This document shows positions 1 to 64,000 of a DNA stretch of 64,000 nucleotides, piece by piece. Every line of letters starts with the position of its first letter. The stretch's first letter is position 1. The translations under genes were made by a program, and so were the position numbers. The notes under the pieces were generated by a model. The model was not told where the DNA came from. It was given only the letters and a program-made list of their open reading frames with translations, and ran no database searches. The stretch spans positions 1,178,001 through 1,242,000 of the forward strand of contig NZ_JAAOIR010000001.1 in NCBI RefSeq assembly GCF_011440375.1. Direction: 5' to 3'. The stretch comes from Halorubellus sp. JP-L1 (GTDB lineage: Archaea; Halobacteriota; Halobacteria; Halobacteriales; Natrialbaceae).

Positions 1-224
1 TCGCGGTACGCCTGCGACGACTCGAACGCCCCGCGCGGCGCGAGCCGGAACCGGCCACCGCGGTCGGCGTCGAGGATGCCGGCGAAGATGCTCGGGGACT
101 CGACGTGCGGGAACGGGAACCAGTCGACGGCGCCGTCCGGGCCGACGAGCGCGCACGTCTCCAGGTTCCCGACCACGCCGTAGTCCTCGATCGGCGCGTA
201 CGAGCCGTCAGGCACCGTCTTCAC
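1..224 (-). CDS. Glycoside hydrolase family 15-type protein (trehalase/glucoamylase-like), N-terminal fragment
   Basis: Only the first 74 or so codons lie in the window; the rest runs off the left edge. Reading from a GTG at 224 the protein contains APIEDYGVVGNLETCALVG followed by DGAVDWFPFPHVESPSIF and GILDADRGGRF. This is the typical start of archaeal and bacterial GH15 proteins (a YxPIEDYGLIGN... DGSIDWxCFPxFDSPSxF pattern, the TREH_N region). GTG is chosen because a TGA lies 16 codons upstream in frame and no ATG is available; the ATG at 282 is in another frame. No Shine-Dalgarno sequence is visible. The family contains trehalases and glucoamylases, and the fragment cannot separate these. 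Confidence 0.8.
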   Translation of the reverse strand, partial: MKTVPDGSYAPIEDYGVVGNLETCALVGPDGAVDWFPFPHVESPSIFAGILDADRGGRFRLAPRGAFESSQAYR

Positions 225-454
225 CGCGTGCGACGCCCGTGACGGCGGTCGCGTCGACGGCGAGCGGCGAGGGACAGTTCATGGTGGTGGTTCGGCGACC
301 AAACGCATAGTCCCCGACCCGGCAAACTCTTGCCGAGACCCCGATCGCGGCCGACGCAGCGCGCCGCCTCCATCGGTCGCCCGGAAGCGCCGGTAGAGGC
401 GGCGTGTGCATAGCCTGCACAAGCGATACGCGTCGCCGCGACGACGGTCCGACC

Positions 455-1951
455 GTGCGAGACCACGATCTGCTCGTCCTGGGCGGCGGCACCGGGAACG
501 TCGTCGCGTCGACCGCGGCCGACGCCGGACTCGACGTCGGGCTCGTCGAACGCGGACCCCTCGGCGGGACGTGCCTCAACCGCGGCTGCAATCCCTCGAA
601 GCAACTGATCCATCACGCGAACGTCGTCGAGATCGTGCGGTCCGCGGGCGGCTTCGACGTCGACGCGACCCTGGAGGACGTCGACTTCGCGTCGATCGTC
701 GAGGGCGTCACGGCGGCCGTCACCGGAGAGGCCGAGCGGAAGGAGGAAGCGGCGAGAGCGAACGAGAACCTGACGTTCTACCAGACCGAGGGCCGGTTCG
801 TCGACGAGCGCGTCGTCGAGGTCGACGCCGAGGACGGCCCCGGCGGCGAGCGACTCACCGCCGACGACGTCGTGCTCGCCGGCGGGTCCCGGCCGGCCGT
901 CCCGGACGCCATCGACGGGACGAGCGAGACCGACTTCCTCACGAGCGACGACGCCCTCAGGCTCGCGGATCGCCCCGACCACCTCGTCGTCGTCGGCGGC
1001 GGCTACGTCGCGGTCGAACTCGCTCACTTCTTCGGGCAGATGGGCGCGAGCGTGACGATCGTCGGCCACGGCGACGTCCTCCTCTCGCGCGAGGACCGCG
1101 AGATAGCCGAGCGACTCACGGACGCGTACCGCGAGCGGTTCGACCTTCACCTCGGCTATCGAGCGACCGAGATCGGCGAGGCGGACGGCGGAGGCGACGC
1201 CGGCGAGGAGCGCGTCGTCCACGCCGAGACCGAGGGCGGCGAGGAGCTCTCGGTGCGCGGCGACGAACTCCTGCTCGCGGTCGGCCGGAAACCGAATGCG
1301 GACCTCTGGAACGTCTCCGCGGCCGGCATCGAGACCGACGACGATGGCTACGTCGAGACCGACGAGTACCTGGAGACGTCGACCGACGGCGTCTACGCGA
1401 TAGGTGACGTCGCGGGGAACTACCAGTTCAAGCACTCCGGCGACAAGGAAGCCGAGTACGTCGTGAACGCGGTCGTCCACGACGACCCCGAACCCGTCGA
1501 GTACCCCGGGATGGCCCACGCCGTCTTCGGGTCGCCCGAGGTCGCGAGCCTCGGCCAGACCGAGGACGAGCTCGAAGACAGTGACGGCGATGGCGGCGCC
1601 GACGGCAACGAGGACGAGGGCGGCGACGGCGCCGACCGCGAGGACGGCGACGGCGGCGCCGACCACGGGTACGCGGTCGGCACGTGCGCGTACGCCGACA
1701 CCGCGCTCGGCGCGGTCGTCGACGACCGCGGCGGGTTCGCGAAGGCCATCGTCGGCGACGACGGCGAGATACTCGGCTGTCACGTCGTCGGCCCCGACGC
1801 GTCGATGCTCGTGCACGAGGTCTCCACCGCCGTCGCCGCCGGCGCGGACGCCGAGACGGTCGCCGAGACGATCCACGTCCACCCCGCGCTCTCCGAGGTC
1901 GTCCAGGGTGCGTTCCGCGACGCCGTCGACTTCGAGCTCTCCGGATTCTGA
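455..1951 (+). CDS. Class I pyridine nucleotide-disulfide oxidoreductase (dihydrolipoyl dehydrogenase/mycothione reductase-like)
   Basis: A 498-residue FAD- and NAD(P)H-dependent enzyme that would reduce a small disulfide or dithiol partner in the cytoplasm. Visible in order: the FAD dinucleotide-binding motif GGGTGN (residues 10-15), the redox disulfide GGTCLNRGCNPSK with Cys40 and Cys45, the NAD(P)-binding VVGGGYVAVE (about 178-189), the second FAD motif YAIGDVAG, and the C-terminal dimer-interface pair in HVHPALSE (His476, Glu481). The Cys-X4-Cys spacing and His/Glu pair are class hallmarks. No 2-oxoacid dehydrogenase genes are nearby, so a lipoamide role is not supported; there is no C-terminal vicinal Cys pair, so mercuric reductase is unlikely. 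A roughly 30-residue Asp/Gly/Ala insert (about 374-406) interrupts the dimerisation domain. The GTG at 455 gives a normal N terminus; an in-frame ATG lies at 404. Confidence 0.85.
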   Translation: MRDHDLLVLGGGTGNVVASTAADAGLDVGLVERGPLGGTCLNRGCNPSKQLIHHANVVEIVRSAGGFDVDATLEDVDFASIVEGVTAAVTGEAERKEEAARANENLTFYQTEGRFVDERVVEVDAEDGPGGERLTADDVVLAGGSRPAVPDAIDGTSETDFLTSDDALRLADRPDHLVVVGGGYVAVELAHFFGQMGASVTIVGHGDVLLSREDREIAERLTDAYRERFDLHLGYRATEIGEADGGGDAGEERVVHAETEGGEELSVRGDELLLAVGRKPNADLWNVSAAGIETDDDGYVETDEYLETSTDGVYAIGDVAGNYQFKHSGDKEAEYVVNAVVHDDPEPVEYPGMAHAVFGSPEVASLGQTEDELEDSDGDGGADGNEDEGGDGADREDGDGGADHGYAVGTCAYADTALGAVVDDRGGFAKAIVGDDGEILGCHVVGPDASMLVHEVSTAVAAGADAETVAETIHVHPALSEVVQGAFRDAVDFELSGF

Positions 1952-2031
1952 ATCCGGGACTCTGCATCTGGGACCCCGACCGGCGGCTGCCAGCCACAGC
2001 CCTACCCGCGTGGCCGTCCGGCGTGGGGACG

Positions 2032-2811
2032 ATGACGCGACTCGCACTCACCGGCGCCGCCGGCAACGTGGGGCGGGTGCTCCTCGACGCGTTCCGCGAG
2101 GAGGACGCGCTCGATGTGATACCGTTCACGCACTCCGCGCACGACGACATGGACGCCACGCGTCTGGACGTCACGGACCCCGACGACGTCGCGGAGAAGC
2201 TCGGCGCGTTCGACGTCGTCGTCCACCTCGCCGGCGCGTCCTCGCCGGACGCGGACTGGGAGACCGTCTCCGAGACGAACGTCCAGGGCACCAAGCACGT
2301 CCTCGACGCCGCCGTCGAGAACGGCATCGACAGGGTCGTGTTCGCGTCCTCGAACCACGCCGTCGGGACGTACAACGCCGCCGGCGACGACCCCGAGACC
2401 GTCACGCTCGGCGCACAGGAGACCGTCCCCGGCGACGCACCGACGGCCCCCGACTCGTTCTACGGCGTGAGCAAGGCCGCCTGCGAGAACCTGACGCGAT
2501 ACTACGCGCACCGCCACGACCTCGAAGTCGTCAACCTCCGCATCGGCTGGTACATGACCGAGAACGCCCTCCGCGAGGCGACCGGCGACGACGTCGACCC
2601 CGGCCGGGACCGGTTCGCGCGAGCGATGTGGTTGAGCGCACGCGACTGCGCGGACGTCCACCGGAAGGCCGCGACCGTCGACCTCCCCGAGTCGCCGGTG
2701 ACGGTGAACGCCGTCTCCCGGAACGACGAGCGCTTCCTCACCGTCACCGAGGCGATGCGTCTCCTCGACTATCGACCGCGGGACAACGCCGCGGAGACCC
2801 TCGACGGCTGA
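2032..2811 (+). CDS. NAD-dependent epimerase/dehydratase family (extended SDR, uronate/sugar dehydrogenase-like)
   Basis: A 259-residue Rossmann-fold oxidoreductase. It has the nucleotide-binding TGAAGNVG near the N terminus, an acidic residue after the second strand fitting NAD, FASSNHAVGTY (residues 104-114) carrying the active-site Ser, and the catalytic YGVSK with Tyr144 and Lys148. The SSNHxxG motif resembles uronate dehydrogenases and the haloarchaeal NAD-dependent glucose-6-phosphate dehydrogenase group, so oxidation of a sugar or sugar acid is a reasonable inference. The exact substrate is not visible. It starts 80 bases after the disulfide oxidoreductase on the same strand and may be co-transcribed. 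Confidence 0.8.
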   Translation: MTRLALTGAAGNVGRVLLDAFREEDALDVIPFTHSAHDDMDATRLDVTDPDDVAEKLGAFDVVVHLAGASSPDADWETVSETNVQGTKHVLDAAVENGIDRVVFASSNHAVGTYNAAGDDPETVTLGAQETVPGDAPTAPDSFYGVSKAACENLTRYYAHRHDLEVVNLRIGWYMTENALREATGDDVDPGRDRFARAMWLSARDCADVHRKAATVDLPESPVTVNAVSRNDERFLTVTEAMRLLDYRPRDNAAETLDG

Positions 2812-2886
2812 CGACCGTGGCGCGCTCGCCCCATCCCTCGCGGTCGTCGCGTTCGTCGCGTACGTCGCGTGCGACTGAGCCCGGTT

Positions 2887-4947
2887 TCAGAGCTTCTCCG
2901 CGTCCCTCGCCTGCTCCGTCCGGTTCCGTGCCTGCTGGAGGCGCTTGTCGGTCGCGAGCCCGAGGTCGTCCGGGATGGCGTCGCTCGCCGCCGCGAGCCG
3001 GTCGGCTACGAGCTGGAGGCGCTCGACGACGGTCTCGAGTTGCCTGTCCGCTCGCTCGCGGTCGCCGGCCTCGGCGCGCTCGGCGGCGCGCCGTGCGGCG
3101 TCGACGACGGCCTCGAGCGCTCGTGCGAGGCCCTTCACGGAGTTCTCGCGGCCCTCCGCGTCCTCGGTGTCCACGGCCTCGACCTGCGCCAGGGTCTCCT
3201 CGGCGACGTCCGCGACGTACGTCGCGAGCGGCGTCTTCCCGGTCGTCGCGTGCTCGACCCGGACCGCGTCCTCGTCGCCGGGATTGACGCGGAACGCGCC
3301 GACCTCGTCGTCCGCGTCCCGGACCTCGGTCGTGAACGCACCACCCCGGTGCACGTAGAGTCCGTCGCGCTCCTCCAGCGGGGCGTCGTAGAGGCGACCG
3401 GCGAAGTCGTCCTCGACCGCAACCCCCTCGAGGTCGCGGTCCGCGTCGCGGCCGTCGACGTCGAGCTTCACCGCGTTCTCGCGCGCGACGAGCGGGATCT
3501 CGCCGTCGACGCCGGCGACCGTCGTCCCCGACTCGTCCGCCGTCACCGGTTCGCTGTGCGGGGCGACGCCCGCGCCGTTCACCGCGAGCGTGTGATCGCC
3601 AGCGGGGACGTCCTGGACGGCCGCGACGCCGCGGAACGTCGGGACGGCGACGGGGTCGCTCTGCAAGAGCGCGACGGACTCGACGTCCGACGTCTCCGTC
3701 GTCAACCCCTCGCCGTCGGGCGCCTCCGACGCGGTGACGGCGTTCGTGACGAACGCGATCACCTGGTTCGTGGCCGCGGGCTCGCCAACGACGTCGTAGC
3801 GCTCGGCGAGCGCGCGCCGATGCGCCGGGTCCGTGACGTCCGACGCCGGGTTCTCGTACCGCGGGTCGTCCCACGGGACGCCGGTCGTCGTGATGTGGCT
3901 CGCGATGGCGTCCTCCGCGAACGTCGGGATCGCGAACTCGAAGCTCAACTGCGGGCCCTCGAACGCCGCGATGTGCTCGAGTTCGCTCGTGTCGACGAGG
4001 TCGTACGTCACGTCCGCGTCCGCGTCGTCGCGGCCCTCGTACTCGAACAGCAGGCCGCTCTCGCGCGACGGCAGGTCCGGGGGCGGCGACCGGAGCGCGT
4101 CGAACGACCGCACGGTCACGCCCTCCGGGACGAAGTCCGACGCGTCGACGTCCGGCAACCGCTCGTGCTCGTACACCGGTTCGCCGTCCAGTTCCGGGAC
4201 CGCGAACGGGAGCGTCAGGCCCTCGTCGCGCGGCAGCCCGTACGCGAGCGGGATCTCGGCGGCGGTCTCGGCGAGCCCCTCGACGATGCTGTTCGTGACG
4301 TCCGCCACGTCGTCGTCGGTCGGGAACCGCTGGAACCGGTCCTCGTCGGCGTTCACCGACAGCCCGCTCGAGTGCGAGCCGAGCTCGGAGAGGACGCGCG
4401 GCCGCCCCTCGGGGTCCGGGTCGAGGTACTCGTTGTTCGGGACGCGCCGCGAGTGCGAGCTCGCGACGTACAACTGCGGATCGTCGCCGTCGGTGTCGAC
4501 GAACGCCTGGAGGAGCTCCCAGTCGTGCCAGTGGAAGTTCGTCGTGAACTGGTCGAACGCCGAATACAACCAGAACTGGACGACCGCGAGCGTCGAGTCC
4601 TCGTACTCGCGGACGTTGAAGAACACGCGCGGCTCCGGCGGGTCGTCCGCGCCACCGGCCTCGACGTACCCGTTCAGGGCGTCGAACCCGTCGACGACGG
4701 TGTCGCCGTCGCGCTCGCTCTCGAACGGCCGCGGATCGGTCAGGAACCAGGGTTCCCGTCGGTCGAAGTAGATCGCCGGCGCGAACCGCTCGGCGAGTTC
4801 CCGAGCGCGATCGTCGGCGACGGCCGCCGTGTCGCCGTCGTCGCCCGCTTCGAGCATCGAACAGCCAGCGATCGAGGCCGCGGCCCCCGACGCCACGGCC
4901 GCGAGGACGCGCCGTCGGTCGAGTCGCGTCGGGTCGTCGACGGTCAT
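2887..4947 (-). CDS. Large Tat-exported lipoprotein with Vps62-like HxHDWE region
   Basis: A 686-residue protein starting at ATG 4947, chosen because it places a twin-arginine motif (LDRRRVLAA) and lipobox (SIAGCS) at the N terminus; a longer in-frame reading to 5070 would bury the signal. It should be anchored outside the membrane. After the signal, residues 45-160 contain FAPAIYFDRREPW, VFFNVREYED and NFHWHDWELLQ (about 138-148). This is reminiscent of the Vps62/DUF946-type pattern in which a W-D-W-E stretch follows a description of a dry or wet surface, but homology is only suggested. The middle is beta-rich with a DHTLAVNGAG stretch. Residues about 590-686 are Ala/Arg/Glu-rich helix, probably coiled coil. 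Function unknown. Confidence 0.7.
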   Translation of the reverse strand: MTVDDPTRLDRRRVLAAVASGAAASIAGCSMLEAGDDGDTAAVADDRARELAERFAPAIYFDRREPWFLTDPRPFESERDGDTVVDGFDALNGYVEAGGADDPPEPRVFFNVREYEDSTLAVVQFWLYSAFDQFTTNFHWHDWELLQAFVDTDGDDPQLYVASSHSRRVPNNEYLDPDPEGRPRVLSELGSHSSGLSVNADEDRFQRFPTDDDVADVTNSIVEGLAETAAEIPLAYGLPRDEGLTLPFAVPELDGEPVYEHERLPDVDASDFVPEGVTVRSFDALRSPPPDLPSRESGLLFEYEGRDDADADVTYDLVDTSELEHIAAFEGPQLSFEFAIPTFAEDAIASHITTTGVPWDDPRYENPASDVTDPAHRRALAERYDVVGEPAATNQVIAFVTNAVTASEAPDGEGLTTETSDVESVALLQSDPVAVPTFRGVAAVQDVPAGDHTLAVNGAGVAPHSEPVTADESGTTVAGVDGEIPLVARENAVKLDVDGRDADRDLEGVAVEDDFAGRLYDAPLEERDGLYVHRGGAFTTEVRDADDEVGAFRVNPGDEDAVRVEHATTGKTPLATYVADVAEETLAQVEAVDTEDAEGRENSVKGLARALEAVVDAARRAAERAEAGDRERADRQLETVVERLQLVADRLAAASDAIPDDLGLATDKRLQQARNRTEQARDAEKL

Positions 4948-5139
4948 CGCGTCGCCCTCCCCGACGGACGCGACGCCTGATCTATCGATCCGGTGGTCAC
5001 GATGGCGTTGAGCGAGCGCGTGGACAAGATACCGTAGCCTAACCGGCTCCGGGTGCATAACCTCGTCCATCGCCGCAGTCGTCGCGCTCGCCGTGCGCGA
5101 GCGCCCTCGTCGATCGACGCACGCCCGATGCCCGAACGG

Positions 5140-5301
5140 TCAGGACGGATTCTGGTGACGGAGCTTCTCCGCCGTCGCCGCTGGTACGGGCGTCCCGCAG
5201 TCGCCGCAAACCCAGTTCGTGCGTCGACCACCGGGTCGTCGCTCCATGTCCTGCCGGTAGCGTAGCGTCGCACCGCACGTACAGTCGTAGGACGAGGACA
5301 T
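5140..5301 (-). CDS. 53-residue zinc-ribbon protein
   Basis: A short reading frame from ATG 5301 to TGA 5140. It starts MSSSYDCTCGATLRY, continues through NWVCGDCGTPVP and ends AEKLRHQNPS. The four cysteines (7, 9, 32, 35) form a C-x-C...C-x2-C zinc-ribbon pattern. Such one-domain zinc-ribbon miniproteins are common in haloarchaea and are usually uncharacterised; this one may bind nucleic acid or a protein partner, which is inference. It lies on the same strand as the lipoprotein at 2887-4947, with about 190 bases between them. Confidence 0.65.
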   Translation of the reverse strand: MSSSYDCTCGATLRYRQDMERRPGGRRTNWVCGDCGTPVPAATAEKLRHQNPS

Positions 5302-5381
5302 GCGCTATCGTTCGTCCGCGAGCGGCTTCAACGCATTCGCCGATAGCGGCCGATCACGGGCATCGCTGTGATCGCGACCGC

Positions 5382-5391
5382 GAAAGAAAAA
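5382..5391 (-). terminator. T-rich termination signal after the Thr-Glu repeat protein
   Basis: On the minus strand the sequence reads as a run of T residues (CAGTTTTTCTTTCG) about 100 bases after the stop at 5489. Haloarchaeal transcripts commonly end at oligo-T stretches. No strong hairpin is visible. Confidence 0.35.
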
Positions 5392-5488
5392 CTGCGTCAG
5401 CGACCGCGGTGCGGGCCGGTCCCGTGGCCGTCCACGAGGCCGCTCGCACCGGGGGTCGCTCGGCGCGAACCGAACGCGACTCCGTGCC

Positions 5489-8400
5489 TCAGAGAGCCGC
5501 TTCCGCGGCGACCGGCACCGCCTGCGCAGCCACCGGTGCAGCCGTCACGCTCGCTGGCGTCGCAACGGCAGCGGCCGTCGCCGCCGTCACGCTCTCGGTC
5601 GTCGTCTCGTTCCCGTCCGTCTCGTTCTCCGTCCCCGTCGCGGTCTCCGTCGTCTCGTTCTCGACGGTGACGTTCGCGACGTCGATCAGCACGCCGCCGT
5701 TCACCGTGTACGGGCCGTCATCGGACCCGTTCGTCGCGACGAAGTCGTACGATTCGTTCCCGTTCGTGTCGAGGTGCGGCATCGCAACGAGCAGCTCGGT
5801 GAAGTCGTCCTCGCTGACGTTCGCGCCAGTCACGTTGAACAACTCGACGGTGACGTTCTCGTGCGTCCCCGCCTCGAGGTACTCCGAGACCCCGATGACG
5901 CTCCCGACCACGTCACCTTCGAAGAGGAACGCGTTGTGGATCGCCACGAACCCGCCCTCGGTCACCGTGACGTTCTCCACGACCACGGCCGTTCCGTTCG
6001 AGGTCTGATTCGCGAACGTCACGGACGAGACCTCGTCGGTCTCGTTCGGCATCTCCGTCTCCGTTCCAGTCTCCGTCTCCGTTCCAGTCTCCGTCTCCGT
6101 TCCAGTCTCCGTCTCTGCCTCCGTCTCCGTCTCGTTCGGCATCTCGGTTGCCGTTTCGGTCTCCGTCTCCGTCTCGTTCGGCATCTCGGTTGCCGTTTCG
6201 GTCTCCGTCTCCGTCTCGGTGCTGTCGTCGCCGTCCTCGGCGGTCACGACGGCGTCGTCGATGACGGGTTGGTCAGCTTCGACGTACGGACCGTCCGCGG
6301 ACCCGTTCGTCGCGACGAAGTCGTACGTCTCGTTCCCGTTCGTGTCGAGGTGCGGCATCGCGATCAGCAGGTCAGTGAGGTCCTCCTCGCTGACGTTCGC
6401 CCCCGGCACGTCGAACAGCTCGACGGTGACGTTCTCGTGCGTCCCCGCCTCGAGGTACTCCGAGACCCCGACGACACTCCCGACGGGATCGTCCAGCAGT
6501 TCGTCGTTGTGGATCGCCACGAACCCGCCATCGGACACCGAGACGTTCTGCACGACGACCGTGCCATCCTCGGGCGCCTGATCCTCGAACGTCACAGACG
6601 CTTCCTGTACGGGCTCTTCCTCGGTCTCAGTCTCAGTCTCCGTCTCAGTCTCCGTTTCGGTCTCGGTCTCCGTCTCAGTCTCCGTTTCCGTCTCAGTCTC
6701 CGTTTCGGTCTCGGTCTCCGTTTCGGTCTCGGTCTCCGTCTCCGTCTCCGTCTCGTTACCGTCATCGCCGTCGTCGTCTGCGGTCACGACTGCGGTGTTG
6801 ACGACCGCTTCGCCATTCAGCACGTATGGGCCGTCCTCGGCGCCGTCGGTCCGGACGAAGTCGTACGTCTCGTTCCCGTTCGTGTCCAGGTGCGGCATCG
6901 CGATCAACAGGTCAGTGAGGTCGTCCTCGCTGACGTTCGCGCCCGGCACGTCGAACAGCTCGACGGTGACGTTCTCGTGCGTCCCCGCCTCGAGGTACTC
7001 GGACACCCCGACGACGCTCCCGATCGCGTCACCCTCCAGCAGTTCGTCGTTGTGGATCGCCACGAACCCGCTCTCGGGCACCGTGACGTTCTCGATGACC
7101 ACCGAGTCGTCCTCGAGCGTCTGTTCCTCGAACGTCACCGACGCCATCCGCTCGGGTTCCTCCTCGGTCGTCGTCTCAGTCTCGGTCTCCGTCTCCGTCT
7201 CCGTCTCCGTCTCCGTTTCCGTCTCCGTCTCCGTCTCCGTTTCCGTCTCCGTCTCCGTCTCGTCCTCGACGGTCACGAAGGCGTCGTCGACGACGGCCTC
7301 GCCGTCATCGAGGTAGGGACCGTCCTCGGCGCCGTCAGTCCGGACGAAGTCGTACGTCTCGTTCCCGTTCGTGTCGAGGTGCGGCATCGCAATCAGCGAG
7401 TCAGTGAGGTCCTCCTCGCTGACGTTCGCCCCCGGCACGTCGAACAGCTCGACGGTGACGTTCTCGTGCGTCCCCGCCTCGAGGTACTCCGAGACCCCGA
7501 CGACGCTTCCGAGTGCGTCACCCTCCAGCAGTTCGTCGTTGTGGATCACGACGAACCCGCCGTCGGACACCGAGACGTTCTGCACGACCACGGTGTCGTT
7601 CTCGAGCGTCTGGTCGTCGAACGTCACCGACGCCATCGGCTCGGGTTCCTCCTCGGTCGTCGTCTCGGTTTCCGTCTCGGTCTCCGTTTCCGTCTCGGTC
7701 TCAGTCTCCGTTTCCGTCTCGGTCTCGGTCTCCGTTTCCGTCTCGGTCTCGGTCTCCGTTTCCGTCTCGGTCTCAGTCTCCGTTTCCGTCTCGGTCTCAG
7801 TCTCCGTTTCCGTCTCGGTCTCGGTCTCCGTTTCCGTCTCGGTCTCGGTCTCCGTTTCCGTCTCGGTCTCAGTCTCCGTTTCCGTCTCGGTCTCGGTCTC
7901 CGTTTCCGTCTCGGTCTCGGTCTCCGTCTCGGTCTCGGTCTCCGTCGGTTCCTCCTCTGCGGAGCTGATTCGCAGCTCTTCGACCGAGAGGCCGGTGACG
8001 ACCGTCTCGCCGACGCTCAGGCTTCCGCCGGACAGCATCCCGTCGACCGCACCGGCCTCGGAGGCCGGCCCGTCGAACGTGACGCTATCCGCCTGCACGC
8101 CCACGAGCGTGATCGACGTAATCTCCGCGTTGATGGTGGCGACGTCGTCTTCGACGCTCACGGACGCCGACTCGATGCTCTCGATCTCCACCGACTCGAC
8201 GGAGAAGCCCTCGACGTTCCCGCCGACCGCGGCGTCGAACGCCTGCTGGAGCGTGGCTTGCGTGCCATCGAACTCCGCCAGGTCGACCGTGAAGTTCGTG
8301 ACGGTCACGTCGTTCATCGTGACCTCCTCGGCCTGTACGTTCGTCGCCGTGACCTCTTGATTCGCTGCTGTGCTCGCGTCTGTCTGTCCCGACGTGGCCG

Positions 8401-8509
8401 CGTTCGTCGGTGCGCCGGTCACCGCGCCGGCGACGCCGATTCCGAACATGACCGCGACGACCATGGTCAGTGTGACGAGTTTTCCACGTGTTGTCCGTTC
8501 GTCTATCAT
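5489..8509 (-). CDS. Secreted surface protein: Thr-Glu repeat tracts alternating with four DUF7282-like domains
   Basis: A 1006-residue exported protein. ATG 8509 is used because it places a Sec-type signal (KLVTLTMVVAVMFGIGVAGA) at residues 10-30. Residues 45-186 form a unique N-terminal domain rich in Val, Thr and Ser. Then four Thr-Glu dipeptide tracts (about 186-283, 416-449, 582-630, 762-820) alternate with four near-identical domains of about 120 residues (about 289-412, 454-575, 637-755, 827-948). Each carries GGFVAIHN, VIGVSEYLEAGTHENVTV, and MPHLDTNGNETYDFV. This matches the haloarchaeal domain known as DUF7282, often found in surface and halocyanin-like proteins. The Thr-Glu tracts are probably extended, glycosylated spacers. 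The tail (949-1006) is Ala/Val/Pro-rich and does not show a PGF-CTERM or lipobox, so how it is anchored is unclear. Confidence 0.8.
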   Translation of the reverse strand: MIDERTTRGKLVTLTMVVAVMFGIGVAGAVTGAPTNAATSGQTDASTAANQEVTATNVQAEEVTMNDVTVTNFTVDLAEFDGTQATLQQAFDAAVGGNVEGFSVESVEIESIESASVSVEDDVATINAEITSITLVGVQADSVTFDGPASEAGAVDGMLSGGSLSVGETVVTGLSVEELRISSAEEEPTETETETETETETETETETETETETETETETETETETETETETETETETETETETETETETETETETETETETETETETETETETETETETETETTTEEEPEPMASVTFDDQTLENDTVVVQNVSVSDGGFVVIHNDELLEGDALGSVVGVSEYLEAGTHENVTVELFDVPGANVSEEDLTDSLIAMPHLDTNGNETYDFVRTDGAEDGPYLDDGEAVVDDAFVTVEDETETETETETETETETETETETETETETETTTEEEPERMASVTFEEQTLEDDSVVIENVTVPESGFVAIHNDELLEGDAIGSVVGVSEYLEAGTHENVTVELFDVPGANVSEDDLTDLLIAMPHLDTNGNETYDFVRTDGAEDGPYVLNGEAVVNTAVVTADDDGDDGNETETETETETETETETETETETETETETETETETETETETETETEEEPVQEASVTFEDQAPEDGTVVVQNVSVSDGGFVAIHNDELLDDPVGSVVGVSEYLEAGTHENVTVELFDVPGANVSEEDLTDLLIAMPHLDTNGNETYDFVATNGSADGPYVEADQPVIDDAVVTAEDGDDSTETETETETATEMPNETETETETATEMPNETETEAETETGTETETGTETETGTETEMPNETDEVSSVTFANQTSNGTAVVVENVTVTEGGFVAIHNAFLFEGDVVGSVIGVSEYLEAGTHENVTVELFNVTGANVSEDDFTELLVAMPHLDTNGNESYDFVATNGSDDGPYTVNGGVLIDVANVTVENETTETATGTENETDGNETTTESVTAATAAAVATPASVTAAPVAAQAVPVAAEAAL
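7663..7943 (-). repeat. 24 bp tandem repeat encoding the longest Thr-Glu tract
   Basis: On the plus strand the unit GTCTCCGTTTCCGTCTCGG plus five more bases repeats about eleven times, with G/A variation at one position. Only Thr and Glu codons result. Shorter tracts of the same type lie at about 7165-7262, 6620-6765 and 6050-6225 in the same gene. The strand is strongly pyrimidine-rich. Confidence 0.9.
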
Positions 8510-9285
8510 GCTTTCGACTATTTCGCCGCGAGGCGTTTTGTTATGCAGCGGGCCAACCTCGGTAACCGAAGAGAGTGAAAGCGCTACGCGAACGTTACCG
8601 CAAACTCCCTTTTCGCTGTCATCTCCGGCGAAACGTATCGACGGGAACGGGCGATAGCGATAACTCGACCGTACCTCGAACTGCGGTCGCGACGGGCCGC
8701 GCTCGAACCGCCAGTAACCCGCCGTTTTCGCCAGCACGAAGAGAAACGTGGCGGCTCCAGGACTGGTCCGGAAGCCGACCGATACCGTCGGACGGACGAC
8801 CACGCCACCACGGTTAGGGCGTGTCGAACGACCGATGGAGTGGCGACGGCGTCGCGGGAGACCCGAGCACAGACGACCGTCGAAGCGGTGAGTCCGAGTA
8901 TGCGGTCGACCGCGATCGCGACGATTCGTGAGCGGACGTCCAGTGTCAGCGTGGATGTGAGACATCCGAGCGACGGGCGCTCCCGGGACAGCGACGCTTC
9001 GCGCTCGCACTGGCAGGCCAGCGCGCCGGGTGGTGGCGTGCGAACGAGAGTCAGGGGACGCCGGGGCGAGGGGCACGACCCGAACCGACCCACTGGACGG
9101 CCGTGCGTGGGGGTGACTGGCGTGCAGTGGCGAAGTGGGGATACCGACAGTGATCGAACCATGTCTTCCCGTCCGGTCGGCAAATCTCGCCAAGTCGCGC
9201 CGTTATAGAACAAATATACAGAACTAACCCCGTATCGCGCACGTTCGCCCGTAATTTTTCCCGTTTGGAATACAAACACGGAACG
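8510..9285. other. Gene-free stretch of about 780 bases
   Basis: The open frames here encode Arg/Ser-rich sequence without the acidic bias of true genes in this window, and none shows a recognisable domain. The two flanking genes diverge from it, so it should hold both promoters. The last 100 bases are markedly AT-richer and contain the cold-shock promoter. No clear repeat or RNA gene was seen. Confidence 0.6.
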
Positions 9286-9293
9286 CTTATACG
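9286..9293 (+). promoter_or_regulatory. TATA box of the cold-shock gene
   Basis: CTTATACG lies 26-33 bases before the ATG at 9319, with purine-rich sequence upstream that could serve as BRE. The spacing predicts a leaderless or nearly leaderless transcript. Confidence 0.7.
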
Positions 9294-9318
9294 CGTACTC
9301 GGGGTAGGATAAATCGTA

Positions 9319-9513
9319 ATGGCAGAAGGTAAGGTTGATTTCTTCAACGACACTGGCGGTTACGGTTTCATTTCCACCGAGGACGCTGACGACGACGTTT
9401 TCTTCCACATGGAGGACGTTGGTGGCGAGGACCTGACGGAAGGCACCGAGATCGAATTCGACATCGAACAGGCCCCCAAGGGCCCGCGCGCGAAGAACGT
9501 TCTTCGCGTCTAA
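9319..9513 (+). CDS. cspA: Cold-shock domain protein
   Basis: A 64-residue single cold-shock domain, an OB-fold that binds single-stranded RNA or DNA and acts as an RNA chaperone. RNP1 (GGYGFIS, residues 13-19) and RNP2 (VFFHM, 27-31) are intact, and the length is that of bacterial CspA. Unlike its neighbours the first third uses many T-ending codons, giving locally lower GC around the start, which would reduce mRNA structure there. It has its own promoter just upstream and is probably transcribed alone. Confidence 0.95.
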   Translation: MAEGKVDFFNDTGGYGFISTEDADDDVFFHMEDVGGEDLTEGTEIEFDIEQAPKGPRAKNVLRV

Positions 9514-9705
9514 CGCAGGTCCCAACAGTCGCCAGCGCGACTTTCAGACCGCGATTTTACGACGCTCACGTCCGACAGCCGGCGCGTCGTCCACCGGGAC
9601 GGCCGCGGCGTCGCGAGCGACGGCCTCGCACCGCTCGCTGACCGCCAGGTCAGTGGCGTCCGCGCGTCCGTCAGTCGTTTATGCCTGCATCGTCGAGCCT
9701 CGTGT

Positions 9706-9903
9706 ATGAGCACGACCATCACCGTGACCGGGATGTCCTGCGAGCACTGCGAGGAGACCGTCGCTGACGCGCTCGCCGACGTCGAGGGCGTCGCGTCGGT
9801 CGACGTCGACCGCGAGGCCGAGTCCGCGACGGTCGACGGCGACGCGGACCCGAACGCGCTCGTCGCGGCCGTCGAGGACGCCGGCTACGACGCCAGCGCC
9901 TGA
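9706..9903 (+). CDS. CopZ-like heavy-metal-associated (HMA) metallochaperone
   Basis: A 65-residue protein that is a complete HMA domain. The metal-binding loop is GMSCEHC, with Cys12 and Cys15 coordinating Cu(I) or a similar soft metal, and the C terminus is EDAGYDA as in CopZ. The family delivers copper to P-type ATPases, but no ATPase gene is next to it here. Gene symbol withheld because metal specificity is not visible. Confidence 0.9.
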   Translation: MSTTITVTGMSCEHCEETVADALADVEGVASVDVDREAESATVDGDADPNALVAAVEDAGYDASA

Positions 9904-10030
9904 TCGACGGCTCGGCCCACGTCGACGCCGCCGGCGACGCCGACGCGCTACTACGGGCCCGTAAAGACCCAATGTGAATTTCCAATCGTCATTTTCGGTA
10001 CAGATAGCCGTTGCTTCCGTTTCGGTTGCT

Positions 10031-10053
10031 ATTGGTATGCATGCAATACCAAT
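10031..10053. promoter_or_regulatory. Near-perfect palindrome upstream of the subtilisin gene
   Basis: ATTGGTAT (10031-10038) and ATACCAAT (10046-10053) are exact inverted repeats around a 7 bp centre. They sit in an AT-rich patch immediately before the first possible start codon (10054). Size and position fit an operator or a dimeric regulator site; a short hairpin is an alternative. Confidence 0.45.
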
Positions 10054-10080
10054 ATGGTATCCGTTCGCATGGACGAGCGC

Positions 10081-11391
10081 ATGCCAAACGTCAACAGGCG
10101 AACGTTCCTGACAGTGAGTGGCGCAACACTCGGCGGCATCGCCACGGGCACCAGCGTGACCGCGGCCGTGCGAACCGACCGATTCCTCGTCGAGACGAAG
10201 GGCAAAGGCGGTCTCCGAGGCCTCGACGTCGTCCACGAGATGCCCGGCGTCGACTTCGCCGTCGTCCGCGGATCGAAGAACGAACTCCGACGCCACAAGC
10301 GCGTGAAAGACTTCGCGCCCGACGTCGAGATCGAACTCGACGACCCCGACGTGAACGCGCGAGCGCCGACCGTCGAGGAGACGTCGGTCGAAGACGAAGA
10401 TCTCTACCCACTCCAATGGGACAAGCAGGACCTCGACGTCGCGACGGCCCACGAGACGACGAAGGGCGAGGACACACGCGTCGCGATCATCGACACGGGC
10501 GTCGCTGCCGGCCACCCGGACCTCGAGGTTAACGAAGACGTCTCAAGGAATTTCACCGGCGACGACCTCGGCTCGGCGAACGCGGCTGGCGGCTATCACG
10601 GCACGCACGTCGGTGGCATCGTCGCCGCGCAGGACAACGGCAAGGGCGTTATCGGAACTGCGTCCGAGACGGACCTCGTCGACTGTCGCGTGTTCTCGCC
10701 GAACTCGCTCGCATCATTCGGCGACATCCTCGCTGCCATTGTCTACAGCGCGGGAATCGACGCGGACGTCGCGAACCTCTCGCTCGGTGCGTACCCCGTC
10801 TCTAGGAAGGGTAACGGGCAGTTCTACGGGAAGACCCTCAACAGCGTGATGACGCACGCAAACAAAGAGGGGACCCTTCTCTGCATTGCCGCCGGCAACG
10901 ACAGCGCGGACCTCCAGCACGACGGGAACGTCATCAGCCTCCCGAACGAGGGAGCGCAAGCGTGTAGCGTCGCCGCGACCGGCCCGATCGGGTTCAACTG
11001 GGGGGAGGAACGCCTCGACGCACCGCCGGAGAGTCCTGCGTTCTACACGAACTACGGGACGAACGCGATCACGCTCGCGGCACCCGGCGGTGACGCCGAC
11101 CTTGAGACGACCAATCCAAATTATTACTTCGACCTCGTTCTGAGCACAATTGCAGAACCCGTCTTCGAGGACGGAACATATACTGGAGCGGACTACAGCT
11201 ACGGATGGGCGGCCGGAACGTCCATGGCCGCGCCGAACGTCGCCGGTGCGGCAGCGCTCGTCAAGAGCGCGAACCCGAACTACACCGCGAACCAGGTCGA
11301 GAGTGCGCTCAAGCGCGCGGCGGACGTACCCGAGGACTACGACAAGGCGTACTACGGGAGTGGCTACCTGAACATCCTCGACGCGCTCTGA
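10081..11391 (+). CDS. Tat-exported subtilisin-family serine protease (halolysin-like)
   Basis: A 436-residue secreted S8 protease. The start at 10081 puts the twin-arginine motif NRRTFLTVSG at residues 4-13; in-frame ATGs at 10054 and 10069 are alternatives. A propeptide of about 80 residues (an I9-like inhibitor region containing VVRGSKNELRRHKRVK) precedes the catalytic domain. The triad is Asp138 (IIDTGVAAGHP), His173 (HGTHVGG) and Ser381 (GTSMAAPNVAGAA), with oxyanion Asn273 (AAGND). There is no C-terminal extension after the protease domain, unlike classical halolysins with a tail. Tat export of folded protease is usual in haloarchaea. It probably degrades extracellular protein. Confidence 0.92.
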   Translation: MPNVNRRTFLTVSGATLGGIATGTSVTAAVRTDRFLVETKGKGGLRGLDVVHEMPGVDFAVVRGSKNELRRHKRVKDFAPDVEIELDDPDVNARAPTVEETSVEDEDLYPLQWDKQDLDVATAHETTKGEDTRVAIIDTGVAAGHPDLEVNEDVSRNFTGDDLGSANAAGGYHGTHVGGIVAAQDNGKGVIGTASETDLVDCRVFSPNSLASFGDILAAIVYSAGIDADVANLSLGAYPVSRKGNGQFYGKTLNSVMTHANKEGTLLCIAAGNDSADLQHDGNVISLPNEGAQACSVAATGPIGFNWGEERLDAPPESPAFYTNYGTNAITLAAPGGDADLETTNPNYYFDLVLSTIAEPVFEDGTYTGADYSYGWAAGTSMAAPNVAGAAALVKSANPNYTANQVESALKRAADVPEDYDKAYYGSGYLNILDAL

Positions 11392-11416
11392 ACCCGACGT
11401 CCGGCCGCGGGCGCTC

Positions 11417-12658
11417 CTATTCGTCGTCCTGGTCGATGAGTTTGTCGGCGAGCGTCGGGACGAACGTGCCGACGTCCGTGACCATCCCGACCGCCTGCGA
11501 GGAGCCCCGGTCGAGCAGTTGCGTGACGGTGGACGGGTCGATGTCGACGCAGATGACGGGCGTCGTCGACGGCAGGCAGTTCCCGACGGCGACGCTGTGG
11601 AGGAGCGTCGACAGCATGATGACGACGTCCGCCTCGTGCGCCTGGTCGCGGATGGCGTTCTGGGCCTCGACGGCGTCCGTGATCGTGTCCGGGAGCGGGC
11701 CGTCGTCGCGGATGCTCCCAGCGAGCACGTAGTCGACGTCCTGTTGGACGCAGTCGTACATGACGCCGGAGTCGACGACGCCGTCCTCGATCGCGGCCTC
11801 GATCCCGCCGGCGCGGATCACTTCGCTGATCGCGTAGATGTGGTGCTTGTGGCCCTTCCGCGGGCTCTCGAGGGTCTCGACGTTCAGCCCGAGGCTCGTC
11901 CCGTAGATGTTCCGTTCGATGTCGTGCACCGCGAACCCGTTCCCCGTCGAGAGCGCGTCGACGTACCCCTCGCGGACGAGGCGCGCGAACTCCGGGCCGG
12001 CGCCCGAGTGCAGGAGCGCCGGGCCGGTGACGGCGAGCACGGTCCCGCCGTCGGCCTTCGCCTCCCGGATGACGTCCGCGACGTCCTCGATGAGGCTCTC
12101 GCTCGGACGTTCGCTCGACACGCCGCCCTGCATGAACCCGAACGGACCGCTCCCGCCCCGGGGACGGTCCGGCGGGTCGACGCGCACCCCGAACTCGTCG
12201 GCGACGACGAGGTCGCCCGCCTCGATCGCGTTCAGGACCTTCGTGTACGCACGCGGCCCGCCGTCGGCGTCCGGGTCGACGACGACCGCGCAATCCATCT
12301 CGATGCGTTCGACGTCCAACCACTCGTCGTCGTGCCGGACCTGCGTCGGATGGTTCGTCGTCGAGTAGAACCCCTGTGGGACGACCTGGTCCGCGGGCGC
12401 CGGCTCGAGACGTGCGTCCCGCGGGTTCGGGACGTGCGCGCCCGTCTGGTGGAGTTCGTGCAGGATCTCGTGGAGGGTCTCCTCGTCGTCGGCCATCACG
12501 AGCATCCGACAGTACGACTCCGCGTGCTTGTGGCGGCCGACGTCGAACTGCTCGACGTCGAAGTCCCCACCCAAATCCATGATGGTCGTCATGCACCGCT
12601 GGAGCGTCCCCGAGTCGATGACGTGCCCTTCGACCTCGATGGCGCGTGCGACGGTCAT
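11417..12658 (-). CDS. TIGR00300/LOR-SDH family protein, probable archaeal ornithine cyclodeaminase
   Basis: A 413-residue cytoplasmic protein. The N terminus (EVEGHVIDSGTLQRCMTTI, GGDFDVEQFDVG, SYCRMLV) is the LOR/SDH domain found also after bacterial lysine-ketoglutarate reductase/saccharopine dehydrogenase. The C-terminal half has PVICVDIDPSTVTQL and TGPALLHSGAG, suggesting nucleotide binding. Members from methanogens, and the C-terminal domain of cyanobacterial AgrE, convert ornithine to proline and ammonia, so the same reaction is inferred here. No arginine-degradation gene lies beside it. Length and both ends agree with the family. Confidence 0.8.
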   Translation of the reverse strand: MTVARAIEVEGHVIDSGTLQRCMTTIMDLGGDFDVEQFDVGRHKHAESYCRMLVMADDEETLHEILHELHQTGAHVPNPRDARLEPAPADQVVPQGFYSTTNHPTQVRHDDEWLDVERIEMDCAVVVDPDADGGPRAYTKVLNAIEAGDLVVADEFGVRVDPPDRPRGGSGPFGFMQGGVSSERPSESLIEDVADVIREAKADGGTVLAVTGPALLHSGAGPEFARLVREGYVDALSTGNGFAVHDIERNIYGTSLGLNVETLESPRKGHKHHIYAISEVIRAGGIEAAIEDGVVDSGVMYDCVQQDVDYVLAGSIRDDGPLPDTITDAVEAQNAIRDQAHEADVVIMLSTLLHSVAVGNCLPSTTPVICVDIDPSTVTQLLDRGSSQAVGMVTDVGTFVPTLADKLIDQDDE

Positions 12659-12736
12659 GGGCGTACGGACGACGACGGGGGCCTTGAGGATTCGGCTCCC
12701 GGCCGAACCGCGTCAGGCGTCGACGGTCGCGACGCG

Positions 12737-14317
12737 TCAGCGGGCGCGGCGAATCGAGTAGTCGTCGTAGTCCTCGGGCGCGTAGTCCCCGCAGTCCTCG
12801 CCGTCGATCGTCGACGAACTACAGGAGAAGGACCCGCCCTCGAAGACGTCGCCCCCAATGGTCGCGTCGTCGACGGTCGTCTCGCCCGCTCCCGCGACGT
12901 CGCCACCGACCGTCGACGACGAGACTCCGACGTCGCCAGCTGACTCGACGCTCCCGTCCACCGTGGTCGAGGACTGGACGGTGACGTCCGAGTCTCCGTC
13001 GACGCCGCCGGACACGGTCGACGAGGAGACGCCGATCTCGTTCCCGGCGACGTCCCCGGCGATCTCCGTGCTCGAATCCACCGTGACGTCGCCGTCCGAG
13101 TCGACGCCGCCCTCGACCGTCGCGCCCGACACCGACGCGTCCGAGTCCGCGTCGACGTCGCCGGCGACGGACGACCCGGCGACCCCGACCTGGTTCCCGT
13201 CGATGCCGCCCGAGATCGACGTACTGGAGTCGACGGTGACGTCGCCGTCGGATTCGACCGTGCCGACGAGGCTCGCACCCGACGCCGTCACGTCGTCGTC
13301 CGCGGTGACCGACCCCTGGACGGTACTGCCTGAGACGTCGACGCTGCTCGTCGAGTCGACCGATCCCTCGACCGTGGACGCGTCGACGGATACCTCGTCC
13401 CCGTCGAGGTCGCCGCCGATCCGCGACCCCGAGTCCAGGGTGACGTCGTCGTCGGCGTCGACGTCGCCCGTCACCTCGCCGTCCGAGAGGTCGACGTCCT
13501 CCGTCGCCGTGACGGACCCGTCGATCGCCGAGTTCGTGAGGTCGACCTCGTCGCCCGCGGCGTCCCCGTCGATGCTGGAGCCGGTGTCGAGCGTGAGGTC
13601 CCCACCGGAGTCGACGGGGCCCGTGACCTCGGTGTCCTCCAGGTCGACGTCCTGGGGCGACGTCACCGTCCCCTCGACGAGCGCGTTCGCGAAGTCCGCT
13701 TCGCCGTCCGCTGTGACGTCGCCGTACACGTCGCCGTCGTCGAACGTGACCTCCTCGCCGTCGACGTCGCCGACGACTGCGCCGCCGTCCTCGACGGTGA
13801 CGTCGCCGTCCGTGACGACGTCGCAGTTCACGACGATGCCGTCGACGGTGACGTCGTCGGTGCCGCCGTTCGTCTGGTCGTCCACCCACTCGCAGCCCTC
13901 GTCGGGCGTGACGGGGAGCGGTTCGGCGTCGAACGTCGCGACGACGTAGCTCTCGCCCGTGTCGCTGTAGTACAGTATGCTGATCGTCTCGGCGAGCGGC
14001 GTGACGTTCACGGCCGTGCTCGCGGTGAGCGTCTTCGACGCAAGTACCGACTGGTTCGCGACCCCTTCGACGACGACGCGGCCGTCGCCGTCGCCGATGG
14101 CGTCGCCGCCGAGGTGCCGTAGCTCGTAGCCGCTCCCGGCCTCGTCGGGCGTCAGTTCGAGTTGGGCCTGCGGCGTCGGATCGGTCTCGCCGCCGAGTCC
14201 GTACACCATGAACAGCAGGACAGCTGCCAGCGTGACGACGATCGCCAGGACGAGAACGCCACCGACGACTGGCGACACCGCACGCTCAGCGCACTCGGTA
14301 CGGCCACCCGAACGCAT
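12737..14317 (-). CDS. Pilin-signal protein with a bactofilin-like beta-helix of about 17-residue repeats
   Basis: A 526-residue protein starting at ATG 14317. Residues 11-40 (ERAVSPVVGGVLVLAIVV...) are a class III signal: a short charged leader, a predicted PibD site after Ala13, then a hydrophobic segment as in haloarchaeal pilins. Residues 41-170 resemble the beta-rich DUF1628 pilin body. From about 175 to 505 the sequence is a series of 16-18 residue rungs of the type GDV..DGDVTVDSSTxIxG, with Asp, Ser and Val at regular positions. This is the pattern of a right-handed beta-helix as in bactofilin/polymer-forming proteins. Two Cys close to the C terminus (SFSCSSST, EDCGDY) may form a disulfide. 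Pilin processing plus a self-assembling helix suggests a surface filament or scaffold; that is inference. Confidence 0.75.
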   Translation of the reverse strand: MRSGGRTECAERAVSPVVGGVLVLAIVVTLAAVLLFMVYGLGGETDPTPQAQLELTPDEAGSGYELRHLGGDAIGDGDGRVVVEGVANQSVLASKTLTASTAVNVTPLAETISILYYSDTGESYVVATFDAEPLPVTPDEGCEWVDDQTNGGTDDVTVDGIVVNCDVVTDGDVTVEDGGAVVGDVDGEEVTFDDGDVYGDVTADGEADFANALVEGTVTSPQDVDLEDTEVTGPVDSGGDLTLDTGSSIDGDAAGDEVDLTNSAIDGSVTATEDVDLSDGEVTGDVDADDDVTLDSGSRIGGDLDGDEVSVDASTVEGSVDSTSSVDVSGSTVQGSVTADDDVTASGASLVGTVESDGDVTVDSSTSISGGIDGNQVGVAGSSVAGDVDADSDASVSGATVEGGVDSDGDVTVDSSTEIAGDVAGNEIGVSSSTVSGGVDGDSDVTVQSSTTVDGSVESAGDVGVSSSTVGGDVAGAGETTVDDATIGGDVFEGGSFSCSSSTIDGEDCGDYAPEDYDDYSIRRAR

Positions 14318-14622
14318 CGGTCGATATCGACGGTCCTTCCAAATCAGCGTTGTGGCAATCCAGGTGGTACTCGTCGCGCGCGCCCGAGTCCGCGACCACC
14401 CATCGGTCTCGGTGGGTGTGCGACGGTGAGGCCTACTCGGACTCTCGTCTTTCGGGAGGTACGGGAGGACTGGAGTGCCGCGAACGCGATCCGGACGAGG
14501 AAGAATCGATCCCTCGGAGCCCCGTTCCAGCGCTCGCCGCAGGCGTCGGTCGCCGGTCGGCCGCGACGCCACCGCCGTCTACTCGGTCTTCGTCTCCTCG
14601 CCGGCCGCGATGCCACCGAAGT
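14318..14622. other. Gene-free intergenic stretch
   Basis: About 300 bases between two minus-strand genes. The part next to 14317 should hold the promoter of the pilin-signal gene. The part next to 14623 contains a partial second copy of the 3' end of the lipoprotein gene (a GACCGAGTAGAC block followed by similar sequence), indicating a small local duplication. Confidence 0.5.
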
Positions 14623-14973
14623 CTACTCGGTCTCCGTCTCAGTTCCTTCGCCGGCCGCCGTCTCGGTATCCTCACCGACCTCCGTCTCGGTGTCTTCGCC
14701 CATCTCCGTCTCAGTATCCTCACCGACCTCCGTCTCGGTGTCTTCGCCCATCTCCGTCTCAGTATCCTCACCGACCTCCGTCTCGGTGTCTTCGCCGACC
14801 TCCGTCTCCGTACCGTCCTCTTCCTCGGTCAGTCCGTCGTCTTCCTCGGTGCCACCAACGGGGTCGGTCTCGTTGTCACCGGTCTCGGGGCCGGCACAGC
14901 CGGCGACGCCGACCGCGAGCGCAGTCGTGAGTCCAGTGACGAGCTTCCGTCGAGTGAGTTCGCGTCGTGTCAT
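14623..14973 (-). CDS. Small Tat lipoprotein with Glu/Thr repeats
   Basis: A 116-residue protein. The N terminus LTRRKLVTGLTTALA is a twin-arginine signal followed by the lipobox VAGCAG. Beyond that there is no folded domain: residues 45-116 are almost only Gly, Glu, Asp, Thr with the octapeptide GEDTETE(V/M) repeated seven times. At DNA level this is a 48 bp tandem repeat (about 14660-14805). It is probably an extended surface-attached polymer of unknown role. The reading frame ends within repeat-like sequence, so repeat slippage may have shortened it. Confidence 0.65.
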   Translation of the reverse strand: MTRRELTRRKLVTGLTTALAVGVAGCAGPETGDNETDPVGGTEEDDGLTEEEDGTETEVGEDTETEVGEDTETEMGEDTETEVGEDTETEMGEDTETEVGEDTETAAGEGTETETE

Positions 14974-15442
14974 CGACCGGGATTCAGCCCCGGACGGAAT
15001 TGGTTATTGGGAGGATAGCGACGGCAACGACGAAGTTACGGACGACGGATAGATCGTTCGTTTCGTTCAGCGACCGTAGGGTTGCGTTAGCTCGATGCGA
15101 CGGCGAACAGCGGTTCCCCGCGATGCGTTACCGGCCCGGCGGACGACCGACCGGATCGAAGTCGAGTCGATAGCGGCGGTTGAAGCGCTTCACGTCCCGA
15201 CCAGTCGCTTACCGAACCGTTCACGCCCCTGATCTACCCGCTCACGCGTTGCAGACGTACTCGTGCTCATGGACGTCGGTGGTCTCGCCGCGCTCGCGGA
15301 CGATCCAGTGGAGCCGAGCACGAGGTCCGCGTCCGCCCCGAGAATCGCGCTCGCTGGAGAGCCGGATCCTCGAGTCGTAGTATCGGCCGAGCTATCGCTG
15401 TCCGCGTCGGGTCGCGGGAGTCGAACGTCCAGAAATCAGCTG
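14974..15442. other. Gene-free stretch of about 470 bases
   Basis: No open frame here has both a usable start and protein-like composition. A short open stretch on the minus strand near 15240-15390 has acidic, His/Glu/Cys-containing composition but is preceded by a stop and lacks a start codon. Nothing else recognised. Confidence 0.5.
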
Positions 15443-15727
15443 TCAGTCGATGTGGCCTTCCGCCCGGAGCTGGTCCGCGTCCTCGTCGGTGTACCGCCAT
15501 TCGACGTTCGCCTTCTCGTCCTGCCAGTCCCACGGTTCCGCGATGACCACGTCGCCCTCGTTGATCCAGACGCGGTACTTCATGCGACCGGGGATCCGGC
15601 CCATTCGGTCCTCGCCGTCGGCGCATCGCAGTCGTACGTGATTGCCGCCGTTGTGCTCTGTGACCACGGCGAACACCTCGTCGTCGTTGGGCATTCGAAG
15701 GTTCTTGCGCCCAGTATTTTCACTCAC
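15443..15727 (-). CDS. eif1A: Translation initiation factor aIF-1A
   Basis: A 94-residue OB-fold (S1-like) protein that binds the ribosomal A site of the small subunit during initiation. The core is [40 protein letters not shown] and [10 protein letters not shown], characteristic of archaeal eIF1A. It starts at GTG 15727, giving the usual Asn/Arg-containing N-terminal tail; an internal ATG before PNDDE is less likely. A TATA-like box (15750-15757) at the right distance predicts a leaderless mRNA. Confidence 0.95.
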
Positions 15728-15749
15728 AGTCGTTACTGGAGAGGGATAG

Positions 15750-15757
15750 ACTTAAGT
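15750..15757 (-). promoter_or_regulatory. TATA box of the aIF-1A gene
   Basis: On the minus strand ACTTAAGT lies 23-30 bases before the GTG at 15727, in locally AT-rich sequence. Confidence 0.6.
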
Positions 15758-15954
15758 ATGTTGATTGGCATGCGAGCACGTGTCATCGGTGCGTCTCGGG
15801 CACTCAGACGACCGCTTTCGGGCGTTTCGGTGAGCGGCCACTCGCGACTGTCGTCGTTCACCCCGGGTGAACGAACGACGGGTCGTGCCCCGTAAGATGG
15901 AGGCGACCGTCGCCGACCGGGACGTTCACGGCACCAGCAGTCGTAGTGGCCAGC

Positions 15955-16428
15955 ATGGAGATCGTCAGCGTCGCCGCCGTCGCCGGGAACGGCGTCATCG
16001 GAGCGGGCGACAGACTACCGTGGGACCTGCCCGAGGAGGTGCGGCGGTACCGCGAGCGCGTCGCCGACGACCCGGTCGCGATCGGCCGCCGGACGTTCCA
16101 GATGTTCGACGACCTGCCCGGACGCGAGCAGATAGTGCTCTCGCGGACCGAGCGCGACTGGGAGCGACCGACCGCACACCACGCCGGCGGCGTCGAGGAC
16201 GCCATCGACGTCGCCAGCGACCTCGACGGCGACACGCTCTACGTCCTCGGCGGGAGCGCGATCTACGAGGCGTTCCTCGACGTCGTCGACCGGCAGCTCC
16301 TCAGCCGCGTCCACGGCGAGTACGACGGCGACGCGCACTACCCCGAGTTCGACCGCGACGAGTGGACCCTCGCCGGCGAGACCGAGTACGACGGCTACAC
16401 GCTCGAGGAGTGGGTGCGCGCGGACTGA
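15955..16428 (+). CDS. folA: Dihydrofolate reductase
   Basis: A 157-residue NADPH-dependent enzyme reducing dihydrofolate to tetrahydrofolate for thymidylate and purine synthesis. Visible motifs are NGVIGAGDRLPWDLPEE with the substrate-binding acidic residue, the cofactor stretch VAIGRRTFQMF, IVLSRTERDW, and YVLGGSAIYEAFL. These are the classic order. ATG 15955 fits the family start (IVSVAAVAGNGVIG). It is followed by a tandem repeat array rather than a thymidylate synthase gene. Confidence 0.95.
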   Translation: MEIVSVAAVAGNGVIGAGDRLPWDLPEEVRRYRERVADDPVAIGRRTFQMFDDLPGREQIVLSRTERDWERPTAHHAGGVEDAIDVASDLDGDTLYVLGGSAIYEAFLDVVDRQLLSRVHGEYDGDAHYPEFDRDEWTLAGETEYDGYTLEEWVRAD

Positions 16429-16467
16429 CGGCGAAGGCACGTCGAACGGTTCGACGGCACCGCCGGC

Positions 16468-16652
16468 GCGTGACGCGTAGCGGCGGTCTGCGCCTCACGC
16501 GTAGCGGCGGTCTGCGCCTCACGCGTAGCGGCGTCTGCGCCTCACGCGTAGCGGCGTCTGCGCCTCACGCGTAGCGGCGTCTGCGCCTCACGCGTAGCGG
16601 CGTCTGCGCCTCACGCGTAGCGGCGTCTGCGCCTCACGCGTAGCGGCGGTCT
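16468..16652. repeat. Eight-copy 23-24 bp tandem repeat
   Basis: The core CACGCGTAGCGGCGTCTGCG recurs with copies of the ACGCGT palindrome at 16473, 16497, 16521, 16544, 16567, 16590, 16613 and 16636, then a degenerate ninth copy near 16660. Spacing is 24 bp for the first two intervals and 23 bp afterwards, the difference being one G. There are no unique spacers, so it is not a CRISPR array. It lies between folA and the aIF-2 beta gene. Confidence 0.92.
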
Positions 16653-16728
16653 TCGAGTGACACGTAGCGGCCGCGTTCCGCGTGCAGCGCACTGCGCGTG
16701 CGGCGCGCCCACGCACGTCTCGGAGGGG

Positions 16729-16735
16729 CTTTACG
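16729..16735 (+). promoter_or_regulatory. TATA-like box of the aIF-2 beta gene
   Basis: CTTTACG 22-28 bases before the ATG at 16757, consistent with a leaderless transcript. Confidence 0.5.
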
Positions 16736-16756
16736 TCCCCGTGGTCTTTCAGTGGT

Positions 16757-17368
16757 ATGGAATACGCTACAGCGCTCGACAGAGCCTACGACGTGCTGCC
16801 CGAGACACCGCGAGAGGGTGGCGACCGCCTCCAGGTCCCCGACCCCGAAGGCCAGACCGACGGGGCGTTCACGCGACTCACGAACCTCGAAGGCATCTCG
16901 AAGGCGCTCTCGCGCGAGGCCGACCACCTCCACCGGTCCATCCAGCGCGACCTCGGGACGAGCGGCCAGTTCGACGGCTCCACCGCACGCTACAGCGGGT
17001 CGTTCGACATCGCGGACTTCCAGGCCGCGATCGACGCGTACGTCACCGAGTTCGTCACGTGCTCCGAGTGCGGGCTCCCCGACACGAAGCTCGTCACCGA
17101 GGACGGCGTCGACATGCTCCGCTGCGAGGCCTGCGGTGCGTTCCGGCCGGTCGCGAAGTCCTCCTCGAAGTCCTCCTCGACGGTGAACGAGGACGTCGAG
17201 TCCGGGCGCACGTACCAGCTCAAGATCACCGGCACGGGCCGGAAGGGCGACGGCGTCGCGAAGAAGAACGGCTACACGATCTTCGTCTCCGGCGCTCGCG
17301 AGGGACAGGTCGTGGACGCGTTCGTCGAGTCCGTCAGCGGCGACCTCGCGTTCGCCCGCCTCGCCTGA
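16757..17368 (+). CDS. Translation initiation factor aIF-2 subunit beta with C-terminal TRAM domain
   Basis: A 203-residue protein, part of the aIF2 complex that brings initiator tRNA to the ribosome. Residues 1-130 match aIF2 beta: LTNLEGISKALSREADHL, RDLGTSGQFDG, then a C4 zinc ribbon with Cys102, Cys105, Cys123 and Cys126 (CSECGLPDT...CEACGA). After a Ser-rich linker residues 148-203 form a TRAM domain (YQLKITGTGRKGDGVAKKNG, VDAFVESVSGDLAFARL), an RNA-binding add-on common in haloarchaeal versions. Start at ATG 16757 fits the family and the promoter position. Confidence 0.92.
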   Translation: MEYATALDRAYDVLPETPREGGDRLQVPDPEGQTDGAFTRLTNLEGISKALSREADHLHRSIQRDLGTSGQFDGSTARYSGSFDIADFQAAIDAYVTEFVTCSECGLPDTKLVTEDGVDMLRCEACGAFRPVAKSSSKSSSTVNEDVESGRTYQLKITGTGRKGDGVAKKNGYTIFVSGAREGQVVDAFVESVSGDLAFARLA

Positions 17369-17388
17369 GGACCGCTCGCGGCCTCGCT

Positions 17389-17401
17389 TCTCCCTTTTTG
17401 T
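17389..17401 (+). terminator. Oligo-T terminator after aIF-2 beta
   Basis: TTCTCCCTTTTTG about 20 bases after the stop at 17368, the usual pyrimidine/T-run type of archaeal termination. Confidence 0.45.
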
Positions 17402-17504
17402 CTCGGACGAACCGGTCGATTCGCTCGGGGGGCGTAACCGAACGACGGTAACCCGTAACGAAACTGGGATAATCGGTTTTCGCCGTGGCTCGGTAGTCCA
17501 GTGC

Positions 17505-17975
17505 ATGCCCGAGCGTCCCGTCGACGCCGTCGACCGAGCCATCCTCCACCACCTCCAGGAGAACGCGAGGAAGCCGATCACCGAGATCGCCAGGGCGGTG
17601 AACGTATCGGACAACACCGTCAGGAACCGGATCGAGCACCTGGAGGAGACGGGCGCGATCCAGGGGTATCGCGCGGACGTGGACTACGACGCCGCTGGCG
17701 TCCAGCACTACTACGTGTTCGTCTGCACGGCACGCGTGCAGCGACGCGAACAACTGGCGGAGAAGGCGCTCGAACGCCCCGGCATCGTCGAGGCGGTCAC
17801 GCTGATGACCGGGCGAGAGAACGTCTACCTCTTGGCCGCCGCGGATGACAAGGACGGCATGACCGACCTCGCGTACGAACTCGACGGGCTAGGGCTCGAC
17901 ATCGTGCATGAGAACCTCGTCCGGGAACACGTCTCCCAACCACTCGACCTCTTCGAGCAAGCGTTTGGCCAGTAA
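17505..17975 (+). CDS. Lrp/AsnC family transcriptional regulator
   Basis: A 156-residue DNA-binding protein. The N-terminal winged helix-turn-helix (VDRAILHHLQENARKPITEI then VNVSDNTVRNRIEHLEETG) is followed by an RAM-like effector domain (YYVFVCTARVQRREQLAEKA, VTLMTGRENVYLLAA). Lrp-type regulators respond to amino acids or other small ligands. It stands alone with its own AT-rich promoter (GGATAATCG about 30 bases upstream). The target is unknown; the amino acid transporter starts nearly 2 kb away, and no link is visible. Confidence 0.9.
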   Translation: MPERPVDAVDRAILHHLQENARKPITEIARAVNVSDNTVRNRIEHLEETGAIQGYRADVDYDAAGVQHYYVFVCTARVQRREQLAEKALERPGIVEAVTLMTGRENVYLLAAADDKDGMTDLAYELDGLGLDIVHENLVREHVSQPLDLFEQAFGQ

Positions 17976-18030
17976 CCGCCACCAGCGACGCCGTTTCGTT
18001 CCCAGCCCGAGGTTCGAAATCTGAAGCCTA

Positions 18031-18038
18031 CTTATACC
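18031..18038 (+). promoter_or_regulatory. TATA box upstream of the HalOD1 gene
   Basis: CTTATACC, the haloarchaeal consensus, 43-50 bases before the ATG at 18081, so a leader of roughly 20 bases is expected. Confidence 0.55.
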
Positions 18039-18080
18039 CAAGAGTGAGGTTTTTCTGCGAGTGTCGCCGAGAGCACTCCG

Positions 18081-18341
18081 ATGAAAGCTACTTCACCCTC
18101 GCCGTCACGGCGACGGGACGACGAGAGCATCACCGAGACGATTCTTCGCGCAGTCGCCGACGCCGAGGGTTCGAACCCCGTCTCGCTGAAACCGCCGCTC
18201 TACGACGTCCTCGACCCCGACGCGCTCGAAGCGCTCTACGACGGTGACCAGGGTCCCTGCAGCATCGAGTTCACGTACTGCGGGTACGACGTCCACGTCG
18301 ACGGCGTCGGCGACGTCGCAGTCACCGACGCGAGTACGTGA
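18081..18341 (+). CDS. Stand-alone HalOD1 output domain protein
   Basis: An 86-residue protein consisting of the halobacterial output domain 1. Helix ITETILRAVADAEG leads to the conserved PPLYDVLDPDALEALY, then a short beta region IEFTYCGYDVHVDGVGDVAV. HalOD1 is often attached to receiver domains in haloarchaeal signalling proteins and also occurs as many single-domain copies; its biochemical role is not established. It is encoded convergently with msrB, 24 bases apart. Confidence 0.85.
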   Translation: MKATSPSPSRRRDDESITETILRAVADAEGSNPVSLKPPLYDVLDPDALEALYDGDQGPCSIEFTYCGYDVHVDGVGDVAVTDAST

Positions 18342-18365
18342 CCGATCGAAGACGCACTCGAACCC

Positions 18366-18776
18366 TCACTCGTCGTCGAACTCGATCGAGACCGAGTTGA
18401 TGCAGAAGCGCTTCCCAGTCGGCTCGGGTCCGTCGTCGAAGACGTGCCCGAGGTGGCTGTCGCAGTTCGCGCAGACGACCTCGATGCGCTTCATGCCGTG
18501 GCTCAGGTCCTCGCGCGTCTCGACGTTCGCGTCCTCCGCGGCGTAGAACGACGGCCACCCGCAGCCGTGGTCGAACTTCGTCTCCGAGTCGAACAGGACC
18601 TCGCCGCAGCCCTTGCAGCGGTACGTGCCGTCCTCGAAGTGGTCGACGTAGTCGCCGGAGAACCGCGCCTCCGTCCCGGCCTCACGCATCACGCGGTACG
18701 ACTCGTCGTCGAGTCGCTCGCGCCACTCCGCGTCGGTCTCGGGAACGTCTCGCTCGCTCGCATCTGATTCGCTCAT
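18366..18776 (-). CDS. msrB: Peptide-methionine (R)-S-oxide reductase MsrB
   Basis: A 136-residue repair enzyme reducing methionine-R-sulfoxide in proteins. The catalytic Cys125 lies in [10 protein letters not shown]. The structural zinc ligands are Cys54/Cys57 (CKGCG) and Cys102/Cys105 ([12 protein letters not shown]). HGCGWPSF is also conserved. It starts at ATG 18776 and diverges from ctaA. Oxidative-damage repair next to a respiratory assembly gene is common but not proof of a link. Confidence 0.96.
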
Positions 18777-18907
18777 GGTAGGTGGAAGGGCGTCCAGGCG
18801 AATAAGGGCGTCCGTGGCGGCGGGCCGCGAAGCGAGGACGAGGTAGTGCGTCGTCGGCCGCGTCCGAGAACGAGCGACGTAAGTACCCGCTGTCCGAACG
18901 GCCGCGT

Positions 18908-19753
18908 ATGAGTGGCACGCGCGACGCCTACCTCTCGCGACGCGGGTTCCGGTGGCTCGCCGCCCTGACTGTCGCCGCCACGTTCCTCACCATCCTGCTC
19001 GGCGTCTCGACGAAGGCGACCGGCGCGGGACTGGCGTGCCAGGCGCGCTGGCCGGTTTGCGACGGCGGGTTCCTGAACCTCTTCCCGCAGTCCGTCCCGA
19101 GCTTCTTCGAGATGATCCACCGCGTCGTCGCGGGCGTCACCGGCCTGTTCATCCTCGCGACCGCGGCCGTCGCGTGGCTCGACGACCACGCACGATACGT
19201 CAAGCTCGCGGCGACCGCGGCGGTCGTCCTCCTGCCCGTGCAGGTGCTCCTCGGCCGGCAGACCGTCCTCGAGTTCACCGGACCGATCCTGTTCCTGCAC
19301 TACTGGGTCGCGATGGGGATCTTCGCGGGCGTCGTCGTCGCGACGACGCTCGTCTACCGCGACGTCGTCTCTGCGGGCGCGTACCGGCGCGCGCTCGCCG
19401 TCGCCGCCGTCGCCCAGCCCCTCGTCGTCCTCTTCGGTGCACAGGTGCTCTCGCGGTACACGCCGCCCGTGCAGACCGCACACTACGCGGTCTCCCTGAC
19501 CGTCCTCGCCGCGCTCGCGTTCGCCGTCGTCGGCGGCTGGGGAGTCCTCGACGCTCGCGCGCGCTGGCTCGCCGCCGCGGCCCTCGGGGCGTTCCCCGTC
19601 CAGATCGCGCTCGGTCGCGTCGCCGTCGGCGGCGCCAGCGGCGCACTCCTCACCGCGCACGCCGCCGTCATCGGGCTCGTGTTCGCGCTCGCCGTCGCCG
19701 CCGCGCTCGTCGCGTACCGCGTCGGCCCGGCCGCACGCGCCACCGCCGCCTGA
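18908..19753 (+). CDS. ctaA: Heme A synthase CtaA/Cox15 family
   Basis: A 281-residue polytopic membrane enzyme that oxidises heme O to heme A for terminal oxidases. About eight hydrophobic helices are visible. The extracytoplasmic loop after helix 1 has [17 protein letters not shown] with a Cys pair, as in CtaA. Conserved heme-ligand His occur in [13 protein letters not shown], in [10 protein letters not shown], in QTAHYAVS and in LTAHAAVIG. The length is that of the short archaeal form. No oxidase subunit gene lies in this window. Confidence 0.9.
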
Positions 19754-19858
19754 CCCGGCGCCGCCCGGCGGTGCTCGCGGCCTGGAGTCCGCCTCCGTCA
19801 CCGGAGAGCGGTGTCGACGACGAAACCTTGATGCGGCGTCGGGATGTCGTTTCGAGGT

Positions 19859-20650
19859 ATGTCTCGCAGATTCAGCATGGACCGGCGTTCGTACCTGAAG
19901 GTCGCCGGCGTCGCGTCGACGGCCGGCCTCGCCGGCTGCCTGAGCTCGTTCGGTGCCGGCGGCGACCAGGAGATCGTCGCCGGGACGGCGCCCGGCTTCC
20001 CACCGTTCGAGATGAAGGAAGGCGGTGACCTCGTCGGGTTCGATATCGACCTCCTCGAGGCCGTCGTCGAGGAGACCGACTACGAACTCACGGAGTGGCG
20101 AGAGTTCGAGTTCTCGTCGCTCATCCCCGCGCTCACGAACGAGAACATCGACGTCGTCGCCGCCGCGATGACGATCAACGACGAGCGCGACGAGACGATC
20201 GACTTCACGGACCCCTACTACAACGCGGACCAGGCGATCCTCGTCCGCGAGGACGGCTCGTTCAGTCCGGGGTCGCTCGACGACCTCTCCGGGCACGCCG
20301 TCGGCGCACAGGAGGGGACGACGGGCGCGAGCGTCGTCGACGAGGAACTCGTCCAGTCCGGCGACCTCGAGGAGTCGAACTTCAAGACGTACGGGAGCTA
20401 CGTCCTCGCCGTCGAGGACCTCGTGAACGAGAACCTGGACGCGGTCGTCGTCGACACGCCGGTCGCGAACACGTTCGAGGCCCAGCGCCCCGTGACGATC
20501 GCGTTCACGTACGAGACCGGGGAACGGTACGGGTTCGGGCTCCGCGAGGACGCCGACGACATGACGTCGGCGCTCAACGACGGGCTGGCCGCGGTCCAGG
20601 ACAGCGGCGAGTACGAGGAGATACGGAACGAGTGGTTCAGCGAGGCCTGA
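19859..20650 (+). CDS. Amino acid ABC transporter, substrate-binding lipoprotein
   Basis: A 263-residue solute receptor (SBP family 3). The N terminus MDRRSYLKVAGVAS is a Tat signal with lipobox LAGC (Cys27), so it is exported folded and lipid-anchored. Family motifs are GFPPFEM, LVGFDIDLLEAV, NIDVVAAAMTINDERDETID, FTDPYYNADQAILV and a DAVVVDTPVA stretch, typical of polar amino acid (glutamine/arginine-type) receptors. In-frame ATGs at 19844 and 19877 are alternatives. It opens a four-gene operon, with the first permease starting 5 bases after its stop. Confidence 0.9.
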   Translation: MSRRFSMDRRSYLKVAGVASTAGLAGCLSSFGAGGDQEIVAGTAPGFPPFEMKEGGDLVGFDIDLLEAVVEETDYELTEWREFEFSSLIPALTNENIDVVAAAMTINDERDETIDFTDPYYNADQAILVREDGSFSPGSLDDLSGHAVGAQEGTTGASVVDEELVQSGDLEESNFKTYGSYVLAVEDLVNENLDAVVVDTPVANTFEAQRPVTIAFTYETGERYGFGLREDADDMTSALNDGLAAVQDSGEYEEIRNEWFSEA

Positions 20651-20654
20651 CCAG

Positions 20655-21395
20655 ATGGTCGTCGGCGTCGGCGCCCTACTGGAGGTGGTCGCGGTCTGTG
20701 CGGGGTTGCCCGCGGACTGGCAGTTCGTCTGCCAGAACGCGGACTACCTCGCCGGCGGCCTCCTGTTGACCGTCGCGTTGACGATCGCGAGCATCCTCCT
20801 CGGGTTCGCCGCGGGCTTTCCCGCGGGCGCGATCGAGGTGTACGGGAGCACGTACGCGAAGCTCGCGGTGGAGATAGTCGGCGTGGTCCTCCGGGGGACG
20901 CCGATCGTCGTCATCTTCATCTTCACGTTCTTCGTGTTCCCGGTGACCGAGTGGTTCCCGATCCATCGCGTCCTCCCGGTGAGCGACGCGTTCGTCGCAG
21001 CGGTCGTCGGGCTCGGTCTGCGGAGTGCTGCGTACCAGGCGCAGCTGTTCCGCGGGTCGCTCCAGAGCGTCGACGCGGGCCAGATGGAGGCGGCTCGCGC
21101 CGTCGGGCTGTCGAAGGTCGACGCGATCCGGCACGTCGTCGTCCCGCAGGCGCTACGGCGGTCCGTGCCGGGGTTCCAGAACGAGTTCACGATCGTCCTG
21201 AAGGACACGAGCGTCGCGATCGCGATCGGGCTCGCGGAGCTCCTGACGCGCAGCCAGGAGCTGTTCGTGCAGGAGACGACGGCCGTGACCGAAGTGATCC
21301 TCGCGATCAGCGCGGTGTACTTCGTGCTGACGTTCGGGACGAACCGCGCACTCGACCAGTTGAACGAGCGGTACGCGATCCCGGAGGATTCGTGA
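20655..21395 (+). CDS. Amino acid ABC transporter permease (first of two)
   Basis: A 246-residue inner-membrane subunit of the HisM/GlnP type with about five helices. The ATPase-contacting EAA loop is QMEAARAVGLSKVDAIRHVV, followed by PQALRRSVPGFQNE and the LKDTSVAIAIG segment. AAYQAQLFRGSLQSV precedes it, as in the family. Five bases separate it from the binding-protein gene, and its TGA overlaps the ATG of a 20-codon minicistron leading to the ATPase gene. Confidence 0.9.
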   Translation: MVVGVGALLEVVAVCAGLPADWQFVCQNADYLAGGLLLTVALTIASILLGFAAGFPAGAIEVYGSTYAKLAVEIVGVVLRGTPIVVIFIFTFFVFPVTEWFPIHRVLPVSDAFVAAVVGLGLRSAAYQAQLFRGSLQSVDAGQMEAARAVGLSKVDAIRHVVVPQALRRSVPGFQNEFTIVLKDTSVAIAIGLAELLTRSQELFVQETTAVTEVILAISAVYFVLTFGTNRALDQLNERYAIPEDS

Positions 21396-21457
21396 TGAGA
21401 GCGATACGCAATCCCGGAGGAATCGCGAAGGCGATGGCGGAGGCTACACATGAGTGA
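21395..21457 (+). other. 20-codon minicistron between permease and ATPase genes
   Basis: ATG 21395 overlaps the permease stop (TGATG), and the TGA at 21455-21457 falls just after the ATPase start (21450). The predicted peptide is MRAIRNPGGIAKAMAEATHE. The DNA near its start partly repeats the last codons of the permease gene (ATCCCGGAGGA versus ATCCCGGAGGA). It could couple translation across the gap; the peptide itself probably has no function. Confidence 0.45.
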
Positions 21458-22205
21458 TAACGAGCCACTGTTGAGCGTCGAGTCGGTGTCGAAGTCCTAC
21501 GGCGACGAGCAGGTGCTGGAGGACGTGAGTTTCGAGATGGACCGCAGCGACGTGACGGTCCTGATGGGGCCGAGCGGGAGCGGGAAGTCGACGATGCTTC
21601 GGTGCGTGAACCGGTTGACGGAGGTCGATTCGGGCGTGATCCGGCTCGGTGGCGAGGTCGTCACGGATCCGGAGACGGACGTGGACGAGCTCCGTCGGAA
21701 CGTCGGGATGGTGTTCCAGGACATCAACCTGTTCGCGCACCTGACGGCGCTGAAGAACGTCACGCTCGGGCTGCGGAAGGTCCGCGGGATGGACGCCGAG
21801 GAAGCGCGTGCGTCGGCGGTCGAGCACCTGGAGCGCGTCGGGCTCGGGGACCAGCTCGACTCGTATCCCGGCGAGCTTTCGGGCGGCCAGAAGCAGCGCG
21901 TCGGGATCGCGCGAGCGCTGGCGATGGAGCCGAAGTTGATGCTGTTCGACGAGCCGACGAGCGCGCTCGACCCGGAGCTCATCGGCGAGGTCACGGAGGT
22001 GATGCGGGACCTGGCCGCCGGCGGGATGACGATGCTCGTCGTCACGCACGAGATGGGGTTCGCGCGCGAGGCGGCGACGGACACGATCTTCCTCGAGGAC
22101 GGCCGCATCGTCGAGGAGGGGCCGCCCGAGCAGCTGTTCGAGGACCCGCGCGAGGACCGGACGGCACAGTTTCTCGAACGCATCACGACGATGCACGATC
22201 GCTGA
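21450..22205 (+). CDS. glnQ: Amino acid ABC transporter ATP-binding protein
   Basis: A 251-residue ATPase that powers the importer. Walker A GPSGSGKST (residues 40-48), Q-loop VFQDINLF, signature ELSGGQKQR, Walker B LMLFDEPTSALDP and the switch His in VVTHEMGFA are all intact and characteristic of the GlnQ/HisP group. Its TGA overlaps the ATG of the second permease (TGATG), so translational coupling is likely. Substrate cannot be told from the ATPase; the symbol denotes the family. Confidence 0.92.
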   Translation: MSDNEPLLSVESVSKSYGDEQVLEDVSFEMDRSDVTVLMGPSGSGKSTMLRCVNRLTEVDSGVIRLGGEVVTDPETDVDELRRNVGMVFQDINLFAHLTALKNVTLGLRKVRGMDAEEARASAVEHLERVGLGDQLDSYPGELSGGQKQRVGIARALAMEPKLMLFDEPTSALDPELIGEVTEVMRDLAAGGMTMLVVTHEMGFAREAATDTIFLEDGRIVEEGPPEQLFEDPREDRTAQFLERITTMHDR

Positions 22206-23113
22206 TGGCGGGCGCCGAACGGAGTTCCGCGGAGCGAGACGAGGTCGTCGTCGAGGAGTGGCGCGTCCTCTCGCGCGTGGGGACGATCGCGGCGGTCGCG
22301 TTCTGGGGCTGGCTGGCGTTGCGCTGGGCGAACAACTGGCTGCTCCCGCCGGGCGTGGGCGTCGGACCGGACGAGCCGTTCGTCGACCCGGAGGCGGTCC
22401 GGCCGGTGTCGGAGTCGCTGGCGTTCGCCGTCGAGTTCCTCCCGCAGCTCGCGGACGCGGCGTGGCTCACCATCGTCCTGACGGTCGTGGGTATCGTGCT
22501 CGGGTTCGTCATCGCGGTGCCGCTCGCGGTCGCTCGCGTCTACGGCGGGTCCGTGTCGTCCGCCGTCTCGCTGCTGTACACGGAACTGATCCGGGGGACG
22601 CCGCTGCTCGCACAGTTGTTCGTGCTCTACTACGCGCTGAACCTCTCGCAGTACTTCCGCGGGCTCCCCGAGAGCGGGTTCCTGCCCGCGACCGCGGTGT
22701 ACGTCGCACTCATCGGGTTCACGGTGAACAGCGCCGCGTACCAGGGCGAGTACATCCGGTCGGCGCTACTGTCCGTCGAGGGCGACCAGTTGACGGCGGC
22801 GCGCGCGGTCGGACTCTCGCGGCTCGCGGGCATCCGGTACGTGGTATTGCCGCAGGCGCTCCGGATCGCGATCCCCGGCTGGTCGAACGAGCTCGTCTAC
22901 CTCATCAAGTACTCGTCGCTGGCGGCGTTCATCACCGTCCCGGAACTGTACAAGGTCTCGCAGGGCATCGCGTCGCAGAACTTCGCGTACACGAGCATCT
23001 TCACGCTCGTCGCACTCCTCTACCTCGGGCTCGTCGTCTCCGCGTCGAAGGGGATGAGCGTCGTCGAGGAGCGCGTCGCCATCCCGGGCCTGGGTACCGG
23101 CACGGACCGCTGA
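22205..23113 (+). CDS. Amino acid ABC transporter permease (second)
   Basis: A 302-residue permease with about five or six helices and a longer N-terminal extension than the first permease. The EAA loop is QLTAARAVGLSRLAGIRYVV, then LPQALRIAIPGWSNE and LIKYSSLAAFI. AAYQGEYIRSALLSVEG is the family hallmark before it. With the first permease it probably forms a heterodimeric channel. It starts at ATG 22205 overlapping the ATPase stop and ends the operon. Confidence 0.9.
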   Translation: MAGAERSSAERDEVVVEEWRVLSRVGTIAAVAFWGWLALRWANNWLLPPGVGVGPDEPFVDPEAVRPVSESLAFAVEFLPQLADAAWLTIVLTVVGIVLGFVIAVPLAVARVYGGSVSSAVSLLYTELIRGTPLLAQLFVLYYALNLSQYFRGLPESGFLPATAVYVALIGFTVNSAAYQGEYIRSALLSVEGDQLTAARAVGLSRLAGIRYVVLPQALRIAIPGWSNELVYLIKYSSLAAFITVPELYKVSQGIASQNFAYTSIFTLVALLYLGLVVSASKGMSVVEERVAIPGLGTGTDR

Positions 23114-23242
23114 CGCCGCGGTGTCGGTCACCTTCTCGGTCGTTCGATCCCGTCACACCGCGAGCGGTCGCGACGCCGGCGGACTCCGCTTCGGACGTTC
23201 GATCCCGCCACGTCGGACTCGTTCCGCCGTCGATACCCCAAC

Positions 23243-23252
23243 AATTATATAG
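23243..23252 (+). promoter_or_regulatory. TATA box of the biotin cluster
   Basis: AATTATATAG, the only AT-rich patch in the region, lies 22-31 bases before the GTG of bioB at 23274, predicting leaderless transcription. Confidence 0.7.
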
Positions 23253-23273
23253 TCGTCAACCGCGACCTAGGCC

Positions 23274-24443
23274 GTGGTTTACGAGACTGGGAATCGGACG
23301 GTCGACGACGCCGTCGAACGCGTCCTCGACGGGGAGACCCTCGACCGACGCGACGGACTGGCGCTGATCGCACAGCCGGTCGAGGCGCTGGCACCGGCCG
23401 CGGACCACGTCCGAAGCGAACTCGGCGACGGCACCGTCGACGCGTGCTCCATCGTGAACGCGAAGGCCGGGAACTGCGCCGAGGACTGCGGGTTCTGCGC
23501 GCAGTCCGTCCACTTCGACACCGGCATCGACACGTACGGGTTCCTCGACCCCGAGGAGATACTCGACGCCGCCGAGCGCGCGGAGCGCGACGGCGCGCAG
23601 CGGTTCGGGATCGTCGTCGCGGAGAAAGGCGTCTCGAAGGAGCGTCGTCCCGACGAGTGGGACGACGTGATCCGCGCGATACGACTCGTCCGCGACGAGA
23701 CCGACGTCGAGGTGGACGCGAGCCTCGGCATCCTCACCGAGGAGGAGGCCGCAATCCTCGCCGACGAGGGCATCAATCACTACAATCACAACGTCGAGAC
23801 GAGTCCCCGGTACTTCCCCGAGGTCGTCGACACGCACGACTTCGAGGACCGCGTCGCGACGCTCGAGGTCGCGAAGGACGCCGGCATGGACCTCTGTGCG
23901 GGCGTCATCCTCGGAATGGGCGAGAGCCCGACCGACCGCGTCGACGCCGCCATCGCCTTGCAGGACGTCGGCGTCTCCAGCCTCCCCGTGAACGTCCTCA
24001 ATCCCGTCGAGGGCACCGCGATGGGGGGAATGGAGTCCGCGGACATCTCGACGGCGGAGATACTGAAGACGGTCGCCGTGTATCGACTCCTCCACCCGCA
24101 CGCTCGCGTTCGCCTGACCGGCGGTCGCGAGGTGAACCTCGCGATGGACGAACAGCACCTCCCGTTCGAGGCCGGCGCGGACGGCATCCTCACCGGCGAC
24201 TACCTCACGACCGACGGGCAGTCGCCGGGCGACGACATCGAGATCATCGAACGCGCGGGCCTGGAACCGAACCGTGACGTCAACGAGTTCGACCCCGAGG
24301 CGGTGAAAGGCCGCGAGTGCGAGACGCAATCGGCGGACGCGGTGACGGCCGAAAGCGACGACGACGGCGCGACCGCAGATGTGCCGCCGGAGACGGCGGC
24401 GGGGTCCGCGACCAGTACCGCGACGCGAAACGACGACGACTGA
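23274..24443 (+). CDS. bioB: Biotin synthase
   Basis: A 389-residue radical-SAM enzyme inserting sulfur into dethiobiotin. The [4Fe-4S] motif is NCAEDCGFCAQS with Cys68, Cys72 and Cys75; the substrate motif YNHNVETSPRYF and the glycine-rich GIILGMGE-type stretch (GVILGMGESPTDR) are present, as are NVLNPVEGT and RLTGGREVN. The start is GTG 23274, matching the promoter. The last 50 or so residues are an acidic Ala/Thr/Asp tail beyond the usual end. It heads the cluster bioB-bioU-bioF-bioD, all on one strand. Confidence 0.95.
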   Translation: MVYETGNRTVDDAVERVLDGETLDRRDGLALIAQPVEALAPAADHVRSELGDGTVDACSIVNAKAGNCAEDCGFCAQSVHFDTGIDTYGFLDPEEILDAAERAERDGAQRFGIVVAEKGVSKERRPDEWDDVIRAIRLVRDETDVEVDASLGILTEEEAAILADEGINHYNHNVETSPRYFPEVVDTHDFEDRVATLEVAKDAGMDLCAGVILGMGESPTDRVDAAIALQDVGVSSLPVNVLNPVEGTAMGGMESADISTAEILKTVAVYRLLHPHARVRLTGGREVNLAMDEQHLPFEAGADGILTGDYLTTDGQSPGDDIEIIERAGLEPNRDVNEFDPEAVKGRECETQSADAVTAESDDDGATADVPPETAAGSATSTATRNDDD

Positions 24444-24462
24444 CGACATTCACGATCCACGC

Positions 24463-25593
24463 ATGACACGAGACATCACGTTCGCCGTGCTCGGCACGGG
24501 CGGCATCGGTCGACGAACGCTCGAGGTATCCCAGTACAAGGACGGCATCACGCCGGTCGCGGCGTGCGACCGGAACGGCATCGCGGTCGACCGCGACGGC
24601 CTCGACGTCGACGAACTGCTCGACGCGACGGAAGGGAATATAGCGAGTGAAGAGGCGTACGAGGTCGGCGACGGGGTCGAGAGCGCAGGCGACGCGACCG
24701 GGAGCGACGGTGGCCCCCTCACCGACGGCGGTGAGGTCGCCGCCGACGCGGACGGCGGGGTCAAGCAACACGGCGCGGGTGCCGGCGTGGTCGCGAGCGC
24801 GCAGGCCGAACCGACGCGGTCCCCGATCCAGGACGTCATCGACGAGGCGGTCGCGGCCGGCATCGACGCGGTCCTGCTCGCGCTCCCGAACCTCGAGCAC
24901 GACTTCGTGCCGAACACCGCCGAGCGGTTCGCGGACGCGGGCTACGACGGCGTGCTCGTGGACGTCCTGAAGCGCTCGCGCGTCATCGGGACGCTCGACG
25001 AGCGCGAGGAGACGTTCGCGGACGCCGGGATGACGTTCGTCTGTGGCGCGGGCGCGACGCCGGGGTTCCTGACGGGCGCGGCGGCACTGGCGGCGCAGTC
25101 GTTCGTCGAGGTCGAGTCCGTCGACATCTGGTGGGGCGTCGGGCTCAAGTCCGGGTACGAGGACAACCGCGGCACCGTCCGCGAGGACATCGCGCACCTC
25201 GACGGCTACGACGTCGAGACCGCTCGTGAGATGAGCGAGGCCGAGATCGAGGCGCTCGTCGACGAGCACGACGGCCGGTTCGAGTTCCACGACATGGAGC
25301 ACGCAGACGACGTCCTCCTCGAGCGCGCCGGCGTCTGCGACGCCGCGGACGTCTCCGTCGGCGGCGTCCTCGACGTCCGCTCCGACGAGAAGCCGGTGAC
25401 GACGACCGTCGAGGTCACGGGGCGAACGTTCGACGGCGAGACGGCGACGAACACGTTCGAACTCGGCGACGACACGAGCATGGAGGCGAACGTGAACGGG
25501 CCCGCGCTCGGGTACGTGCGTCGCGGCGTCGCGATGAACCGCGACGGCCGAACCGGCGTGTTCGGCCCCGCGGAACTGATGCCCGGATTCTGA
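24463..25593 (+). CDS. bioU: Saccharopine dehydrogenase-like oxidoreductase, probable BioU (diaminopelargonate-forming)
   Basis: A 376-residue Rossmann-fold protein starting GxGGIGRR-like (AVLGTGGIGRRTLEVSQ) with LLALPNLEHDF, YDGVLVDVLKRSRVIG, FVCGAGATPGFLTGAAALA and a C-terminal GALG-type region (NGPALGYVRRGVAMN). It lies between bioB and bioF. BioU replaces BioA in cyanobacteria and some haloarchaea, converting 8-amino-7-oxononanoate to 7,8-diaminopelargonate. Absence of bioA here, clustering and fold all fit that role. Cyanobacterial BioU uses a Lys as amino donor; the single conserved Lys in VDVLKRS is the obvious candidate, not proven. Residues about 64-122 are a low-complexity Gly/Asp/Ala insert. 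Confidence 0.7.
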   Translation: MTRDITFAVLGTGGIGRRTLEVSQYKDGITPVAACDRNGIAVDRDGLDVDELLDATEGNIASEEAYEVGDGVESAGDATGSDGGPLTDGGEVAADADGGVKQHGAGAGVVASAQAEPTRSPIQDVIDEAVAAGIDAVLLALPNLEHDFVPNTAERFADAGYDGVLVDVLKRSRVIGTLDEREETFADAGMTFVCGAGATPGFLTGAAALAAQSFVEVESVDIWWGVGLKSGYEDNRGTVREDIAHLDGYDVETAREMSEAEIEALVDEHDGRFEFHDMEHADDVLLERAGVCDAADVSVGGVLDVRSDEKPVTTTVEVTGRTFDGETATNTFELGDDTSMEANVNGPALGYVRRGVAMNRDGRTGVFGPAELMPGF

Positions 25594-25659
25594 TATTTCC
25601 GGTCCGTTTCCCGTCTCGTCCTGACCGAGAGCAGACGCTCCGGTTCCACCGTCGAGGGA

Positions 25660-25765
25660 CACCGTCGTCGGGTCGAGAGGCCTCGTCATCGGGTCAAGGG
25701 TCACCGTCGTCGGGTCGATACGCGCCGTCGTCGGGTCGATACGCACCGTCGTCGGGTCGACGGCG
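25660..25765. repeat. 21 bp tandem repeat between bioU and bioF
   Basis: About five copies of a 21 bp unit around ACCGTCGTCGGGTCGATACG; the last three are nearly identical, the first two diverged. The rest of the 250-base gap (25594-25844) contains no gene. An AT-richer segment just before 25845 (TATCACATCGGATTTCC) may be a weak promoter for bioF. Confidence 0.8.
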
Positions 25766-25844
25766 ATCTCGTGCGCTAGCAGGGCGCAAGCGGCGAGTGC
25801 GATACCGGGAAACCTATCACATCGGATTTCCGTTACTGAGATAG

Positions 25845-27077
25845 ATGAGTGGGACGGACGACGACGCTGGCGTCGACGGGGGGACGTCGGGGCACGGGTT
25901 CGACGTCGCACGCCGCGTGACCGAGATCCGCGAGGCCGACCTGTACCGAGACCTGCAGCCGGCGGACGCGGTCGACTCGGCGGCGTACTTCGCGCCCGAC
26001 CCGGGCGGCGACCTCCCGGTGTTGTCCGGCGAGCGCGAGCTCGTGTTCGCGTCGAACAACTACCTCGGGTTGACCCAGGACGAGCGCGTGCAGCGAGCGG
26101 TCGCGGAGGCCGCCGAGACCGTCGGAACGGGCGCCGGTGCGAGCCGGCTCGTGACCGGCGACACGCTACTGCATCGCGACCTGGAGGCGCGGCTCGCGGA
26201 GACGAAACGCACGGAGCGCGCGCTCGCGTTCTCCTCGGGGTACGCGGCGAACGTCGGCACCATCGCCGCGCTCGACCCCGATGTCGTGTTCTCGGACGCG
26301 CTGAATCACGCGAGCATCGTCGACGCCTGTCGGCTCTCGAACGCGGAGGTCGTGGTGTACGGGCACTGCGACGCCGACGACCTCCGCGCGAAGATGGCGG
26401 CCTGCGACCGGCCGGGGTCGTGGCTCGTCGTCACCGACACCGTGTTCTCGATGGACGGGACGGTCGCGCCGCTCGCGGAGCTCTGCAACGCGGCGGACCG
26501 CCACGACGCGTGGGTGATGGTCGACGAGGCGCACGCGACGGGCCTGTACGACGACGGCGGGGGGATCGTCCAGCGCGAGGGACTGAGCGATCGCGTGGAC
26601 GTCCAGCTCGGGACGCTCTCGAAGGCGCTCGCGAGCCAGGGCGGGTACGTCGCGGGGAGCGACGCGCTCGTTGAGTTGCTCGTGAACGACGCGCGGTCGT
26701 TCGTGTTCTCGACGGGGCTGACGCCGACCGCGGCCGCGGCGGCGGGCGAGGCCCTGCACATCGCGCGCCACGGCGCCGTCCGGTCGCGGCTCTGGGAGAA
26801 CGTCACGCACCTCCGCGAGGGACTCACGGACGTCGGGTACGACGTCCACGGAGATACCCAGATACTCCCCGTGATGGTCGGAGACCGCGAGGAGGCGCTC
26901 GCGCTCGCGGACGCGGTCCGGGACCGCGGCGTGCTCGCACCCGCGATCCGGCCACCGACGGTCCCCGAAGGCACGAGCCGCATCCGCGTCGTCCCGATGG
27001 CGACCCACGACCGCGTCGACATCGAGGACTGCATCCTCGCGTTCAAGGAAGCCGGCGAGGACGTCGGCGTCCTCTGA
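25845..27077 (+). CDS. bioF: 8-amino-7-oxononanoate synthase
   Basis: A 410-residue PLP enzyme condensing pimeloyl-thioester with alanine. Visible are FASNNYLGL, GAGASRLVTGDT, the cofactor-binding FSDALNHASIVDA and VMVDEAHATG, and the Schiff-base lysine in GTLSKALASQGG (Lys260), which are specific for the alpha-oxoamine synthase family. RVVPMATH lies near the end. The first 17 or so residues are a Gly/Asp-rich extension. bioD starts 7 bases after it. Confidence 0.93.
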   Translation: MSGTDDDAGVDGGTSGHGFDVARRVTEIREADLYRDLQPADAVDSAAYFAPDPGGDLPVLSGERELVFASNNYLGLTQDERVQRAVAEAAETVGTGAGASRLVTGDTLLHRDLEARLAETKRTERALAFSSGYAANVGTIAALDPDVVFSDALNHASIVDACRLSNAEVVVYGHCDADDLRAKMAACDRPGSWLVVTDTVFSMDGTVAPLAELCNAADRHDAWVMVDEAHATGLYDDGGGIVQREGLSDRVDVQLGTLSKALASQGGYVAGSDALVELLVNDARSFVFSTGLTPTAAAAAGEALHIARHGAVRSRLWENVTHLREGLTDVGYDVHGDTQILPVMVGDREEALALADAVRDRGVLAPAIRPPTVPEGTSRIRVVPMATHDRVDIEDCILAFKEAGEDVGVL

Positions 27078-27083
27078 GCCGCC

Positions 27084-27773
27084 GTGAGCGAGTGCACGCT
27101 CGCGGTCGTCGGCACCGGAACGGGCGTCGGGAAGACCGTGGTCACCGCGGGCCTCACCGGCTGGCTCCGTGAAAGCGGCGTCGACGCACTCGCGGTGAAG
27201 CCCTGCCAGACGGGGCATCCGCCGGACGACGACGCCGCGTTCGTGCGCGTCGCCTGCGGCGACGACGACGCCGCGGTCTGCCCGCGCCACCTCGAACCGG
27301 CGCTCGCGCCACGAGTCGCCGCGGACCGCGAGGACGTCGCGCTCTCCTACGAGGTCGTCCGCGACGAGGCGGCGAGCGCGCTCGCGACCGCCGACGTCGG
27401 CGTCCTCGAGGGCATCGGGGGCGTCCGCGTGCCCCTCGCCGGCGACGCAGAGGTCCTCGACCTCGTCGCCGACCTGGCGGACGTCGCGGTCGTCGTCGCC
27501 CGCAGCGGCCTCGGCACCCTCAACCACACCGCGCTCACCGTCGACGCCCTCCACGACGCCGACGTCCCCGTCACCGGCGTCGTACTGAACGACTACGCCG
27601 GCGACACCGTCGCCGAACGCACGAACCCGCGCGAACTCGAACGCATGACCGACCTGTCCGTCCACGCGCTCCCCGCGCTCGCCGTCGACGACGACCCGGC
27701 CGCCGCCGTCCGCGGCGTCCGCGAACACCTCCCCGCGACGGTCGTCCCCGGCGGCGACGCCCACCTCGACTGA
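27084..27773 (+). CDS. bioD: Dethiobiotin synthetase
   Basis: A 229-residue ATP-dependent carboxylase closing the ureido ring of biotin. The P-loop GTGTGVGKT (residues 10-18) starts immediately after the N terminus, followed by VKPCQTG, EGIGGVRVPL and VVARSGLGTLNHTALTVDAL, as in BioD. It starts at GTG 27084 and ends the cluster. The gene for making the pimeloyl precursor is not present in this window. Confidence 0.93.
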   Translation: MSECTLAVVGTGTGVGKTVVTAGLTGWLRESGVDALAVKPCQTGHPPDDDAAFVRVACGDDDAAVCPRHLEPALAPRVAADREDVALSYEVVRDEAASALATADVGVLEGIGGVRVPLAGDAEVLDLVADLADVAVVVARSGLGTLNHTALTVDALHDADVPVTGVVLNDYAGDTVAERTNPRELERMTDLSVHALPALAVDDDPAAAVRGVREHLPATVVPGGDAHLD

Positions 27774-27878
27774 CTCGCGTGTCACATCGCCCGACGACGA
27801 CGGCTATTCGTTCGGATCGTGTCTGACTGCGCCGTCGCTCGTCGACCGATGAAGCAGACGGAAGAGTCGCGGGGGTGG

Positions 27879-29420
27879 TTACGCCAGCGGACGGACGTGG
27901 ACCGACCCGGCGACAGTTGACTCGTCGTCCTCGTCGTCACCGTCGTCCGTAACGGCGTCGCTCTGGGTCTGGTTCTCGCCGGTGTGCTCGATGACGACCG
28001 CGGTCGTGTCCCCGGAGGCCGTCGCCTGCGTCGTGAAGTCCTCGTGGCCCGCGAGCACCACGACGGTCTCCTCAGAGATCTCGATCATGCGGAACGTCTG
28101 GTCGTCGCTCTCGCCGTACACGCCGTTCTCCTGGGGGCCCTTCGACTCGAGCCACTCCTGGAAGATCGTCTCGAACTCCGCGGCCTCGGTCGCGTTGTCG
28201 AACCGGATCGCCCAGCCGTAGCCGTACTTGTAGTTCCCCGCTGCGGAGTACGACGTGTTCTGGAACGCGATCGCGCCGTCCTGGCCCCAGCCGGCCGCAC
28301 CGGCCGCGGCATCGTCACCGCTGACGCCCGACCGCAGCGCCGACCGCAGGAACAGCTCGCCCTTCGTCTCCGCCGACGACGGCGTCGCCCACTCCGAGGA
28401 CACCTCGCCGTTCACGCTGAGGTTCTTCGGGAGCTCCTCGTCGGGCGGATGCTTGTGGAGGATCTGCTCCATCGACTTCGGCGGGTTGTCGTAGATCTTC
28501 TCGAAGTTCTCCGTCGACCCGTTCAGGTACCAGCGCGTGTAGTGCGAGCCGGCCACGTACGGGCCGAGTTGCTTCATCGAGTACGCGTTCGCGTTCGACC
28601 ACGCGGAGAAGTTCCGCATCGCGTCCGGGTTGTCCATGTACTCGCGCTGGTACTGGCTCTCGAAGAACGACGCCGACCCCTCCACCATCGCGAGCTCGAC
28701 GTCGGCGAGGTTCACGCCTTCGCTCGAGAGGTTCTGTGCGAGCCGCTCCTGGCTTCCCTGATAGAACTGCATGACGTGCAGGAACTCGTGGGCGGCCGTC
28801 ACCTCCGCGTCCGCCGCGGTGTAGCGAATGCCGAGTTCCTCCTGGAGCGCGGTGTCGTTCCAGAGGCCGATGTACCGCATCGTCACCGCCGGACTGACGG
28901 TGCCGTCGGGGTTCGAGTTCGGCGACGCGTACCCGGGCACGAAGACGCTCGGCTGGCCGTCGGGTGCGATCCCCATCGTCGCACCGAACGTGTCGTTGTT
29001 GAAGTTGAAGTCGTACCGGGAGGTCTCTCGTGCGGGGATGGAGTTCACGGACGGCCCCTTGTCGATGTCGATGTCCGCCATGTCGGCGACGCGCTTGTAC
29101 ACTTCGTCGGCGTCGAACGGCAAGCACGCGCCGGACTCGCGGACGATGTCGTCGTCACCTTCGCCGCTGTACCTGCAGTTCTCGGTCTTGACCTCGGGGT
29201 AGTCCTCGGTCGTCGTCGTGGGTTCCGCGGTCGTCGTGTCGTCCGACGAGTCCGCGGACGTGGTCGTGCTGTCCGCCTCCGTCGTCGTCGCGACCGTCGT
29301 CTCGGCGGTCGTCGTGTCGTCAGTCGGTGCCGTCGTCCCCGTGTTGGTCCCGGTACTGCACCCGGCGAGGACCATCGTGACAGCGAGGACGACTGCGATG
29401 AGCGTTCGGTTCGTCATCAA
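27879..29420 (-). CDS. Hvo_1808-type surface lipoprotein with HExxH motif (copy 1)
   Basis: A 513-residue lipoprotein: short hydrophobic signal with lipobox VLAGCSTG, then about 60 residues of Thr/Ser/Asp-rich, probably glycosylated stalk. The conserved body begins at TENCRYSGEG. AAHEFLHVMQF (His211, Glu212, His215) matches the zinc-protease HExxH signature, and Glu247 in VEGSASFFES is at a plausible place for a third ligand (gluzincin type). The body is shared with the paralogue at 29589-31127, including SVNGEVSSEWATPS and the C-terminal region VVLAGHEDFTTQATASG. A metallopeptidase function is inferred from the motif; the substrate is unknown. The N terminus could be either of two adjacent Met. 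Confidence 0.8.
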   Translation of the reverse strand: MMTNRTLIAVVLAVTMVLAGCSTGTNTGTTAPTDDTTTAETTVATTTEADSTTTSADSSDDTTTAEPTTTTEDYPEVKTENCRYSGEGDDDIVRESGACLPFDADEVYKRVADMADIDIDKGPSVNSIPARETSRYDFNFNNDTFGATMGIAPDGQPSVFVPGYASPNSNPDGTVSPAVTMRYIGLWNDTALQEELGIRYTAADAEVTAAHEFLHVMQFYQGSQERLAQNLSSEGVNLADVELAMVEGSASFFESQYQREYMDNPDAMRNFSAWSNANAYSMKQLGPYVAGSHYTRWYLNGSTENFEKIYDNPPKSMEQILHKHPPDEELPKNLSVNGEVSSEWATPSSAETKGELFLRSALRSGVSGDDAAAGAAGWGQDGAIAFQNTSYSAAGNYKYGYGWAIRFDNATEAAEFETIFQEWLESKGPQENGVYGESDDQTFRMIEISEETVVVLAGHEDFTTQATASGDTTAVVIEHTGENQTQSDAVTDDGDDEDDESTVAGSVHVRPLA

Positions 29421-29588
29421 AAACTAATTACAAAACAGTATGTTTTCGCATTAACTGTTGTGGTATGATTGGAAGAAGAAACGACGCGAAACGACGCTCG
29501 CGTTGTCGTATCCGACGATATCTGCCGGTGTTCCCCAACGGTTCGGACTGCCGAGTCGCGTCGACGGCTCCGGAGTCGCTCGAACCGT

Positions 29589-31127
29589 TCACGCCGCCGA
29601 CCGTCCGGCCCAAATCGCCGTCACCGTTTGGTTGCCGTCGCCCTCCTCTGTCCACTCATCCTCGTCCTCGTCCTCGCCGGTCTGGTCCCTGCTCGTGTGC
29701 TCGACGACGACCTGCGTCGTATTCCCGCTCGCCGTCGCCTGCGTCGTGAAGTCCTCGTGGCCGGCGAGCACCACGACCGTCTCGTCGGAGACCTCGATCA
29801 GCCGGAACGTCTCGTGCTCGTCCTCGCCGTAGACGCCGCTCTCGCGCAGGTCCTTCGCTTCGAGCCACTCTTGGAAGATCGTCTCGAACTCCGCGGCCTC
29901 GGTCGCGTCGTCGAACCGGATCGTCCACCCCCAGCCGTACTTGTAGTAGCCCTGGGGCGAGAACGACGTGTTCTGGAACGCGACGACGCGATCCTGACCC
30001 CAGCCGGCCGCACCGCGGGCCGCCTGCGAGCCGTTGACGCCCGAGCGGAGCGCCGACCGCAGGAAGAGCTCGCCCCTCGTCTCGGGGAACGACGGCGTCG
30101 CCCACTCCGAGGACACCTCGCCGTTCACGCTGAGGTTCTTCGGGAGTTCCTCGTCGGGCTCGTACTTGTGGATGATCTGCTCCATCGACACCGGCGGGTC
30201 GTCGTAGAGCTTCTCGAAGTTCTCAGTCGACCCGTTCAGGTACCAGCGCGCGTAGTCCGCGCCCGTCACGTACGGGCCGAGTTGCGCCATTGCGTACGCC
30301 GACGCGTTCGCCCACGCCGACCGATTCCGACCCGCGTCCGATTCGTTCATGTGCTCGCGCTGGTACTCGGCCTCGAAGAACGTCGCCGACCCCTCGACGA
30401 CGGCGAGTTCGACGTCCGCGAGGTTCACACCCTCGCTGGTGAGGTTGCGAGCGAGGCGCTGCTGGCTCCCGCGGTAGAACTGGACGACGTGCAGGAACTC
30501 GTGGGCGGCCGTCACTTCAGCGTCCCTCGCGGTGTAAGTGATGTCGAGGTCATCCTGGAGCGCGCTATCGTTCCAGAGGCCGACGTACCGCATTGTCACC
30601 GCCGGACTGACGGTGCCGTCCGGGTTCTGGTTCGGCTGGGCGAACCCCGGGACGAAGACGCTCGGAGGGCCGTCGGGTGCGATCCCCATCGTCGCACCGA
30701 ACGTGGCGTCGTTGAAACCGAACTCGAATCGGTCGGTCTCCCGCGCCGGAATCGCCCGGAGCGTCGGGCCCTCATCGAGGTCGACGCCCGCCATCTCGAG
30801 CACTCGCCGATAGACGGTGTCGGCGTCGAACGGCAGGCACGCACCGGACTCGCGAACGATCTCGTCGTCGCCCTCGCCGCCGTACCGGCAGTTCTCCGTC
30901 TTCACTTCGGGCGGGTCCGCCACCGTCGTCGATTCCGTCCCCGTCGATTCCGTCCCTGTCGGTTCCGTCGTCGCCCCGTCCGTCGTCGCGGTCGTCTCCG
31001 ATTCCGTCGTCGCCCCGTCCGTCGTCGCGATCGTCGACGACGCAGTCGTCCGATCGCTACCGCCGGTACAGCCAGCGAGCACGAGCGTGAGAGCGAGCGC
31101 CAGCGCCAGGAAGGTCCGATCCTGCAT
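29589..31127 (-). CDS. Hvo_1808-type surface lipoprotein with HExxH motif (copy 2)
   Basis: A 512-residue paralogue of the downstream gene. ATG 31127 gives the signal TFLALALALTLVLAGC with lipobox; the longer frame to 31184 adds a charged extension that would block export. The Thr/Ser/Glu-rich stalk differs in sequence from copy 1, while the body is closely similar: AAHEFLHVVQF (His209, His213), VEGSATFFEAE, LNGSTENFEKLYDD and SSEWATPS. The pair is an evident tandem duplication, same strand, with about 170 bases between the two, where an AT-rich promoter for copy 1 (CATACTGTTTTGTAATTAG on the minus strand) is visible. Confidence 0.8.
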   Translation of the reverse strand: MQDRTFLALALALTLVLAGCTGGSDRTTASSTIATTDGATTESETTATTDGATTEPTGTESTGTESTTVADPPEVKTENCRYGGEGDDEIVRESGACLPFDADTVYRRVLEMAGVDLDEGPTLRAIPARETDRFEFGFNDATFGATMGIAPDGPPSVFVPGFAQPNQNPDGTVSPAVTMRYVGLWNDSALQDDLDITYTARDAEVTAAHEFLHVVQFYRGSQQRLARNLTSEGVNLADVELAVVEGSATFFEAEYQREHMNESDAGRNRSAWANASAYAMAQLGPYVTGADYARWYLNGSTENFEKLYDDPPVSMEQIIHKYEPDEELPKNLSVNGEVSSEWATPSFPETRGELFLRSALRSGVNGSQAARGAAGWGQDRVVAFQNTSFSPQGYYKYGWGWTIRFDDATEAAEFETIFQEWLEAKDLRESGVYGEDEHETFRLIEVSDETVVVLAGHEDFTTQATASGNTTQVVVEHTSRDQTGEDEDEDEWTEEGDGNQTVTAIWAGRSAA

Positions 31128-31253
31128 CACCGGTGTCGTACGACCGCCGGGGGTTTCGCGCTGGCTATTGTCGCCTGAATCCACGGTTGTCGGGCAGTGA
31201 ACGTTCCGATTCCGGGAGGAAGCGCGACGCAGGTGGTCACCAGTTCGTCGCGA

Positions 31254-32822
31254 TCAGAGGAAGTCCGTCAGCCCGGACTGGCCGTCGTCGTCCTCGGCCT
31301 CCTCGGCGCGCTCCTCGACGTCCTGCCCGTCCTCGGTCTCGTCGCTCGCACCGTCGTCGTCACCGTCGCCCGACTGGTTGCCGTCGCTCGCCGAGTCGCC
31401 GTCGCCGCCGGCGTCCGCGAGCGTCGCCTGCCCGCGATCGTCCGCCGCCGACGCCCCGTCGTCTCCAGCGTCGACGCCGTCGCCGTCGTCCGCATCGGGG
31501 TCGCTCGCTCGACCACCGGCGAACGCGCCGCCGGAGTGCTCGACCGCCGCCCGCTCGCGGCGCTCCCGGGCGTCCGCGACGATCGACTCGACCTTGTTCG
31601 TGCTCTCCCCGCTCCCCGTGACGTACGAGATATCGGACTCGTCGAGGTCGTACGTCGCCGCGACCGCCACCGTCAACTCGCGGGGCTTGCAGTGATGGAT
31701 CATCGTCGACAGGTACGGGAGGACGTGCCGGCGCGCCGACCCGATGCTCGTCCCGCTGCGCTCCGCTATCTTCCGCGCGATCGCGTCCCGCTGCTTGCGT
31801 TTGCCCTTCGTCCGTCCGAGCTTCGACCAGTAACTCGGCGGCCCGTACCGCGTCCACCCGCCGTGGTCGTGCCGACGTGCCGCCGCCACCCCGGCGGCGA
31901 CGTTGTCGCCCGCGTACCGCCAGTACGAGTAGTCCTGCGTCGCCCGCACTCGCCCCAGCCAGCGGTCCGCGTTCGACAGGAACTCGTACGCGTCCGCGAG
32001 CTCGTCCCCGTAGTAGTCCTTCGGGACGTTGTCCTCCACCCAGTTCAGGAGCTCGTCCGGCGTCTCGTCCACGTCGTAGGACTGCTTCAGTGCGGTCTCC
32101 GCGTCCACGTTCTTGATGACGTCGTCGAGGAAGTCGAAGATGCCCTCGGTGCGGTCGCGCTCGCTCGTCACGACCGCGTCCGCGGTCAACACCTCGGTCT
32201 GCTCGGCGAGCGCCTGCAGGTCGTTCACCGCCGACCGCAGGTCGCCGCTGGTCTCCTCCGCGATCGCGGAAAGCGCCGCGTCCTCGTACTCGATGCCCTC
32301 CTGCCGGCAGATGTCTCGGAGCACGGGGACGATCGAGCGCTTCGAGACGTCCCGGAACTCGACGTCCTGGCACGCGTTCCGGAGCCCATTACTCATGTCG
32401 TAGAACTCGTTCGCAATCAGGACGATCGGCTGGTTCGCCGCCTTCACGACCCTGGTGACTTCTCGACTGCCACCATAGTCCGCGTTCCCGTGGAAGTTGT
32501 CCGCCTCGTCCAGCACCACGAGCCGACGCCCCGCGCCACCCTCGGTGAGCGTCCCGGACTTCGCCGCCTCGCCCGCGACCTTCTCGACGACGTCCGCGGT
32601 GCGGGAGTCGCTCGCGTTCAACTCCATCACCGTCCACCCCATGTCGTTCGCGAGCGCGTGCGCCGCCGACGTCTTCCCGACGCCCGGACTCCCGTGGAGG
32701 ATGACCGCCTGCCGGTGCTCGTCCCACGACCGAGCCCACTTCTCGAACGCGTCCCGCGCCTTGTCGTTCCCGCGGACCGCCGAGAGCGTCGTCGGGCGGT
32801 ACTTCTCCGTCCAATCGGTCAT
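31254..32822 (-). CDS. rfcL: Replication factor C large subunit (clamp loader)
   Basis: A 522-residue AAA+ ATPase that, with the small subunit, loads the PCNA clamp. The start TDWTEKYRP is the RFC box I; Walker A GSPGVGKT (residues 44-51), Walker B VVLDEADNF, sensor LIANEFYDMS and SGDLRSAVNDLQ follow. The helical domain IV covers 240-400. Residues about 425-510 are an Asp/Gly/Glu-rich linker, ending in the PCNA-interacting peptide QSGLTDFL (515-522), normal for archaeal RfcL. The symbol rfcB is also in use. Confidence 0.95.
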   Translation of the reverse strand: MTDWTEKYRPTTLSAVRGNDKARDAFEKWARSWDEHRQAVILHGSPGVGKTSAAHALANDMGWTVMELNASDSRTADVVEKVAGEAAKSGTLTEGGAGRRLVVLDEADNFHGNADYGGSREVTRVVKAANQPIVLIANEFYDMSNGLRNACQDVEFRDVSKRSIVPVLRDICRQEGIEYEDAALSAIAEETSGDLRSAVNDLQALAEQTEVLTADAVVTSERDRTEGIFDFLDDVIKNVDAETALKQSYDVDETPDELLNWVEDNVPKDYYGDELADAYEFLSNADRWLGRVRATQDYSYWRYAGDNVAAGVAAARRHDHGGWTRYGPPSYWSKLGRTKGKRKQRDAIARKIAERSGTSIGSARRHVLPYLSTMIHHCKPRELTVAVAATYDLDESDISYVTGSGESTNKVESIVADARERRERAAVEHSGGAFAGGRASDPDADDGDGVDAGDDGASAADDRGQATLADAGGDGDSASDGNQSGDGDDDGASDETEDGQDVEERAEEAEDDDGQSGLTDFL

Positions 32823-32965
32823 TGAGAGAACCCAGGCGCGTGCCGCGTTTAGTGGTTGCGGACGACCCCCGGTCGGGGGTGGCGAGGAACCGTCCTCGAG
32901 CGCCGGGGGTGACGGTGAACGTGCCTGCAGCAGACGTTACTCTCGAACGACCGTAGCGGTGCACG

Positions 32966-33673
32966 ATGACTCGCGATTGGGACGAGTTCGACCCGGAGGC
33001 GCCCGGTGAACGAGCGGTCGGTCGGGAGATGGTCGACGAGTCGACCGGGCTCGGGTCGGTGCTCGCGCACACGTACCGCGGCGAGGTCGACCGCGAGACG
33101 TCCTGGCGGGCGCGACTGGACTCGACGACGAACTGGGCGGTGACGGTCATCGCCGGCATCCTGGCGTACGCGTTCTCGAGCGACCGGGTGTCGCACGCGA
33201 TCCTCCTCGTCGCGATGCTCATCGGCGTCGTGTTCCTCGTCATCGAGGCGCGGCGATTCCAGCGCTACGACGTCTGGCGGTCGCGCGTCCGAAGCATCCA
33301 GGAGAACCTGCTCGCGACGGCACTGGATCCTTCGCAGGACGTCGAACAGCGCGACTGGCGGCGGGAGTTGAGCGAGAGCTACCGGGCGCCGCGGATGCAG
33401 TTGCCGTTCTCCCGCGCGCTCTCGCACCGACTCCGACGCGTGTACCTGCCGCTGCTGGTCGCGCTCGGGGTCGTCTGGCTGCTTCGGTTGCGGGGCGCGT
33501 CCGGGTCGCTCGTCGACGCGGCGGGCGTCTTCGACGTCCCGGGCGTGGTCGTGCTCGCCGTCGTCGGGACGGGATTTCTCGGGCTCGCGGCCCTCGCGTT
33601 CGTCCCGGACGCGGCGGTCGCCTCGGAGGTCGACGAGGCAGGCGACCGTGGCATGCTCGACCGCAAGCAGTGA
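32966..33673 (+). CDS. DUF2270 membrane protein
   Basis: A 235-residue protein with four hydrophobic segments: about 51-67, 72-92, and two near the C terminus (150-170 and 178-205). RFQRYDVWRSRVRSIQENL is the conserved cytoplasmic stretch of the haloarchaeal/proteobacterial DUF2270 family. Function unknown. It diverges from rfcL, with 140 bases between them for both promoters. Confidence 0.85.
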   Translation: MTRDWDEFDPEAPGERAVGREMVDESTGLGSVLAHTYRGEVDRETSWRARLDSTTNWAVTVIAGILAYAFSSDRVSHAILLVAMLIGVVFLVIEARRFQRYDVWRSRVRSIQENLLATALDPSQDVEQRDWRRELSESYRAPRMQLPFSRALSHRLRRVYLPLLVALGVVWLLRLRGASGSLVDAAGVFDVPGVVVLAVVGTGFLGLAALAFVPDAAVASEVDEAGDRGMLDRKQ

Positions 33674-33695
33674 CGTGCGTCCGGGACGAGCGCGA

Positions 33696-34700
33696 TTACG
33701 TCGGCTGGAGGAGGTGGCCTTCGGAGATCGGGACGACGCGGCCGCCGACGCGGACGTCTATCCCGCCTTCCGAGTCGCCGTCGCCGCCGTCGCGGACGCT
33801 GGCGCGGAGGTGGAGTCGCGACGGCCGGTTCATCTCGTAGCCCTGTTCGACGGCGAGGTCGACGGCGTCCCCGCCGTCGTCGCGTTCGCGGCCGCTCTCG
33901 GGGACGTGGAGCCCCATGCGGCGGGCGGCGTCGTCGTGGTGGGCGAGGTAGGCGGCGAGGCAGCCGGCTGCGGACCCGGTCGCGGGGTCCTCGGGGACGC
34001 CCGCCCAGTCGGCGAAGACGCGTGCGTGGAGGTCGGCGTCGGCGTCGACGGTCTCGGGCGCGACGACGAGGACGTTCGCGCCGCCGAGGCCGTCGACGAT
34101 CTCGCGCTCGTAGGCCGCGGGCTGGGTGGCGGCGCGCTCGACGGCGTCGAGCGACGCGAGCGGGACGACGAGCGTCGGCAGCCCCGTGGAGACGACTTCG
34201 ATGGGCGCGTCCCGGACGTCGTCCGAGGCGAGGCCGAGCACGCTCGCGACGGCGTCGCGCTCGATGGACGCACCGAACTCGGGTTCGACCTGGTCCATCC
34301 AGTACCGTTCGGTGCCGTCGGCGTCGGTCTCGACCCAGACGCGGACGTCGCCGACCGCGAGGTCGAGGACGAGTTCGTCCGGGCGGTCGTCGCGGACGAA
34401 CTCGCGGAGGACGGCGGCGGTCCCGATCGTCGGATGCCCTGCGAACGGGATCTCTTCGGCAGGGTCGAAGATGCGGACGGGGTAGCGGTCGTCGTCGGGG
34501 TCGGCGTCCTCGACGAACGTCGCCTCCGAATAGTTCGTCTCCCGCGTGAGCGCGAGCATCGTCTCGTCGTCGAGGTCGGCAACCTCGAAGTCGGCAGCCT
34601 CGGGGTCGGAAGCGTCGGCGTCGTGGAAGACGGCGAGCTGGTTGCCTGCGTAGGGTTCGCGTGCGAACACGTCGACGGTGTGGAAGCGACGGCCTCCCAT
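33696..34700 (-). CDS. PhzF-family isomerase/epimerase-like protein
   Basis: A 334-residue two-domain protein of the diaminopimelate-epimerase fold. ATG 34700 gives the standard start FHTVDVFAREPYAGNQLAVF. The catalytic Glu59 is in TNYSEATFV; IPFAGHPTIG and WAGVPEDPATGSAAGCLAAYL are the other signatures. PhzF itself isomerises a phenazine precursor, but most family members have no known substrate, and no phenazine genes are here. It lies convergent to the DUF2270 gene. Confidence 0.88.
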   Translation of the reverse strand: MGGRRFHTVDVFAREPYAGNQLAVFHDADASDPEAADFEVADLDDETMLALTRETNYSEATFVEDADPDDDRYPVRIFDPAEEIPFAGHPTIGTAAVLREFVRDDRPDELVLDLAVGDVRVWVETDADGTERYWMDQVEPEFGASIERDAVASVLGLASDDVRDAPIEVVSTGLPTLVVPLASLDAVERAATQPAAYEREIVDGLGGANVLVVAPETVDADADLHARVFADWAGVPEDPATGSAAGCLAAYLAHHDDAARRMGLHVPESGRERDDGGDAVDLAVEQGYEMNRPSRLHLRASVRDGGDGDSEGGIDVRVGGRVVPISEGHLLQPT

Positions 34701-34879
34701 TGCGTTCGAGTGCGACCGCCGCCGGGAAAGTTCTGTGCCTGGCGTGCTAGCACGCAACGACTCGAGTCGATGCCGGTCGGTCAACTCAGGTTGTCGAGCG
34801 ACGCGCGAACGCACCCCAGAGGACAACTCGCCCGGTGCTATCGCAAAGGTACTTGTTTTCTCGGTTCGAAGCGGTGGTG

Positions 34880-35686
34880 ATGGCCGACCACTCGCAGTCG
34901 GACGCGGACGTCCTCCGGAGCAAACGCAACGCGACGCGCTACCAGATCCTCGTGCAGATCGCGGAGCGTCAGCCGGCGGTCAGCCAGCAGGAGATCGCGG
35001 ACGAGATCGGCGTGACCGCGCAGGCCGTGAGCGACTACCTCCAGGGGCTCGTCGAGGAGGGGTTCGTCGTGAAGGAGGGCCGCGGCCGGTACGAGGTGAC
35101 GAAGGAGGGCGTGGACTGGCTCATCGGGCAGACCGACGGGCTCCGCGAGTACGTGAGTCACGTCGCGGACGACGTCATCGGGCAGGTCGAGGTCGAGACG
35201 GTGGTCGCACGGACCGACGTCTCGGAGGGCGAGACGGTGTCGGTGACGATGCGCGATGGCGTCCAGCGCGCCATCGCGGGCGACGCCGGCAGTGCAACTG
35301 CGGTTGCGGTGACCGACGCCGCGGCGGGCGAGGACGTCGGCGTGACGAACTTCGAGGGCGTCGTCGACTACGAGCTCGGGTCGGTGACGGTCGTGTCCGT
35401 GCCGCGCGTGCAGGACGGCGGGAGTCGCGCGGTCGACATCGAGCGCGTCCGGTCGCTCGCCGACGACCACGACCTGCTCGCGACCGCCGGCACGGAGGCG
35501 TACGTCGCCGCGGGTCGCGCCGACCTCACGCCGGACGTCCGGTTCGGGACGGCCGCGGCCGTCCAGGAGGCCGCGACGAAGGGCCTGTCCGTCCTCCTGC
35601 TCGCGGCGACTGCGGAACTGAGCGCGCACACCGACCGCCTGCGGGACGCGAACATCTCCTACGAGGTCGTCGACCCCGCGGACTGA
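34880..35686 (+). CDS. MarR-type winged-helix regulator (DUF7839-like)
   Basis: A 268-residue protein. Residues 12-75 form a winged helix-turn-helix (YQILVQIAERQPAVSQQEIA, VTAQAVSDYLQGLVEEGFV, GRYEVTKEGVDWL). The remainder (about 90-268) is an alpha/beta domain with VVARTDVSEGETVSVTMRDG and a TAELSAHTDRL helix, probably ligand-sensing. It resembles uncharacterised haloarchaeal regulators. It diverges from the PhzF-like gene and may regulate it; this is only positional. An AT-rich box (GGTACTTGTT) precedes it. Confidence 0.75.
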   Translation: MADHSQSDADVLRSKRNATRYQILVQIAERQPAVSQQEIADEIGVTAQAVSDYLQGLVEEGFVVKEGRGRYEVTKEGVDWLIGQTDGLREYVSHVADDVIGQVEVETVVARTDVSEGETVSVTMRDGVQRAIAGDAGSATAVAVTDAAAGEDVGVTNFEGVVDYELGSVTVVSVPRVQDGGSRAVDIERVRSLADDHDLLATAGTEAYVAAGRADLTPDVRFGTAAAVQEAATKGLSVLLLAATAELSAHTDRLRDANISYEVVDPAD

Positions 35687-35787
35687 CCGACGCCGACACT
35701 CGCGCGACGGGCAGCAGGGAGACGCCGACTCGAGAGCGATTCCTGGCGGCGACGTATTGAAGACGTAGCATCCAGTTACTGGCGTGC

Positions 35788-36015
35788 ATGGCGAGATACG
35801 GCTTCTTGCGTGGGTGGAACTGTCCGCGTTGCGACGGGGAGACGGAGATATTCTACGAACCCGGTCCGGATCCCGCGACGCGCCGCTGCGGGTGGCGGTG
35901 TCCGCGAGAGGACTGTCAGGCGATCGGGTTCGGGTTCGAGTCCCGGCGTCGCGCTCGGGTCGCGCTCCGCGAGTACCGCGAGCGGTTCGCGCACGAGCGC
36001 CGCGAGTACCGCTGA
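35788..36015 (+). CDS. 75-residue zinc-ribbon protein
   Basis: A basic haloarchaeal miniprotein: MARYGFLRGWNCPRCDGET then RRCGWRCPREDCQAIGFGFES. Cys residues at 12, 15, 33, 37 and 42 include two likely zinc pairs. The C-terminal third is Arg-rich helix (RARVALREYRERFAHERREY). Basic charge is unusual for this proteome and fits nucleic-acid or ribosome contact, which is inference. Confidence 0.7.
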   Translation: MARYGFLRGWNCPRCDGETEIFYEPGPDPATRRCGWRCPREDCQAIGFGFESRRRARVALREYRERFAHERREYR

Positions 36016-36056
36016 GCGGCCTCCCGCGGGTCGACGCGCGACGCCCTCGCGACGCG

Positions 36057-36218
36057 TCAGCCGCCGCTGGTCGTGTCTGTGCTCCCGCACTCGGGGCACT
36101 GCATCAGGTCCCCGAGCGTGGGATGGACTGCGGTCTCCCAGACGTCGGCGCCGACCTCGGCGCTGAAGCCGCAGTTCTTGCATGTGGTTCGAGCGGGTTG
36201 GACGGTGTCTTGCGCCAT
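36057..36218 (-). CDS. 53-residue zinc-ribbon protein
   Basis: A 53-residue protein starting MAQDTVQPARTTCKNCGFSA. It has two CxxC pairs (CKNC at 13-16, CPEC at 41-44), a rubredoxin/zinc-ribbon layout with a short VHPTLGDLMQ in between. Related zinc ribbons are widespread in haloarchaea without known role. It is convergent with the preceding 75-residue zinc-ribbon gene. Confidence 0.7.
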   Translation of the reverse strand: MAQDTVQPARTTCKNCGFSAEVGADVWETAVHPTLGDLMQCPECGSTDTTSGG

Positions 36219-36303
36219 ACCAGCTCTATGTTGCGTGGTAGCATAGGGATTCTGTCGGGTGGTCGGGCGCGACGACTCTCGCCGGAGACCGACGGGTGGG
36301 GCG

Positions 36304-36972
36304 TCAGGCGGCGTCGGGGAGTGCGTCGAGCACCCACTGGACGTACTCGTCGCGGCGCTCGGAGGCGAACAACTCGTGGCCACCGTCGTACGCCGTCCGC
36401 TGGTCCTCGGGGGCGTGTGCTTCGATCGCGCGCGGGTCGACGACGCGGTCCGTTGGCGTGTAGAAGACGTGGTCCTCGGGATCGAGGTCGGGGAGCGAGC
36501 GCTGGGCGGCGCGAATCGTCTGGATCCACTTCGGGGCGACGCGGTTCGGGGCGGTCGCGTCCGCGGCGGTCGCGAGCCCGCCGAGGTCCTCGGGGTCGAC
36601 GCTGATGGGGAGGAACGGCGTGGCGACGGGGAGCGCGAGCAGTGGTTCGACGACGATGGGGAGGTCGTGCATCCCCCACCACGGACTCAGGTAGACCGCG
36701 GGCGGGTCCGGGTCGGCGTGCGCGAGCGCGAGGCCGCCCATCGAGTGCGCGAGGACGACGGGGTCGTCGAGTCCGTCGAGGAACTCGCGAACGGGGGCGA
36801 CGCAGTCGCGCTGGAAGTCCGGGGTCGTCGTCGGCAACTCGACGGCGTGCACGCGGTAGCCGGCGTCGACGAGTCTGTCGACGAACCAGCGCTCGTGCCG
36901 GCTCTCGACGACGTTCCCCCACCCCATCACCCACGCGAGGTCGCGGTCGCTCCCGAACGCGTCCACTTGCAT
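36304..36972 (-). CDS. Alpha/beta hydrolase (RBBP9/YdeN-like)
   Basis: A 222-residue hydrolase. The nucleophile elbow is AHSMGG, with the Ser in the GxSxG-like AHSMG context; the oxyanion region is VMGWGNV at the N terminus, and the likely catalytic Asp and His are in YTPTDRVVDP and YDGGHELFA. The start at ATG 36972 gives a normal N terminus. Size and layout fit small serine hydrolases; the substrate is unknown. Confidence 0.82.
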   Translation of the reverse strand: MQVDAFGSDRDLAWVMGWGNVVESRHERWFVDRLVDAGYRVHAVELPTTTPDFQRDCVAPVREFLDGLDDPVVLAHSMGGLALAHADPDPPAVYLSPWWGMHDLPIVVEPLLALPVATPFLPISVDPEDLGGLATAADATAPNRVAPKWIQTIRAAQRSLPDLDPEDHVFYTPTDRVVDPRAIEAHAPEDQRTAYDGGHELFASERRDEYVQWVLDALPDAA

Positions 36973-37144
36973 GCCACGGCCTGCGACCGCGAGCCCGGTA
37001 TCTCTTTGGGCGAGTCGGCGCCGGCACCGCCGGTCTGGCTGGCGGTCAGAGGGTCGGACCCGGTGGTTCATACCCAGTCTGGTCGGTCCCGCCGCGCCGG
37101 GAATCGACGGCACCCTTTTCGTGGTACGTCTCGACGTAGCATGC

Positions 37145-37585
37145 ATGGGCGATACCGACTCTCACCGGCTCGACGACGACGCGCTGGACGCGGTGCTGAG
37201 CACGGGCGGCGTCGGCGTGCTCGCGTTCGCCAGCGGCGCCGACGACCCCCCGCACTCGGTGCCAGTCTCCTACGGGTACGACGCCGAGACCGAGTCGCTA
37301 TTCTTCCGGCTCGCCGTCGGCGGCGACAGCACGAAGGCGGAACTCCTCGACGCCCCGGCGACGTTCACCGTCTACCGCGAGGGCGAGGACGGCTACGAGA
37401 GCGTCGTCGCGCAGGGGCAACTCGAGTCCATCGCCGAGGAGGACGTCGACCCGTCCGTCCTCGACGGGCTCTCGCGCGTCGACATCCCGCTGTTCGACGC
37501 GTTCGAGCGCGACACGCGTGAGATCCAGTTCGAGTTCGTCCGACTGGACGCCGCGGACGCCACCGGGAAGCGCACACTCGAGTGA
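37145..37585 (+). CDS. Pyridoxamine 5'-phosphate oxidase-like flavin-binding protein
   Basis: A 146-residue split-barrel protein. The sequence GGVGVLAFASGADDPPHSVPVSYGYD followed by SLFFRLAVGGDSTKAELL and VVAQGQLESI is the pattern of the PNPOx/F420- or FMN-binding family common in haloarchaea. It probably binds a flavin or F420; no pyridoxal pathway gene is near. ATG 37145 is preferred over longer upstream in-frame starts. Confidence 0.82.
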   Translation: MGDTDSHRLDDDALDAVLSTGGVGVLAFASGADDPPHSVPVSYGYDAETESLFFRLAVGGDSTKAELLDAPATFTVYREGEDGYESVVAQGQLESIAEEDVDPSVLDGLSRVDIPLFDAFERDTREIQFEFVRLDAADATGKRTLE

Positions 37586-37678
37586 TCGCGACGCGGTTGC
37601 GCCGGCGGCCGCGTTCGACCGTCGATTCTCGCGGCATTGGTGCGGGTTTATTACGTCGCGGGCCGTTGCGGACTCGAC

Positions 37679-39208
37679 ATGGACCAGCCGATCCGGTGGA
37701 CGCTCCCGGCGCGGACGTTCGTCGCGTTCGACGCGCCGCTGTCGGTCGCCACGGTCGACGACGGCCTCGACCCGGCCTACCGGCCGTTCCTCCGCGAGGA
37801 GGTCGGGTTCGACGCCACGGGCGATGCCGACGCGAGCGCGCTCGCCGCGGCCGCCGGCCGGCTCGCCTCGAAGGAATGGCATCCCACGTGGGGGCAGCGC
37901 TACGACCGACCGCGGGATCCCGTCGAGTTCCGGGACCTGACGCGGTTCCTGCGCGCGCTCGCCGCCGCAGACGCACGCCTCGGCGGACCCGGTGCGACCG
38001 TCGAGAGCTACCAGGACGACGCCGACTGCAGAGAGCGCGCCACCGCGGTCGCGACCGACTGCCCGGAGTGCTCGGTGCGCGAGTTCGAGACCGGCGCCGA
38101 CGACGCCGCAGCCCCCGGTGGCGGCGACGGCGGCGATGGCGGTGTCGGTGGCAAGTCGAGCGACGGCGACGGTGCGACGGCGACGATCTACGAGTGCTGC
38201 GAGCGCCATCACCGCGAACTCCACCGCGAGTACGTCGAGGCCGCTCGCGACGAGGTCGACCACCCGACGCCGTCGGAGGCGTTCGATCACGCGAACCGCC
38301 TCACCGAGGAAGCGCTCGCGATCGACGCGGCGCGCGAGATCGCGGACGTCGCCGCGTACGACCCGCACGCGGTCAGGCCGGTCGTCGACGCGGTACTGGA
38401 GGAGTTCGAGTCCCAGCGCGGCGCGGACCTCGTGAACGTCGAGTACCTCCGCGAGCTGGCGCGCGCGCTCACGCACCTCGGGCTCGTCGACGGGTCGGTG
38501 CGCGCGCGGCTCGTGCGGTCGCTCGCGGACGACGACGCCCGCATCCGGCAGGCGAGCGCGGCGGCGGTCGCGAGCCTCGCGTGGGAGCGCCCGGAGAGCC
38601 TCCTTGCAGTGGGGGACGACGCGGTGCCGACGGGGTACCTGAAGCAGGTGTTCGGCGACGACGGCGAGCCCGTGGACGAGGCACCGCTCGTCGTCCGGCA
38701 CCTCGCCGCGATGCTCGGCGAGACGGCCGTGGACTCGCGCGAGCAAGCCCTGGGCGCGCTCCGCGAGTTCGCTCGCACGCACCCGAACGCCGTCTACCCG
38801 CTCGCCGGCGAACTCCGCTCGCACCTCGCCGACGACCACCCGACGATACGCCTGTACGCGGCGGTCGCCGTCGCCGGGTCGAGCGCGCGCTACCCGGAGG
38901 TCGGCGTGGCGGCGACGGACGAACTCGAGTTCCTCGCCGCTCGCACGGGCGACCCGGCGAGCGTCCCGGCGACGTGCGCGCTCGCTTCCCTCCCCGGCGA
39001 GTCCGTCGGGCGCGCCGTCGCGGTCGACCGCGCCGTCGAGTACGCGGACCCGTCCCGGTACCCCCAGCGCGTCGTCCGCGAAGCTGTCCACGCACTGCAC
39101 GCGCTCGACGCCGCGGACGCGGTCGACCTCGAGTGGATCGCGGCGTGCGCGACCGAGAGCGCACTCGAGCACGCCGTCGACGTCGCTCGCGGCGAGATCA
39201 CCGACTGA
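37679..39208 (+). CDS. HEAT-repeat-like helical protein with Cys-rich insert
   Basis: A 509-residue protein. The first 110 residues (WTLPARTFVAFDAPLSVATV onwards) are unclassified. Residues about 110-185 contain Cys pairs (TDCPECS and YECCERHHREL) flanking a Gly/Asp-rich linker, possibly a metal site. Residues 200-500 are a run of helical repeats with Ala/Leu-rich pairs (VRARLVRSLADDDARIRQAS, LLAVGDDAV, LRSHLADDHPTIRLYAAVAV), typical of HEAT scaffolds. A protein-binding role is inferred; no partner is visible. The acetyltransferase array follows 78 bases later on the same strand. Confidence 0.7.
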   Translation: MDQPIRWTLPARTFVAFDAPLSVATVDDGLDPAYRPFLREEVGFDATGDADASALAAAAGRLASKEWHPTWGQRYDRPRDPVEFRDLTRFLRALAAADARLGGPGATVESYQDDADCRERATAVATDCPECSVREFETGADDAAAPGGGDGGDGGVGGKSSDGDGATATIYECCERHHRELHREYVEAARDEVDHPTPSEAFDHANRLTEEALAIDAAREIADVAAYDPHAVRPVVDAVLEEFESQRGADLVNVEYLRELARALTHLGLVDGSVRARLVRSLADDDARIRQASAAAVASLAWERPESLLAVGDDAVPTGYLKQVFGDDGEPVDEAPLVVRHLAAMLGETAVDSREQALGALREFARTHPNAVYPLAGELRSHLADDHPTIRLYAAVAVAGSSARYPEVGVAATDELEFLAARTGDPASVPATCALASLPGESVGRAVAVDRAVEYADPSRYPQRVVREAVHALHALDAADAVDLEWIAACATESALEHAVDVARGEITD

Positions 39209-39286
39209 GTTCTGCAGCGGCCGCGGGCGTGATACTATATCGCACGGCGACCGAATCCTTACGTCGACCGCCGAAGATGACGGCGT

Positions 39287-39913
39287 ATGGACCTCTTCCC
39301 GGACGCGTTCGAGACCGAGCGACTGCGGTACGAGCGTCTCGACGCGGCGATGGACGCGTTCGAATGCTACGAGCACATGGGAACCGACGAGTTCGAGCGC
39401 CTCAGCGAGCACATCTCGAAGGACCGTCATCACCACCCGAAGGACAGCCTCGACTACCTCGAGGAGAGCGCCGAGAAGTGGCGCGAGGGCGACCGCGCGA
39501 ACTGGGCGATGTTCCCGCGCGACGGTGAGGGAGGCGCCGGCGAGTTCGCGGGCGTCGCGAGCCTCATCCCGCTCTGGGACCGCCGGACGGCGCGCCTCGG
39601 CGTCTGGCTGCTCGAGGAGTACCAAGGTCGCGGGTACGCCGGCGAACGCGCCGACGCCCTGATCGCGCTCGCGTTCGACCGGCTCGACCTGGAACTCGTC
39701 GCCGCCGGGCACACCGACGCGAACGACGCCTCGCGGAAGGCCATCGAGAGGTACGTCGAGCGCTACGGCGGCGAGTACGAGGGCGTCCTCCGGAACTGGG
39801 TGGTGCTCGACGACGAACCGCGCGACCTCCACCGGTACTCCATCAGCGCCGCGGAGTACGATGAGGCCGGCGTCGACGTCGACCTCGCCGTCGAGGAGAC
39901 CCTGGAGGAGTAG
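39287..39913 (+). CDS. GNAT acetyltransferase, RimJ/RimL type (array member 1)
   Basis: A 208-residue acetyltransferase of the GNAT_3 group. It starts DLFPDAFETERLRYERLD, contains EFAGVASLIPLWDRRTARLG, and the acetyl-CoA pyrophosphate loop YQGRGYAGERADALI, then ANDASRKAIERYVERYGG. The closing stretch RYSISAAEYDEAG recurs in the paralogues. RimJ/RimL enzymes acetylate protein N termini or small molecules; the substrate is not visible. It begins a run of five related genes and has an AT-rich promoter upstream (ACTATATCG near 39234, CCTTACG near 39257). Confidence 0.88.
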   Translation: MDLFPDAFETERLRYERLDAAMDAFECYEHMGTDEFERLSEHISKDRHHHPKDSLDYLEESAEKWREGDRANWAMFPRDGEGGAGEFAGVASLIPLWDRRTARLGVWLLEEYQGRGYAGERADALIALAFDRLDLELVAAGHTDANDASRKAIERYVERYGGEYEGVLRNWVVLDDEPRDLHRYSISAAEYDEAGVDVDLAVEETLEE

Positions 39914-39939
39914 TCGATGCCGCGAGGACACCACCGACG

Positions 39940-40701
39940 ATGACGCTGTTCCCGGAGACGATGCGGACGCCCCGGTTGCGGTTCGAGCGACTGGACGAGG
40001 CCGTGGACGCGTTCGAGCGCTACGAGTGGACGCGGGCGAGTCGCGACGCCCGCGAGCGCGAGACGCGCTTCGTCACGGATACGCCGGACTCGCACCCGAA
40101 GGCGACCGTCGACGACCTCGGCGCCGCGCGCGAGGCGTGGGGCGACGCTGACGGGGCGAAGTGGACGATCTTCCTCCGCCCCGGCGAACCCGACGCCGGC
40201 GGCGACCCCGTCGAGGCAGGCGAGGCGCCACGCGTCTCGGACGGTCGAGCGGACGGAGTCCGCGAGACGGGCGACCGCGTGCACGTCGGCGTCGCGAGTC
40301 TCGACCCGCTCTGGGACCGACGACGCTTCCACACGGGCGTCGCGCTCCATCGACCGTACTGGGGCCGCGGGTACGCTGGCGAGCGCGCGCCCGCGCTCCT
40401 GAAGGTCGGGTTCGAGCGCCTCGACCTCGACGTCGCGTCCGTCGCGCACTTCGAGGGGAACGAGAACTCGCGCAGCCAGATGGAGTCGTGGGTCGACCGC
40501 TTCGGCGGCCAGGAGGACGGCCGGTTCCGGAACTGGGTGCCGCGCGACGACGGTGACGCGGAGCCGTGGGACCTCCGGTCATACAGCATCAGCGCCGAGA
40601 ACTACCGGGACGCGGGCGGCGCACCCGAGGTCGAACTCGACCCCGAGACGGTGCCGGTCGCGACCGACGACCCGACGGCTGTCGGCGGTGAGTCGGCGTG
40701 A
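39940..40701 (+). CDS. GNAT acetyltransferase, RimJ/RimL type (array member 2)
   Basis: A 253-residue paralogue starting at ATG 39940, 27 bases after member 1. It has TLFPETMRTPRLRFERLDEA, the CoA loop WGRGYAGERAPALLKVG, and GNENSRSQMESWVDRFGG. A Gly/Asp/Val-rich insert of about 35 residues (about 85-120) makes it longer than the others. The C-terminal 25 residues past YSISAENYRDAGG are also extra, and the final codons lie in the 38 bp repeat that leads to member 3. Confidence 0.87.
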   Translation: MTLFPETMRTPRLRFERLDEAVDAFERYEWTRASRDARERETRFVTDTPDSHPKATVDDLGAAREAWGDADGAKWTIFLRPGEPDAGGDPVEAGEAPRVSDGRADGVRETGDRVHVGVASLDPLWDRRRFHTGVALHRPYWGRGYAGERAPALLKVGFERLDLDVASVAHFEGNENSRSQMESWVDRFGGQEDGRFRNWVPRDDGDAEPWDLRSYSISAENYRDAGGAPEVELDPETVPVATDDPTAVGGESA

Positions 40702-40781
40702 CCGACCAATCGACAGCGCTCGGCGGTGAGTCGGCGTGACCGACCAATCGACAGCGCTCGGCGGTGAGTCGGCGTGACCGA
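40683..40781 (+). repeat. 38 bp coupling repeat with two 13-codon minicistrons (acetyltransferase 2/3 junction)
   Basis: Two identical 38 bp units (40698-40735 and 40736-40773) are preceded by a partial unit and followed by the start of member 3. Each begins GTGACCGACC and ends GGCGGTGAGTCGGC. The stop of member 2 overlaps GTG 40698. From there 13 codons (peptide VTDQSTALGGESA) end in a TGA overlapping GTG 40736, which encodes the same peptide. Its TGA overlaps GTG 40774, the true start of member 3. Thus three GTGA overlaps occur in a row, each with a GGCGGTGA Shine-Dalgarno-like stretch 13-16 bases before it. Confidence 0.85.
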
Positions 40782-41412
40782 TCTGTTCCCGGACGTCGTC
40801 CGCACCGACCGCTTGCGGCTCGTCCGCGAGACAGACGCGTACGTGGACCTCGCCGAGCGCTACGCGTCCCTCGCGGCCGACTCGGTGAGCGACGAGGAAG
40901 TCGAGTACGCCGGCGTGGAGACGTTCGAGCACCTCGGCGACGCTCGCGAGTACGTCGAGAGACGCGAGGACCACTGGGAGGAGCGGAGAGGGGTCGTCTA
41001 CGGCATCCGGCCGCGGGACGGCGAACGCGGTGCGGGGGAACTCGCCGGCGAAGCCGAGCTGTCGATGGACTGGCCGCAGCGAGCCGGCCACCTCTCGTGC
41101 TCTCTCCGGAAGCCGTTCTGGGGCCGCGGGTACTCGGGCGAACGCGCCGCGGCACTCATCGCGCTCGCGTTCGAGCGGTTCGACCTCGAAGTCGTCCGAA
41201 CGTGTCACGCCGTCGGGAACGAGAACTCGCGGCGCGCCGTCGAGACGTACGTCGAGCGCTTCGGCGGCGAGCGCACCGCACGGACGCGCAACGAGGGCCG
41301 GCTCGACGGCGAGCCCTGCGACCTCGTCTGGTACACCATTCCGCGGCGCGGGTACGCGGACAGCGGCGAACGCCCGCCGGTCGCGTTCCGCGACGGAGGT
41401 GCCGGCGCGTGA
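40774..41412 (+). CDS. GNAT acetyltransferase, RimJ/RimL type (array member 3)
   Basis: A 212-residue paralogue starting at GTG 40774 (TDLFPDVVRTDRLRLVRETD). The CoA loop is FWGRGYSGERAAALIALAF and the C-terminal motif is GNENSRRAVETYVERFGGER. The end (YTIPRRGYADSGERPPVAF) aligns with the other members. Its TGA overlaps the GTG of member 4. It is reached by translation through the duplicated minicistrons just upstream if coupling operates. Confidence 0.87.
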   Translation: MTDLFPDVVRTDRLRLVRETDAYVDLAERYASLAADSVSDEEVEYAGVETFEHLGDAREYVERREDHWEERRGVVYGIRPRDGERGAGELAGEAELSMDWPQRAGHLSCSLRKPFWGRGYSGERAAALIALAFERFDLEVVRTCHAVGNENSRRAVETYVERFGGERTARTRNEGRLDGEPCDLVWYTIPRRGYADSGERPPVAFRDGGAGA

Positions 41413-42056
41413 GCGCGCTGTTCGCCGACGAGATCCTGACCGAGCGGCTGCGGCTCGTCCGCGAGTCTGTCGCCGAGAGCGACCTCGGGGAGCGCTACGC
41501 GTCGCTGTCGACCGAGGCGGTCGACGACGACGAGCTCGCGTACGTCCCTGTCGAGCCGTTCGAGCACCTGCAGGACGCCCGCGAGTTCGTCGCACAACGC
41601 GAGGAGCGCATGAAGAGCGGCGACGCGGGCACGTACGTCGTCCGCCCACGTAATGGCGAACCAGGCGCTGGCGAGGTGGCCGGCGAGGCCGAGCTGTTCG
41701 CGATGTGGGACGAACGGACGGCGTTCATGACGTTCGGACTCCGGAAGCGCTTCTGGGGACGCGGGTACTCCGCGGAACGTGCCGCCGCCCTCCTCCTGCT
41801 GGCGTTCGAGCGCCTGGACCTCGATCTCGTGTCGGTCACGCACCTCGTCGAGAACGAGAACTCGCGCCGGGCCATCGAGAAGTACGTCGACCGGTTCGGC
41901 GGCGAGCGCGTCGGCCGGTTCCGGAAGATGCACGTCGTCGACGGCGAGCCAGTCGACCTCCTGCGGTACGCCATCACCGCCGCGGACTACGAGGCCAGCG
42001 GCGAGCGACCGAACTGCGAGTTCGTCTACGACGCCGATGGAGGTGCGGACGCGTGA
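41409..42056 (+). CDS. GNAT acetyltransferase, RimJ/RimL type (array member 4)
   Basis: A 215-residue paralogue from GTG 41409 (SALFADEILTERLRLVRESV), overlapping the previous stop by GTGA, with GGAGGTG six bases upstream as Shine-Dalgarno. The CoA loop is FWGRGYSAERAAALLLLAFE; ENENSRRAIEKYVDRFGGER follows. Closest in sequence to member 3 in this window. Its stop overlaps the start of member 5. Confidence 0.87.
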   Translation: MSALFADEILTERLRLVRESVAESDLGERYASLSTEAVDDDELAYVPVEPFEHLQDAREFVAQREERMKSGDAGTYVVRPRNGEPGAGEVAGEAELFAMWDERTAFMTFGLRKRFWGRGYSAERAAALLLLAFERLDLDLVSVTHLVENENSRRAIEKYVDRFGGERVGRFRKMHVVDGEPVDLLRYAITAADYEASGERPNCEFVYDADGGADA

Positions 42057-42676
42057 CCGACCTCTTCCCGCGCGTCTTCGAGACCGAGCGACTCCGGTTC
42101 GAGCGCGTCCAGCCGGAGACGCTCGACGCCCGCGAACTGTATCCGTACGTCTCCAGCGAGTCCGGGATCGCCGAGGCCACGCAGTACATGACCTGGGACC
42201 CCCACGCGCACCCGAGGGAGACGATGGAGTACGTCTCGCACGTAGGGGACGCGAACGACGCGGCCGAGAGCGGGAACTACGCGCTCTACCCGAAGCTTGG
42301 CGAAGACGGCGCCGGCGAGTTCGCGGGGAACGCCGGCCTGAGTCCGGACTGGGACCGGCGGACCGCCGAGTTCGGCATCTGGCTCCGCAAGCCGTTCTGG
42401 GGGCGCGGATACTCGGGCGAGCGCGCCGACGCGTTCGTCGAACTCGCGTTCGCGCGCCTCGGCCTCGACGCGGTCACCGTCACCGTCGTCGACGACAACG
42501 ACCGGTCGGTGCGCGCCATCGAGAAGTACGTCGACCGCTGGGGCGGCCGCCACGACGGCCACTTCCGGCACCTCCGGACGCACGGCGACGACCCAGTGAC
42601 CCTCCACCGGTACAGCATCGCGCGCAACCACTACGAGACGGCCGGCGTCGACGTCGACCTCATCGTCGTCGAGTGA
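42053..42676 (+). CDS. GNAT acetyltransferase, RimJ/RimL type (array member 5)
   Basis: A 207-residue paralogue from GTG 42053 (TDLFPRVFETERLRFERVQ), with GGAGGTG at 42040-42046 and a GTGA overlap with member 4. The CoA loop is FWGRGYSGERADAFVELAF. It lacks the NENSRR form, having DDNDRSVRAIEKYVDRWGG, and keeps the terminal HRYSIARNHYETAG. It ends the acetyltransferase array. Confidence 0.87.
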   Translation: MTDLFPRVFETERLRFERVQPETLDARELYPYVSSESGIAEATQYMTWDPHAHPRETMEYVSHVGDANDAAESGNYALYPKLGEDGAGEFAGNAGLSPDWDRRTAEFGIWLRKPFWGRGYSGERADAFVELAFARLGLDAVTVTVVDDNDRSVRAIEKYVDRWGGRHDGHFRHLRTHGDDPVTLHRYSIARNHYETAGVDVDLIVVE

Positions 42677-42793
42677 GGCGCGACGCGGCGCGGATAGCGC
42701 GACCGAGAACGCCGTCGCCCGTGCTATGCAATCGCGTGACTGGGCGGGGGCGAGTATCAAACCTCAAGCCCGACCACGGCCTCCGATGGTGCA

Positions 42794-43987
42794 ATGACTT
42801 ACAAGATCGGACTCGTCGGCAAGCCCAGCGTGGGCAAGTCGACGCTGTTCAACGCGGCGACGATGAACGACGTCCCGGAGGGCGCGTACCCGTTCACGAC
42901 GATCGACCCGAGCGTCGGCGAAGCGTACGTCCGCGTGGACTGCGCGGCGCCCGAGTTCGACGAGTCCTGTACGCCGGACACCGGCTACTGCGCCGACGGG
43001 ACGCGGTTCGTGCCCACGAAACTCGTCGACGTTGCCGGCCTCGTCCCCGGCGCTCACGAGGGGAAGGGCCTGGGGAACCAGTTCCTCTCGGACCTGAACG
43101 AGGCGGACGTCCTCGTGCACGTCGTCGACTTCTCCGGCGAGACCGATCTCGAGGGCGAACCGACGGAGGGCCACGACCCGCGCGAGGACGTCGCGTTCCT
43201 CGAGGACGAACTCGACCAGTGGTACGTCGACGTCCTCGAGAAGGGCATCGAACGCCACCGGTCGGGCTACCACGGGAACGACGGCGACATCGAGGTGGAC
43301 CTCGCCGAGCAGATGAACGCGTTCGGGACGAACAAGGACGAGATCAAGCAGGTCATCCTCGCGCTCGACCTCGAACTCGACCCGGACGCGTGGGACGACG
43401 ACGACCGCGAACGCCTCGCTCGCGAACTACGCAAGCGCACGAAGCCCATGGTGATCGCGGCGAACAAGATGGACACCCCGGAGGCACAGGCGAACTTCGA
43501 GGCGATCACGAGCGACCCCGAGTACGAGCACCTCACGATCGTCCCCGCGAGCGCGCACGCCGAGAAGGCCCTCAAGTCGGCGGCCGAGAGCGGCGTCGTC
43601 GAGTACACGCCGGGCGCCGGCGAGTTCGAGATCGTCGGCGACGTCAGCGACGAACAGGAAGCCGGCCTCGAGCAGATCCGCGAGTTCGTGACGGCGTTCG
43701 ACGGCACGGGCGTCCAGGACGCCATCGAGACCGCACTCTTCGACGAGCTCGGCACGAAGGCGGTGTTCCCTGGCGGCGCGGACGCGATGGGTGACGACCA
43801 GGGGCGCGTGATGCGGGACTGCTGGCTCCTCCCCGACCACGCGACGACCGAGGACCTCGCGTACCACCTCCACAGCGACATCGGCGACGGCCTCCTGCAC
43901 GCGATGGACTGCCGGAGCGGCCGCCAGATCTCGACGAGTCACGAACTCGACCACCGCGACGTCGTCGAACTCGTCACGACGAGCTGA
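42794..43987 (+). CDS. YchF/OLA1-type GTP-binding protein
   Basis: A 397-residue Obg-related GTPase/ATPase. G1 is GKPSVGKST (residues 9-17), G3 is DVAGLVPGAHEGKGLGNQFL, and the nucleotide-specificity segment is IAANKMDTPEA. The first domain has an insertion with HDPREDVAFLEDELDQWYVD typical of the archaeal/eukaryal branch. A TGS-like end (FPGGADAMGDDQGRVMRDCWLLPDHATTEDLAY, shown here only in part as TTEDLAYHLHSD) closes it. The family contacts ribosomes and stress pathways. It has its own start after the acetyltransferase array. Confidence 0.9.
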   Translation: MTYKIGLVGKPSVGKSTLFNAATMNDVPEGAYPFTTIDPSVGEAYVRVDCAAPEFDESCTPDTGYCADGTRFVPTKLVDVAGLVPGAHEGKGLGNQFLSDLNEADVLVHVVDFSGETDLEGEPTEGHDPREDVAFLEDELDQWYVDVLEKGIERHRSGYHGNDGDIEVDLAEQMNAFGTNKDEIKQVILALDLELDPDAWDDDDRERLARELRKRTKPMVIAANKMDTPEAQANFEAITSDPEYEHLTIVPASAHAEKALKSAAESGVVEYTPGAGEFEIVGDVSDEQEAGLEQIREFVTAFDGTGVQDAIETALFDELGTKAVFPGGADAMGDDQGRVMRDCWLLPDHATTEDLAYHLHSDIGDGLLHAMDCRSGRQISTSHELDHRDVVELVTTS

Positions 43988-44098
43988 GGACCGGCCGCGA
44001 GCGAGCGCAGTCCTGGCCGAGCGCAGTCCCGGCCGAGCGCGGGCCAGCGCGGTCGGCGGCCGCGGACGCCGCCGCACTCGCTTCGCTGGACCGTGGTA

Positions 44099-44107
44099 TT
44101 TTTTACG
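44099..44107 (+). promoter_or_regulatory. TATA-like box of the C2H2 membrane protein gene
   Basis: TTTTTTACG 24-32 bases before the ATG at 44131, the only AT-rich stretch in the gap. Confidence 0.5.
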
Positions 44108-44130
44108 CGCCGACGTGTCGATTCTGATAG

Positions 44131-44892
44131 ATGAATGCGCGCGTTCGCTGTCCCGTCTGCGGGACCGAGACGCCCCGGCGTCGGTTCCCTCGACACGTCG
44201 CGGAGACGCACCCGGGAGACCAACTCCGTGACACGTTCGGGTACTCGGCCGGTTGGGCGGGCGTCCTCCCGGCGCTCGCGCTCGCTCTCCTCGCCGCACA
44301 GGTGGCCGTCGTCGTCCTCGGACTCCCACGGACTGGCGTGCTCCGCGACGCGATCGCGACGTGGGCCGGCATCGCCCCCGGAAGCGTCTCGACGTACCTC
44401 GCCCTCGTCGTCGCACCGGCCGTCGCCGTGGCCGTCGGCGTCGCGGTCGTCGCGCTCGCTCGCGGCCCCGGCCAGCGCGTCAGGCGCGGCTGGCGGCCGC
44501 GGCGCTACGAGCACGTCCTCGTCCTCACCTGGGCGGTTCCGTGGGTCGGCCCGACTCTGTACGTCCTCGGCGCCGGGCGGCGGTTCGTCTCCGTCCGCTT
44601 CCTCCGCGAGAAGCTGGCCGGCGGCGGGATCGCCGCGAGCGACGACCTCGCCGAAGCCGACGCCGCACTCGCCGCACACCGCGAGCAGGACGCCGCCGTC
44701 GCGTTCGAGACCGCGGGACGCCTCGTCCAGGCGCTCCGCGACGACCCGCACTTCCGCAACCCCACGCTCGGCGCGCGCCTCGACGCGCTCGGTCGCGCCT
44801 GCGGGATGGCGACCGCCATCACCGCAGCCCGCGCGGGCGAACACCGCCAGGACGAACACCGCGCGAGCGACCGAACGCCGACGCCAGCGTAG
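44131..44892 (+). CDS. Membrane protein with N-terminal C2H2-type zinc finger
   Basis: A 253-residue protein. Residues 6-29 carry Cys-x2-Cys and His-x4-His (RCPVCGTETPRRRFPRHVAE followed by THPGD), a zinc-finger-like module facing the cytoplasm. Hydrophobic helices lie at about 44-64, 88-112 and 133-152. The C-terminal 100 residues are helical (EADAALAAHREQDAAVAFETA). Such zinc finger plus membrane combinations are recurrent in haloarchaea; function unknown. Confidence 0.7.
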   Translation: MNARVRCPVCGTETPRRRFPRHVAETHPGDQLRDTFGYSAGWAGVLPALALALLAAQVAVVVLGLPRTGVLRDAIATWAGIAPGSVSTYLALVVAPAVAVAVGVAVVALARGPGQRVRRGWRPRRYEHVLVLTWAVPWVGPTLYVLGAGRRFVSVRFLREKLAGGGIAASDDLAEADAALAAHREQDAAVAFETAGRLVQALRDDPHFRNPTLGARLDALGRACGMATAITAARAGEHRQDEHRASDRTPTPA

Positions 44893-45120
44893 ACGACGGT
44901 TCTTGTAGCAGGCCGCGACCAGTGTCGACGTCCCCCCGTTCCCGTGGGGCGTCGGTCCAGGCCGGAGCGGAGTGCGCCGACGTCCCGGGTACGCCACGCA
45001 CTCCCTGTTCGCCACCGGAGCATCGACCGTGAGCGTCGCGGTCGCGAGGAGCGGGCGGCGCGGTCGCTCGCGCCTGCCGCGACCTAGCCGTACTTACTCC
45101 TACCGCGGGTAGCCTCGGTC

Positions 45121-46179
45121 ATGAGCGAGCGAGTCGCGGTCGTCGGCGCCGGCGTCGCCGGCTGCGGGGTCGCGGACGCCCTCGCCGGGACCGACCGCGA
45201 GGTCGTGGTGGTCGAGAAGGCCCGCGGCGTGAGCGGCCGCGCGGCGACGCGACGCAAACACGGCTGTCGCTACGACCACGGCGCGAACTACGTCAAACCC
45301 GGCGAGGACGACGAGTTCACGGGCGTCCTCGAGTCCTTCGGCGTCGAGGGACTGCACGACGTCGCCGAGCCGGTGTGGGTGCACGACGCCGACGGCGACA
45401 TCCAGCCGGGTCGGGAGCGCGACGCGCGCAAGTGGACGTACGAGGCCGGCATCACGCAGTTCGCCAAGCGCGTCCTCGACGCGAGCGACGCCACCGTCGA
45501 ACTCGAGACCGAGATCGAGAGCCTCGAACGCGACGACGCCGCGAGTGACGACGCAACCGCCACCGGTCCGTGGTCCCTCGTCGACGCCGACGGCGAGCGG
45601 TACGCCGGCTTCGACCGGGTCGTACTGACGCCACCGGCACCCCAGACCGCCGCGTTGCTTGCGGCGACGGCGTGGGACGACGACCGACGCGACGCCGTTC
45701 GCGCGGCCGCCGACGGCGTCGCGTACCGGACCGTCCGCACGCTCGTCCTCCACTACGACTTCCGCGTGGACCGTCCGTGGTACGCGCTCGTCGACCCCGA
45801 GCAGACCCATCCCGTCGGGTGGCTGGCGCGCGAGGAGTGCAAACCCGGGCACGTCCCCGACGGCGAGAGCCTCCTGATAGCCCAGATGAGTCCCGCGTGG
45901 TCCGTCGCGCACGACGACGACCCGACCGAGACGGCCGCGAGCGCGGCCGCGGACCGCGTCGCCGACCTCCTCGCGGACGACCGGTACCGCGACCCGAACT
46001 GGGTGGACTCGCAGGGCTGGCGGTACGCACTCCCCGAGAACGCGGCCGGCGACGCGGTCCGCGCCGCCGAAGCCGCCGGCCTCTACTGCGCGGGCGACTG
46101 GGTCGTCGGTGACGGCCGCGTCCACCGCGCGTTCGAGAACGGACGCACGGTCGGGCGTCGACTCCGCGAGCGAGGATAG
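45121..46179 (+). CDS. NAD(P)/FAD-dependent amine oxidase-like protein (renalase-like)
   Basis: A 352-residue flavoprotein. The FAD motif GAGVAGCGVADALAG (residues 8-22) is followed by VVVEKARGVSGRAATRR, YDHGANYVKP and DRVVLTPPAPQTAALL. AEAAGLYCAGDWVVGDGRVH near the end (split here as YCAGDWVVGD) contacts the flavin. This is the layout of renalase-type NADH oxidases in bacteria and archaea. Substrate unknown; it stands alone. Confidence 0.85.
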   Translation: MSERVAVVGAGVAGCGVADALAGTDREVVVVEKARGVSGRAATRRKHGCRYDHGANYVKPGEDDEFTGVLESFGVEGLHDVAEPVWVHDADGDIQPGRERDARKWTYEAGITQFAKRVLDASDATVELETEIESLERDDAASDDATATGPWSLVDADGERYAGFDRVVLTPPAPQTAALLAATAWDDDRRDAVRAAADGVAYRTVRTLVLHYDFRVDRPWYALVDPEQTHPVGWLAREECKPGHVPDGESLLIAQMSPAWSVAHDDDPTETAASAAADRVADLLADDRYRDPNWVDSQGWRYALPENAAGDAVRAAEAAGLYCAGDWVVGDGRVHRAFENGRTVGRRLRERG

Positions 46180-46234
46180 TCCGTGGAAAGCGAGCGAACC
46201 GTATTCCGCGACCGAAGCCCAGACAGCCCCAGCC

Positions 46235-47551
46235 CTACGCCGTCCGGCGTGCCGCCAGCGCCACGAGGGCGAGCGCGACCGCGAGCAGCGCCGCGACGCT
46301 CCCGAACCCGGGCGTCGGGAGGACACCGTCGTCGTCGCCGTCGTCAGGCGGTCCAGCGGTCGTCGCCGTCTCGCTCGTCGTCGGCATCGTCGTCGTCTCC
46401 TGGGTCGTCGGCGTCGTCGTCGCCGTCGTCGTCGGTTCGTCCGATCCCGGCGACACGCTCTCGACCGTCGTCGTCGCCTCCAGCGACCCGCTGACGGCCG
46501 TGATCGTCACGTCGCCGTCGCTCTCGATGGTGACGACCGCCTCCCCGGCGTCGTCCGTCTCCGCCACCGTCTCATCGCCGACGCGGACGGACGCACCCGA
46601 CACCGGTTCGTCGTACTCGTCGGTCACGGACACCTGCACCGTCTGGCCGGTCACGACCTGCGAGTTCGTTGCCGACAGCGACAGCGACGGCGTGCGATTG
46701 ATGGCGTACGTCGCGTTCGAATCGCCCTCGCCGGTCGTCAACGTGTTGCGCTCGCGCTCGTAGCCGTTCTTCTTCACGACCACGCGATACTCGGTGTTCA
46801 CGTCCAGACTCACCGTCCGCGACCCGGACTCGCCCGTCGAGACGTTCGACACGAACTGGTCGCCGTCGTGTATCTCGACGGTCGCCGACACCGGCCGGCG
46901 ATCCGAGAAGTGCCCGTCGACCGTCCGGAAGTTCACCGACACCGTCCCCGGTTCCAGGGTCACCGTCTTCCCTGCCCGGTTCCGGACGACGAACGACGTC
47001 GTCGTCGAGTAGTAGCCGTCGCCGGACACGTCGACCGAGTAGTCCCCGCGCTCGAGGCCGCTCGCGACGAACGTCCCGTTCGCCGCCGTCTCACCGGTCG
47101 CCGCCGCGAGCACCTCGCCGTCCTTCTCGAGGCGGACGCGCGCGCCCTCGATCGCCTCGCCGTTCGGCGTCTTCACCGTCACGAGCGCCGTCGCCACCGG
47201 GAACAACTGCACGTCCACGACCGTCTCCCCGTCGACGTTCGCGACCGACGCCGGTCTGTTCAGGGCGAGCCCCGACTTGGAGACGTCGACCGTCACGTCC
47301 GCGCCCTCGGGGACGTCGACGAACGCCTTCCCGTTCGCGAACGTCTCCGTTCTCAACACGGTATCGTCGTACGTCACCGTCACGTTCGCGCCGTCGACCG
47401 GATCGCCGGCCTCGTCGACCACTGCCACCGTGATCGTCACCTGTGCGCTCGACGCGACTTCGTCCGCACCCGTTGTCGACGCGACCGGCGCGGCCGACGC
47501 GACCGGGGCGAGACAGATCGCGACGACGAGTAGACCCAGAAGAGTTCTCAT
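46235..47551 (-). CDS. PGF-CTERM surface protein with carboxypeptidase-regulatory-like beta domains
   Basis: A 438-residue exported protein. A Sec signal (LLGLLVVAICLAPVASA) occupies residues 4-20. The body has several Ig-like/CarboxypepD_reg repeats such as VAVVDEAGDPVDGANVTVTY, VTVKTPNGEAIEGARVRL and VSVTDEYDEPVSGASVRV. A Thr/Ser-rich glycosylation stalk follows (about 370-400). It ends with PTPGFGSVAALLAVALALVA and a basic tail, the PGF-CTERM sorting signal recognised by archaeosortase, which replaces the C-terminal helix with a lipid anchor. Function of the ectodomain is unknown. Confidence 0.85.
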   Translation of the reverse strand: MRTLLGLLVVAICLAPVASAAPVASTTGADEVASSAQVTITVAVVDEAGDPVDGANVTVTYDDTVLRTETFANGKAFVDVPEGADVTVDVSKSGLALNRPASVANVDGETVVDVQLFPVATALVTVKTPNGEAIEGARVRLEKDGEVLAAATGETAANGTFVASGLERGDYSVDVSGDGYYSTTTSFVVRNRAGKTVTLEPGTVSVNFRTVDGHFSDRRPVSATVEIHDGDQFVSNVSTGESGSRTVSLDVNTEYRVVVKKNGYERERNTLTTGEGDSNATYAINRTPSLSLSATNSQVVTGQTVQVSVTDEYDEPVSGASVRVGDETVAETDDAGEAVVTIESDGDVTITAVSGSLEATTTVESVSPGSDEPTTTATTTPTTQETTTMPTTSETATTAGPPDDGDDDGVLPTPGFGSVAALLAVALALVALAARRTA

Positions 47552-47713
47552 GTACGCTACTGTGGAACGGGTTTACACATAAATACACCCGACCGTTAAC
47601 GATTGGTCGCTTTCGCCGACCAGATCCCGGCGGAGAACGGTCGATACCGCAGGCTCGGTGCTCGAAACCAGTCACTACCGGAGCGGAGCGGTCGGGAGAG
47701 AAGCGAGTATCGA

Positions 47714-48085
47714 TTACTCGACGAGGACGGCGTTGACCTGTCCGGTCTGGCCCGGACGGGACGTGACGCGAGCCGTGCCTTCGCCCGTCTCGATGAGTGC
47801 GCCCTTCGTGATGATGTTCCGGCGGACGTAGTTCGGGTTCGCCGGGTTCTCGACGACGTCCTCGATCTCGGTCTCGACGGTGTCGCCGGCGTCGGCGACG
47901 CACGCCACGTCGGTGGCGAGCGCGCGCGTCTTCTCGGTGTTCCCGCGCGTGTCGATGACGCGGAAGCGGGGTTCGCCGAGTTGCGTTTCGGTCGGCAGGC
48001 GACCGAGCTGGTGCTTCTTGCGCTTGTTGAAGCGTCGACGTCGACCGCCGGTGCGCTTGCGCGGCGACGGACCCTGGTCTTGCAT
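47714..48085 (-). CDS. rps8e: 30S ribosomal protein S8e
   Basis: A 123-residue small-subunit protein. The basic N terminus RKRTGGRRRRFNKRKKHQLG, then LGEPRFRVIDTRGNTEKTRAL and NPANPNYVRRNIITKGALI, are diagnostic of archaeal S8e. Its basic region contrasts with the surrounding acidic proteome. It is transcribed divergently from the DUF2240 gene. Confidence 0.96.
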   Translation of the reverse strand: MQDQGPSPRKRTGGRRRRFNKRKKHQLGRLPTETQLGEPRFRVIDTRGNTEKTRALATDVACVADAGDTVETEIEDVVENPANPNYVRRNIITKGALIETGEGTARVTSRPGQTGQVNAVLVE

Positions 48086-48235
48086 ACCCGAGAGAAGCCC
48101 CAGGAACTACTTGAAAGGCTCGGAACGCCCCCGCGGCGACGACGCGCGCTCGCGCCGCCGGGGTTGCGTCGGTGCGGTCCCCGCGCTGGCGTGGAATCGC
48201 AGTCTTTACGCGCCGCGCGGGCAGAGGTGTCTGGC

Positions 48236-48691
48236 GTGAGCTTGCGCGTCGCCGTCGCCGCCCCGTTCCGCCAGCGAGGCACGGACAGCCTCGCCGAGAG
48301 CGAGTTCGTCGTGGCGCTGTCCCTCGACCGGGACTGGTTCTCGCCCGACCAGGCCAAGCGCCTCGTCGACGTCGCGGCCGGCGAGGGACTGCTGGAGCGC
48401 GACGACGGCGAGCTGTCGCCGACGTTCGACCCGAGCGGCGTCGAGGTCCCCGACGGGTTCGTGCCGGACGACGACGTGCTCCGGGAGCGGTCGACGTTCG
48501 AGCGCGTGCTGGACGCGCTCGTCGACGCGGGCGCCCAGAAGCACGAGGCGGTCGCGGGCATCAACGACCTCCAGCAGCGCCTCGGCGTGACGGTGTCCGC
48601 GGCCGCGGTCGTCTACGGTCGCCGCGAGGGCGTGGACGTCGCCGACGCCGCGTCGAAGGCGATGACGGAACTGGAGGGTGAAGACGCGTGA
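48236..48691 (+). CDS. DUF2240 family protein
   Basis: A 151-residue archaeal protein starting at GTG 48236. FVVALSLDRDWFSPDQAKRL and EGLLERDDGELSPTFDPSGV resemble a winged helix. RSTFERVLDALVDAG and VSAAAVVYGRREGVDVADAA close it. The DUF2240 family is conserved in haloarchaea and methanogens without known function. Its stop overlaps the first of two minicistrons. Confidence 0.8.
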   Translation: MSLRVAVAAPFRQRGTDSLAESEFVVALSLDRDWFSPDQAKRLVDVAAGEGLLERDDGELSPTFDPSGVEVPDGFVPDDDVLRERSTFERVLDALVDAGAQKHEAVAGINDLQQRLGVTVSAAAVVYGRREGVDVADAASKAMTELEGEDA

Positions 48692-48767
48692 CCGACCGCG
48701 CGACCGAACCGGAGGGTGAAAACGAGTGATCGACCACGCGACCGAACGAGGCGGTGGGGACGCGTGA
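48673..48767 (+). repeat. 38 bp coupling repeat with two 13-codon minicistrons (DUF2240 junction)
   Basis: Two diverged 38 bp units (48688-48725, 48726-48763) after a partial copy. The DUF2240 stop overlaps GTG 48688; 13 codons (VTDRATEPEGENE) end in a TGA overlapping GTG 48726. A further 13 codons (VIDHATERGGGDA) end in a TGA overlapping GTG 48764, the likely start of the next gene. GGAGGGTGA or GGCGGTGGG stretches lie before each GTG. The organisation and unit length equal those at 40683-40781, and the peptides are similar (VTDxxT). Confidence 0.82.
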
Positions 48768-49276
48768 CGGGCGAGCGCGTGACCGACGGCGTCCGCATCG
48801 CGGAGCTGTTGTCCTCGGAGCTGCACGGCCGCACGGACGGCGTGCTCGTGCACGTCGCGGTGACGGACGCGGTGGCGGACGTCGAGCCGAGCGTCGACGG
48901 CGAGCGCGCGTACGACGTCGTCTACGCCGCGGAGCCGCTGGTCGCGGAACCCGAGCAGGACGTCGACGTCCTCGAGGTCGACGTCGGGTCGGCGACCGGC
49001 GAGACGGTCGCGTCGGTGTACGTGCACCCCGAGCGCGCTCGCGTCGAGTTCGTCGCCGGTGCGGCCATCGCCGCCGAGGCCGCCGATGGGACGCGACTCC
49101 GTGTGCGACCGAAGGGGACGACGCCACCGCGGACGCTCGCGTTCGTGGAGTCGGGTGCGGCCGCGAAGGACGCCGCGGACGTCGTCGTCGCAGTCGTCGA
49201 CGGACTCCTCGAGGACACCGGCGAAGACGACGTCGATGATGCAGAGGACGCCGAAGGCAGCGAAGACGACGCGTAG
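48764..49276 (+). CDS. Conserved haloarchaeal protein of unknown function
   Basis: A 170-residue acidic protein. It starts at GTG 48764 (overlapping the second minicistron) or GTG 48779. Content: RVTDGVRIAELLSSELHGRT, VLVHVAVTDAVADVEPS, TVASVYVHPERARVEFVAGA and ESGAAAKDAADVVVAVVDGL. Alternating helices and strands suggest a compact alpha/beta domain; the last 20 residues are an acidic tail. Not recognised. It is in an operon with the DUF2240 gene. Confidence 0.65.
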   Translation: MTGERVTDGVRIAELLSSELHGRTDGVLVHVAVTDAVADVEPSVDGERAYDVVYAAEPLVAEPEQDVDVLEVDVGSATGETVASVYVHPERARVEFVAGAAIAAEAADGTRLRVRPKGTTPPRTLAFVESGAAAKDAADVVVAVVDGLLEDTGEDDVDDAEDAEGSEDDA

Positions 49277-49284
49277 GATCGGTC

Positions 49285-49941
49285 TCAGTCGAGGTCGTCG
49301 AGGACGCCGGGGAGGTCGCGGGCGAGGTGCGCGCGGTCGACGACGGCGTCCGCGTGCGGGCTCCTCTCGGGGCCCTCTGGCCAGACGACCTGGACCGCGC
49401 GGGCGCCGGCGTCGACCGCGCCCTCGACGTCGACGACGGGTTCGTCGCCGACGTACACGAGGTCGACGACGTCGACGCCAAGTGCGCTCGCGAGCGCGTC
49501 GAACGCGCGCCGGTCTGGTTTCCCCGCGGGGAGCTGGCCGGTGACGAGGACGGCGTCGAACGCCTGCCACCAGTCCAGTGCGTCGAGCTTGTCGCCCTGC
49601 GCTTTCACCGGGCCGTTCGTCAGGAGACCGACCGGGCGGTCCGCGCGCAGGGACTCGACGAGCGCGGCGGCGTCGTCGACGGGACGGATGCCTTCGGCGA
49701 TGCGTCGCCGGTACGCCGCCGCGAGCGCGTCCGGGGACACGGTCGCGTCCTCGGGGAGGACGGCGTCGAAGATGGGCGCGCGCGTCACCGCGTCGTGAGT
49801 CTCGCGGTGCGCGGCGAGATACGCCTCCCGAGACACCGGGGGCGCGTCGACGTCGTCGACGGCCGCGGCGAGGATCCGTCGACGGTCCCGGCCGGGGACG
49901 GCGAGCGTGTGGTCGAGGTCGAACCCGACGGCGTTTGTCAC
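49285..49941 (-). CDS. HAD-superfamily hydrolase
   Basis: A 218-residue phosphatase-like enzyme. The nucleophile and general-acid Asp are Asp8 and Asp10 (FDLDHTLAV). Motif II is LLTNGPVKAQ, motif III is LPAGKPDRRAF with Lys, and motif IV is YVGDEPVVDVEGAVDAG. These are the haloacid dehalogenase phosphohydrolase set, with a helical cap (residues 15-95). The substrate is unknown. It is convergent with the preceding gene, 8 bases apart. Confidence 0.9.
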   Translation of the reverse strand: MTNAVGFDLDHTLAVPGRDRRRILAAAVDDVDAPPVSREAYLAAHRETHDAVTRAPIFDAVLPEDATVSPDALAAAYRRRIAEGIRPVDDAAALVESLRADRPVGLLTNGPVKAQGDKLDALDWWQAFDAVLVTGQLPAGKPDRRAFDALASALGVDVVDLVYVGDEPVVDVEGAVDAGARAVQVVWPEGPERSPHADAVVDRAHLARDLPGVLDDLD

Positions 49942-50031
49942 GGTGAGGGGAACGCGCTCCCCGTACTTGAGCGTGCCCGATATCGGTTCGTGCTCCGTCG
50001 GCGAACGCTCTACCCGTCGTCGATCGCTCGC

Positions 50032-50613
50032 CTAGAGGAATCGCAGTTGCATCATGACGAAGATGATGAAGAGCTGGAGCAGTCCCTGGACGCCGCCGAG
50101 TTTCGCGTTCCGCATCCCGATGTCGCTGATGCGTTCCGTGTCGGGGTCGGGGGAGACGAGTTCGCGGTAGATCGCGACCTCGCCGGGGAGGATGACGCCG
50201 AACCCGATCACCGAGAGGACGAGGGCGACGGCGAGCGCGACCTGTATCCAGAACGTGCCGAGGCCGCCGTGGAGCGTGGTCGCGAGTTCGACGCCGGCCG
50301 TTATCGTGACGGCGGCGAGGACGGGCATGAGGAACGTCATCTTCGGCGTGAACCGCTCGAAGACGCTCGCGCGCTCCTCGAGGTCGAGGCCGCCGAGGAC
50401 GGGCCCGAGGACGGCGCCCATGAAGACGTCGACGCCCGTCCAGAGCGCGCCGGCCATGACGTGCACATAGAAGAGGTAGCGCGTGTTCCCGGTCGCGAGC
50501 GCGACCGCCAGTGCGAGTATCGGGACGGCAACGGCGCCCGCGGCGAACGCTGGGTTCGCGCGCTCGGCCATCCCACGGATGCCGCGAGCCCCACTCTCGT
50601 CGACAGTGGCCAT
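50032..50613 (-). CDS. CopD-like polytopic membrane protein
   Basis: A 193-residue protein with about four or five helices (residues 24-42, 46-66, 93-113, 120-145, 172-190). YVHVMAGALWTGVDVFMGAV contains the His/Trp pattern of CopD/DUF2269-type proteins, which bind heme or copper in some relatives. The C-terminal AKLGGVQGLLQLFIIF is a last helix. Function unknown here. It starts at ATG 50613 or at an internal Met. Confidence 0.6.
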   Translation of the reverse strand: MATVDESGARGIRGMAERANPAFAAGAVAVPILALAVALATGNTRYLFYVHVMAGALWTGVDVFMGAVLGPVLGGLDLEERASVFERFTPKMTFLMPVLAAVTITAGVELATTLHGGLGTFWIQVALAVALVLSVIGFGVILPGEVAIYRELVSPDPDTERISDIGMRNAKLGGVQGLLQLFIIFVMMQLRFL

Positions 50614-50730
50614 GCGAGCACGGCTCGTGGAGGCGGAATAAAGGTTGTCGCCGTCGGGTCGGCGAGTCGTCGCCGGGGAGTCGACTCGACATCCGAACCG
50701 TTAGGTACGAACGCGCTCGAAAGGGTGGAC

Positions 50731-51261
50731 GTGTACCACGTCGTCGGGTGCAGCGAGTGCAGCGCGCTCCGCATCGTCGAGGGTCGCCCGGAGCGGAGTT
50801 CGTGCACGCGCTGTGGCGCGAGCAAGCAGTTCTCGAAACTGAAGCAGTTCGTGTCGACCGAAGACATCGATCACGCACGCGAGGTGCGCGCGTCGATGCT
50901 CGCGAACCGCCAGGGCGAGGGCGAGGTGTTCGCGACCGTCGACTCGTTCGCTGAGATGGAGGACGCGGTCGCCGAGAGCGTCGTCGACGACGACGAGTTC
51001 CTCGAACGCAGCGGCGTGGACGCCGACGCCGCCAGGGAAGCCGCCGACCGCGCCGAGACCGGGCTCGCGAGCACGAGCGGCGGGAGCAAGCGCGACACGG
51101 TCCTCAACGCGCTGTCCGACCTCGACGACCCCTCCCTCGAGGACGTCGTCGCGTACGCCGCGGACCGCGGCGTCGACCGCGCGTACGTCGAACGCGCCCT
51201 CGGGAAGCTCGAACGCGCCGGCGAGGTCTCCCAGTCCGAGGGCACGTACCGCCAGCTCTGA
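50731..51261 (+). CDS. DUF5817-type zinc-ribbon/wHTH protein
   Basis: A 176-residue protein read from GTG 50731 (or GTG 50725). The zinc ribbon is VVGCSECSALRIVEG followed by RSSCTRCGASKQFSKLKQF, with two CxxC pairs. The C-terminal part (about 120-176) is a winged-helix-like domain (DPSLEDVVAYAADRGVDRAY then LGKLERAGEVSQSEG). This resembles a haloarchaeal DUF5817 family with presumed nucleic-acid contacts. A T-run terminator follows. Confidence 0.7.
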   Translation: MYHVVGCSECSALRIVEGRPERSSCTRCGASKQFSKLKQFVSTEDIDHAREVRASMLANRQGEGEVFATVDSFAEMEDAVAESVVDDDEFLERSGVDADAAREAADRAETGLASTSGGSKRDTVLNALSDLDDPSLEDVVAYAADRGVDRAYVERALGKLERAGEVSQSEGTYRQL

Positions 51262-51287
51262 CGCCTGCCGGAACGGGGGCGCCCGGC

Positions 51288-51301
51288 CCGCCGGCTTTTT
51301 C
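51288..51301 (+). terminator. GC-rich stretch plus oligo-T terminator
   Basis: CCGCCGGCTTTTTC about 30 bases after the stop at 51261. Confidence 0.4.
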
Positions 51302-51325
51302 GCACTCCCACCACCAGCGGTGGGC

Positions 51326-51691
51326 ATGGACGACTGGGAGTCGGTGGCGATGGCGCTCGAGGGCGTGTGCGTCGCGCTGGGCGCGGTGGCGGTGCTCGCG
51401 GCGGCGGTCGGCGTTCCCGGTATCGTCGATCCGTTCGTGCTCGGGAGCGGGCTGTTCGCGCTCGGGTTCGCGCTGGGCGCGATGGCGGCGCGTTCCCGTG
51501 GCGACCGGGCGGGCGTCGCGCTGCACGCTGCGGCGGTCGCCGGCTGGACCGGCGTGCTCGCCGGGAGCGCGCTCGCGAACGCACTCCTGGGGCGGGTCGG
51601 CGTCGCGCTGCTCGCCGTCGCGGGCGTCGGGCTCTGCTATCGCGCCCTGCGAGCGTGGCGGACGGGCGACGCCAGCGCGTCGGCGGGCTAG
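51326..51691 (+). CDS. Small four-helix membrane protein
   Basis: A 121-residue hydrophobic protein starting at ATG 51326 (a GTG six bases upstream is possible). Four Ala/Gly/Val-rich helices are visible (about 8-28, 35-55, 65-84, 88-106) and a short polar tail. No family recognised. Confidence 0.6.
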   Translation: MDDWESVAMALEGVCVALGAVAVLAAAVGVPGIVDPFVLGSGLFALGFALGAMAARSRGDRAGVALHAAAVAGWTGVLAGSALANALLGRVGVALLAVAGVGLCYRALRAWRTGDASASAG

Positions 51692-51801
51692 CGCCAGCCG
51701 ACAGCGTCAGGGAACATCCCAGGCGAGCGGACGACTCGGCGCTCGAAACGACGCTCGAACTCGACGCACCCTACTTGCCGCCGCGTCCCGACCGTTCGCT
51801 C

Positions 51802-52161
51802 GTGACGCACCGTCGAGAAGGACTCGCGCTCCTCGCCGGCGAGGTCGTCGTCGTCGCCCTCGCCCTCGTCCTCGTCGCAACGGAGCGCACCGTCGACCCC
51901 GTCTCGCTCGCCGGCGTTCGCCTGCCCCACGCCGTCCTCGGCGCCGGTCTCGTCGTCGTCGGCGCCGCACTCGGCGCACTCCGTACCGCCGACCACGTCG
52001 ACCGCCACGCCGCAGTCGGCGAACTCGGGCTCGGCGTCGCCGTCGCGCTCGCACTCGCGACCGCAAATCCAGTCGCGCTCGCCGCCGCCACCGCCATCGC
52101 GCTCGCGAGCGCCCGCCTCCGCGTGGACCGCGACCGACTGCACGCCGTTCTCGACCGCTAG
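51802..52161 (+). CDS. Small membrane protein
   Basis: A 119-residue protein read from GTG 51802; no ATG is available at this end, so the start is uncertain and a TTG at 51775 is possible. Hydrophobic segments EVVVVALALVLVATE, LPHAVLGAGLVVVGAALGAL, LGLGVAVALALATAN and VALAAATAIALASA give four likely helices. Unrecognised. It lies opposite to nothing and ends 42 bases before the hmgA stop on the other strand. Confidence 0.5.
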   Translation: MTHRREGLALLAGEVVVVALALVLVATERTVDPVSLAGVRLPHAVLGAGLVVVGAALGALRTADHVDRHAAVGELGLGVAVALALATANPVALAAATAIALASARLRVDRDRLHAVLDR

Positions 52162-52203
52162 CGCTGTCGCAGCTCCCGCGACTACCGCAGCGCCGATCGG
52201 CGC

Positions 52204-53418
52204 TCAGCGACCGAGGTCCTCGTGGGCCGACGCCAGGTGGTTCGACGCCAGCGCCGCCAGCAGCGACAGTTCGCCGGCGAGCGCACCGACCGCGATGACC
52301 TCCGCGAGCGCACGCGCGTTCGACCCCGGCGGGTCGCCGCCGCCCGCGAACCCGAGCACCTCCAGGGCCTCCGCCTGCGTCGACAGCTTCGTTCCACCGC
52401 CAACGGTACCGACCTCGAGGCTCGCGAGCGACACCGACGCGTACAGGTCGCCGTCGCGCTCCTCGACGGTCGTGATCGCGTTCGCGCCCTCGACGACCTG
52501 CGCCTCGTCCTGACCGGTCGCGAGGAACGCCGCCGCCACGACGTTCGCCGCCTGCGCGTTGAACCCGAGACTCCCCGCCTTCGCACTCCCCACGAGGTTC
52601 TTGCGCGTGTTCGCCTCCGCGATCGCACTCGCCGTCGTGTGCAGGCGCTCCTCGACGACCTCGCCGGGGATCTCGACGTCCGCCGTCACCGACCGCCCGC
52701 GGCCCTCGACGGCGTTGATCGCCGCCGGCTTCTTGTCCGTACACATGTTCCCCGAGAGCGCGACGAGACTCGCCGGCGTCTCCGCCGTCACCACGTCGCA
52801 GGCCGCCTCCGTCGCGATCGTCGCCATGTTCATCCCCATCGCGTCCTTCGTGTCGTACCGGAACCGGAGGAACACCGAGTCGCCGACGACGTACGGCGTC
52901 ACGTCCAAGAGTTCGCCGTGACTCGTCGTCGACTCCGCGGCCGCCCGCAACTCGTCGACGTGCTCGCGCACCCACTCGACGGTCTCGGCCGCCTCCACGA
53001 CGCCGTCGACGCGGAACACGGGCGCTCGCGTCATCCCCTCCTTCGTCACGCGCGCACTCGCCCCACCAGCGGACCGGATCACGGACAGCCCGCGGTTCAC
53101 GCTCGCCAACAGCGCACCTTCAGTCGTCGCCAGCGGCAGGAAGAACTCGCCGTCGGCGTCCCCACCAGCGACCTCGACCGGGCCCGCGACCCCAACCGGG
53201 ACCTGGGTCGCACCGACCATGTTCTCGATCGCGGACGCCGACGCCTGCTCGGCGGAAAGTGCGTAGTCGCCGGTCACCGACAGGTCCGCGCCCGTCGCCG
53301 CTTCCACGTACAGTCGCCGCGCCGTCGCCGCCGTCTCCGCGTCGGCGTGTTCCTCCAGTTCGTGTAGTCGCAGGTCGCCGTCGCGAACTCGCGCCGCCAG
53401 GGACTCGGCATCGGTCAT
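52204..53418 (-). CDS. hmgA: Hydroxymethylglutaryl-CoA reductase (NADPH), class I
   Basis: A 404-residue enzyme that makes mevalonate, the committed step to archaeal isoprenoid lipids. Motifs: ENMVGATQVPVGVAGPVEV, the catalytic Glu in LATTEGALLASVN, YDTKDAMGMNMATIA, DKKPAAINAVEGRG with the catalytic Lys, the GQDEAQVVEGANAIT Asp, and SNHLAS-type His (LASNHLASAHEDL). ATG 53418 is used; a Met four codons upstream is possible. It is the target of statins in haloarchaea. Length and motif order are normal. Confidence 0.97.
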   Translation of the reverse strand: MTDAESLAARVRDGDLRLHELEEHADAETAATARRLYVEAATGADLSVTGDYALSAEQASASAIENMVGATQVPVGVAGPVEVAGGDADGEFFLPLATTEGALLASVNRGLSVIRSAGGASARVTKEGMTRAPVFRVDGVVEAAETVEWVREHVDELRAAAESTTSHGELLDVTPYVVGDSVFLRFRYDTKDAMGMNMATIATEAACDVVTAETPASLVALSGNMCTDKKPAAINAVEGRGRSVTADVEIPGEVVEERLHTTASAIAEANTRKNLVGSAKAGSLGFNAQAANVVAAAFLATGQDEAQVVEGANAITTVEERDGDLYASVSLASLEVGTVGGGTKLSTQAEALEVLGFAGGGDPPGSNARALAEVIAVGALAGELSLLAALASNHLASAHEDLGR

Positions 53419-53505
53419 ACGAAGACGCACAGACCCCCGCGAAAAAAGCCCTTCTAGTCCCGCGCACTCCGTCGCCGGTCGCCGAACCGAGCGTCTCGAC
53501 CCCGG

Positions 53506-56187
53506 TCAGTCGTCGTCGTCCGAGCTCGCAGACACCGACGTCACCTCGACGGACACGAGGTGCTCGCTGCTCGTCTCCGTCGACTGCCCGAGTTCGACGA
53601 GCAACACCACGTTGTTACTGTCGCGGCCAGCCGCGTCCGACGCCTCGACGACCACGATCGCCTGATTCGAAGACAGGTTCGACGCAACCAGCGTCCCGTC
53701 CTCGTCCGCGTAGTAGTGGGTGCCGTCGACCGTCAGCATCTCGCGGAGGCTCGCCTGCCAGTCCGGCGCCGACCCCGCGGGCAACGTCTCGCCGTTCGTG
53801 TAGACGGACACCTCCTCGTCGAGGTCGACCTCGCTCCCGGTCGACGTACACGTCGTCAGGTTGTGGTCGGTCCCGCCGATACTGATCTGCTCGTCGTGCG
53901 TCGTATTGTCGGCACACGCGTGCATCGACGGCAGGAACTGTAGCGTCGAGTCCTCCTCGACGACGACGTTCGAGAACGACCCGCGGTCGACGGCCGGGTC
54001 GAGCGCGTTCAGGTTCCGACCGCCCCACAGCGAGTGCGACGAATCGTTGTACGTCGTCGAGAGCGTCGTCGGCCGCCGAACGACGATCTCGTGCGTCGTC
54101 GTCTCCGTCGACGACGTGTTCTCTAACTCGGTTCGCTCCTCGCCGAGCGTCACCGACTCGTTCACGGTTACCGTCCGCGACCCGTCGAGCGTCACCTCGC
54201 GGGACACCGCCACGGGCACGACCTCCGTCCCGTTCACGTGCTCGATCGTCCGGTTCAGCGTCCGGTTCACGACGACCGTCTCGCCGTCTGCCACCGTCCG
54301 CGTCGCGTTCACCCAGACCGCGTCGCCGACGCCGTAGGGTTCGTCCGCGCCGACGGTCCGCGAGACGTTCACGTCCTTCGAGAGCGTCTCCGAGGGTTCG
54401 ACCGTCACGTTCCGCTGGACGGTCCGTTTCTCCTTGTTCGGGTCGACGACGGTCGTCGAGTTGTTGTAGTGAACGATCTCCGTCGTCTCGTTGCGCGCGA
54501 TACTCGAGAACACGTCGTCGAGTTCGCCCGCGTCCGTCACGGGGATGTACTCGCCGTCGCCGTCGCCCGTGGTCGCGACGTTCTCCAGGACCTCGTCGTT
54601 CACGTCGTCACCGACCCCGATCGTGTAGATGGTGACGTTCGCGGGAACCTCCTCCTGTGCAGTCTCGTAGGGGTAGGGCGCCCCGTCGTCGTCCTTCCCG
54701 TCGGTGAGGAGCACGAGCACCTGGTTGTTCGACTCGTTGCCGCTCGCGCGGAACTCGTCTGACGCCTGCTCGATCGCTTGCGGGATCGGCGTGCCACCAC
54801 CGACCTGGAGTTCCGAGAGTGCACCGCTCGCAGCGGACTGGTTCGTCGTGAACGACTGGTACGTCGTCACGTCCAGTTCGGTCGCGCCGTAGCCGCACGT
54901 CCACTGGCCGTAGTACTCCGAGTAGACCTCCTCCGAACAGTAGTCGTACCCCGTGACGCTCACGCGGTGTCCCTGGTCGACCTTCATCACGGAGAGGAAC
55001 GACCGGGTCGCGTCGCGAGCTTGCTCCATCTTCCCGTCGTTCTGCATCGACCCGGACTCGTCGAGCACGAACGACACCTCGAGCGGCGGCGTGCCGTTCA
55101 CGCGCTTGCGGACCGTCGTGTTGTTCCAGACGGTCGTCGTCTCGTTGTCCCAGTAGTACTCGGTGTCGTTCACGGTGAACGTCACCGACTCGTCGACGGT
55201 GACGGGCACCGTCTCGTTCGCCCACACCGTCACGTTCTGGGGAACGGTCTCGTTGTCCCACGTCGTCTCGTTCGTCGTGTACGACTCGAGGGCCGCGTTC
55301 GAACTCCCGAGGAACGTCATCGTACCTGGATAGACGCTCGGGCTCGCCGGTCCCGTTCCGTCGGCAGCGACCTCGATGCCGTCGCCGTTCGCCGTGTCCA
55401 CGACCTCGCCGGGACCGGACCCGGGCAGGTCGATGACGTCGTACTCGACGTCGAGCGGGATCTGGGCGCGAACGGTCTCGGACCCGGTGGTCGCGACCGT
55501 CGCGGACGCAGGCAACTGGGACTCGAGGTGGTCCTGCCAGCCCTCGTGGTAGTCGCTCGTGACGGTGATGGTGACGTTCCGCGGGCGACTGCAACGCGGC
55601 GTCGCGAACAGCTGGTCGTGGACGGCCTCGGTCTCGTCGAGGGACGTCGCTCGGTCGTAGTCGATGCGTACGTCGTCGTCCTCGACGCTCCCGTCGATCC
55701 GGACGACCTCGAGCTGGAGGGAGCCGTCCTGGTAGCCGAACTCGGGGGGCTTCTGCGCGACGACGCCGGCGTCGGTCCGCTTCCAGACGGCGCCGCCCTC
55801 GTACGCGATGGTGGTCCCGCCCTCGTCCCGGTACTCGATCGCGGACAGGTCCATCGTCGCCGTGCACGCGCTCTCCTCGTTGATCTGGACCTGGATTCGG
55901 CCGGTGTCGCGTACTTCGGCCCTGTTCGGGTCGACGGTACCGATGGAGACGGCTTCGCGGCTGCTGCCGCGGTTCTGTGCGAGCGACTGGACGCTCGAGT
56001 CCATCTGGACGAACGCCGTCTCGGCCGCGTCGACGCGTCCCTCGGCGCGGACGTCGTCGGTGACCGCGGTTCCGGAGACGAATATCATCGCCGAGCCGGC
56101 CACGACGATGCCGAACAGGACGACGACGCCGACGAGTTCGGAGACGCCGCGGTCGGCAGGTGGTGTGTGGTTGGTTGCGTTACTCAT
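53506..56187 (-). CDS. Pilin-signal surface protein with von Willebrand factor A domain
   Basis: An 893-residue protein. Residues 11-40 (ADRGVSELVGVVVLFGIVVA) are a class III signal with predicted cleavage after Gly14, as in archaeal pilins and DUF7289-type proteins. Residues 50-250 are a beta-rich domain containing a CTATMDLSAIEY stretch. Residues 300-365 are Asn/Thr-rich with many N-glycosylation sequons. The von Willebrand A domain (about 368-567) has a complete MIDAS: DESGSMQND, the Thr in GGGTPIPQA and the Asp in LLTDGKDDDG. A long beta-rich, Thr-rich stretch follows to residue 893. Such a protein could be an adhesive, filament-anchored or membrane-anchored adhesin; this is inference. 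It has an AT-rich promoter between 56188 and 56260. Confidence 0.82.
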   Translation of the reverse strand: MSNATNHTPPADRGVSELVGVVVLFGIVVAGSAMIFVSGTAVTDDVRAEGRVDAAETAFVQMDSSVQSLAQNRGSSREAVSIGTVDPNRAEVRDTGRIQVQINEESACTATMDLSAIEYRDEGGTTIAYEGGAVWKRTDAGVVAQKPPEFGYQDGSLQLEVVRIDGSVEDDDVRIDYDRATSLDETEAVHDQLFATPRCSRPRNVTITVTSDYHEGWQDHLESQLPASATVATTGSETVRAQIPLDVEYDVIDLPGSGPGEVVDTANGDGIEVAADGTGPASPSVYPGTMTFLGSSNAALESYTTNETTWDNETVPQNVTVWANETVPVTVDESVTFTVNDTEYYWDNETTTVWNNTTVRKRVNGTPPLEVSFVLDESGSMQNDGKMEQARDATRSFLSVMKVDQGHRVSVTGYDYCSEEVYSEYYGQWTCGYGATELDVTTYQSFTTNQSAASGALSELQVGGGTPIPQAIEQASDEFRASGNESNNQVLVLLTDGKDDDGAPYPYETAQEEVPANVTIYTIGVGDDVNDEVLENVATTGDGDGEYIPVTDAGELDDVFSSIARNETTEIVHYNNSTTVVDPNKEKRTVQRNVTVEPSETLSKDVNVSRTVGADEPYGVGDAVWVNATRTVADGETVVVNRTLNRTIEHVNGTEVVPVAVSREVTLDGSRTVTVNESVTLGEERTELENTSSTETTTHEIVVRRPTTLSTTYNDSSHSLWGGRNLNALDPAVDRGSFSNVVVEEDSTLQFLPSMHACADNTTHDEQISIGGTDHNLTTCTSTGSEVDLDEEVSVYTNGETLPAGSAPDWQASLREMLTVDGTHYYADEDGTLVASNLSSNQAIVVVEASDAAGRDSNNVVLLVELGQSTETSSEHLVSVEVTSVSASSDDDD

Positions 56188-56221
56188 TGTGGCCCTGGTT
56201 TCACGTATTCTTTGGACGAAC

Positions 56222-56230
56222 CAATCTTAA
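56222..56230 (-). promoter_or_regulatory. TATA box of the von Willebrand A protein gene
   Basis: On the minus strand ATTTAAGAT lies about 35-43 bases before ATG 56187. Confidence 0.45.
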
Positions 56231-56402
56231 ATCTACCGCTAGATAGTCGGGAAATATGCATAGTTGGCGCTCTTCGCGAGCGAACACGGGAGATGCGCTG
56301 TTTGACACTATCTCCGGTCCACGTGGATGCTCGGGTCGGACGCAGGGGCGGCGTCGGCCGCGAGCAGTAAGTCTTTGCTCCCCGGTGCCGTCGGCCCACG
56401 AC

Positions 56403-57980
56403 ATGACGACGCCTGCGGACCGCGTGTTCACGAACGCGGACGTGCATACCCTCGCTGAGCCCGACGAGACGTACGAGGCCGTCGCCGTCCGCGACGGCCG
56501 CGTCGTGCGCGTCGACAGCGCGTACGAGGTCGACTTCCTCGTCGGCGCGGAAACCGACGTGGTCGACTGCGGCGGCCGAACGCTCCTCCCGGGCTTCGTG
56601 GACGCACACACGCACATGCTCCAGCTCGGCCAGTACCAGGTGTACGCGGACCTCTCCAGCGCCGAGAGCGCGGCCGACGCGGTCGCGATCCTGGACGCGG
56701 ACGCGCCACGGGACCGCGAGTGGCTGCTCGGGTTCGGGTGGGACGAGTCCGAGTGGGCCGAGAAGCGCTACCTCACGCGCGAGGACCTGGACGAAGTGAG
56801 CGACGACGAGCCGGTCGCGGCCGTCCGCGTCGACATGCACACCGCGGCGGTGAACTCCGCGGCCCTCGACGCGCTCGACGTCGACCCGACCGACCCCAAC
56901 GTACGGACGGCGGACGGCGAGCCGACGGGCGTGCTCGTGGAGGACGCCGTCGAACCGCTCTGGGACGCCGCCGAAGGCGACCGCGAGGAAGCCCGCGAGT
57001 TGCTCGCTGCGGCGCGGGACTACGCGCACGAGCACGGCGTCACCGCCGTCCACGACATGGTCCGCGAGTCGCCCGCTCCGAAGCTGTACCGCGAACTCGA
57101 CCTGGCGGACGCGCTGGACCTCCGCGTCCGCCTCAACTACTGGACGGACCACCTCGACGCGCTCGAAGACGCCGGGCTCGCGACGAACCACGGGAGCGAG
57201 TTCGTCCAGGTCGGCGCCGTGAAGTCGTTCACGGACGGCTCGTTCGGCGGCCGCACCGCGAAGCTCACCGAGCCGTACGCGGACGCCGACGCGGGAGGCG
57301 CGGACGGGAGTGGAGACGCCGACGCGGCGGACGACGGTCGGGGCGAGTGGGTGGTCGACCCCGACGAACTCCAGGGGTTCGTCGACCGCGCGGACGACCT
57401 CGGCCTGCAGTTCACCGCGCACGCGATCGGCGACGAAGCCATCGACGCGGTACTGGACGCGTACGCGACGGCCGAGAGCCCCGGCGACTCGCGCCATCGC
57501 GTCGAGCACGTCGAGCTCGTGACCGACGAGCAGATCGAGCGTTTCGCGGCCCTCGACGTGGTCGCGTCCTGCCAGCCGAACTTCCTCCAGTGGGCCCAGC
57601 CCGGCGGCCTGTACGACCAGCGCCTCGGCGAGGCCCGCCGCAAGCAGTCCAACCGCTACCGGGACCTGCTCGACGCCGGCGTCGACCTCGCGTTCTCCTC
57701 GGACGTCATGCCGATGGACCCCATGCTCGGCGTCCACCACGCCGTGAACGCGCCCGTCGACGGCCAGCGACTCTCGGTCACGGAGGCGTTGCGGGCGTAC
57801 ACGCGCGGTGGCGCGTACGCCGGCTTCGACGAGGACCGCATGGGGACCGTCGAGGTCGGCAAGCTCGCGGACTTCGTCGTCCTCGACGACGACCCCTGGA
57901 GCGTCGACGCGTCCGCGCTCCGCGACGTCGACGTCGCGATGACCGTCGTCGACGGCGACGTCGTCCACGACGCCCGCTGA
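56403..57980 (+). CDS. Amidohydrolase (YtcJ-like metal-dependent hydrolase)
   Basis: A 525-residue enzyme of the amidohydrolase superfamily. The metal ligands are HTHM (His69, His71) in LLPGFVDAHTHM; further family features are KSFTDGSFGGRTAKL, FTAHAIGDEAIDAVLDAY, HRVEHVELVTDEQI and the terminal metal Asp in FSSDVMPMDPM. The remainder is the beta-sandwich (MGTVEVGKLADFVVLDDDPW). This is the layout of YtcJ/atrazine-type exo-amidohydrolases; the substrate is unknown. ATG 56403 is preferred over a longer upstream in-frame ATG. Confidence 0.88.
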   Translation: MTTPADRVFTNADVHTLAEPDETYEAVAVRDGRVVRVDSAYEVDFLVGAETDVVDCGGRTLLPGFVDAHTHMLQLGQYQVYADLSSAESAADAVAILDADAPRDREWLLGFGWDESEWAEKRYLTREDLDEVSDDEPVAAVRVDMHTAAVNSAALDALDVDPTDPNVRTADGEPTGVLVEDAVEPLWDAAEGDREEARELLAAARDYAHEHGVTAVHDMVRESPAPKLYRELDLADALDLRVRLNYWTDHLDALEDAGLATNHGSEFVQVGAVKSFTDGSFGGRTAKLTEPYADADAGGADGSGDADAADDGRGEWVVDPDELQGFVDRADDLGLQFTAHAIGDEAIDAVLDAYATAESPGDSRHRVEHVELVTDEQIERFAALDVVASCQPNFLQWAQPGGLYDQRLGEARRKQSNRYRDLLDAGVDLAFSSDVMPMDPMLGVHHAVNAPVDGQRLSVTEALRAYTRGGAYAGFDEDRMGTVEVGKLADFVVLDDDPWSVDASALRDVDVAMTVVDGDVVHDAR

Positions 57981-58073
57981 CCGTCGACTCGACCGCACTG
58001 ACCGTCATCGCACGATCCGTCCCCGCCAGTTCACGTCACAAGGATTATAGGTCGAGGTGCGGAACGGTCCGCC

Positions 58074-58541
58074 ATGGTCCCCGACCCTCGAACCTGGCTT
58101 CGCGGCCCCATCCGGGTCCTCCGCGCCCGCCGCGGTATCGCGCTCGTCCTCGGCGCGGCGTCGGGCGTCGCGTCGCTCGTCGCCGCGGTCGCGTACGCGC
58201 ACCCGTCGCTCTACGAGTACGTGCTCCTCCCGCTCGGCGTCGGTGGGTCGGTGTACTACCTCGCGCACTACGAGACCGCGAACTGGGACGACGGCGTCAC
58301 GCTCCGGTCGTTCCTCCGGAACTGGGCGATGATACTGCTCGCGTTCGCGTTCGTCGGCGACGACCTGCCGCTCCTCGACGGCCTGGTCTCGTACGCGACC
58401 GCGTACGCGGTCCTCCTCTTCGTCGCCGTCACCGTCGCGGTCGACGCGGGGTCGCCAGCCGACGACGGTGACGGCGAGGGAGATCCGTCGCTCCGAGACC
58501 CCGAAGCGGCGTCGACCGCCAGCCCGCAGAAGGCCGATTGA
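58074..58541 (+). CDS. Membrane protein of unknown function
   Basis: A 155-residue protein with about four helices (24-44, 49-62, 87-97, 103-124). The N terminus is basic and the last 30 residues are acidic Asp/Gly/Ser-rich. It contains YVLLPLGVGGSVYYLAHYE. No family recognised. An AT-rich patch (AGGATTATAGG) about 25 bases upstream is a plausible promoter. Confidence 0.65.
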   Translation: MVPDPRTWLRGPIRVLRARRGIALVLGAASGVASLVAAVAYAHPSLYEYVLLPLGVGGSVYYLAHYETANWDDGVTLRSFLRNWAMILLAFAFVGDDLPLLDGLVSYATAYAVLLFVAVTVAVDAGSPADDGDGEGDPSLRDPEAASTASPQKAD

Positions 58542-58625
58542 CACGGTCAGGGTTCGGTTTAGACGTATTCTTCCTCTGCGAACGGCCCACACACAACGCT
58601 GTAGTAGAGTTAGACCGTATTCAGT

Positions 58626-58639
58626 GGTGGTACCCCACC
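58626..58639. promoter_or_regulatory. Inverted repeat upstream of nadA (distal)
   Basis: GGTGG at 58626-58630 and CCACC at 58635-58639 with a 4 bp spacer, in the 180-base region before the NAD operon. Possible second site of the same regulator as the palindrome at 58685-58699. Confidence 0.35.
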
Positions 58640-58684
58640 GGTATCGTGCTTTGTAGAGAAAAGTTCTTCAATGCGCGCTTCCGA

Positions 58685-58699
58685 GTGGTTAGGAACCAC
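58685..58699. promoter_or_regulatory. Perfect palindrome upstream of nadA, candidate operator
   Basis: GTGGTT AGG AACCAC: exact 6 bp arms with a 3 bp spacer, ending 22 bases before the ATG at 58722, where the archaeal transcription start would lie. A regulator binding here would block transcription of nadABC. Confidence 0.45.
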
Positions 58700-58721
58700 A
58701 GGTGAGTCAAGCGTGCCACAG

Positions 58722-59846
58722 ATGGAGTCCGCGACGTTCGAGACCGAGTTGAGCCTGTTCAAGTACGACAACCTCGAGCAGTTACCGGAGTCGTACCGCG
58801 ACCTGACCGAGGACGAACGCCGGGAGCGCATCGAGGCGGCGAAGGCCGAACTCGGCGACGACGTCGTCGTCCTCGGCCACAACTACCAGCGCCGCGAGAT
58901 CGTCGAGCACGCCGACTTCGTGGGGGACTCCTACCAGTTGAGCAAGGAGGCAGCGAACGCGGACGCGGACTACGTCGTGTTCGGCGGGGTGACGTTCATG
59001 GCCGAGTCCGCGGACATCATCACGGACGACGACCAGTCCGTGATCCTCCCGTCGATGGAGGCGTCCTGTCCGATGGCGGGGATGGCGGAGGCGCTCCAGG
59101 TCGACGCGGCGTGGGAGGAGATCACGGCTGCCGCCCCCGACTCGGAGATCATTCCGATCACGTACATGAACTCGTACGCGGACCTGAAGGCGTTCTGCGC
59201 GGAGCAGGGCGGCCTCGTCTGCACGTCCTCGAACGCCGCGGACGCGTTCGAGTGGGCGTTCGAGCGCGGCGACAAGGTCCTCTTCCTCCCGGACAAGCAC
59301 CTCGGCGAGAACACCGCGTACGAACTCGGAATGGAGGACTCGATCGCGGAGTGGGACCCGTGGGACCCCGAGGGGATCGAGGCCGAGGCGGCCGCGGAAG
59401 CCGACGTCGTGCTCTGGGACGGTTACTGCCAGGTCCACGAGCGCTTCTCGGCGGAGCACATCGCGGACCTCCGCGCGGATCGTCCGGACGCGAACGTCGT
59501 CGTCCACCCCGAGTGCCGGCGCGAGGTCGTCGAGGCCGCGGACGTCGTCGGGTCGACGGCGACGATCTGCGAGACGGTCGCGAACGCGGACCCAGGCGAC
59601 GCGTGGGCGATCGGGACCGAGATCCACCTCGCGAAGCACCTCGACCGCTGGCATCCCGACGTCGAGGTACTCCCCCTGTGCGGCGACGCGTGCATGGACT
59701 GCAACGCGATGCGTCAGATCGACCCGAACTACCTGACGTGGGTGCTGGAGGAGCTCGTCGCGGGCCGCGAGCGCAACGTCGTCGCGGTCGCGCCCGAGGA
59801 GAAGGAACTCGCGCAGGTCGCGCTCGACCGCATGCTGGAGGTGTGA
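58722..59846 (+). CDS. nadA: Quinolinate synthase NadA
   Basis: A 374-residue enzyme condensing iminoaspartate with dihydroxyacetone phosphate to quinolinate. It shows VVLGHNYQRREIVEHADFVG, FGGVTFMAESADII, PITYMNSYADLKAF, and the [4Fe-4S] cysteines in LVCTSSNAADA, VHPECRREV and CGDACMDCNAM. ATG 58722 is chosen; an upstream in-frame ATG at 58671 would cover the palindrome. It is followed 3 bases later by nadB. Confidence 0.95.
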   Translation: MESATFETELSLFKYDNLEQLPESYRDLTEDERRERIEAAKAELGDDVVVLGHNYQRREIVEHADFVGDSYQLSKEAANADADYVVFGGVTFMAESADIITDDDQSVILPSMEASCPMAGMAEALQVDAAWEEITAAAPDSEIIPITYMNSYADLKAFCAEQGGLVCTSSNAADAFEWAFERGDKVLFLPDKHLGENTAYELGMEDSIAEWDPWDPEGIEAEAAAEADVVLWDGYCQVHERFSAEHIADLRADRPDANVVVHPECRREVVEAADVVGSTATICETVANADPGDAWAIGTEIHLAKHLDRWHPDVEVLPLCGDACMDCNAMRQIDPNYLTWVLEELVAGRERNVVAVAPEEKELAQVALDRMLEV

Positions 59847-59849
59847 TAC

Positions 59850-61490
59850 ATGAGCGGTGATGCTCCGAGTCCGCGCGTCGCGGACGTGCTCGTCGTCGGC
59901 TCCGGGATCGCGGGCTGTGCGGCGGCGCTCGCCGCGGCGCGTGCCGGCGCGGACGTGCTCGTGGCGACCAAGGCGGAGAAGCCCGCGGACGCGTCCTCGG
60001 ACTGGGCGCAGGGCGGCATCGCGACGACGCGCGGCCGCCCCGAATCCCTCAAGGAGGACGTTCTCGACGCGAGTGCGGGAACCGCGGACGAGGCCGCGGT
60101 GGACGTGCTCGTCGAGGAGGCGTCGGCTGCAGTGATGGACGTGCTCGTCGACGCCCTGAACGTACCGTTCGACACCGACGAGGACGGGACTGGTCTCGAC
60201 TACGCGCGGGAGGCCGCGCACAGCGAAGAGCGCATCCTCCACGTGGACGCGGCGACCGGCCAGCACGTCCTCCGGCCGTTCCTCAGTCACCTCGAGGGCG
60301 TCGAGAACGTCGAGGTACTGGAGGACACCGCAGCGCTCGACCTCGTTACCGACGAAGGACGCGTGCACGGCGCCGTCCTCGACAGGCGGGCGAGCGCGCA
60401 CGGGGATGCCGGCGGCGACGGCGGACTGGCACCGCGGGCACCCGCGGGCGAGGCGGTGTACGCGGACGCGACGGTGCTCGCCACCGGCGGTATCGGCGAC
60501 CTGTTCGAGACGTCGACGAACCCACCCGGGTCGACGGGCGACGGGATCGCGATGGCGGCGCTCGCGGGCGCGGACGTCGCCGACATGGAGTACGTGCAGT
60601 TCCACCCGACGGCGTTCGACGGCGAGGACTCGTTCCTCCTCTCCGAGGCGGTCCGGGGGGAGGGCGCGGTCCTCCGGAACGCCGACGGGGAGCGGTTCAT
60701 GCCAGCGTACCACCCGGATGCGGAACTCGCGCCGCGGGACGTGGTCGCGCGAGCGGTCGCCGCGGAGCGCGAGGCGACCGGTGCGGTCCGCCTGGACGTG
60801 TCGCCGCTCGCCGAGCCGTTCGACGCGGCGTTCCCGGGGCTCGCCGCGGAGTGCGAGGCCCGCGGCGTCGACTGGGAGTCCGGCATCCCGGTGCGGCCGT
60901 GCGAGCATTTCCTGTGCGGGGGCGTGGACGTCGACCATGCCGGGCGGACGAGCCTCGACCGCCTGTACGCGGTCGGCGAGTGCGCGCGCACCGGCGTGCA
61001 CGGCGCGAACCGGCTCGCGTCCACGAGCCTCCTCGAAGGACTGGTCTGGGGGCTTCGCGCGGGCCGGGACGCCGCCGACCGCGAACCCCTCGGCGCGGAG
61101 GCGCTCGTCGTGGAGCCGCCCGAGTACCGGAACAGCGACCCCGACCTCCCCGAGCGGTTCGCGAGAGAGAAGTTCCGACGGCTCCGGCGCGTGACGAGCG
61201 AGTGCGTCGGCCTGCGGCGCGACCCGACGGAACTCGCGCGCGCGCAACCGGCGCTCCGGCGACTGAAGGGCGAGGTCGACGCGTACGTCCGGACGCGGAC
61301 CGCGCGCTCGCTGTTCGAACTCCGGAACGCGACCGTCGTCGCGCTCATCGTCGCGAAGGCCGCCGCGGAGAACGACGAGAGCGTCGGCTGTCACTACCGC
61401 GTCGACGCCGACGGCGAGGACGGCGAGACCGGGGACGGCGAGGCCGAAGACGACGCGGAGACAGCGGCGACGCCGCCGGAGGCGGAGTGA
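59850..61490 (+). CDS. nadB: L-aspartate oxidase NadB
   Basis: A 546-residue FAD enzyme oxidising aspartate to iminoaspartate. Features: GSGIAGCAAALAAARAGADV (FAD), SSDWAQGGIATT, ATGGIGDLFETSTNPPGSTG, QFHPTAFDGED, and GECARTGVHGANRLAST of the fumarate-reductase/aspartate oxidase family. The C-terminal end has an acidic Glu/Gly/Asp extension. It belongs to the nadABC operon, starting 3 bases after nadA. Confidence 0.93.
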   Translation: MSGDAPSPRVADVLVVGSGIAGCAAALAAARAGADVLVATKAEKPADASSDWAQGGIATTRGRPESLKEDVLDASAGTADEAAVDVLVEEASAAVMDVLVDALNVPFDTDEDGTGLDYAREAAHSEERILHVDAATGQHVLRPFLSHLEGVENVEVLEDTAALDLVTDEGRVHGAVLDRRASAHGDAGGDGGLAPRAPAGEAVYADATVLATGGIGDLFETSTNPPGSTGDGIAMAALAGADVADMEYVQFHPTAFDGEDSFLLSEAVRGEGAVLRNADGERFMPAYHPDAELAPRDVVARAVAAEREATGAVRLDVSPLAEPFDAAFPGLAAECEARGVDWESGIPVRPCEHFLCGGVDVDHAGRTSLDRLYAVGECARTGVHGANRLASTSLLEGLVWGLRAGRDAADREPLGAEALVVEPPEYRNSDPDLPERFAREKFRRLRRVTSECVGLRRDPTELARAQPALRRLKGEVDAYVRTRTARSLFELRNATVVALIVAKAAAENDESVGCHYRVDADGEDGETGDGEAEDDAETAATPPEAE

Positions 61491-61492
61491 GG

Positions 61493-62323
61493 ATGATCAC
61501 GGACGCGGACGTCGAGCGGTGGCTGCGCGAGGACGTCGGGCATCACGACGTGACGAACGACGTCCCCGGCGAGACGGAGGGTCGGCTCGTCGCGACCGAA
61601 AGCGGCGTGGTCGCGGGCATCGAGGCCGCCCAGGCGGTGTTCGAGTACGTCGACGTGACAGTGCGGGACGCCGTCGCGGACGGGACGTACGTCGACGCCG
61701 GCGACGTCGTGCTGTGGACGACGGGGCCGGCGAGGGCGACGTTGCGCGCCGAGCGCGTCGCGGTGAACGTCGTCGGGCACGCCTCCGGGGTCGCCACGCG
61801 GACGCGACGCGCGGTCGAGGCGGCCCGCGAGGTCGACCCGGAGGTGACGATCGCGGCGACCCGGAAAACGACGCCGGGGCTCCGGGGCGTGGAGAAGCGC
61901 GCGGTCGTCGCCGGCGGCGGCGACACCCACCGCCTGGACCTCTCGCACATGGTGATGGTGAAGGACAACCACGTCGCCGAGATGGGACTCGAAGACGCCG
62001 TCGCGCACGTCCGTGAGCGCGCGTCGTTCGCCACGAAGATCGAGGTGGAGGCGGAGACGAGCGAGCAGGCCGCGCGTGCCGTCGACGCCGGCGCGGACGT
62101 CGTCCTGCTCGACAACATGACGCCGTCGGAGACCGCGTCCGCGGCCGTGGGGGTCCGCGAGGCAGCGGCCGACGCCGGCCGCGAGGTCCTCGTCGAGGCG
62201 TCCGGCGGCATCACGATCGGGGACGTCCCCGCGTACGCGGACGCCGGCGTCGACGTGATCTCGATGGGGAGTCTCACGCACTCCGCGCAGAGTCTCGACC
62301 TCTCCTTCCGCACCGGCGACTGA
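61493..62323 (+). CDS. nadC: Nicotinate-nucleotide pyrophosphorylase (quinolinate phosphoribosyltransferase) NadC
   Basis: A 276-residue enzyme converting quinolinate and PRPP to nicotinate mononucleotide. NVVGHASGVATRTR, ATRKTTPGLRGVEKRAVVAG, HRLDLSHMVMVKDNH, IEVEAETSEQAARAV, DVVLLDNMTP and VEASGGIT give all hallmark sites (Arg/Lys of the active site included). It begins 2 bases after the nadB stop and completes de novo NAD synthesis from aspartate. Confidence 0.95.
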   Translation: MITDADVERWLREDVGHHDVTNDVPGETEGRLVATESGVVAGIEAAQAVFEYVDVTVRDAVADGTYVDAGDVVLWTTGPARATLRAERVAVNVVGHASGVATRTRRAVEAAREVDPEVTIAATRKTTPGLRGVEKRAVVAGGGDTHRLDLSHMVMVKDNHVAEMGLEDAVAHVRERASFATKIEVEAETSEQAARAVDAGADVVLLDNMTPSETASAAVGVREAAADAGREVLVEASGGITIGDVPAYADAGVDVISMGSLTHSAQSLDLSFRTGD

Positions 62324-62383
62324 GCGGTCAGCGGATGCCGGCTACGGGGAGCGGCAGTCTCGACGACCACAGGCCCGCGCTCC

Positions 62384-62863
62384 TCAGGGATCGACCGAGT
62401 TGCTGGCGTCGGTCCCGAGCGTGGATCGGACTGTTGGGTCGGTCCCGAGCGTGGATTGGACCGTGGCGTCCTCGACGTGGGTGGCTTCGAACTCGAGGAG
62501 TCGGCGCTTCGTGTCGACGCCGCCGTTCGCGGAGTACCCGCGGAGGCCGCCGTCGCTCGCGACGACGCGATGGCACGGGACGACGACCGGGACGGGGTTG
62601 CGTGCGCACGCACCGCCGACCGCGACCGCGCTCGTGTCCAGGTCCGCGGCGAGGTCGCCGTACGTTCGCGTCTCGCCGTAGGGGATGTCGCGCATCGCCG
62701 CCATCGCGGCGCCTGCGAACTCGGTGGGGGCATCGACGTCGAGGTCGAACGTGCGGCGGTCGCCGCGCGCGTACTCGCGGACCTGGCGGCGGAGTTCCTC
62801 GGTCGGGGCGTCGACCGCGCGCTCGTCGACCTCGATCGTCGTCTCCACGAGGGATACCTGCAT
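62384..62863 (-). CDS. ogt: Methylated-DNA-[protein]-cysteine S-methyltransferase (Ogt)
   Basis: A 159-residue suicide repair protein. The acceptor Cys97 is in VVVPCHRVV, with the helix PYGETRTYGDLAADL and VGGACARNPVPV before it and GGLRGYSANGGVDTKRRLLEFE after it. The N-terminal domain is short (about 50 residues), common in archaea. The C-terminal 27 residues are encoded by a 30 bp tandem repeat (about 62405-62462) that adds two STLGTD copies not usual for the family. Confidence 0.92.
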   Translation of the reverse strand: MQVSLVETTIEVDERAVDAPTEELRRQVREYARGDRRTFDLDVDAPTEFAGAAMAAMRDIPYGETRTYGDLAADLDTSAVAVGGACARNPVPVVVPCHRVVASDGGLRGYSANGGVDTKRRLLEFEATHVEDATVQSTLGTDPTVRSTLGTDASNSVDP

Positions 62864-63004
62864 GAGGGCTCCTCTCGGTCGCAGTCGACGCTGCGAGCGG
62901 GCTTAAGCCCTCGCGTCGACGCGACCGGCTTCGGCGTCGTTCGGGGGCACTGGCAGTGGACCGAGAGCAGGTGGCTTCTTGCGTCGCGGGCGACAGCCCC
63001 GGGT

Positions 63005-63439
63005 ATGGAACGCGATTCGAGCGGGAGCGAGGACGCGTACGTCGTCCGCGAGCGTGCGCCGACGCCCGACGAGTTCCAGCGCCTGCGGGCGGCCGCGGGG
63101 ATGACGTCGCGGCCGCGCGAGGGCGTCGAGCGCGGCCTCCCGAACTCGCTGTTCGCGGTGGTCGTCGAGCACGAGCCCAGCGGCGAGGTCGTCGGGATGG
63201 GGCGGATCGTCGGCGACGACGGGACCGTCTACCACGTCTGCGACATGGCCGTGCATCCCGACCACCAGCGGCGGGGACTCGGGACGCGCGTCATGAACGC
63301 GCTCGTCGGGTACGTCGAGGAGACGGCGCCGGCGGGCGCGTACGTGAACCTGATGGCGGACGTCGACGGGTTCTACGAGCGCTTCGGGTTCGAGGAGACG
63401 CGGCCGGCGTCGAAGGGGATGTACGCCCGGACGGACTAG
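63005..63439 (+). CDS. GNAT acetyltransferase
   Basis: A 144-residue GNAT domain unrelated to the RimJ/RimL-type array at 39287-42676. The CoA-binding loop is HPDHQRRGLGTRVMNALVGY, preceded by VYHVCDMAV, and FYERFGFEETRP near the end. The N-terminal 14 residues are a Ser/Asp-rich extension. Substrate unknown. Its end overlaps the 3' end of the next, opposite gene by 4 bases. Confidence 0.88.
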   Translation: MERDSSGSEDAYVVRERAPTPDEFQRLRAAAGMTSRPREGVERGLPNSLFAVVVEHEPSGEVVGMGRIVGDDGTVYHVCDMAVHPDHQRRGLGTRVMNALVGYVEETAPAGAYVNLMADVDGFYERFGFEETRPASKGMYARTD

Positions 63440-64000
63440 AGGTCGCGCCGGAGGGCGACGAACAGGCCGACGATCGATCCGACGACGACCGCAGCGACGA
63501 CGAGCGCCACGACGGAGAGGGGGTCCGTCGGGACCGACGGGAGCGCCGGCAGTCCACCACCGCCAGCCCCGCCGCCGCCGGGGACCCCACCGGTGCCGGG
63601 GTTCGAGACGAGGTCGAGGAGTGCGGTCAGTCCGCCGTCGGCGGCGAGGAGGCGTCCACCGACGTCGAGCGCGACGACACCGATCGTCCCGAGGACGGCC
63701 CACCTGGCGTACTCGCGGATCTCGGCGACGCGAGCATCGTCGACGCCCCCTTCGACGTCGTACCCGTAGTCCATCCCCGTCGGCGACTGCTCGCCGAAGA
63801 GGAGCTGCCAGGCGACCCTGGCGTAGGGACTGGTCGCACTCGAGCGGACGACGGCGGCGATGACGACGAGACCGAGCGCGACGGCGAACCCGCTGTCCCA
63901 CCACACCTCCTTCGCTCGCGTCGGGTCCCGGAGCGTGGCGTACACCGCGCCGCTCGCGGCCGCGACGGGGAGGCTTGCGAGCGTCCAGACCTGGAAGACG
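63436..64000 (-). CDS. Membrane protein, 5' end beyond the window
   Basis: The frame stays open to the right edge, starting upstream of the visible VWTLASLPVAAASGAVYATLRDP. A GTG at 63945 is in frame but sits inside what looks like a hydrophobic segment, so the true start is probably outside the window. Hydrophobic helices occur at the right edge, at about codons 19-35 after the GTG (FAVALGLVVIAAVV), and near the C terminus (VVALVVAAVVVGSIVGLFVA). A Gly/Pro-rich linker precedes the last helix. Family not recognised. Confidence 0.6.
   Translation of the reverse strand, partial: VFQVWTLASLPVAAASGAVYATLRDPTRAKEVWWDSGFAVALGLVVIAAVVRSSATSPYARVAWQLLFGEQSPTGMDYGYDVEGGVDDARVAEIREYARWAVLGTIGVVALDVGGRLLAADGGLTALLDLVSNPGTGGVPGGGGAGGGGLPALPSVPTDPLSVVALVVAAVVVGSIVGLFVALRRDL

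Follow-up and report, generated by a model that had tools for sequence, protein, structure and literature searches.

Two neighboring acetyltransferase genes in the genome of Halorubellus sp. JP-L1 (G000; 3.76 Mb, 5 contigs) are joined by tandem copies of a 38-bp segment, each of which forms a 13-codon minicistron that shares a stop-start overlap with the frame on either side. These units stem from local tandem duplication of the ends of the flanking genes and not from a dispersed element. Other junctions in this genome and in that of the sister species Halorubellus salinus carry duplications of different sequence and length, and where these lead into a real downstream gene their periods are biased toward one residue modulo three. 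We predict that ordinary short tandem duplications were filtered by selection for termination-reinitiation coupling, which probably left behind minicistrons that relay ribosomes from the upstream to the downstream gene.

The junction between acetyltransferases 2 and 3

The array belongs to a series of five genes for GNAT acetyltransferases (Pfam PF13302) in the window, the 64,000-nt stretch of DNA that was analyzed; the window features described here and below are on the + strand. Acetyltransferase 2 (39940..40701; 253 aa, ending in TAVGGESA; PF13302, E=1.9e-10) is followed by two identical 38-bp units at 40698-40735 and 40736-40773, and then by acetyltransferase 3 (40774..41412; 212 aa; PF13302, E=1.5e-13). 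GTGA occurs at 40698, 40736 and 40774. Each 42-nt frame (minicistron 1, 40698..40739; minicistron 2, 40736..40777) consists of 13 codons and a stop, encodes VTDQSTALGGESA, and has a 4-base GTGA in common with both of its neighbors. The original prediction of two identical 13-codon minicistrons in 38-bp units is borne out by the sequence and by TRF, which reports a period of 38, 2.6 copies, a 100% match and a score of 200 for 40682-40781. The window contains 7 GTGA pairs spaced 38 bp apart versus 2.29 expected from shuffling, and all 7 fall within this array and the one at 48688 described below.

The Shine-Dalgarno (SD)-like stretch that had been proposed to precede every GTG is also present. 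The motif GGCGGTGA is located at 40684..40691 and recurs at 40722-40729 and 40760-40767, in each case ending 6 nt before the GTG, and all three starts have a 5-nt match to the anti-SD complement. The final 38 bp of acetyltransferase 2 before the GTGA (40660..40697, encoding the terminal peptide ATDDPTAVGGESA) match the unit at 31/38 positions. Counting this diverged copy, which is gene sequence, the array comprises three. The start of acetyltransferase 3 at 40774 is backed by H. salinus, in which VSDLFPEEVRTERL opens the next acetyltransferase, right at the GTGA that it shares with the acetyltransferase 2 orthologue.

A dispersed repeat or mobile element was rejected as the source of the array, since the unit was not found elsewhere in the genome at ≤3 mismatches. 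An RNA element or terminator was also rejected, given that no Rfam match was identified for the first junction and that RNA folding was no better than that of shuffles (z 0.72 and -0.47).

A second junction with the same layout

A second junction, absent from the original prediction, was identified at 48688-48763. Here the upstream gene encodes a DUF2240 protein (48236..48691; PF09999, E=7.6e-54), and GTGA is found at 48688, 48726 and 48764. Minicistron A (48688..48729; VTDRATEPEGENE) and minicistron B (48726..48767; VIDHATERGGGDA) each have 13 codons and are identical at 28/38 positions. Every difference between them alters the peptide, and the frame and the overlaps are retained. Anti-SD matches at the starts of this junction are 4-5 nt. 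The downstream gene (48764..49276) begins with VTGERVTDGVRIAELL and has no Pfam match. Its start agrees with that of the H. salinus orthologue, which begins with MTERRVTDGVRIAELL at its own ATGA overlap. Translation is unlikely to begin at the upstream in-frame GTG 48716, given the arginine-rich stretch that this would add and the start of the H. salinus orthologue, which is at the position equivalent to 48764.

Coupled minicistrons at other junctions

We surveyed 1.26 Mb from each of two Halorubellus genomes, this one and that of H. salinus (2.53 Mb in all, about one third of each), with real genes called by a codon-usage classifier. Chains of coupled minicistrons follow 47/440 NTGA gene ends that lack a direct overlap versus 316/6862 control frames (p=6e-7). 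Single minicistrons also arise by chance, in ~5% of control frames. Several of the minicistrons that are not tandem duplicates are uncoupled in the sister species. The mean SD match is 4.2 at minicistron starts versus 4.8 at direct overlaps, on a background of 3.2.

Tandem cases have a variety of periods. Between the genes for a FecCD permease and an ABC ATPase (L010:12028-12126; G000:C1, about 332,050) there are coupled frames of 19 and 12 codons with a period of 35, and the final 35 bp form an exact duplicate. The minicistron at locus L048 (period 29), MTRRELGGSR, is visibly the start of the downstream gene (MTSRRE) joined to the end of the upstream gene (GGSR). Further cases are L019 and L023 (both period 47), L246 (41) and L026 (26) and, in H. 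salinus, L061 (38), L193 (23), L062 (20) and L239 (- strand, upstream stop at 3554), where three successive 15-codon coupled frames, VMCVDRDSQWVGGAS, VMSAADRLRRGGGAS and VMSAADRPRRGGGVP, have a period of 44. At L187 (- strand, upstream stop at 14567) a coupled minicistron of 27 codons is made up of 24-bp repeats that stay in frame (VTSMRSLE). Unit sequences differ from one junction to the next. A special role for the 38-bp period was rejected, as the periods of the coupled cases (20, 23, 26, 29, 35, 38, 41, 44 and 47) range from 20 to 47 and there is no peak at 38 among the array periods of the genome.

Duplication periods and the stop-start overlap

When a unit is duplicated at a GTGA overlap, a length of 3n produces an extension fused to the downstream protein, and a length of 3n+1 places the reinitiated ribosome out of frame. 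With a length of 3n+2 the result is a minicistron whose stop codon falls in the following overlap, and both proteins and the coupling stay intact. NTGA gene ends were scanned for nearby tandem similarity regardless of frame, and each match was then checked for a real gene following from its last copy. With a real downstream gene, the period is 3n+2 in 10/11 cases, 3n in one and 3n+1 in none (2.53 Mb of the two Halorubellus genomes); the sole 3n case is L187, where the in-frame repeats are inside the minicistron, which is still coupled. Without a downstream gene, the counts for remainders 0, 1 and 2 are 6, 5 and 8. The difference between the two groups is significant (Fisher p=0.018), as is 10/11 against an expectation of 1/3 (p=1.3e-4). 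The numbers are small and several matches have low tandem scores (13-21), with 0.93 chance scores of at least 13 expected across the 653 ends. Under a wider definition the period is 3n+2 in 10/13 cases, or in 11/14 (p=7e-4) when the 48688 junction, which the scan missed, is included. The test was devised after the two window junctions had been seen and both are its origin; without them the counts are 8/9 or, under the wider definition, 9/12 (hand-computed p about 0.001 and 0.004). The frame arithmetic originally proposed for one array, by which a 38-bp unit keeps the coupling architecture, therefore holds in a broader test, with 3n+2 in ten of the eleven duplications that lead into a downstream gene. 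This bias at coupled junctions suggests that evolution protects the hand-over of the ribosome.

Unit number in the two sister species

At the acetyltransferase 2 junction there is a direct GTGA overlap in H. salinus versus two units here. The H. salinus cluster (L102) lacks acetyltransferase 3 (40774-41412), and acetyltransferases 2 and 4 there share a direct GTGA overlap; a tree and sequence identities place the split between acetyltransferases 3 and 4 before the parting of the two species. The DUF2240 junction has one 13-codon minicistron (MMRSPRRHRGGEQ) in H. salinus versus two here, and the FecCD/ATPase junction has one 17-codon frame versus two (19 and 12 codons). At L019 and L048 a direct ATGA overlap in H. 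salinus corresponds to one unit here. All five of these orthologous junctions are coupled by architecture in H. salinus. With zero or one unit at the sister junctions versus one or two here, we infer that the number of units shifts by gain or loss while the coupling stays.

The DUF2240 junction shows how little of the minicistron itself is retained. It has 13 codons in both species, yet the DNA is identical at only 15/38 positions versus 50/60 and 48/60 in the flanks, and the peptides (MMRSPRRHRGGEQ versus VIDHATERGGGDA) are not conserved. Either the frame was held during sequence turnover or the minicistrons had two separate origins. Among the DUF2240 loci that were read outside the genus, no coupled minicistron was found.

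Arrays without coupled genes

Tandem arrays also occur where there is nothing to couple. A 38-bp array of 3.8 copies (L022:10344-10488, also L004; G000:C1:1620383) is located at a gene 3' end that has no coupled downstream gene, and it makes minicistrons (VTISASDVDGLFE) that lead nowhere. Arrays of 38 bp are also found in non-coding DNA (L005, L006). GTGAC-anchored matches at 38-bp spacing, many of them tandem arrays, were identified at the sequence level in 27/391 haloarchaeal genomes. Coupled 38-bp arrays were also looked for in other haloarchaeal genera; among the matches read in context, those in genomes G029, G055 and G117, each array either lies in non-coding DNA or is unpaired. Two further repeats are present in the window: a 23-bp tandem array at 16466-16671 (8.8 copies, 95% match), and a 489-bp tandem repeat at 6689-7751 (2.2 copies) with CGTCTC-type hexamers, which is probably a repetitive low-complexity gene region.

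A proposed ribosome relay formed by duplication

We propose that the segment duplicated is the end of the upstream gene plus the first bases of the downstream gene, copied across the 4-base overlap. Duplication alone would then create a chimeric minicistron, with the start of the downstream gene and the end of the upstream gene, and with a stop-start overlap on each side. At the first junction, a ribosome would end acetyltransferase 2 at TGA 40701, reinitiate at GTG 40698, read 13 codons and terminate. It would then reinitiate at 40736, read another 13 codons, and finally reinitiate at 40774 to translate acetyltransferase 3. Translation would in this way bridge the inserted DNA, which would otherwise be a 72-nt gap too wide for coupling. 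In Haloferax volcanii a gap of 22 nt abolished reinitiation (PMC10666635), so 72 untranslated nucleotides, from TGA 40701 to GTG 40774, should uncouple the genes; read as two minicistrons, they leave no gap. Duplications of any length presumably arise, and at coupled junctions those of 3n+2 would be retained, as 3n would extend the downstream protein and 3n+1 would break the relay. The most likely account of the junctions is a ribosome relay that derives from ordinary tandem duplications and was kept because it preserves coupling. The comparative evidence supports this coupling reading at the level of genome sequence.

Alternative explanations

The arrays could instead be neutral minisatellites, slippage repeats without translational consequence, with the downstream gene starting de novo or from its own promoter and the 13-codon frames a by-product of the 38-bp period. 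Such repeats are common: arrays with periods not divisible by three reach 58 per Mb in both Halorubellus genomes, ~2x the density in sampled haloarchaea of other genera (27.5 per Mb), and the 38-bp arrays described above include one with a like frame at a partnerless gene end and others in non-coding DNA. We nevertheless consider this unlikely in view of the 3n+2 period in ten of eleven coupled junctions with no bias elsewhere, the frames and overlaps that survive among the diverged copies at 48688, and the coupling in the sister orthologues of all five duplicated junctions. Functional micropeptides are extremely improbable. The identity of the copies at 40698 and 40736, which could be taken as a sign of a conserved product, fits recent duplication, and all copy differences at 48688 alter the peptide. 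An unrelated peptide of equal length occupies the DUF2240 junction in the sister species, and the FecCD/ATPase minicistrons vary in both length and sequence. The minicistron peptide itself appears to be under no selection that is visible in these alignments.

It may also be asked whether the number of units matters. If each relay step loses some ribosomes, copy number could set the ratio of upstream to downstream protein; unit number does vary between the sister species at several junctions, and identical copies imply easy gain and loss. Nothing indicates that the number is selected rather than tolerated, however, and we regard such tuning as very unlikely. A broader version, in which junctions of this lineage evolve expandable relays (each overlap duplication adding a new stop-start module, with at least three reinitiations in a row on frames of 7-19 codons and unit number adjusting the ratio of the flanking proteins), seems quite unlikely. 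The original view of the units as expandable junction modules rather than random repeats stands in part, in that unit number differs between sister species. The units are nevertheless ordinary local tandem duplications for which 38 bp is not special; at ≤3 mismatches the unit of the first array is confined to that array within the genome, and like arrays lie at the partnerless gene end (L004/L022) and in the non-coding loci. A dedicated expandable module is not supported.

Relation to known systems

The nearest known systems are termination-reinitiation at 4-nt overlaps and the mycobacterial interspersed repetitive units (MIRUs). In Haloferax volcanii, 9/9 tested overlapping gene pairs were strictly coupled (PMC6728339), and coupling in E. 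coli needs no more than the final 15 nt of the upstream gene. As in the coupled overlapping genes described by Huber et al. (2019, PMC6728339; 2023, PMC10666635), the window junctions have an NTGA stop-start overlap of 4 nt (at 40698, 40736 and 40774, and at 48688, 48726 and 48764) and, at both junctions, an SD-like motif inside the preceding frame, which is helpful but not essential. Coupling of this type explains why inserted DNA would have to be translated for coupling to persist. The known cases couple two full genes, whereas the genes here are separated by one or two duplicated 13-codon frames, which would require successive reinitiations on very short frames.

MIRUs are reported to be mobile, to insert at start codons and to couple through their own frame via a 4-nt overlap (Supply et al. 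1997, cited in PMC12548453). They resemble the units here, as far as that account goes, in being short junction units with a small frame that overlaps the neighboring gene by 4 nt and whose insertion disturbs expression little; the minicistrons have the same 4-nt overlap onto the adjoining gene. By the same account MIRUs are mobile and recur at many loci, whereas each junction here derives its sequence from its own genes: the first unit has no other copy in the genome at ≤3 mismatches, and unit sequence varies with the junction. In short-frame ribosome delivery of the uORF type (PMC12548453) a short frame serves solely to deliver the ribosome downstream, as proposed here, but in our case the frame sits between two genes and was made by duplication of their ends. 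Prokaryotic minisatellites or VNTRs, which consist of exact tandem copies in a number that varies between relatives, are a possible parallel: TRF detects tandem copies here, and unit number differs between these two sister species. What sets the present junctions apart is the bias of the period to 3n+2 where genes are coupled, the periods elsewhere being unbiased. In open-access papers, we found no report of tandem duplications that yield relay minicistrons, nor of such a period bias.

Should further genomes bear out the frame bias, tandem duplications would constitute a natural experiment that demonstrates selection in the wild for the coupling of overlapping genes, and archaeal ribosomes would be able to manage several consecutive terminations and reinitiations on frames of about a dozen codons. 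Duplication could also account simply for many of the tiny frames in operons that have so far lacked an explanation; these may be by-products that are held in frame by coupling.
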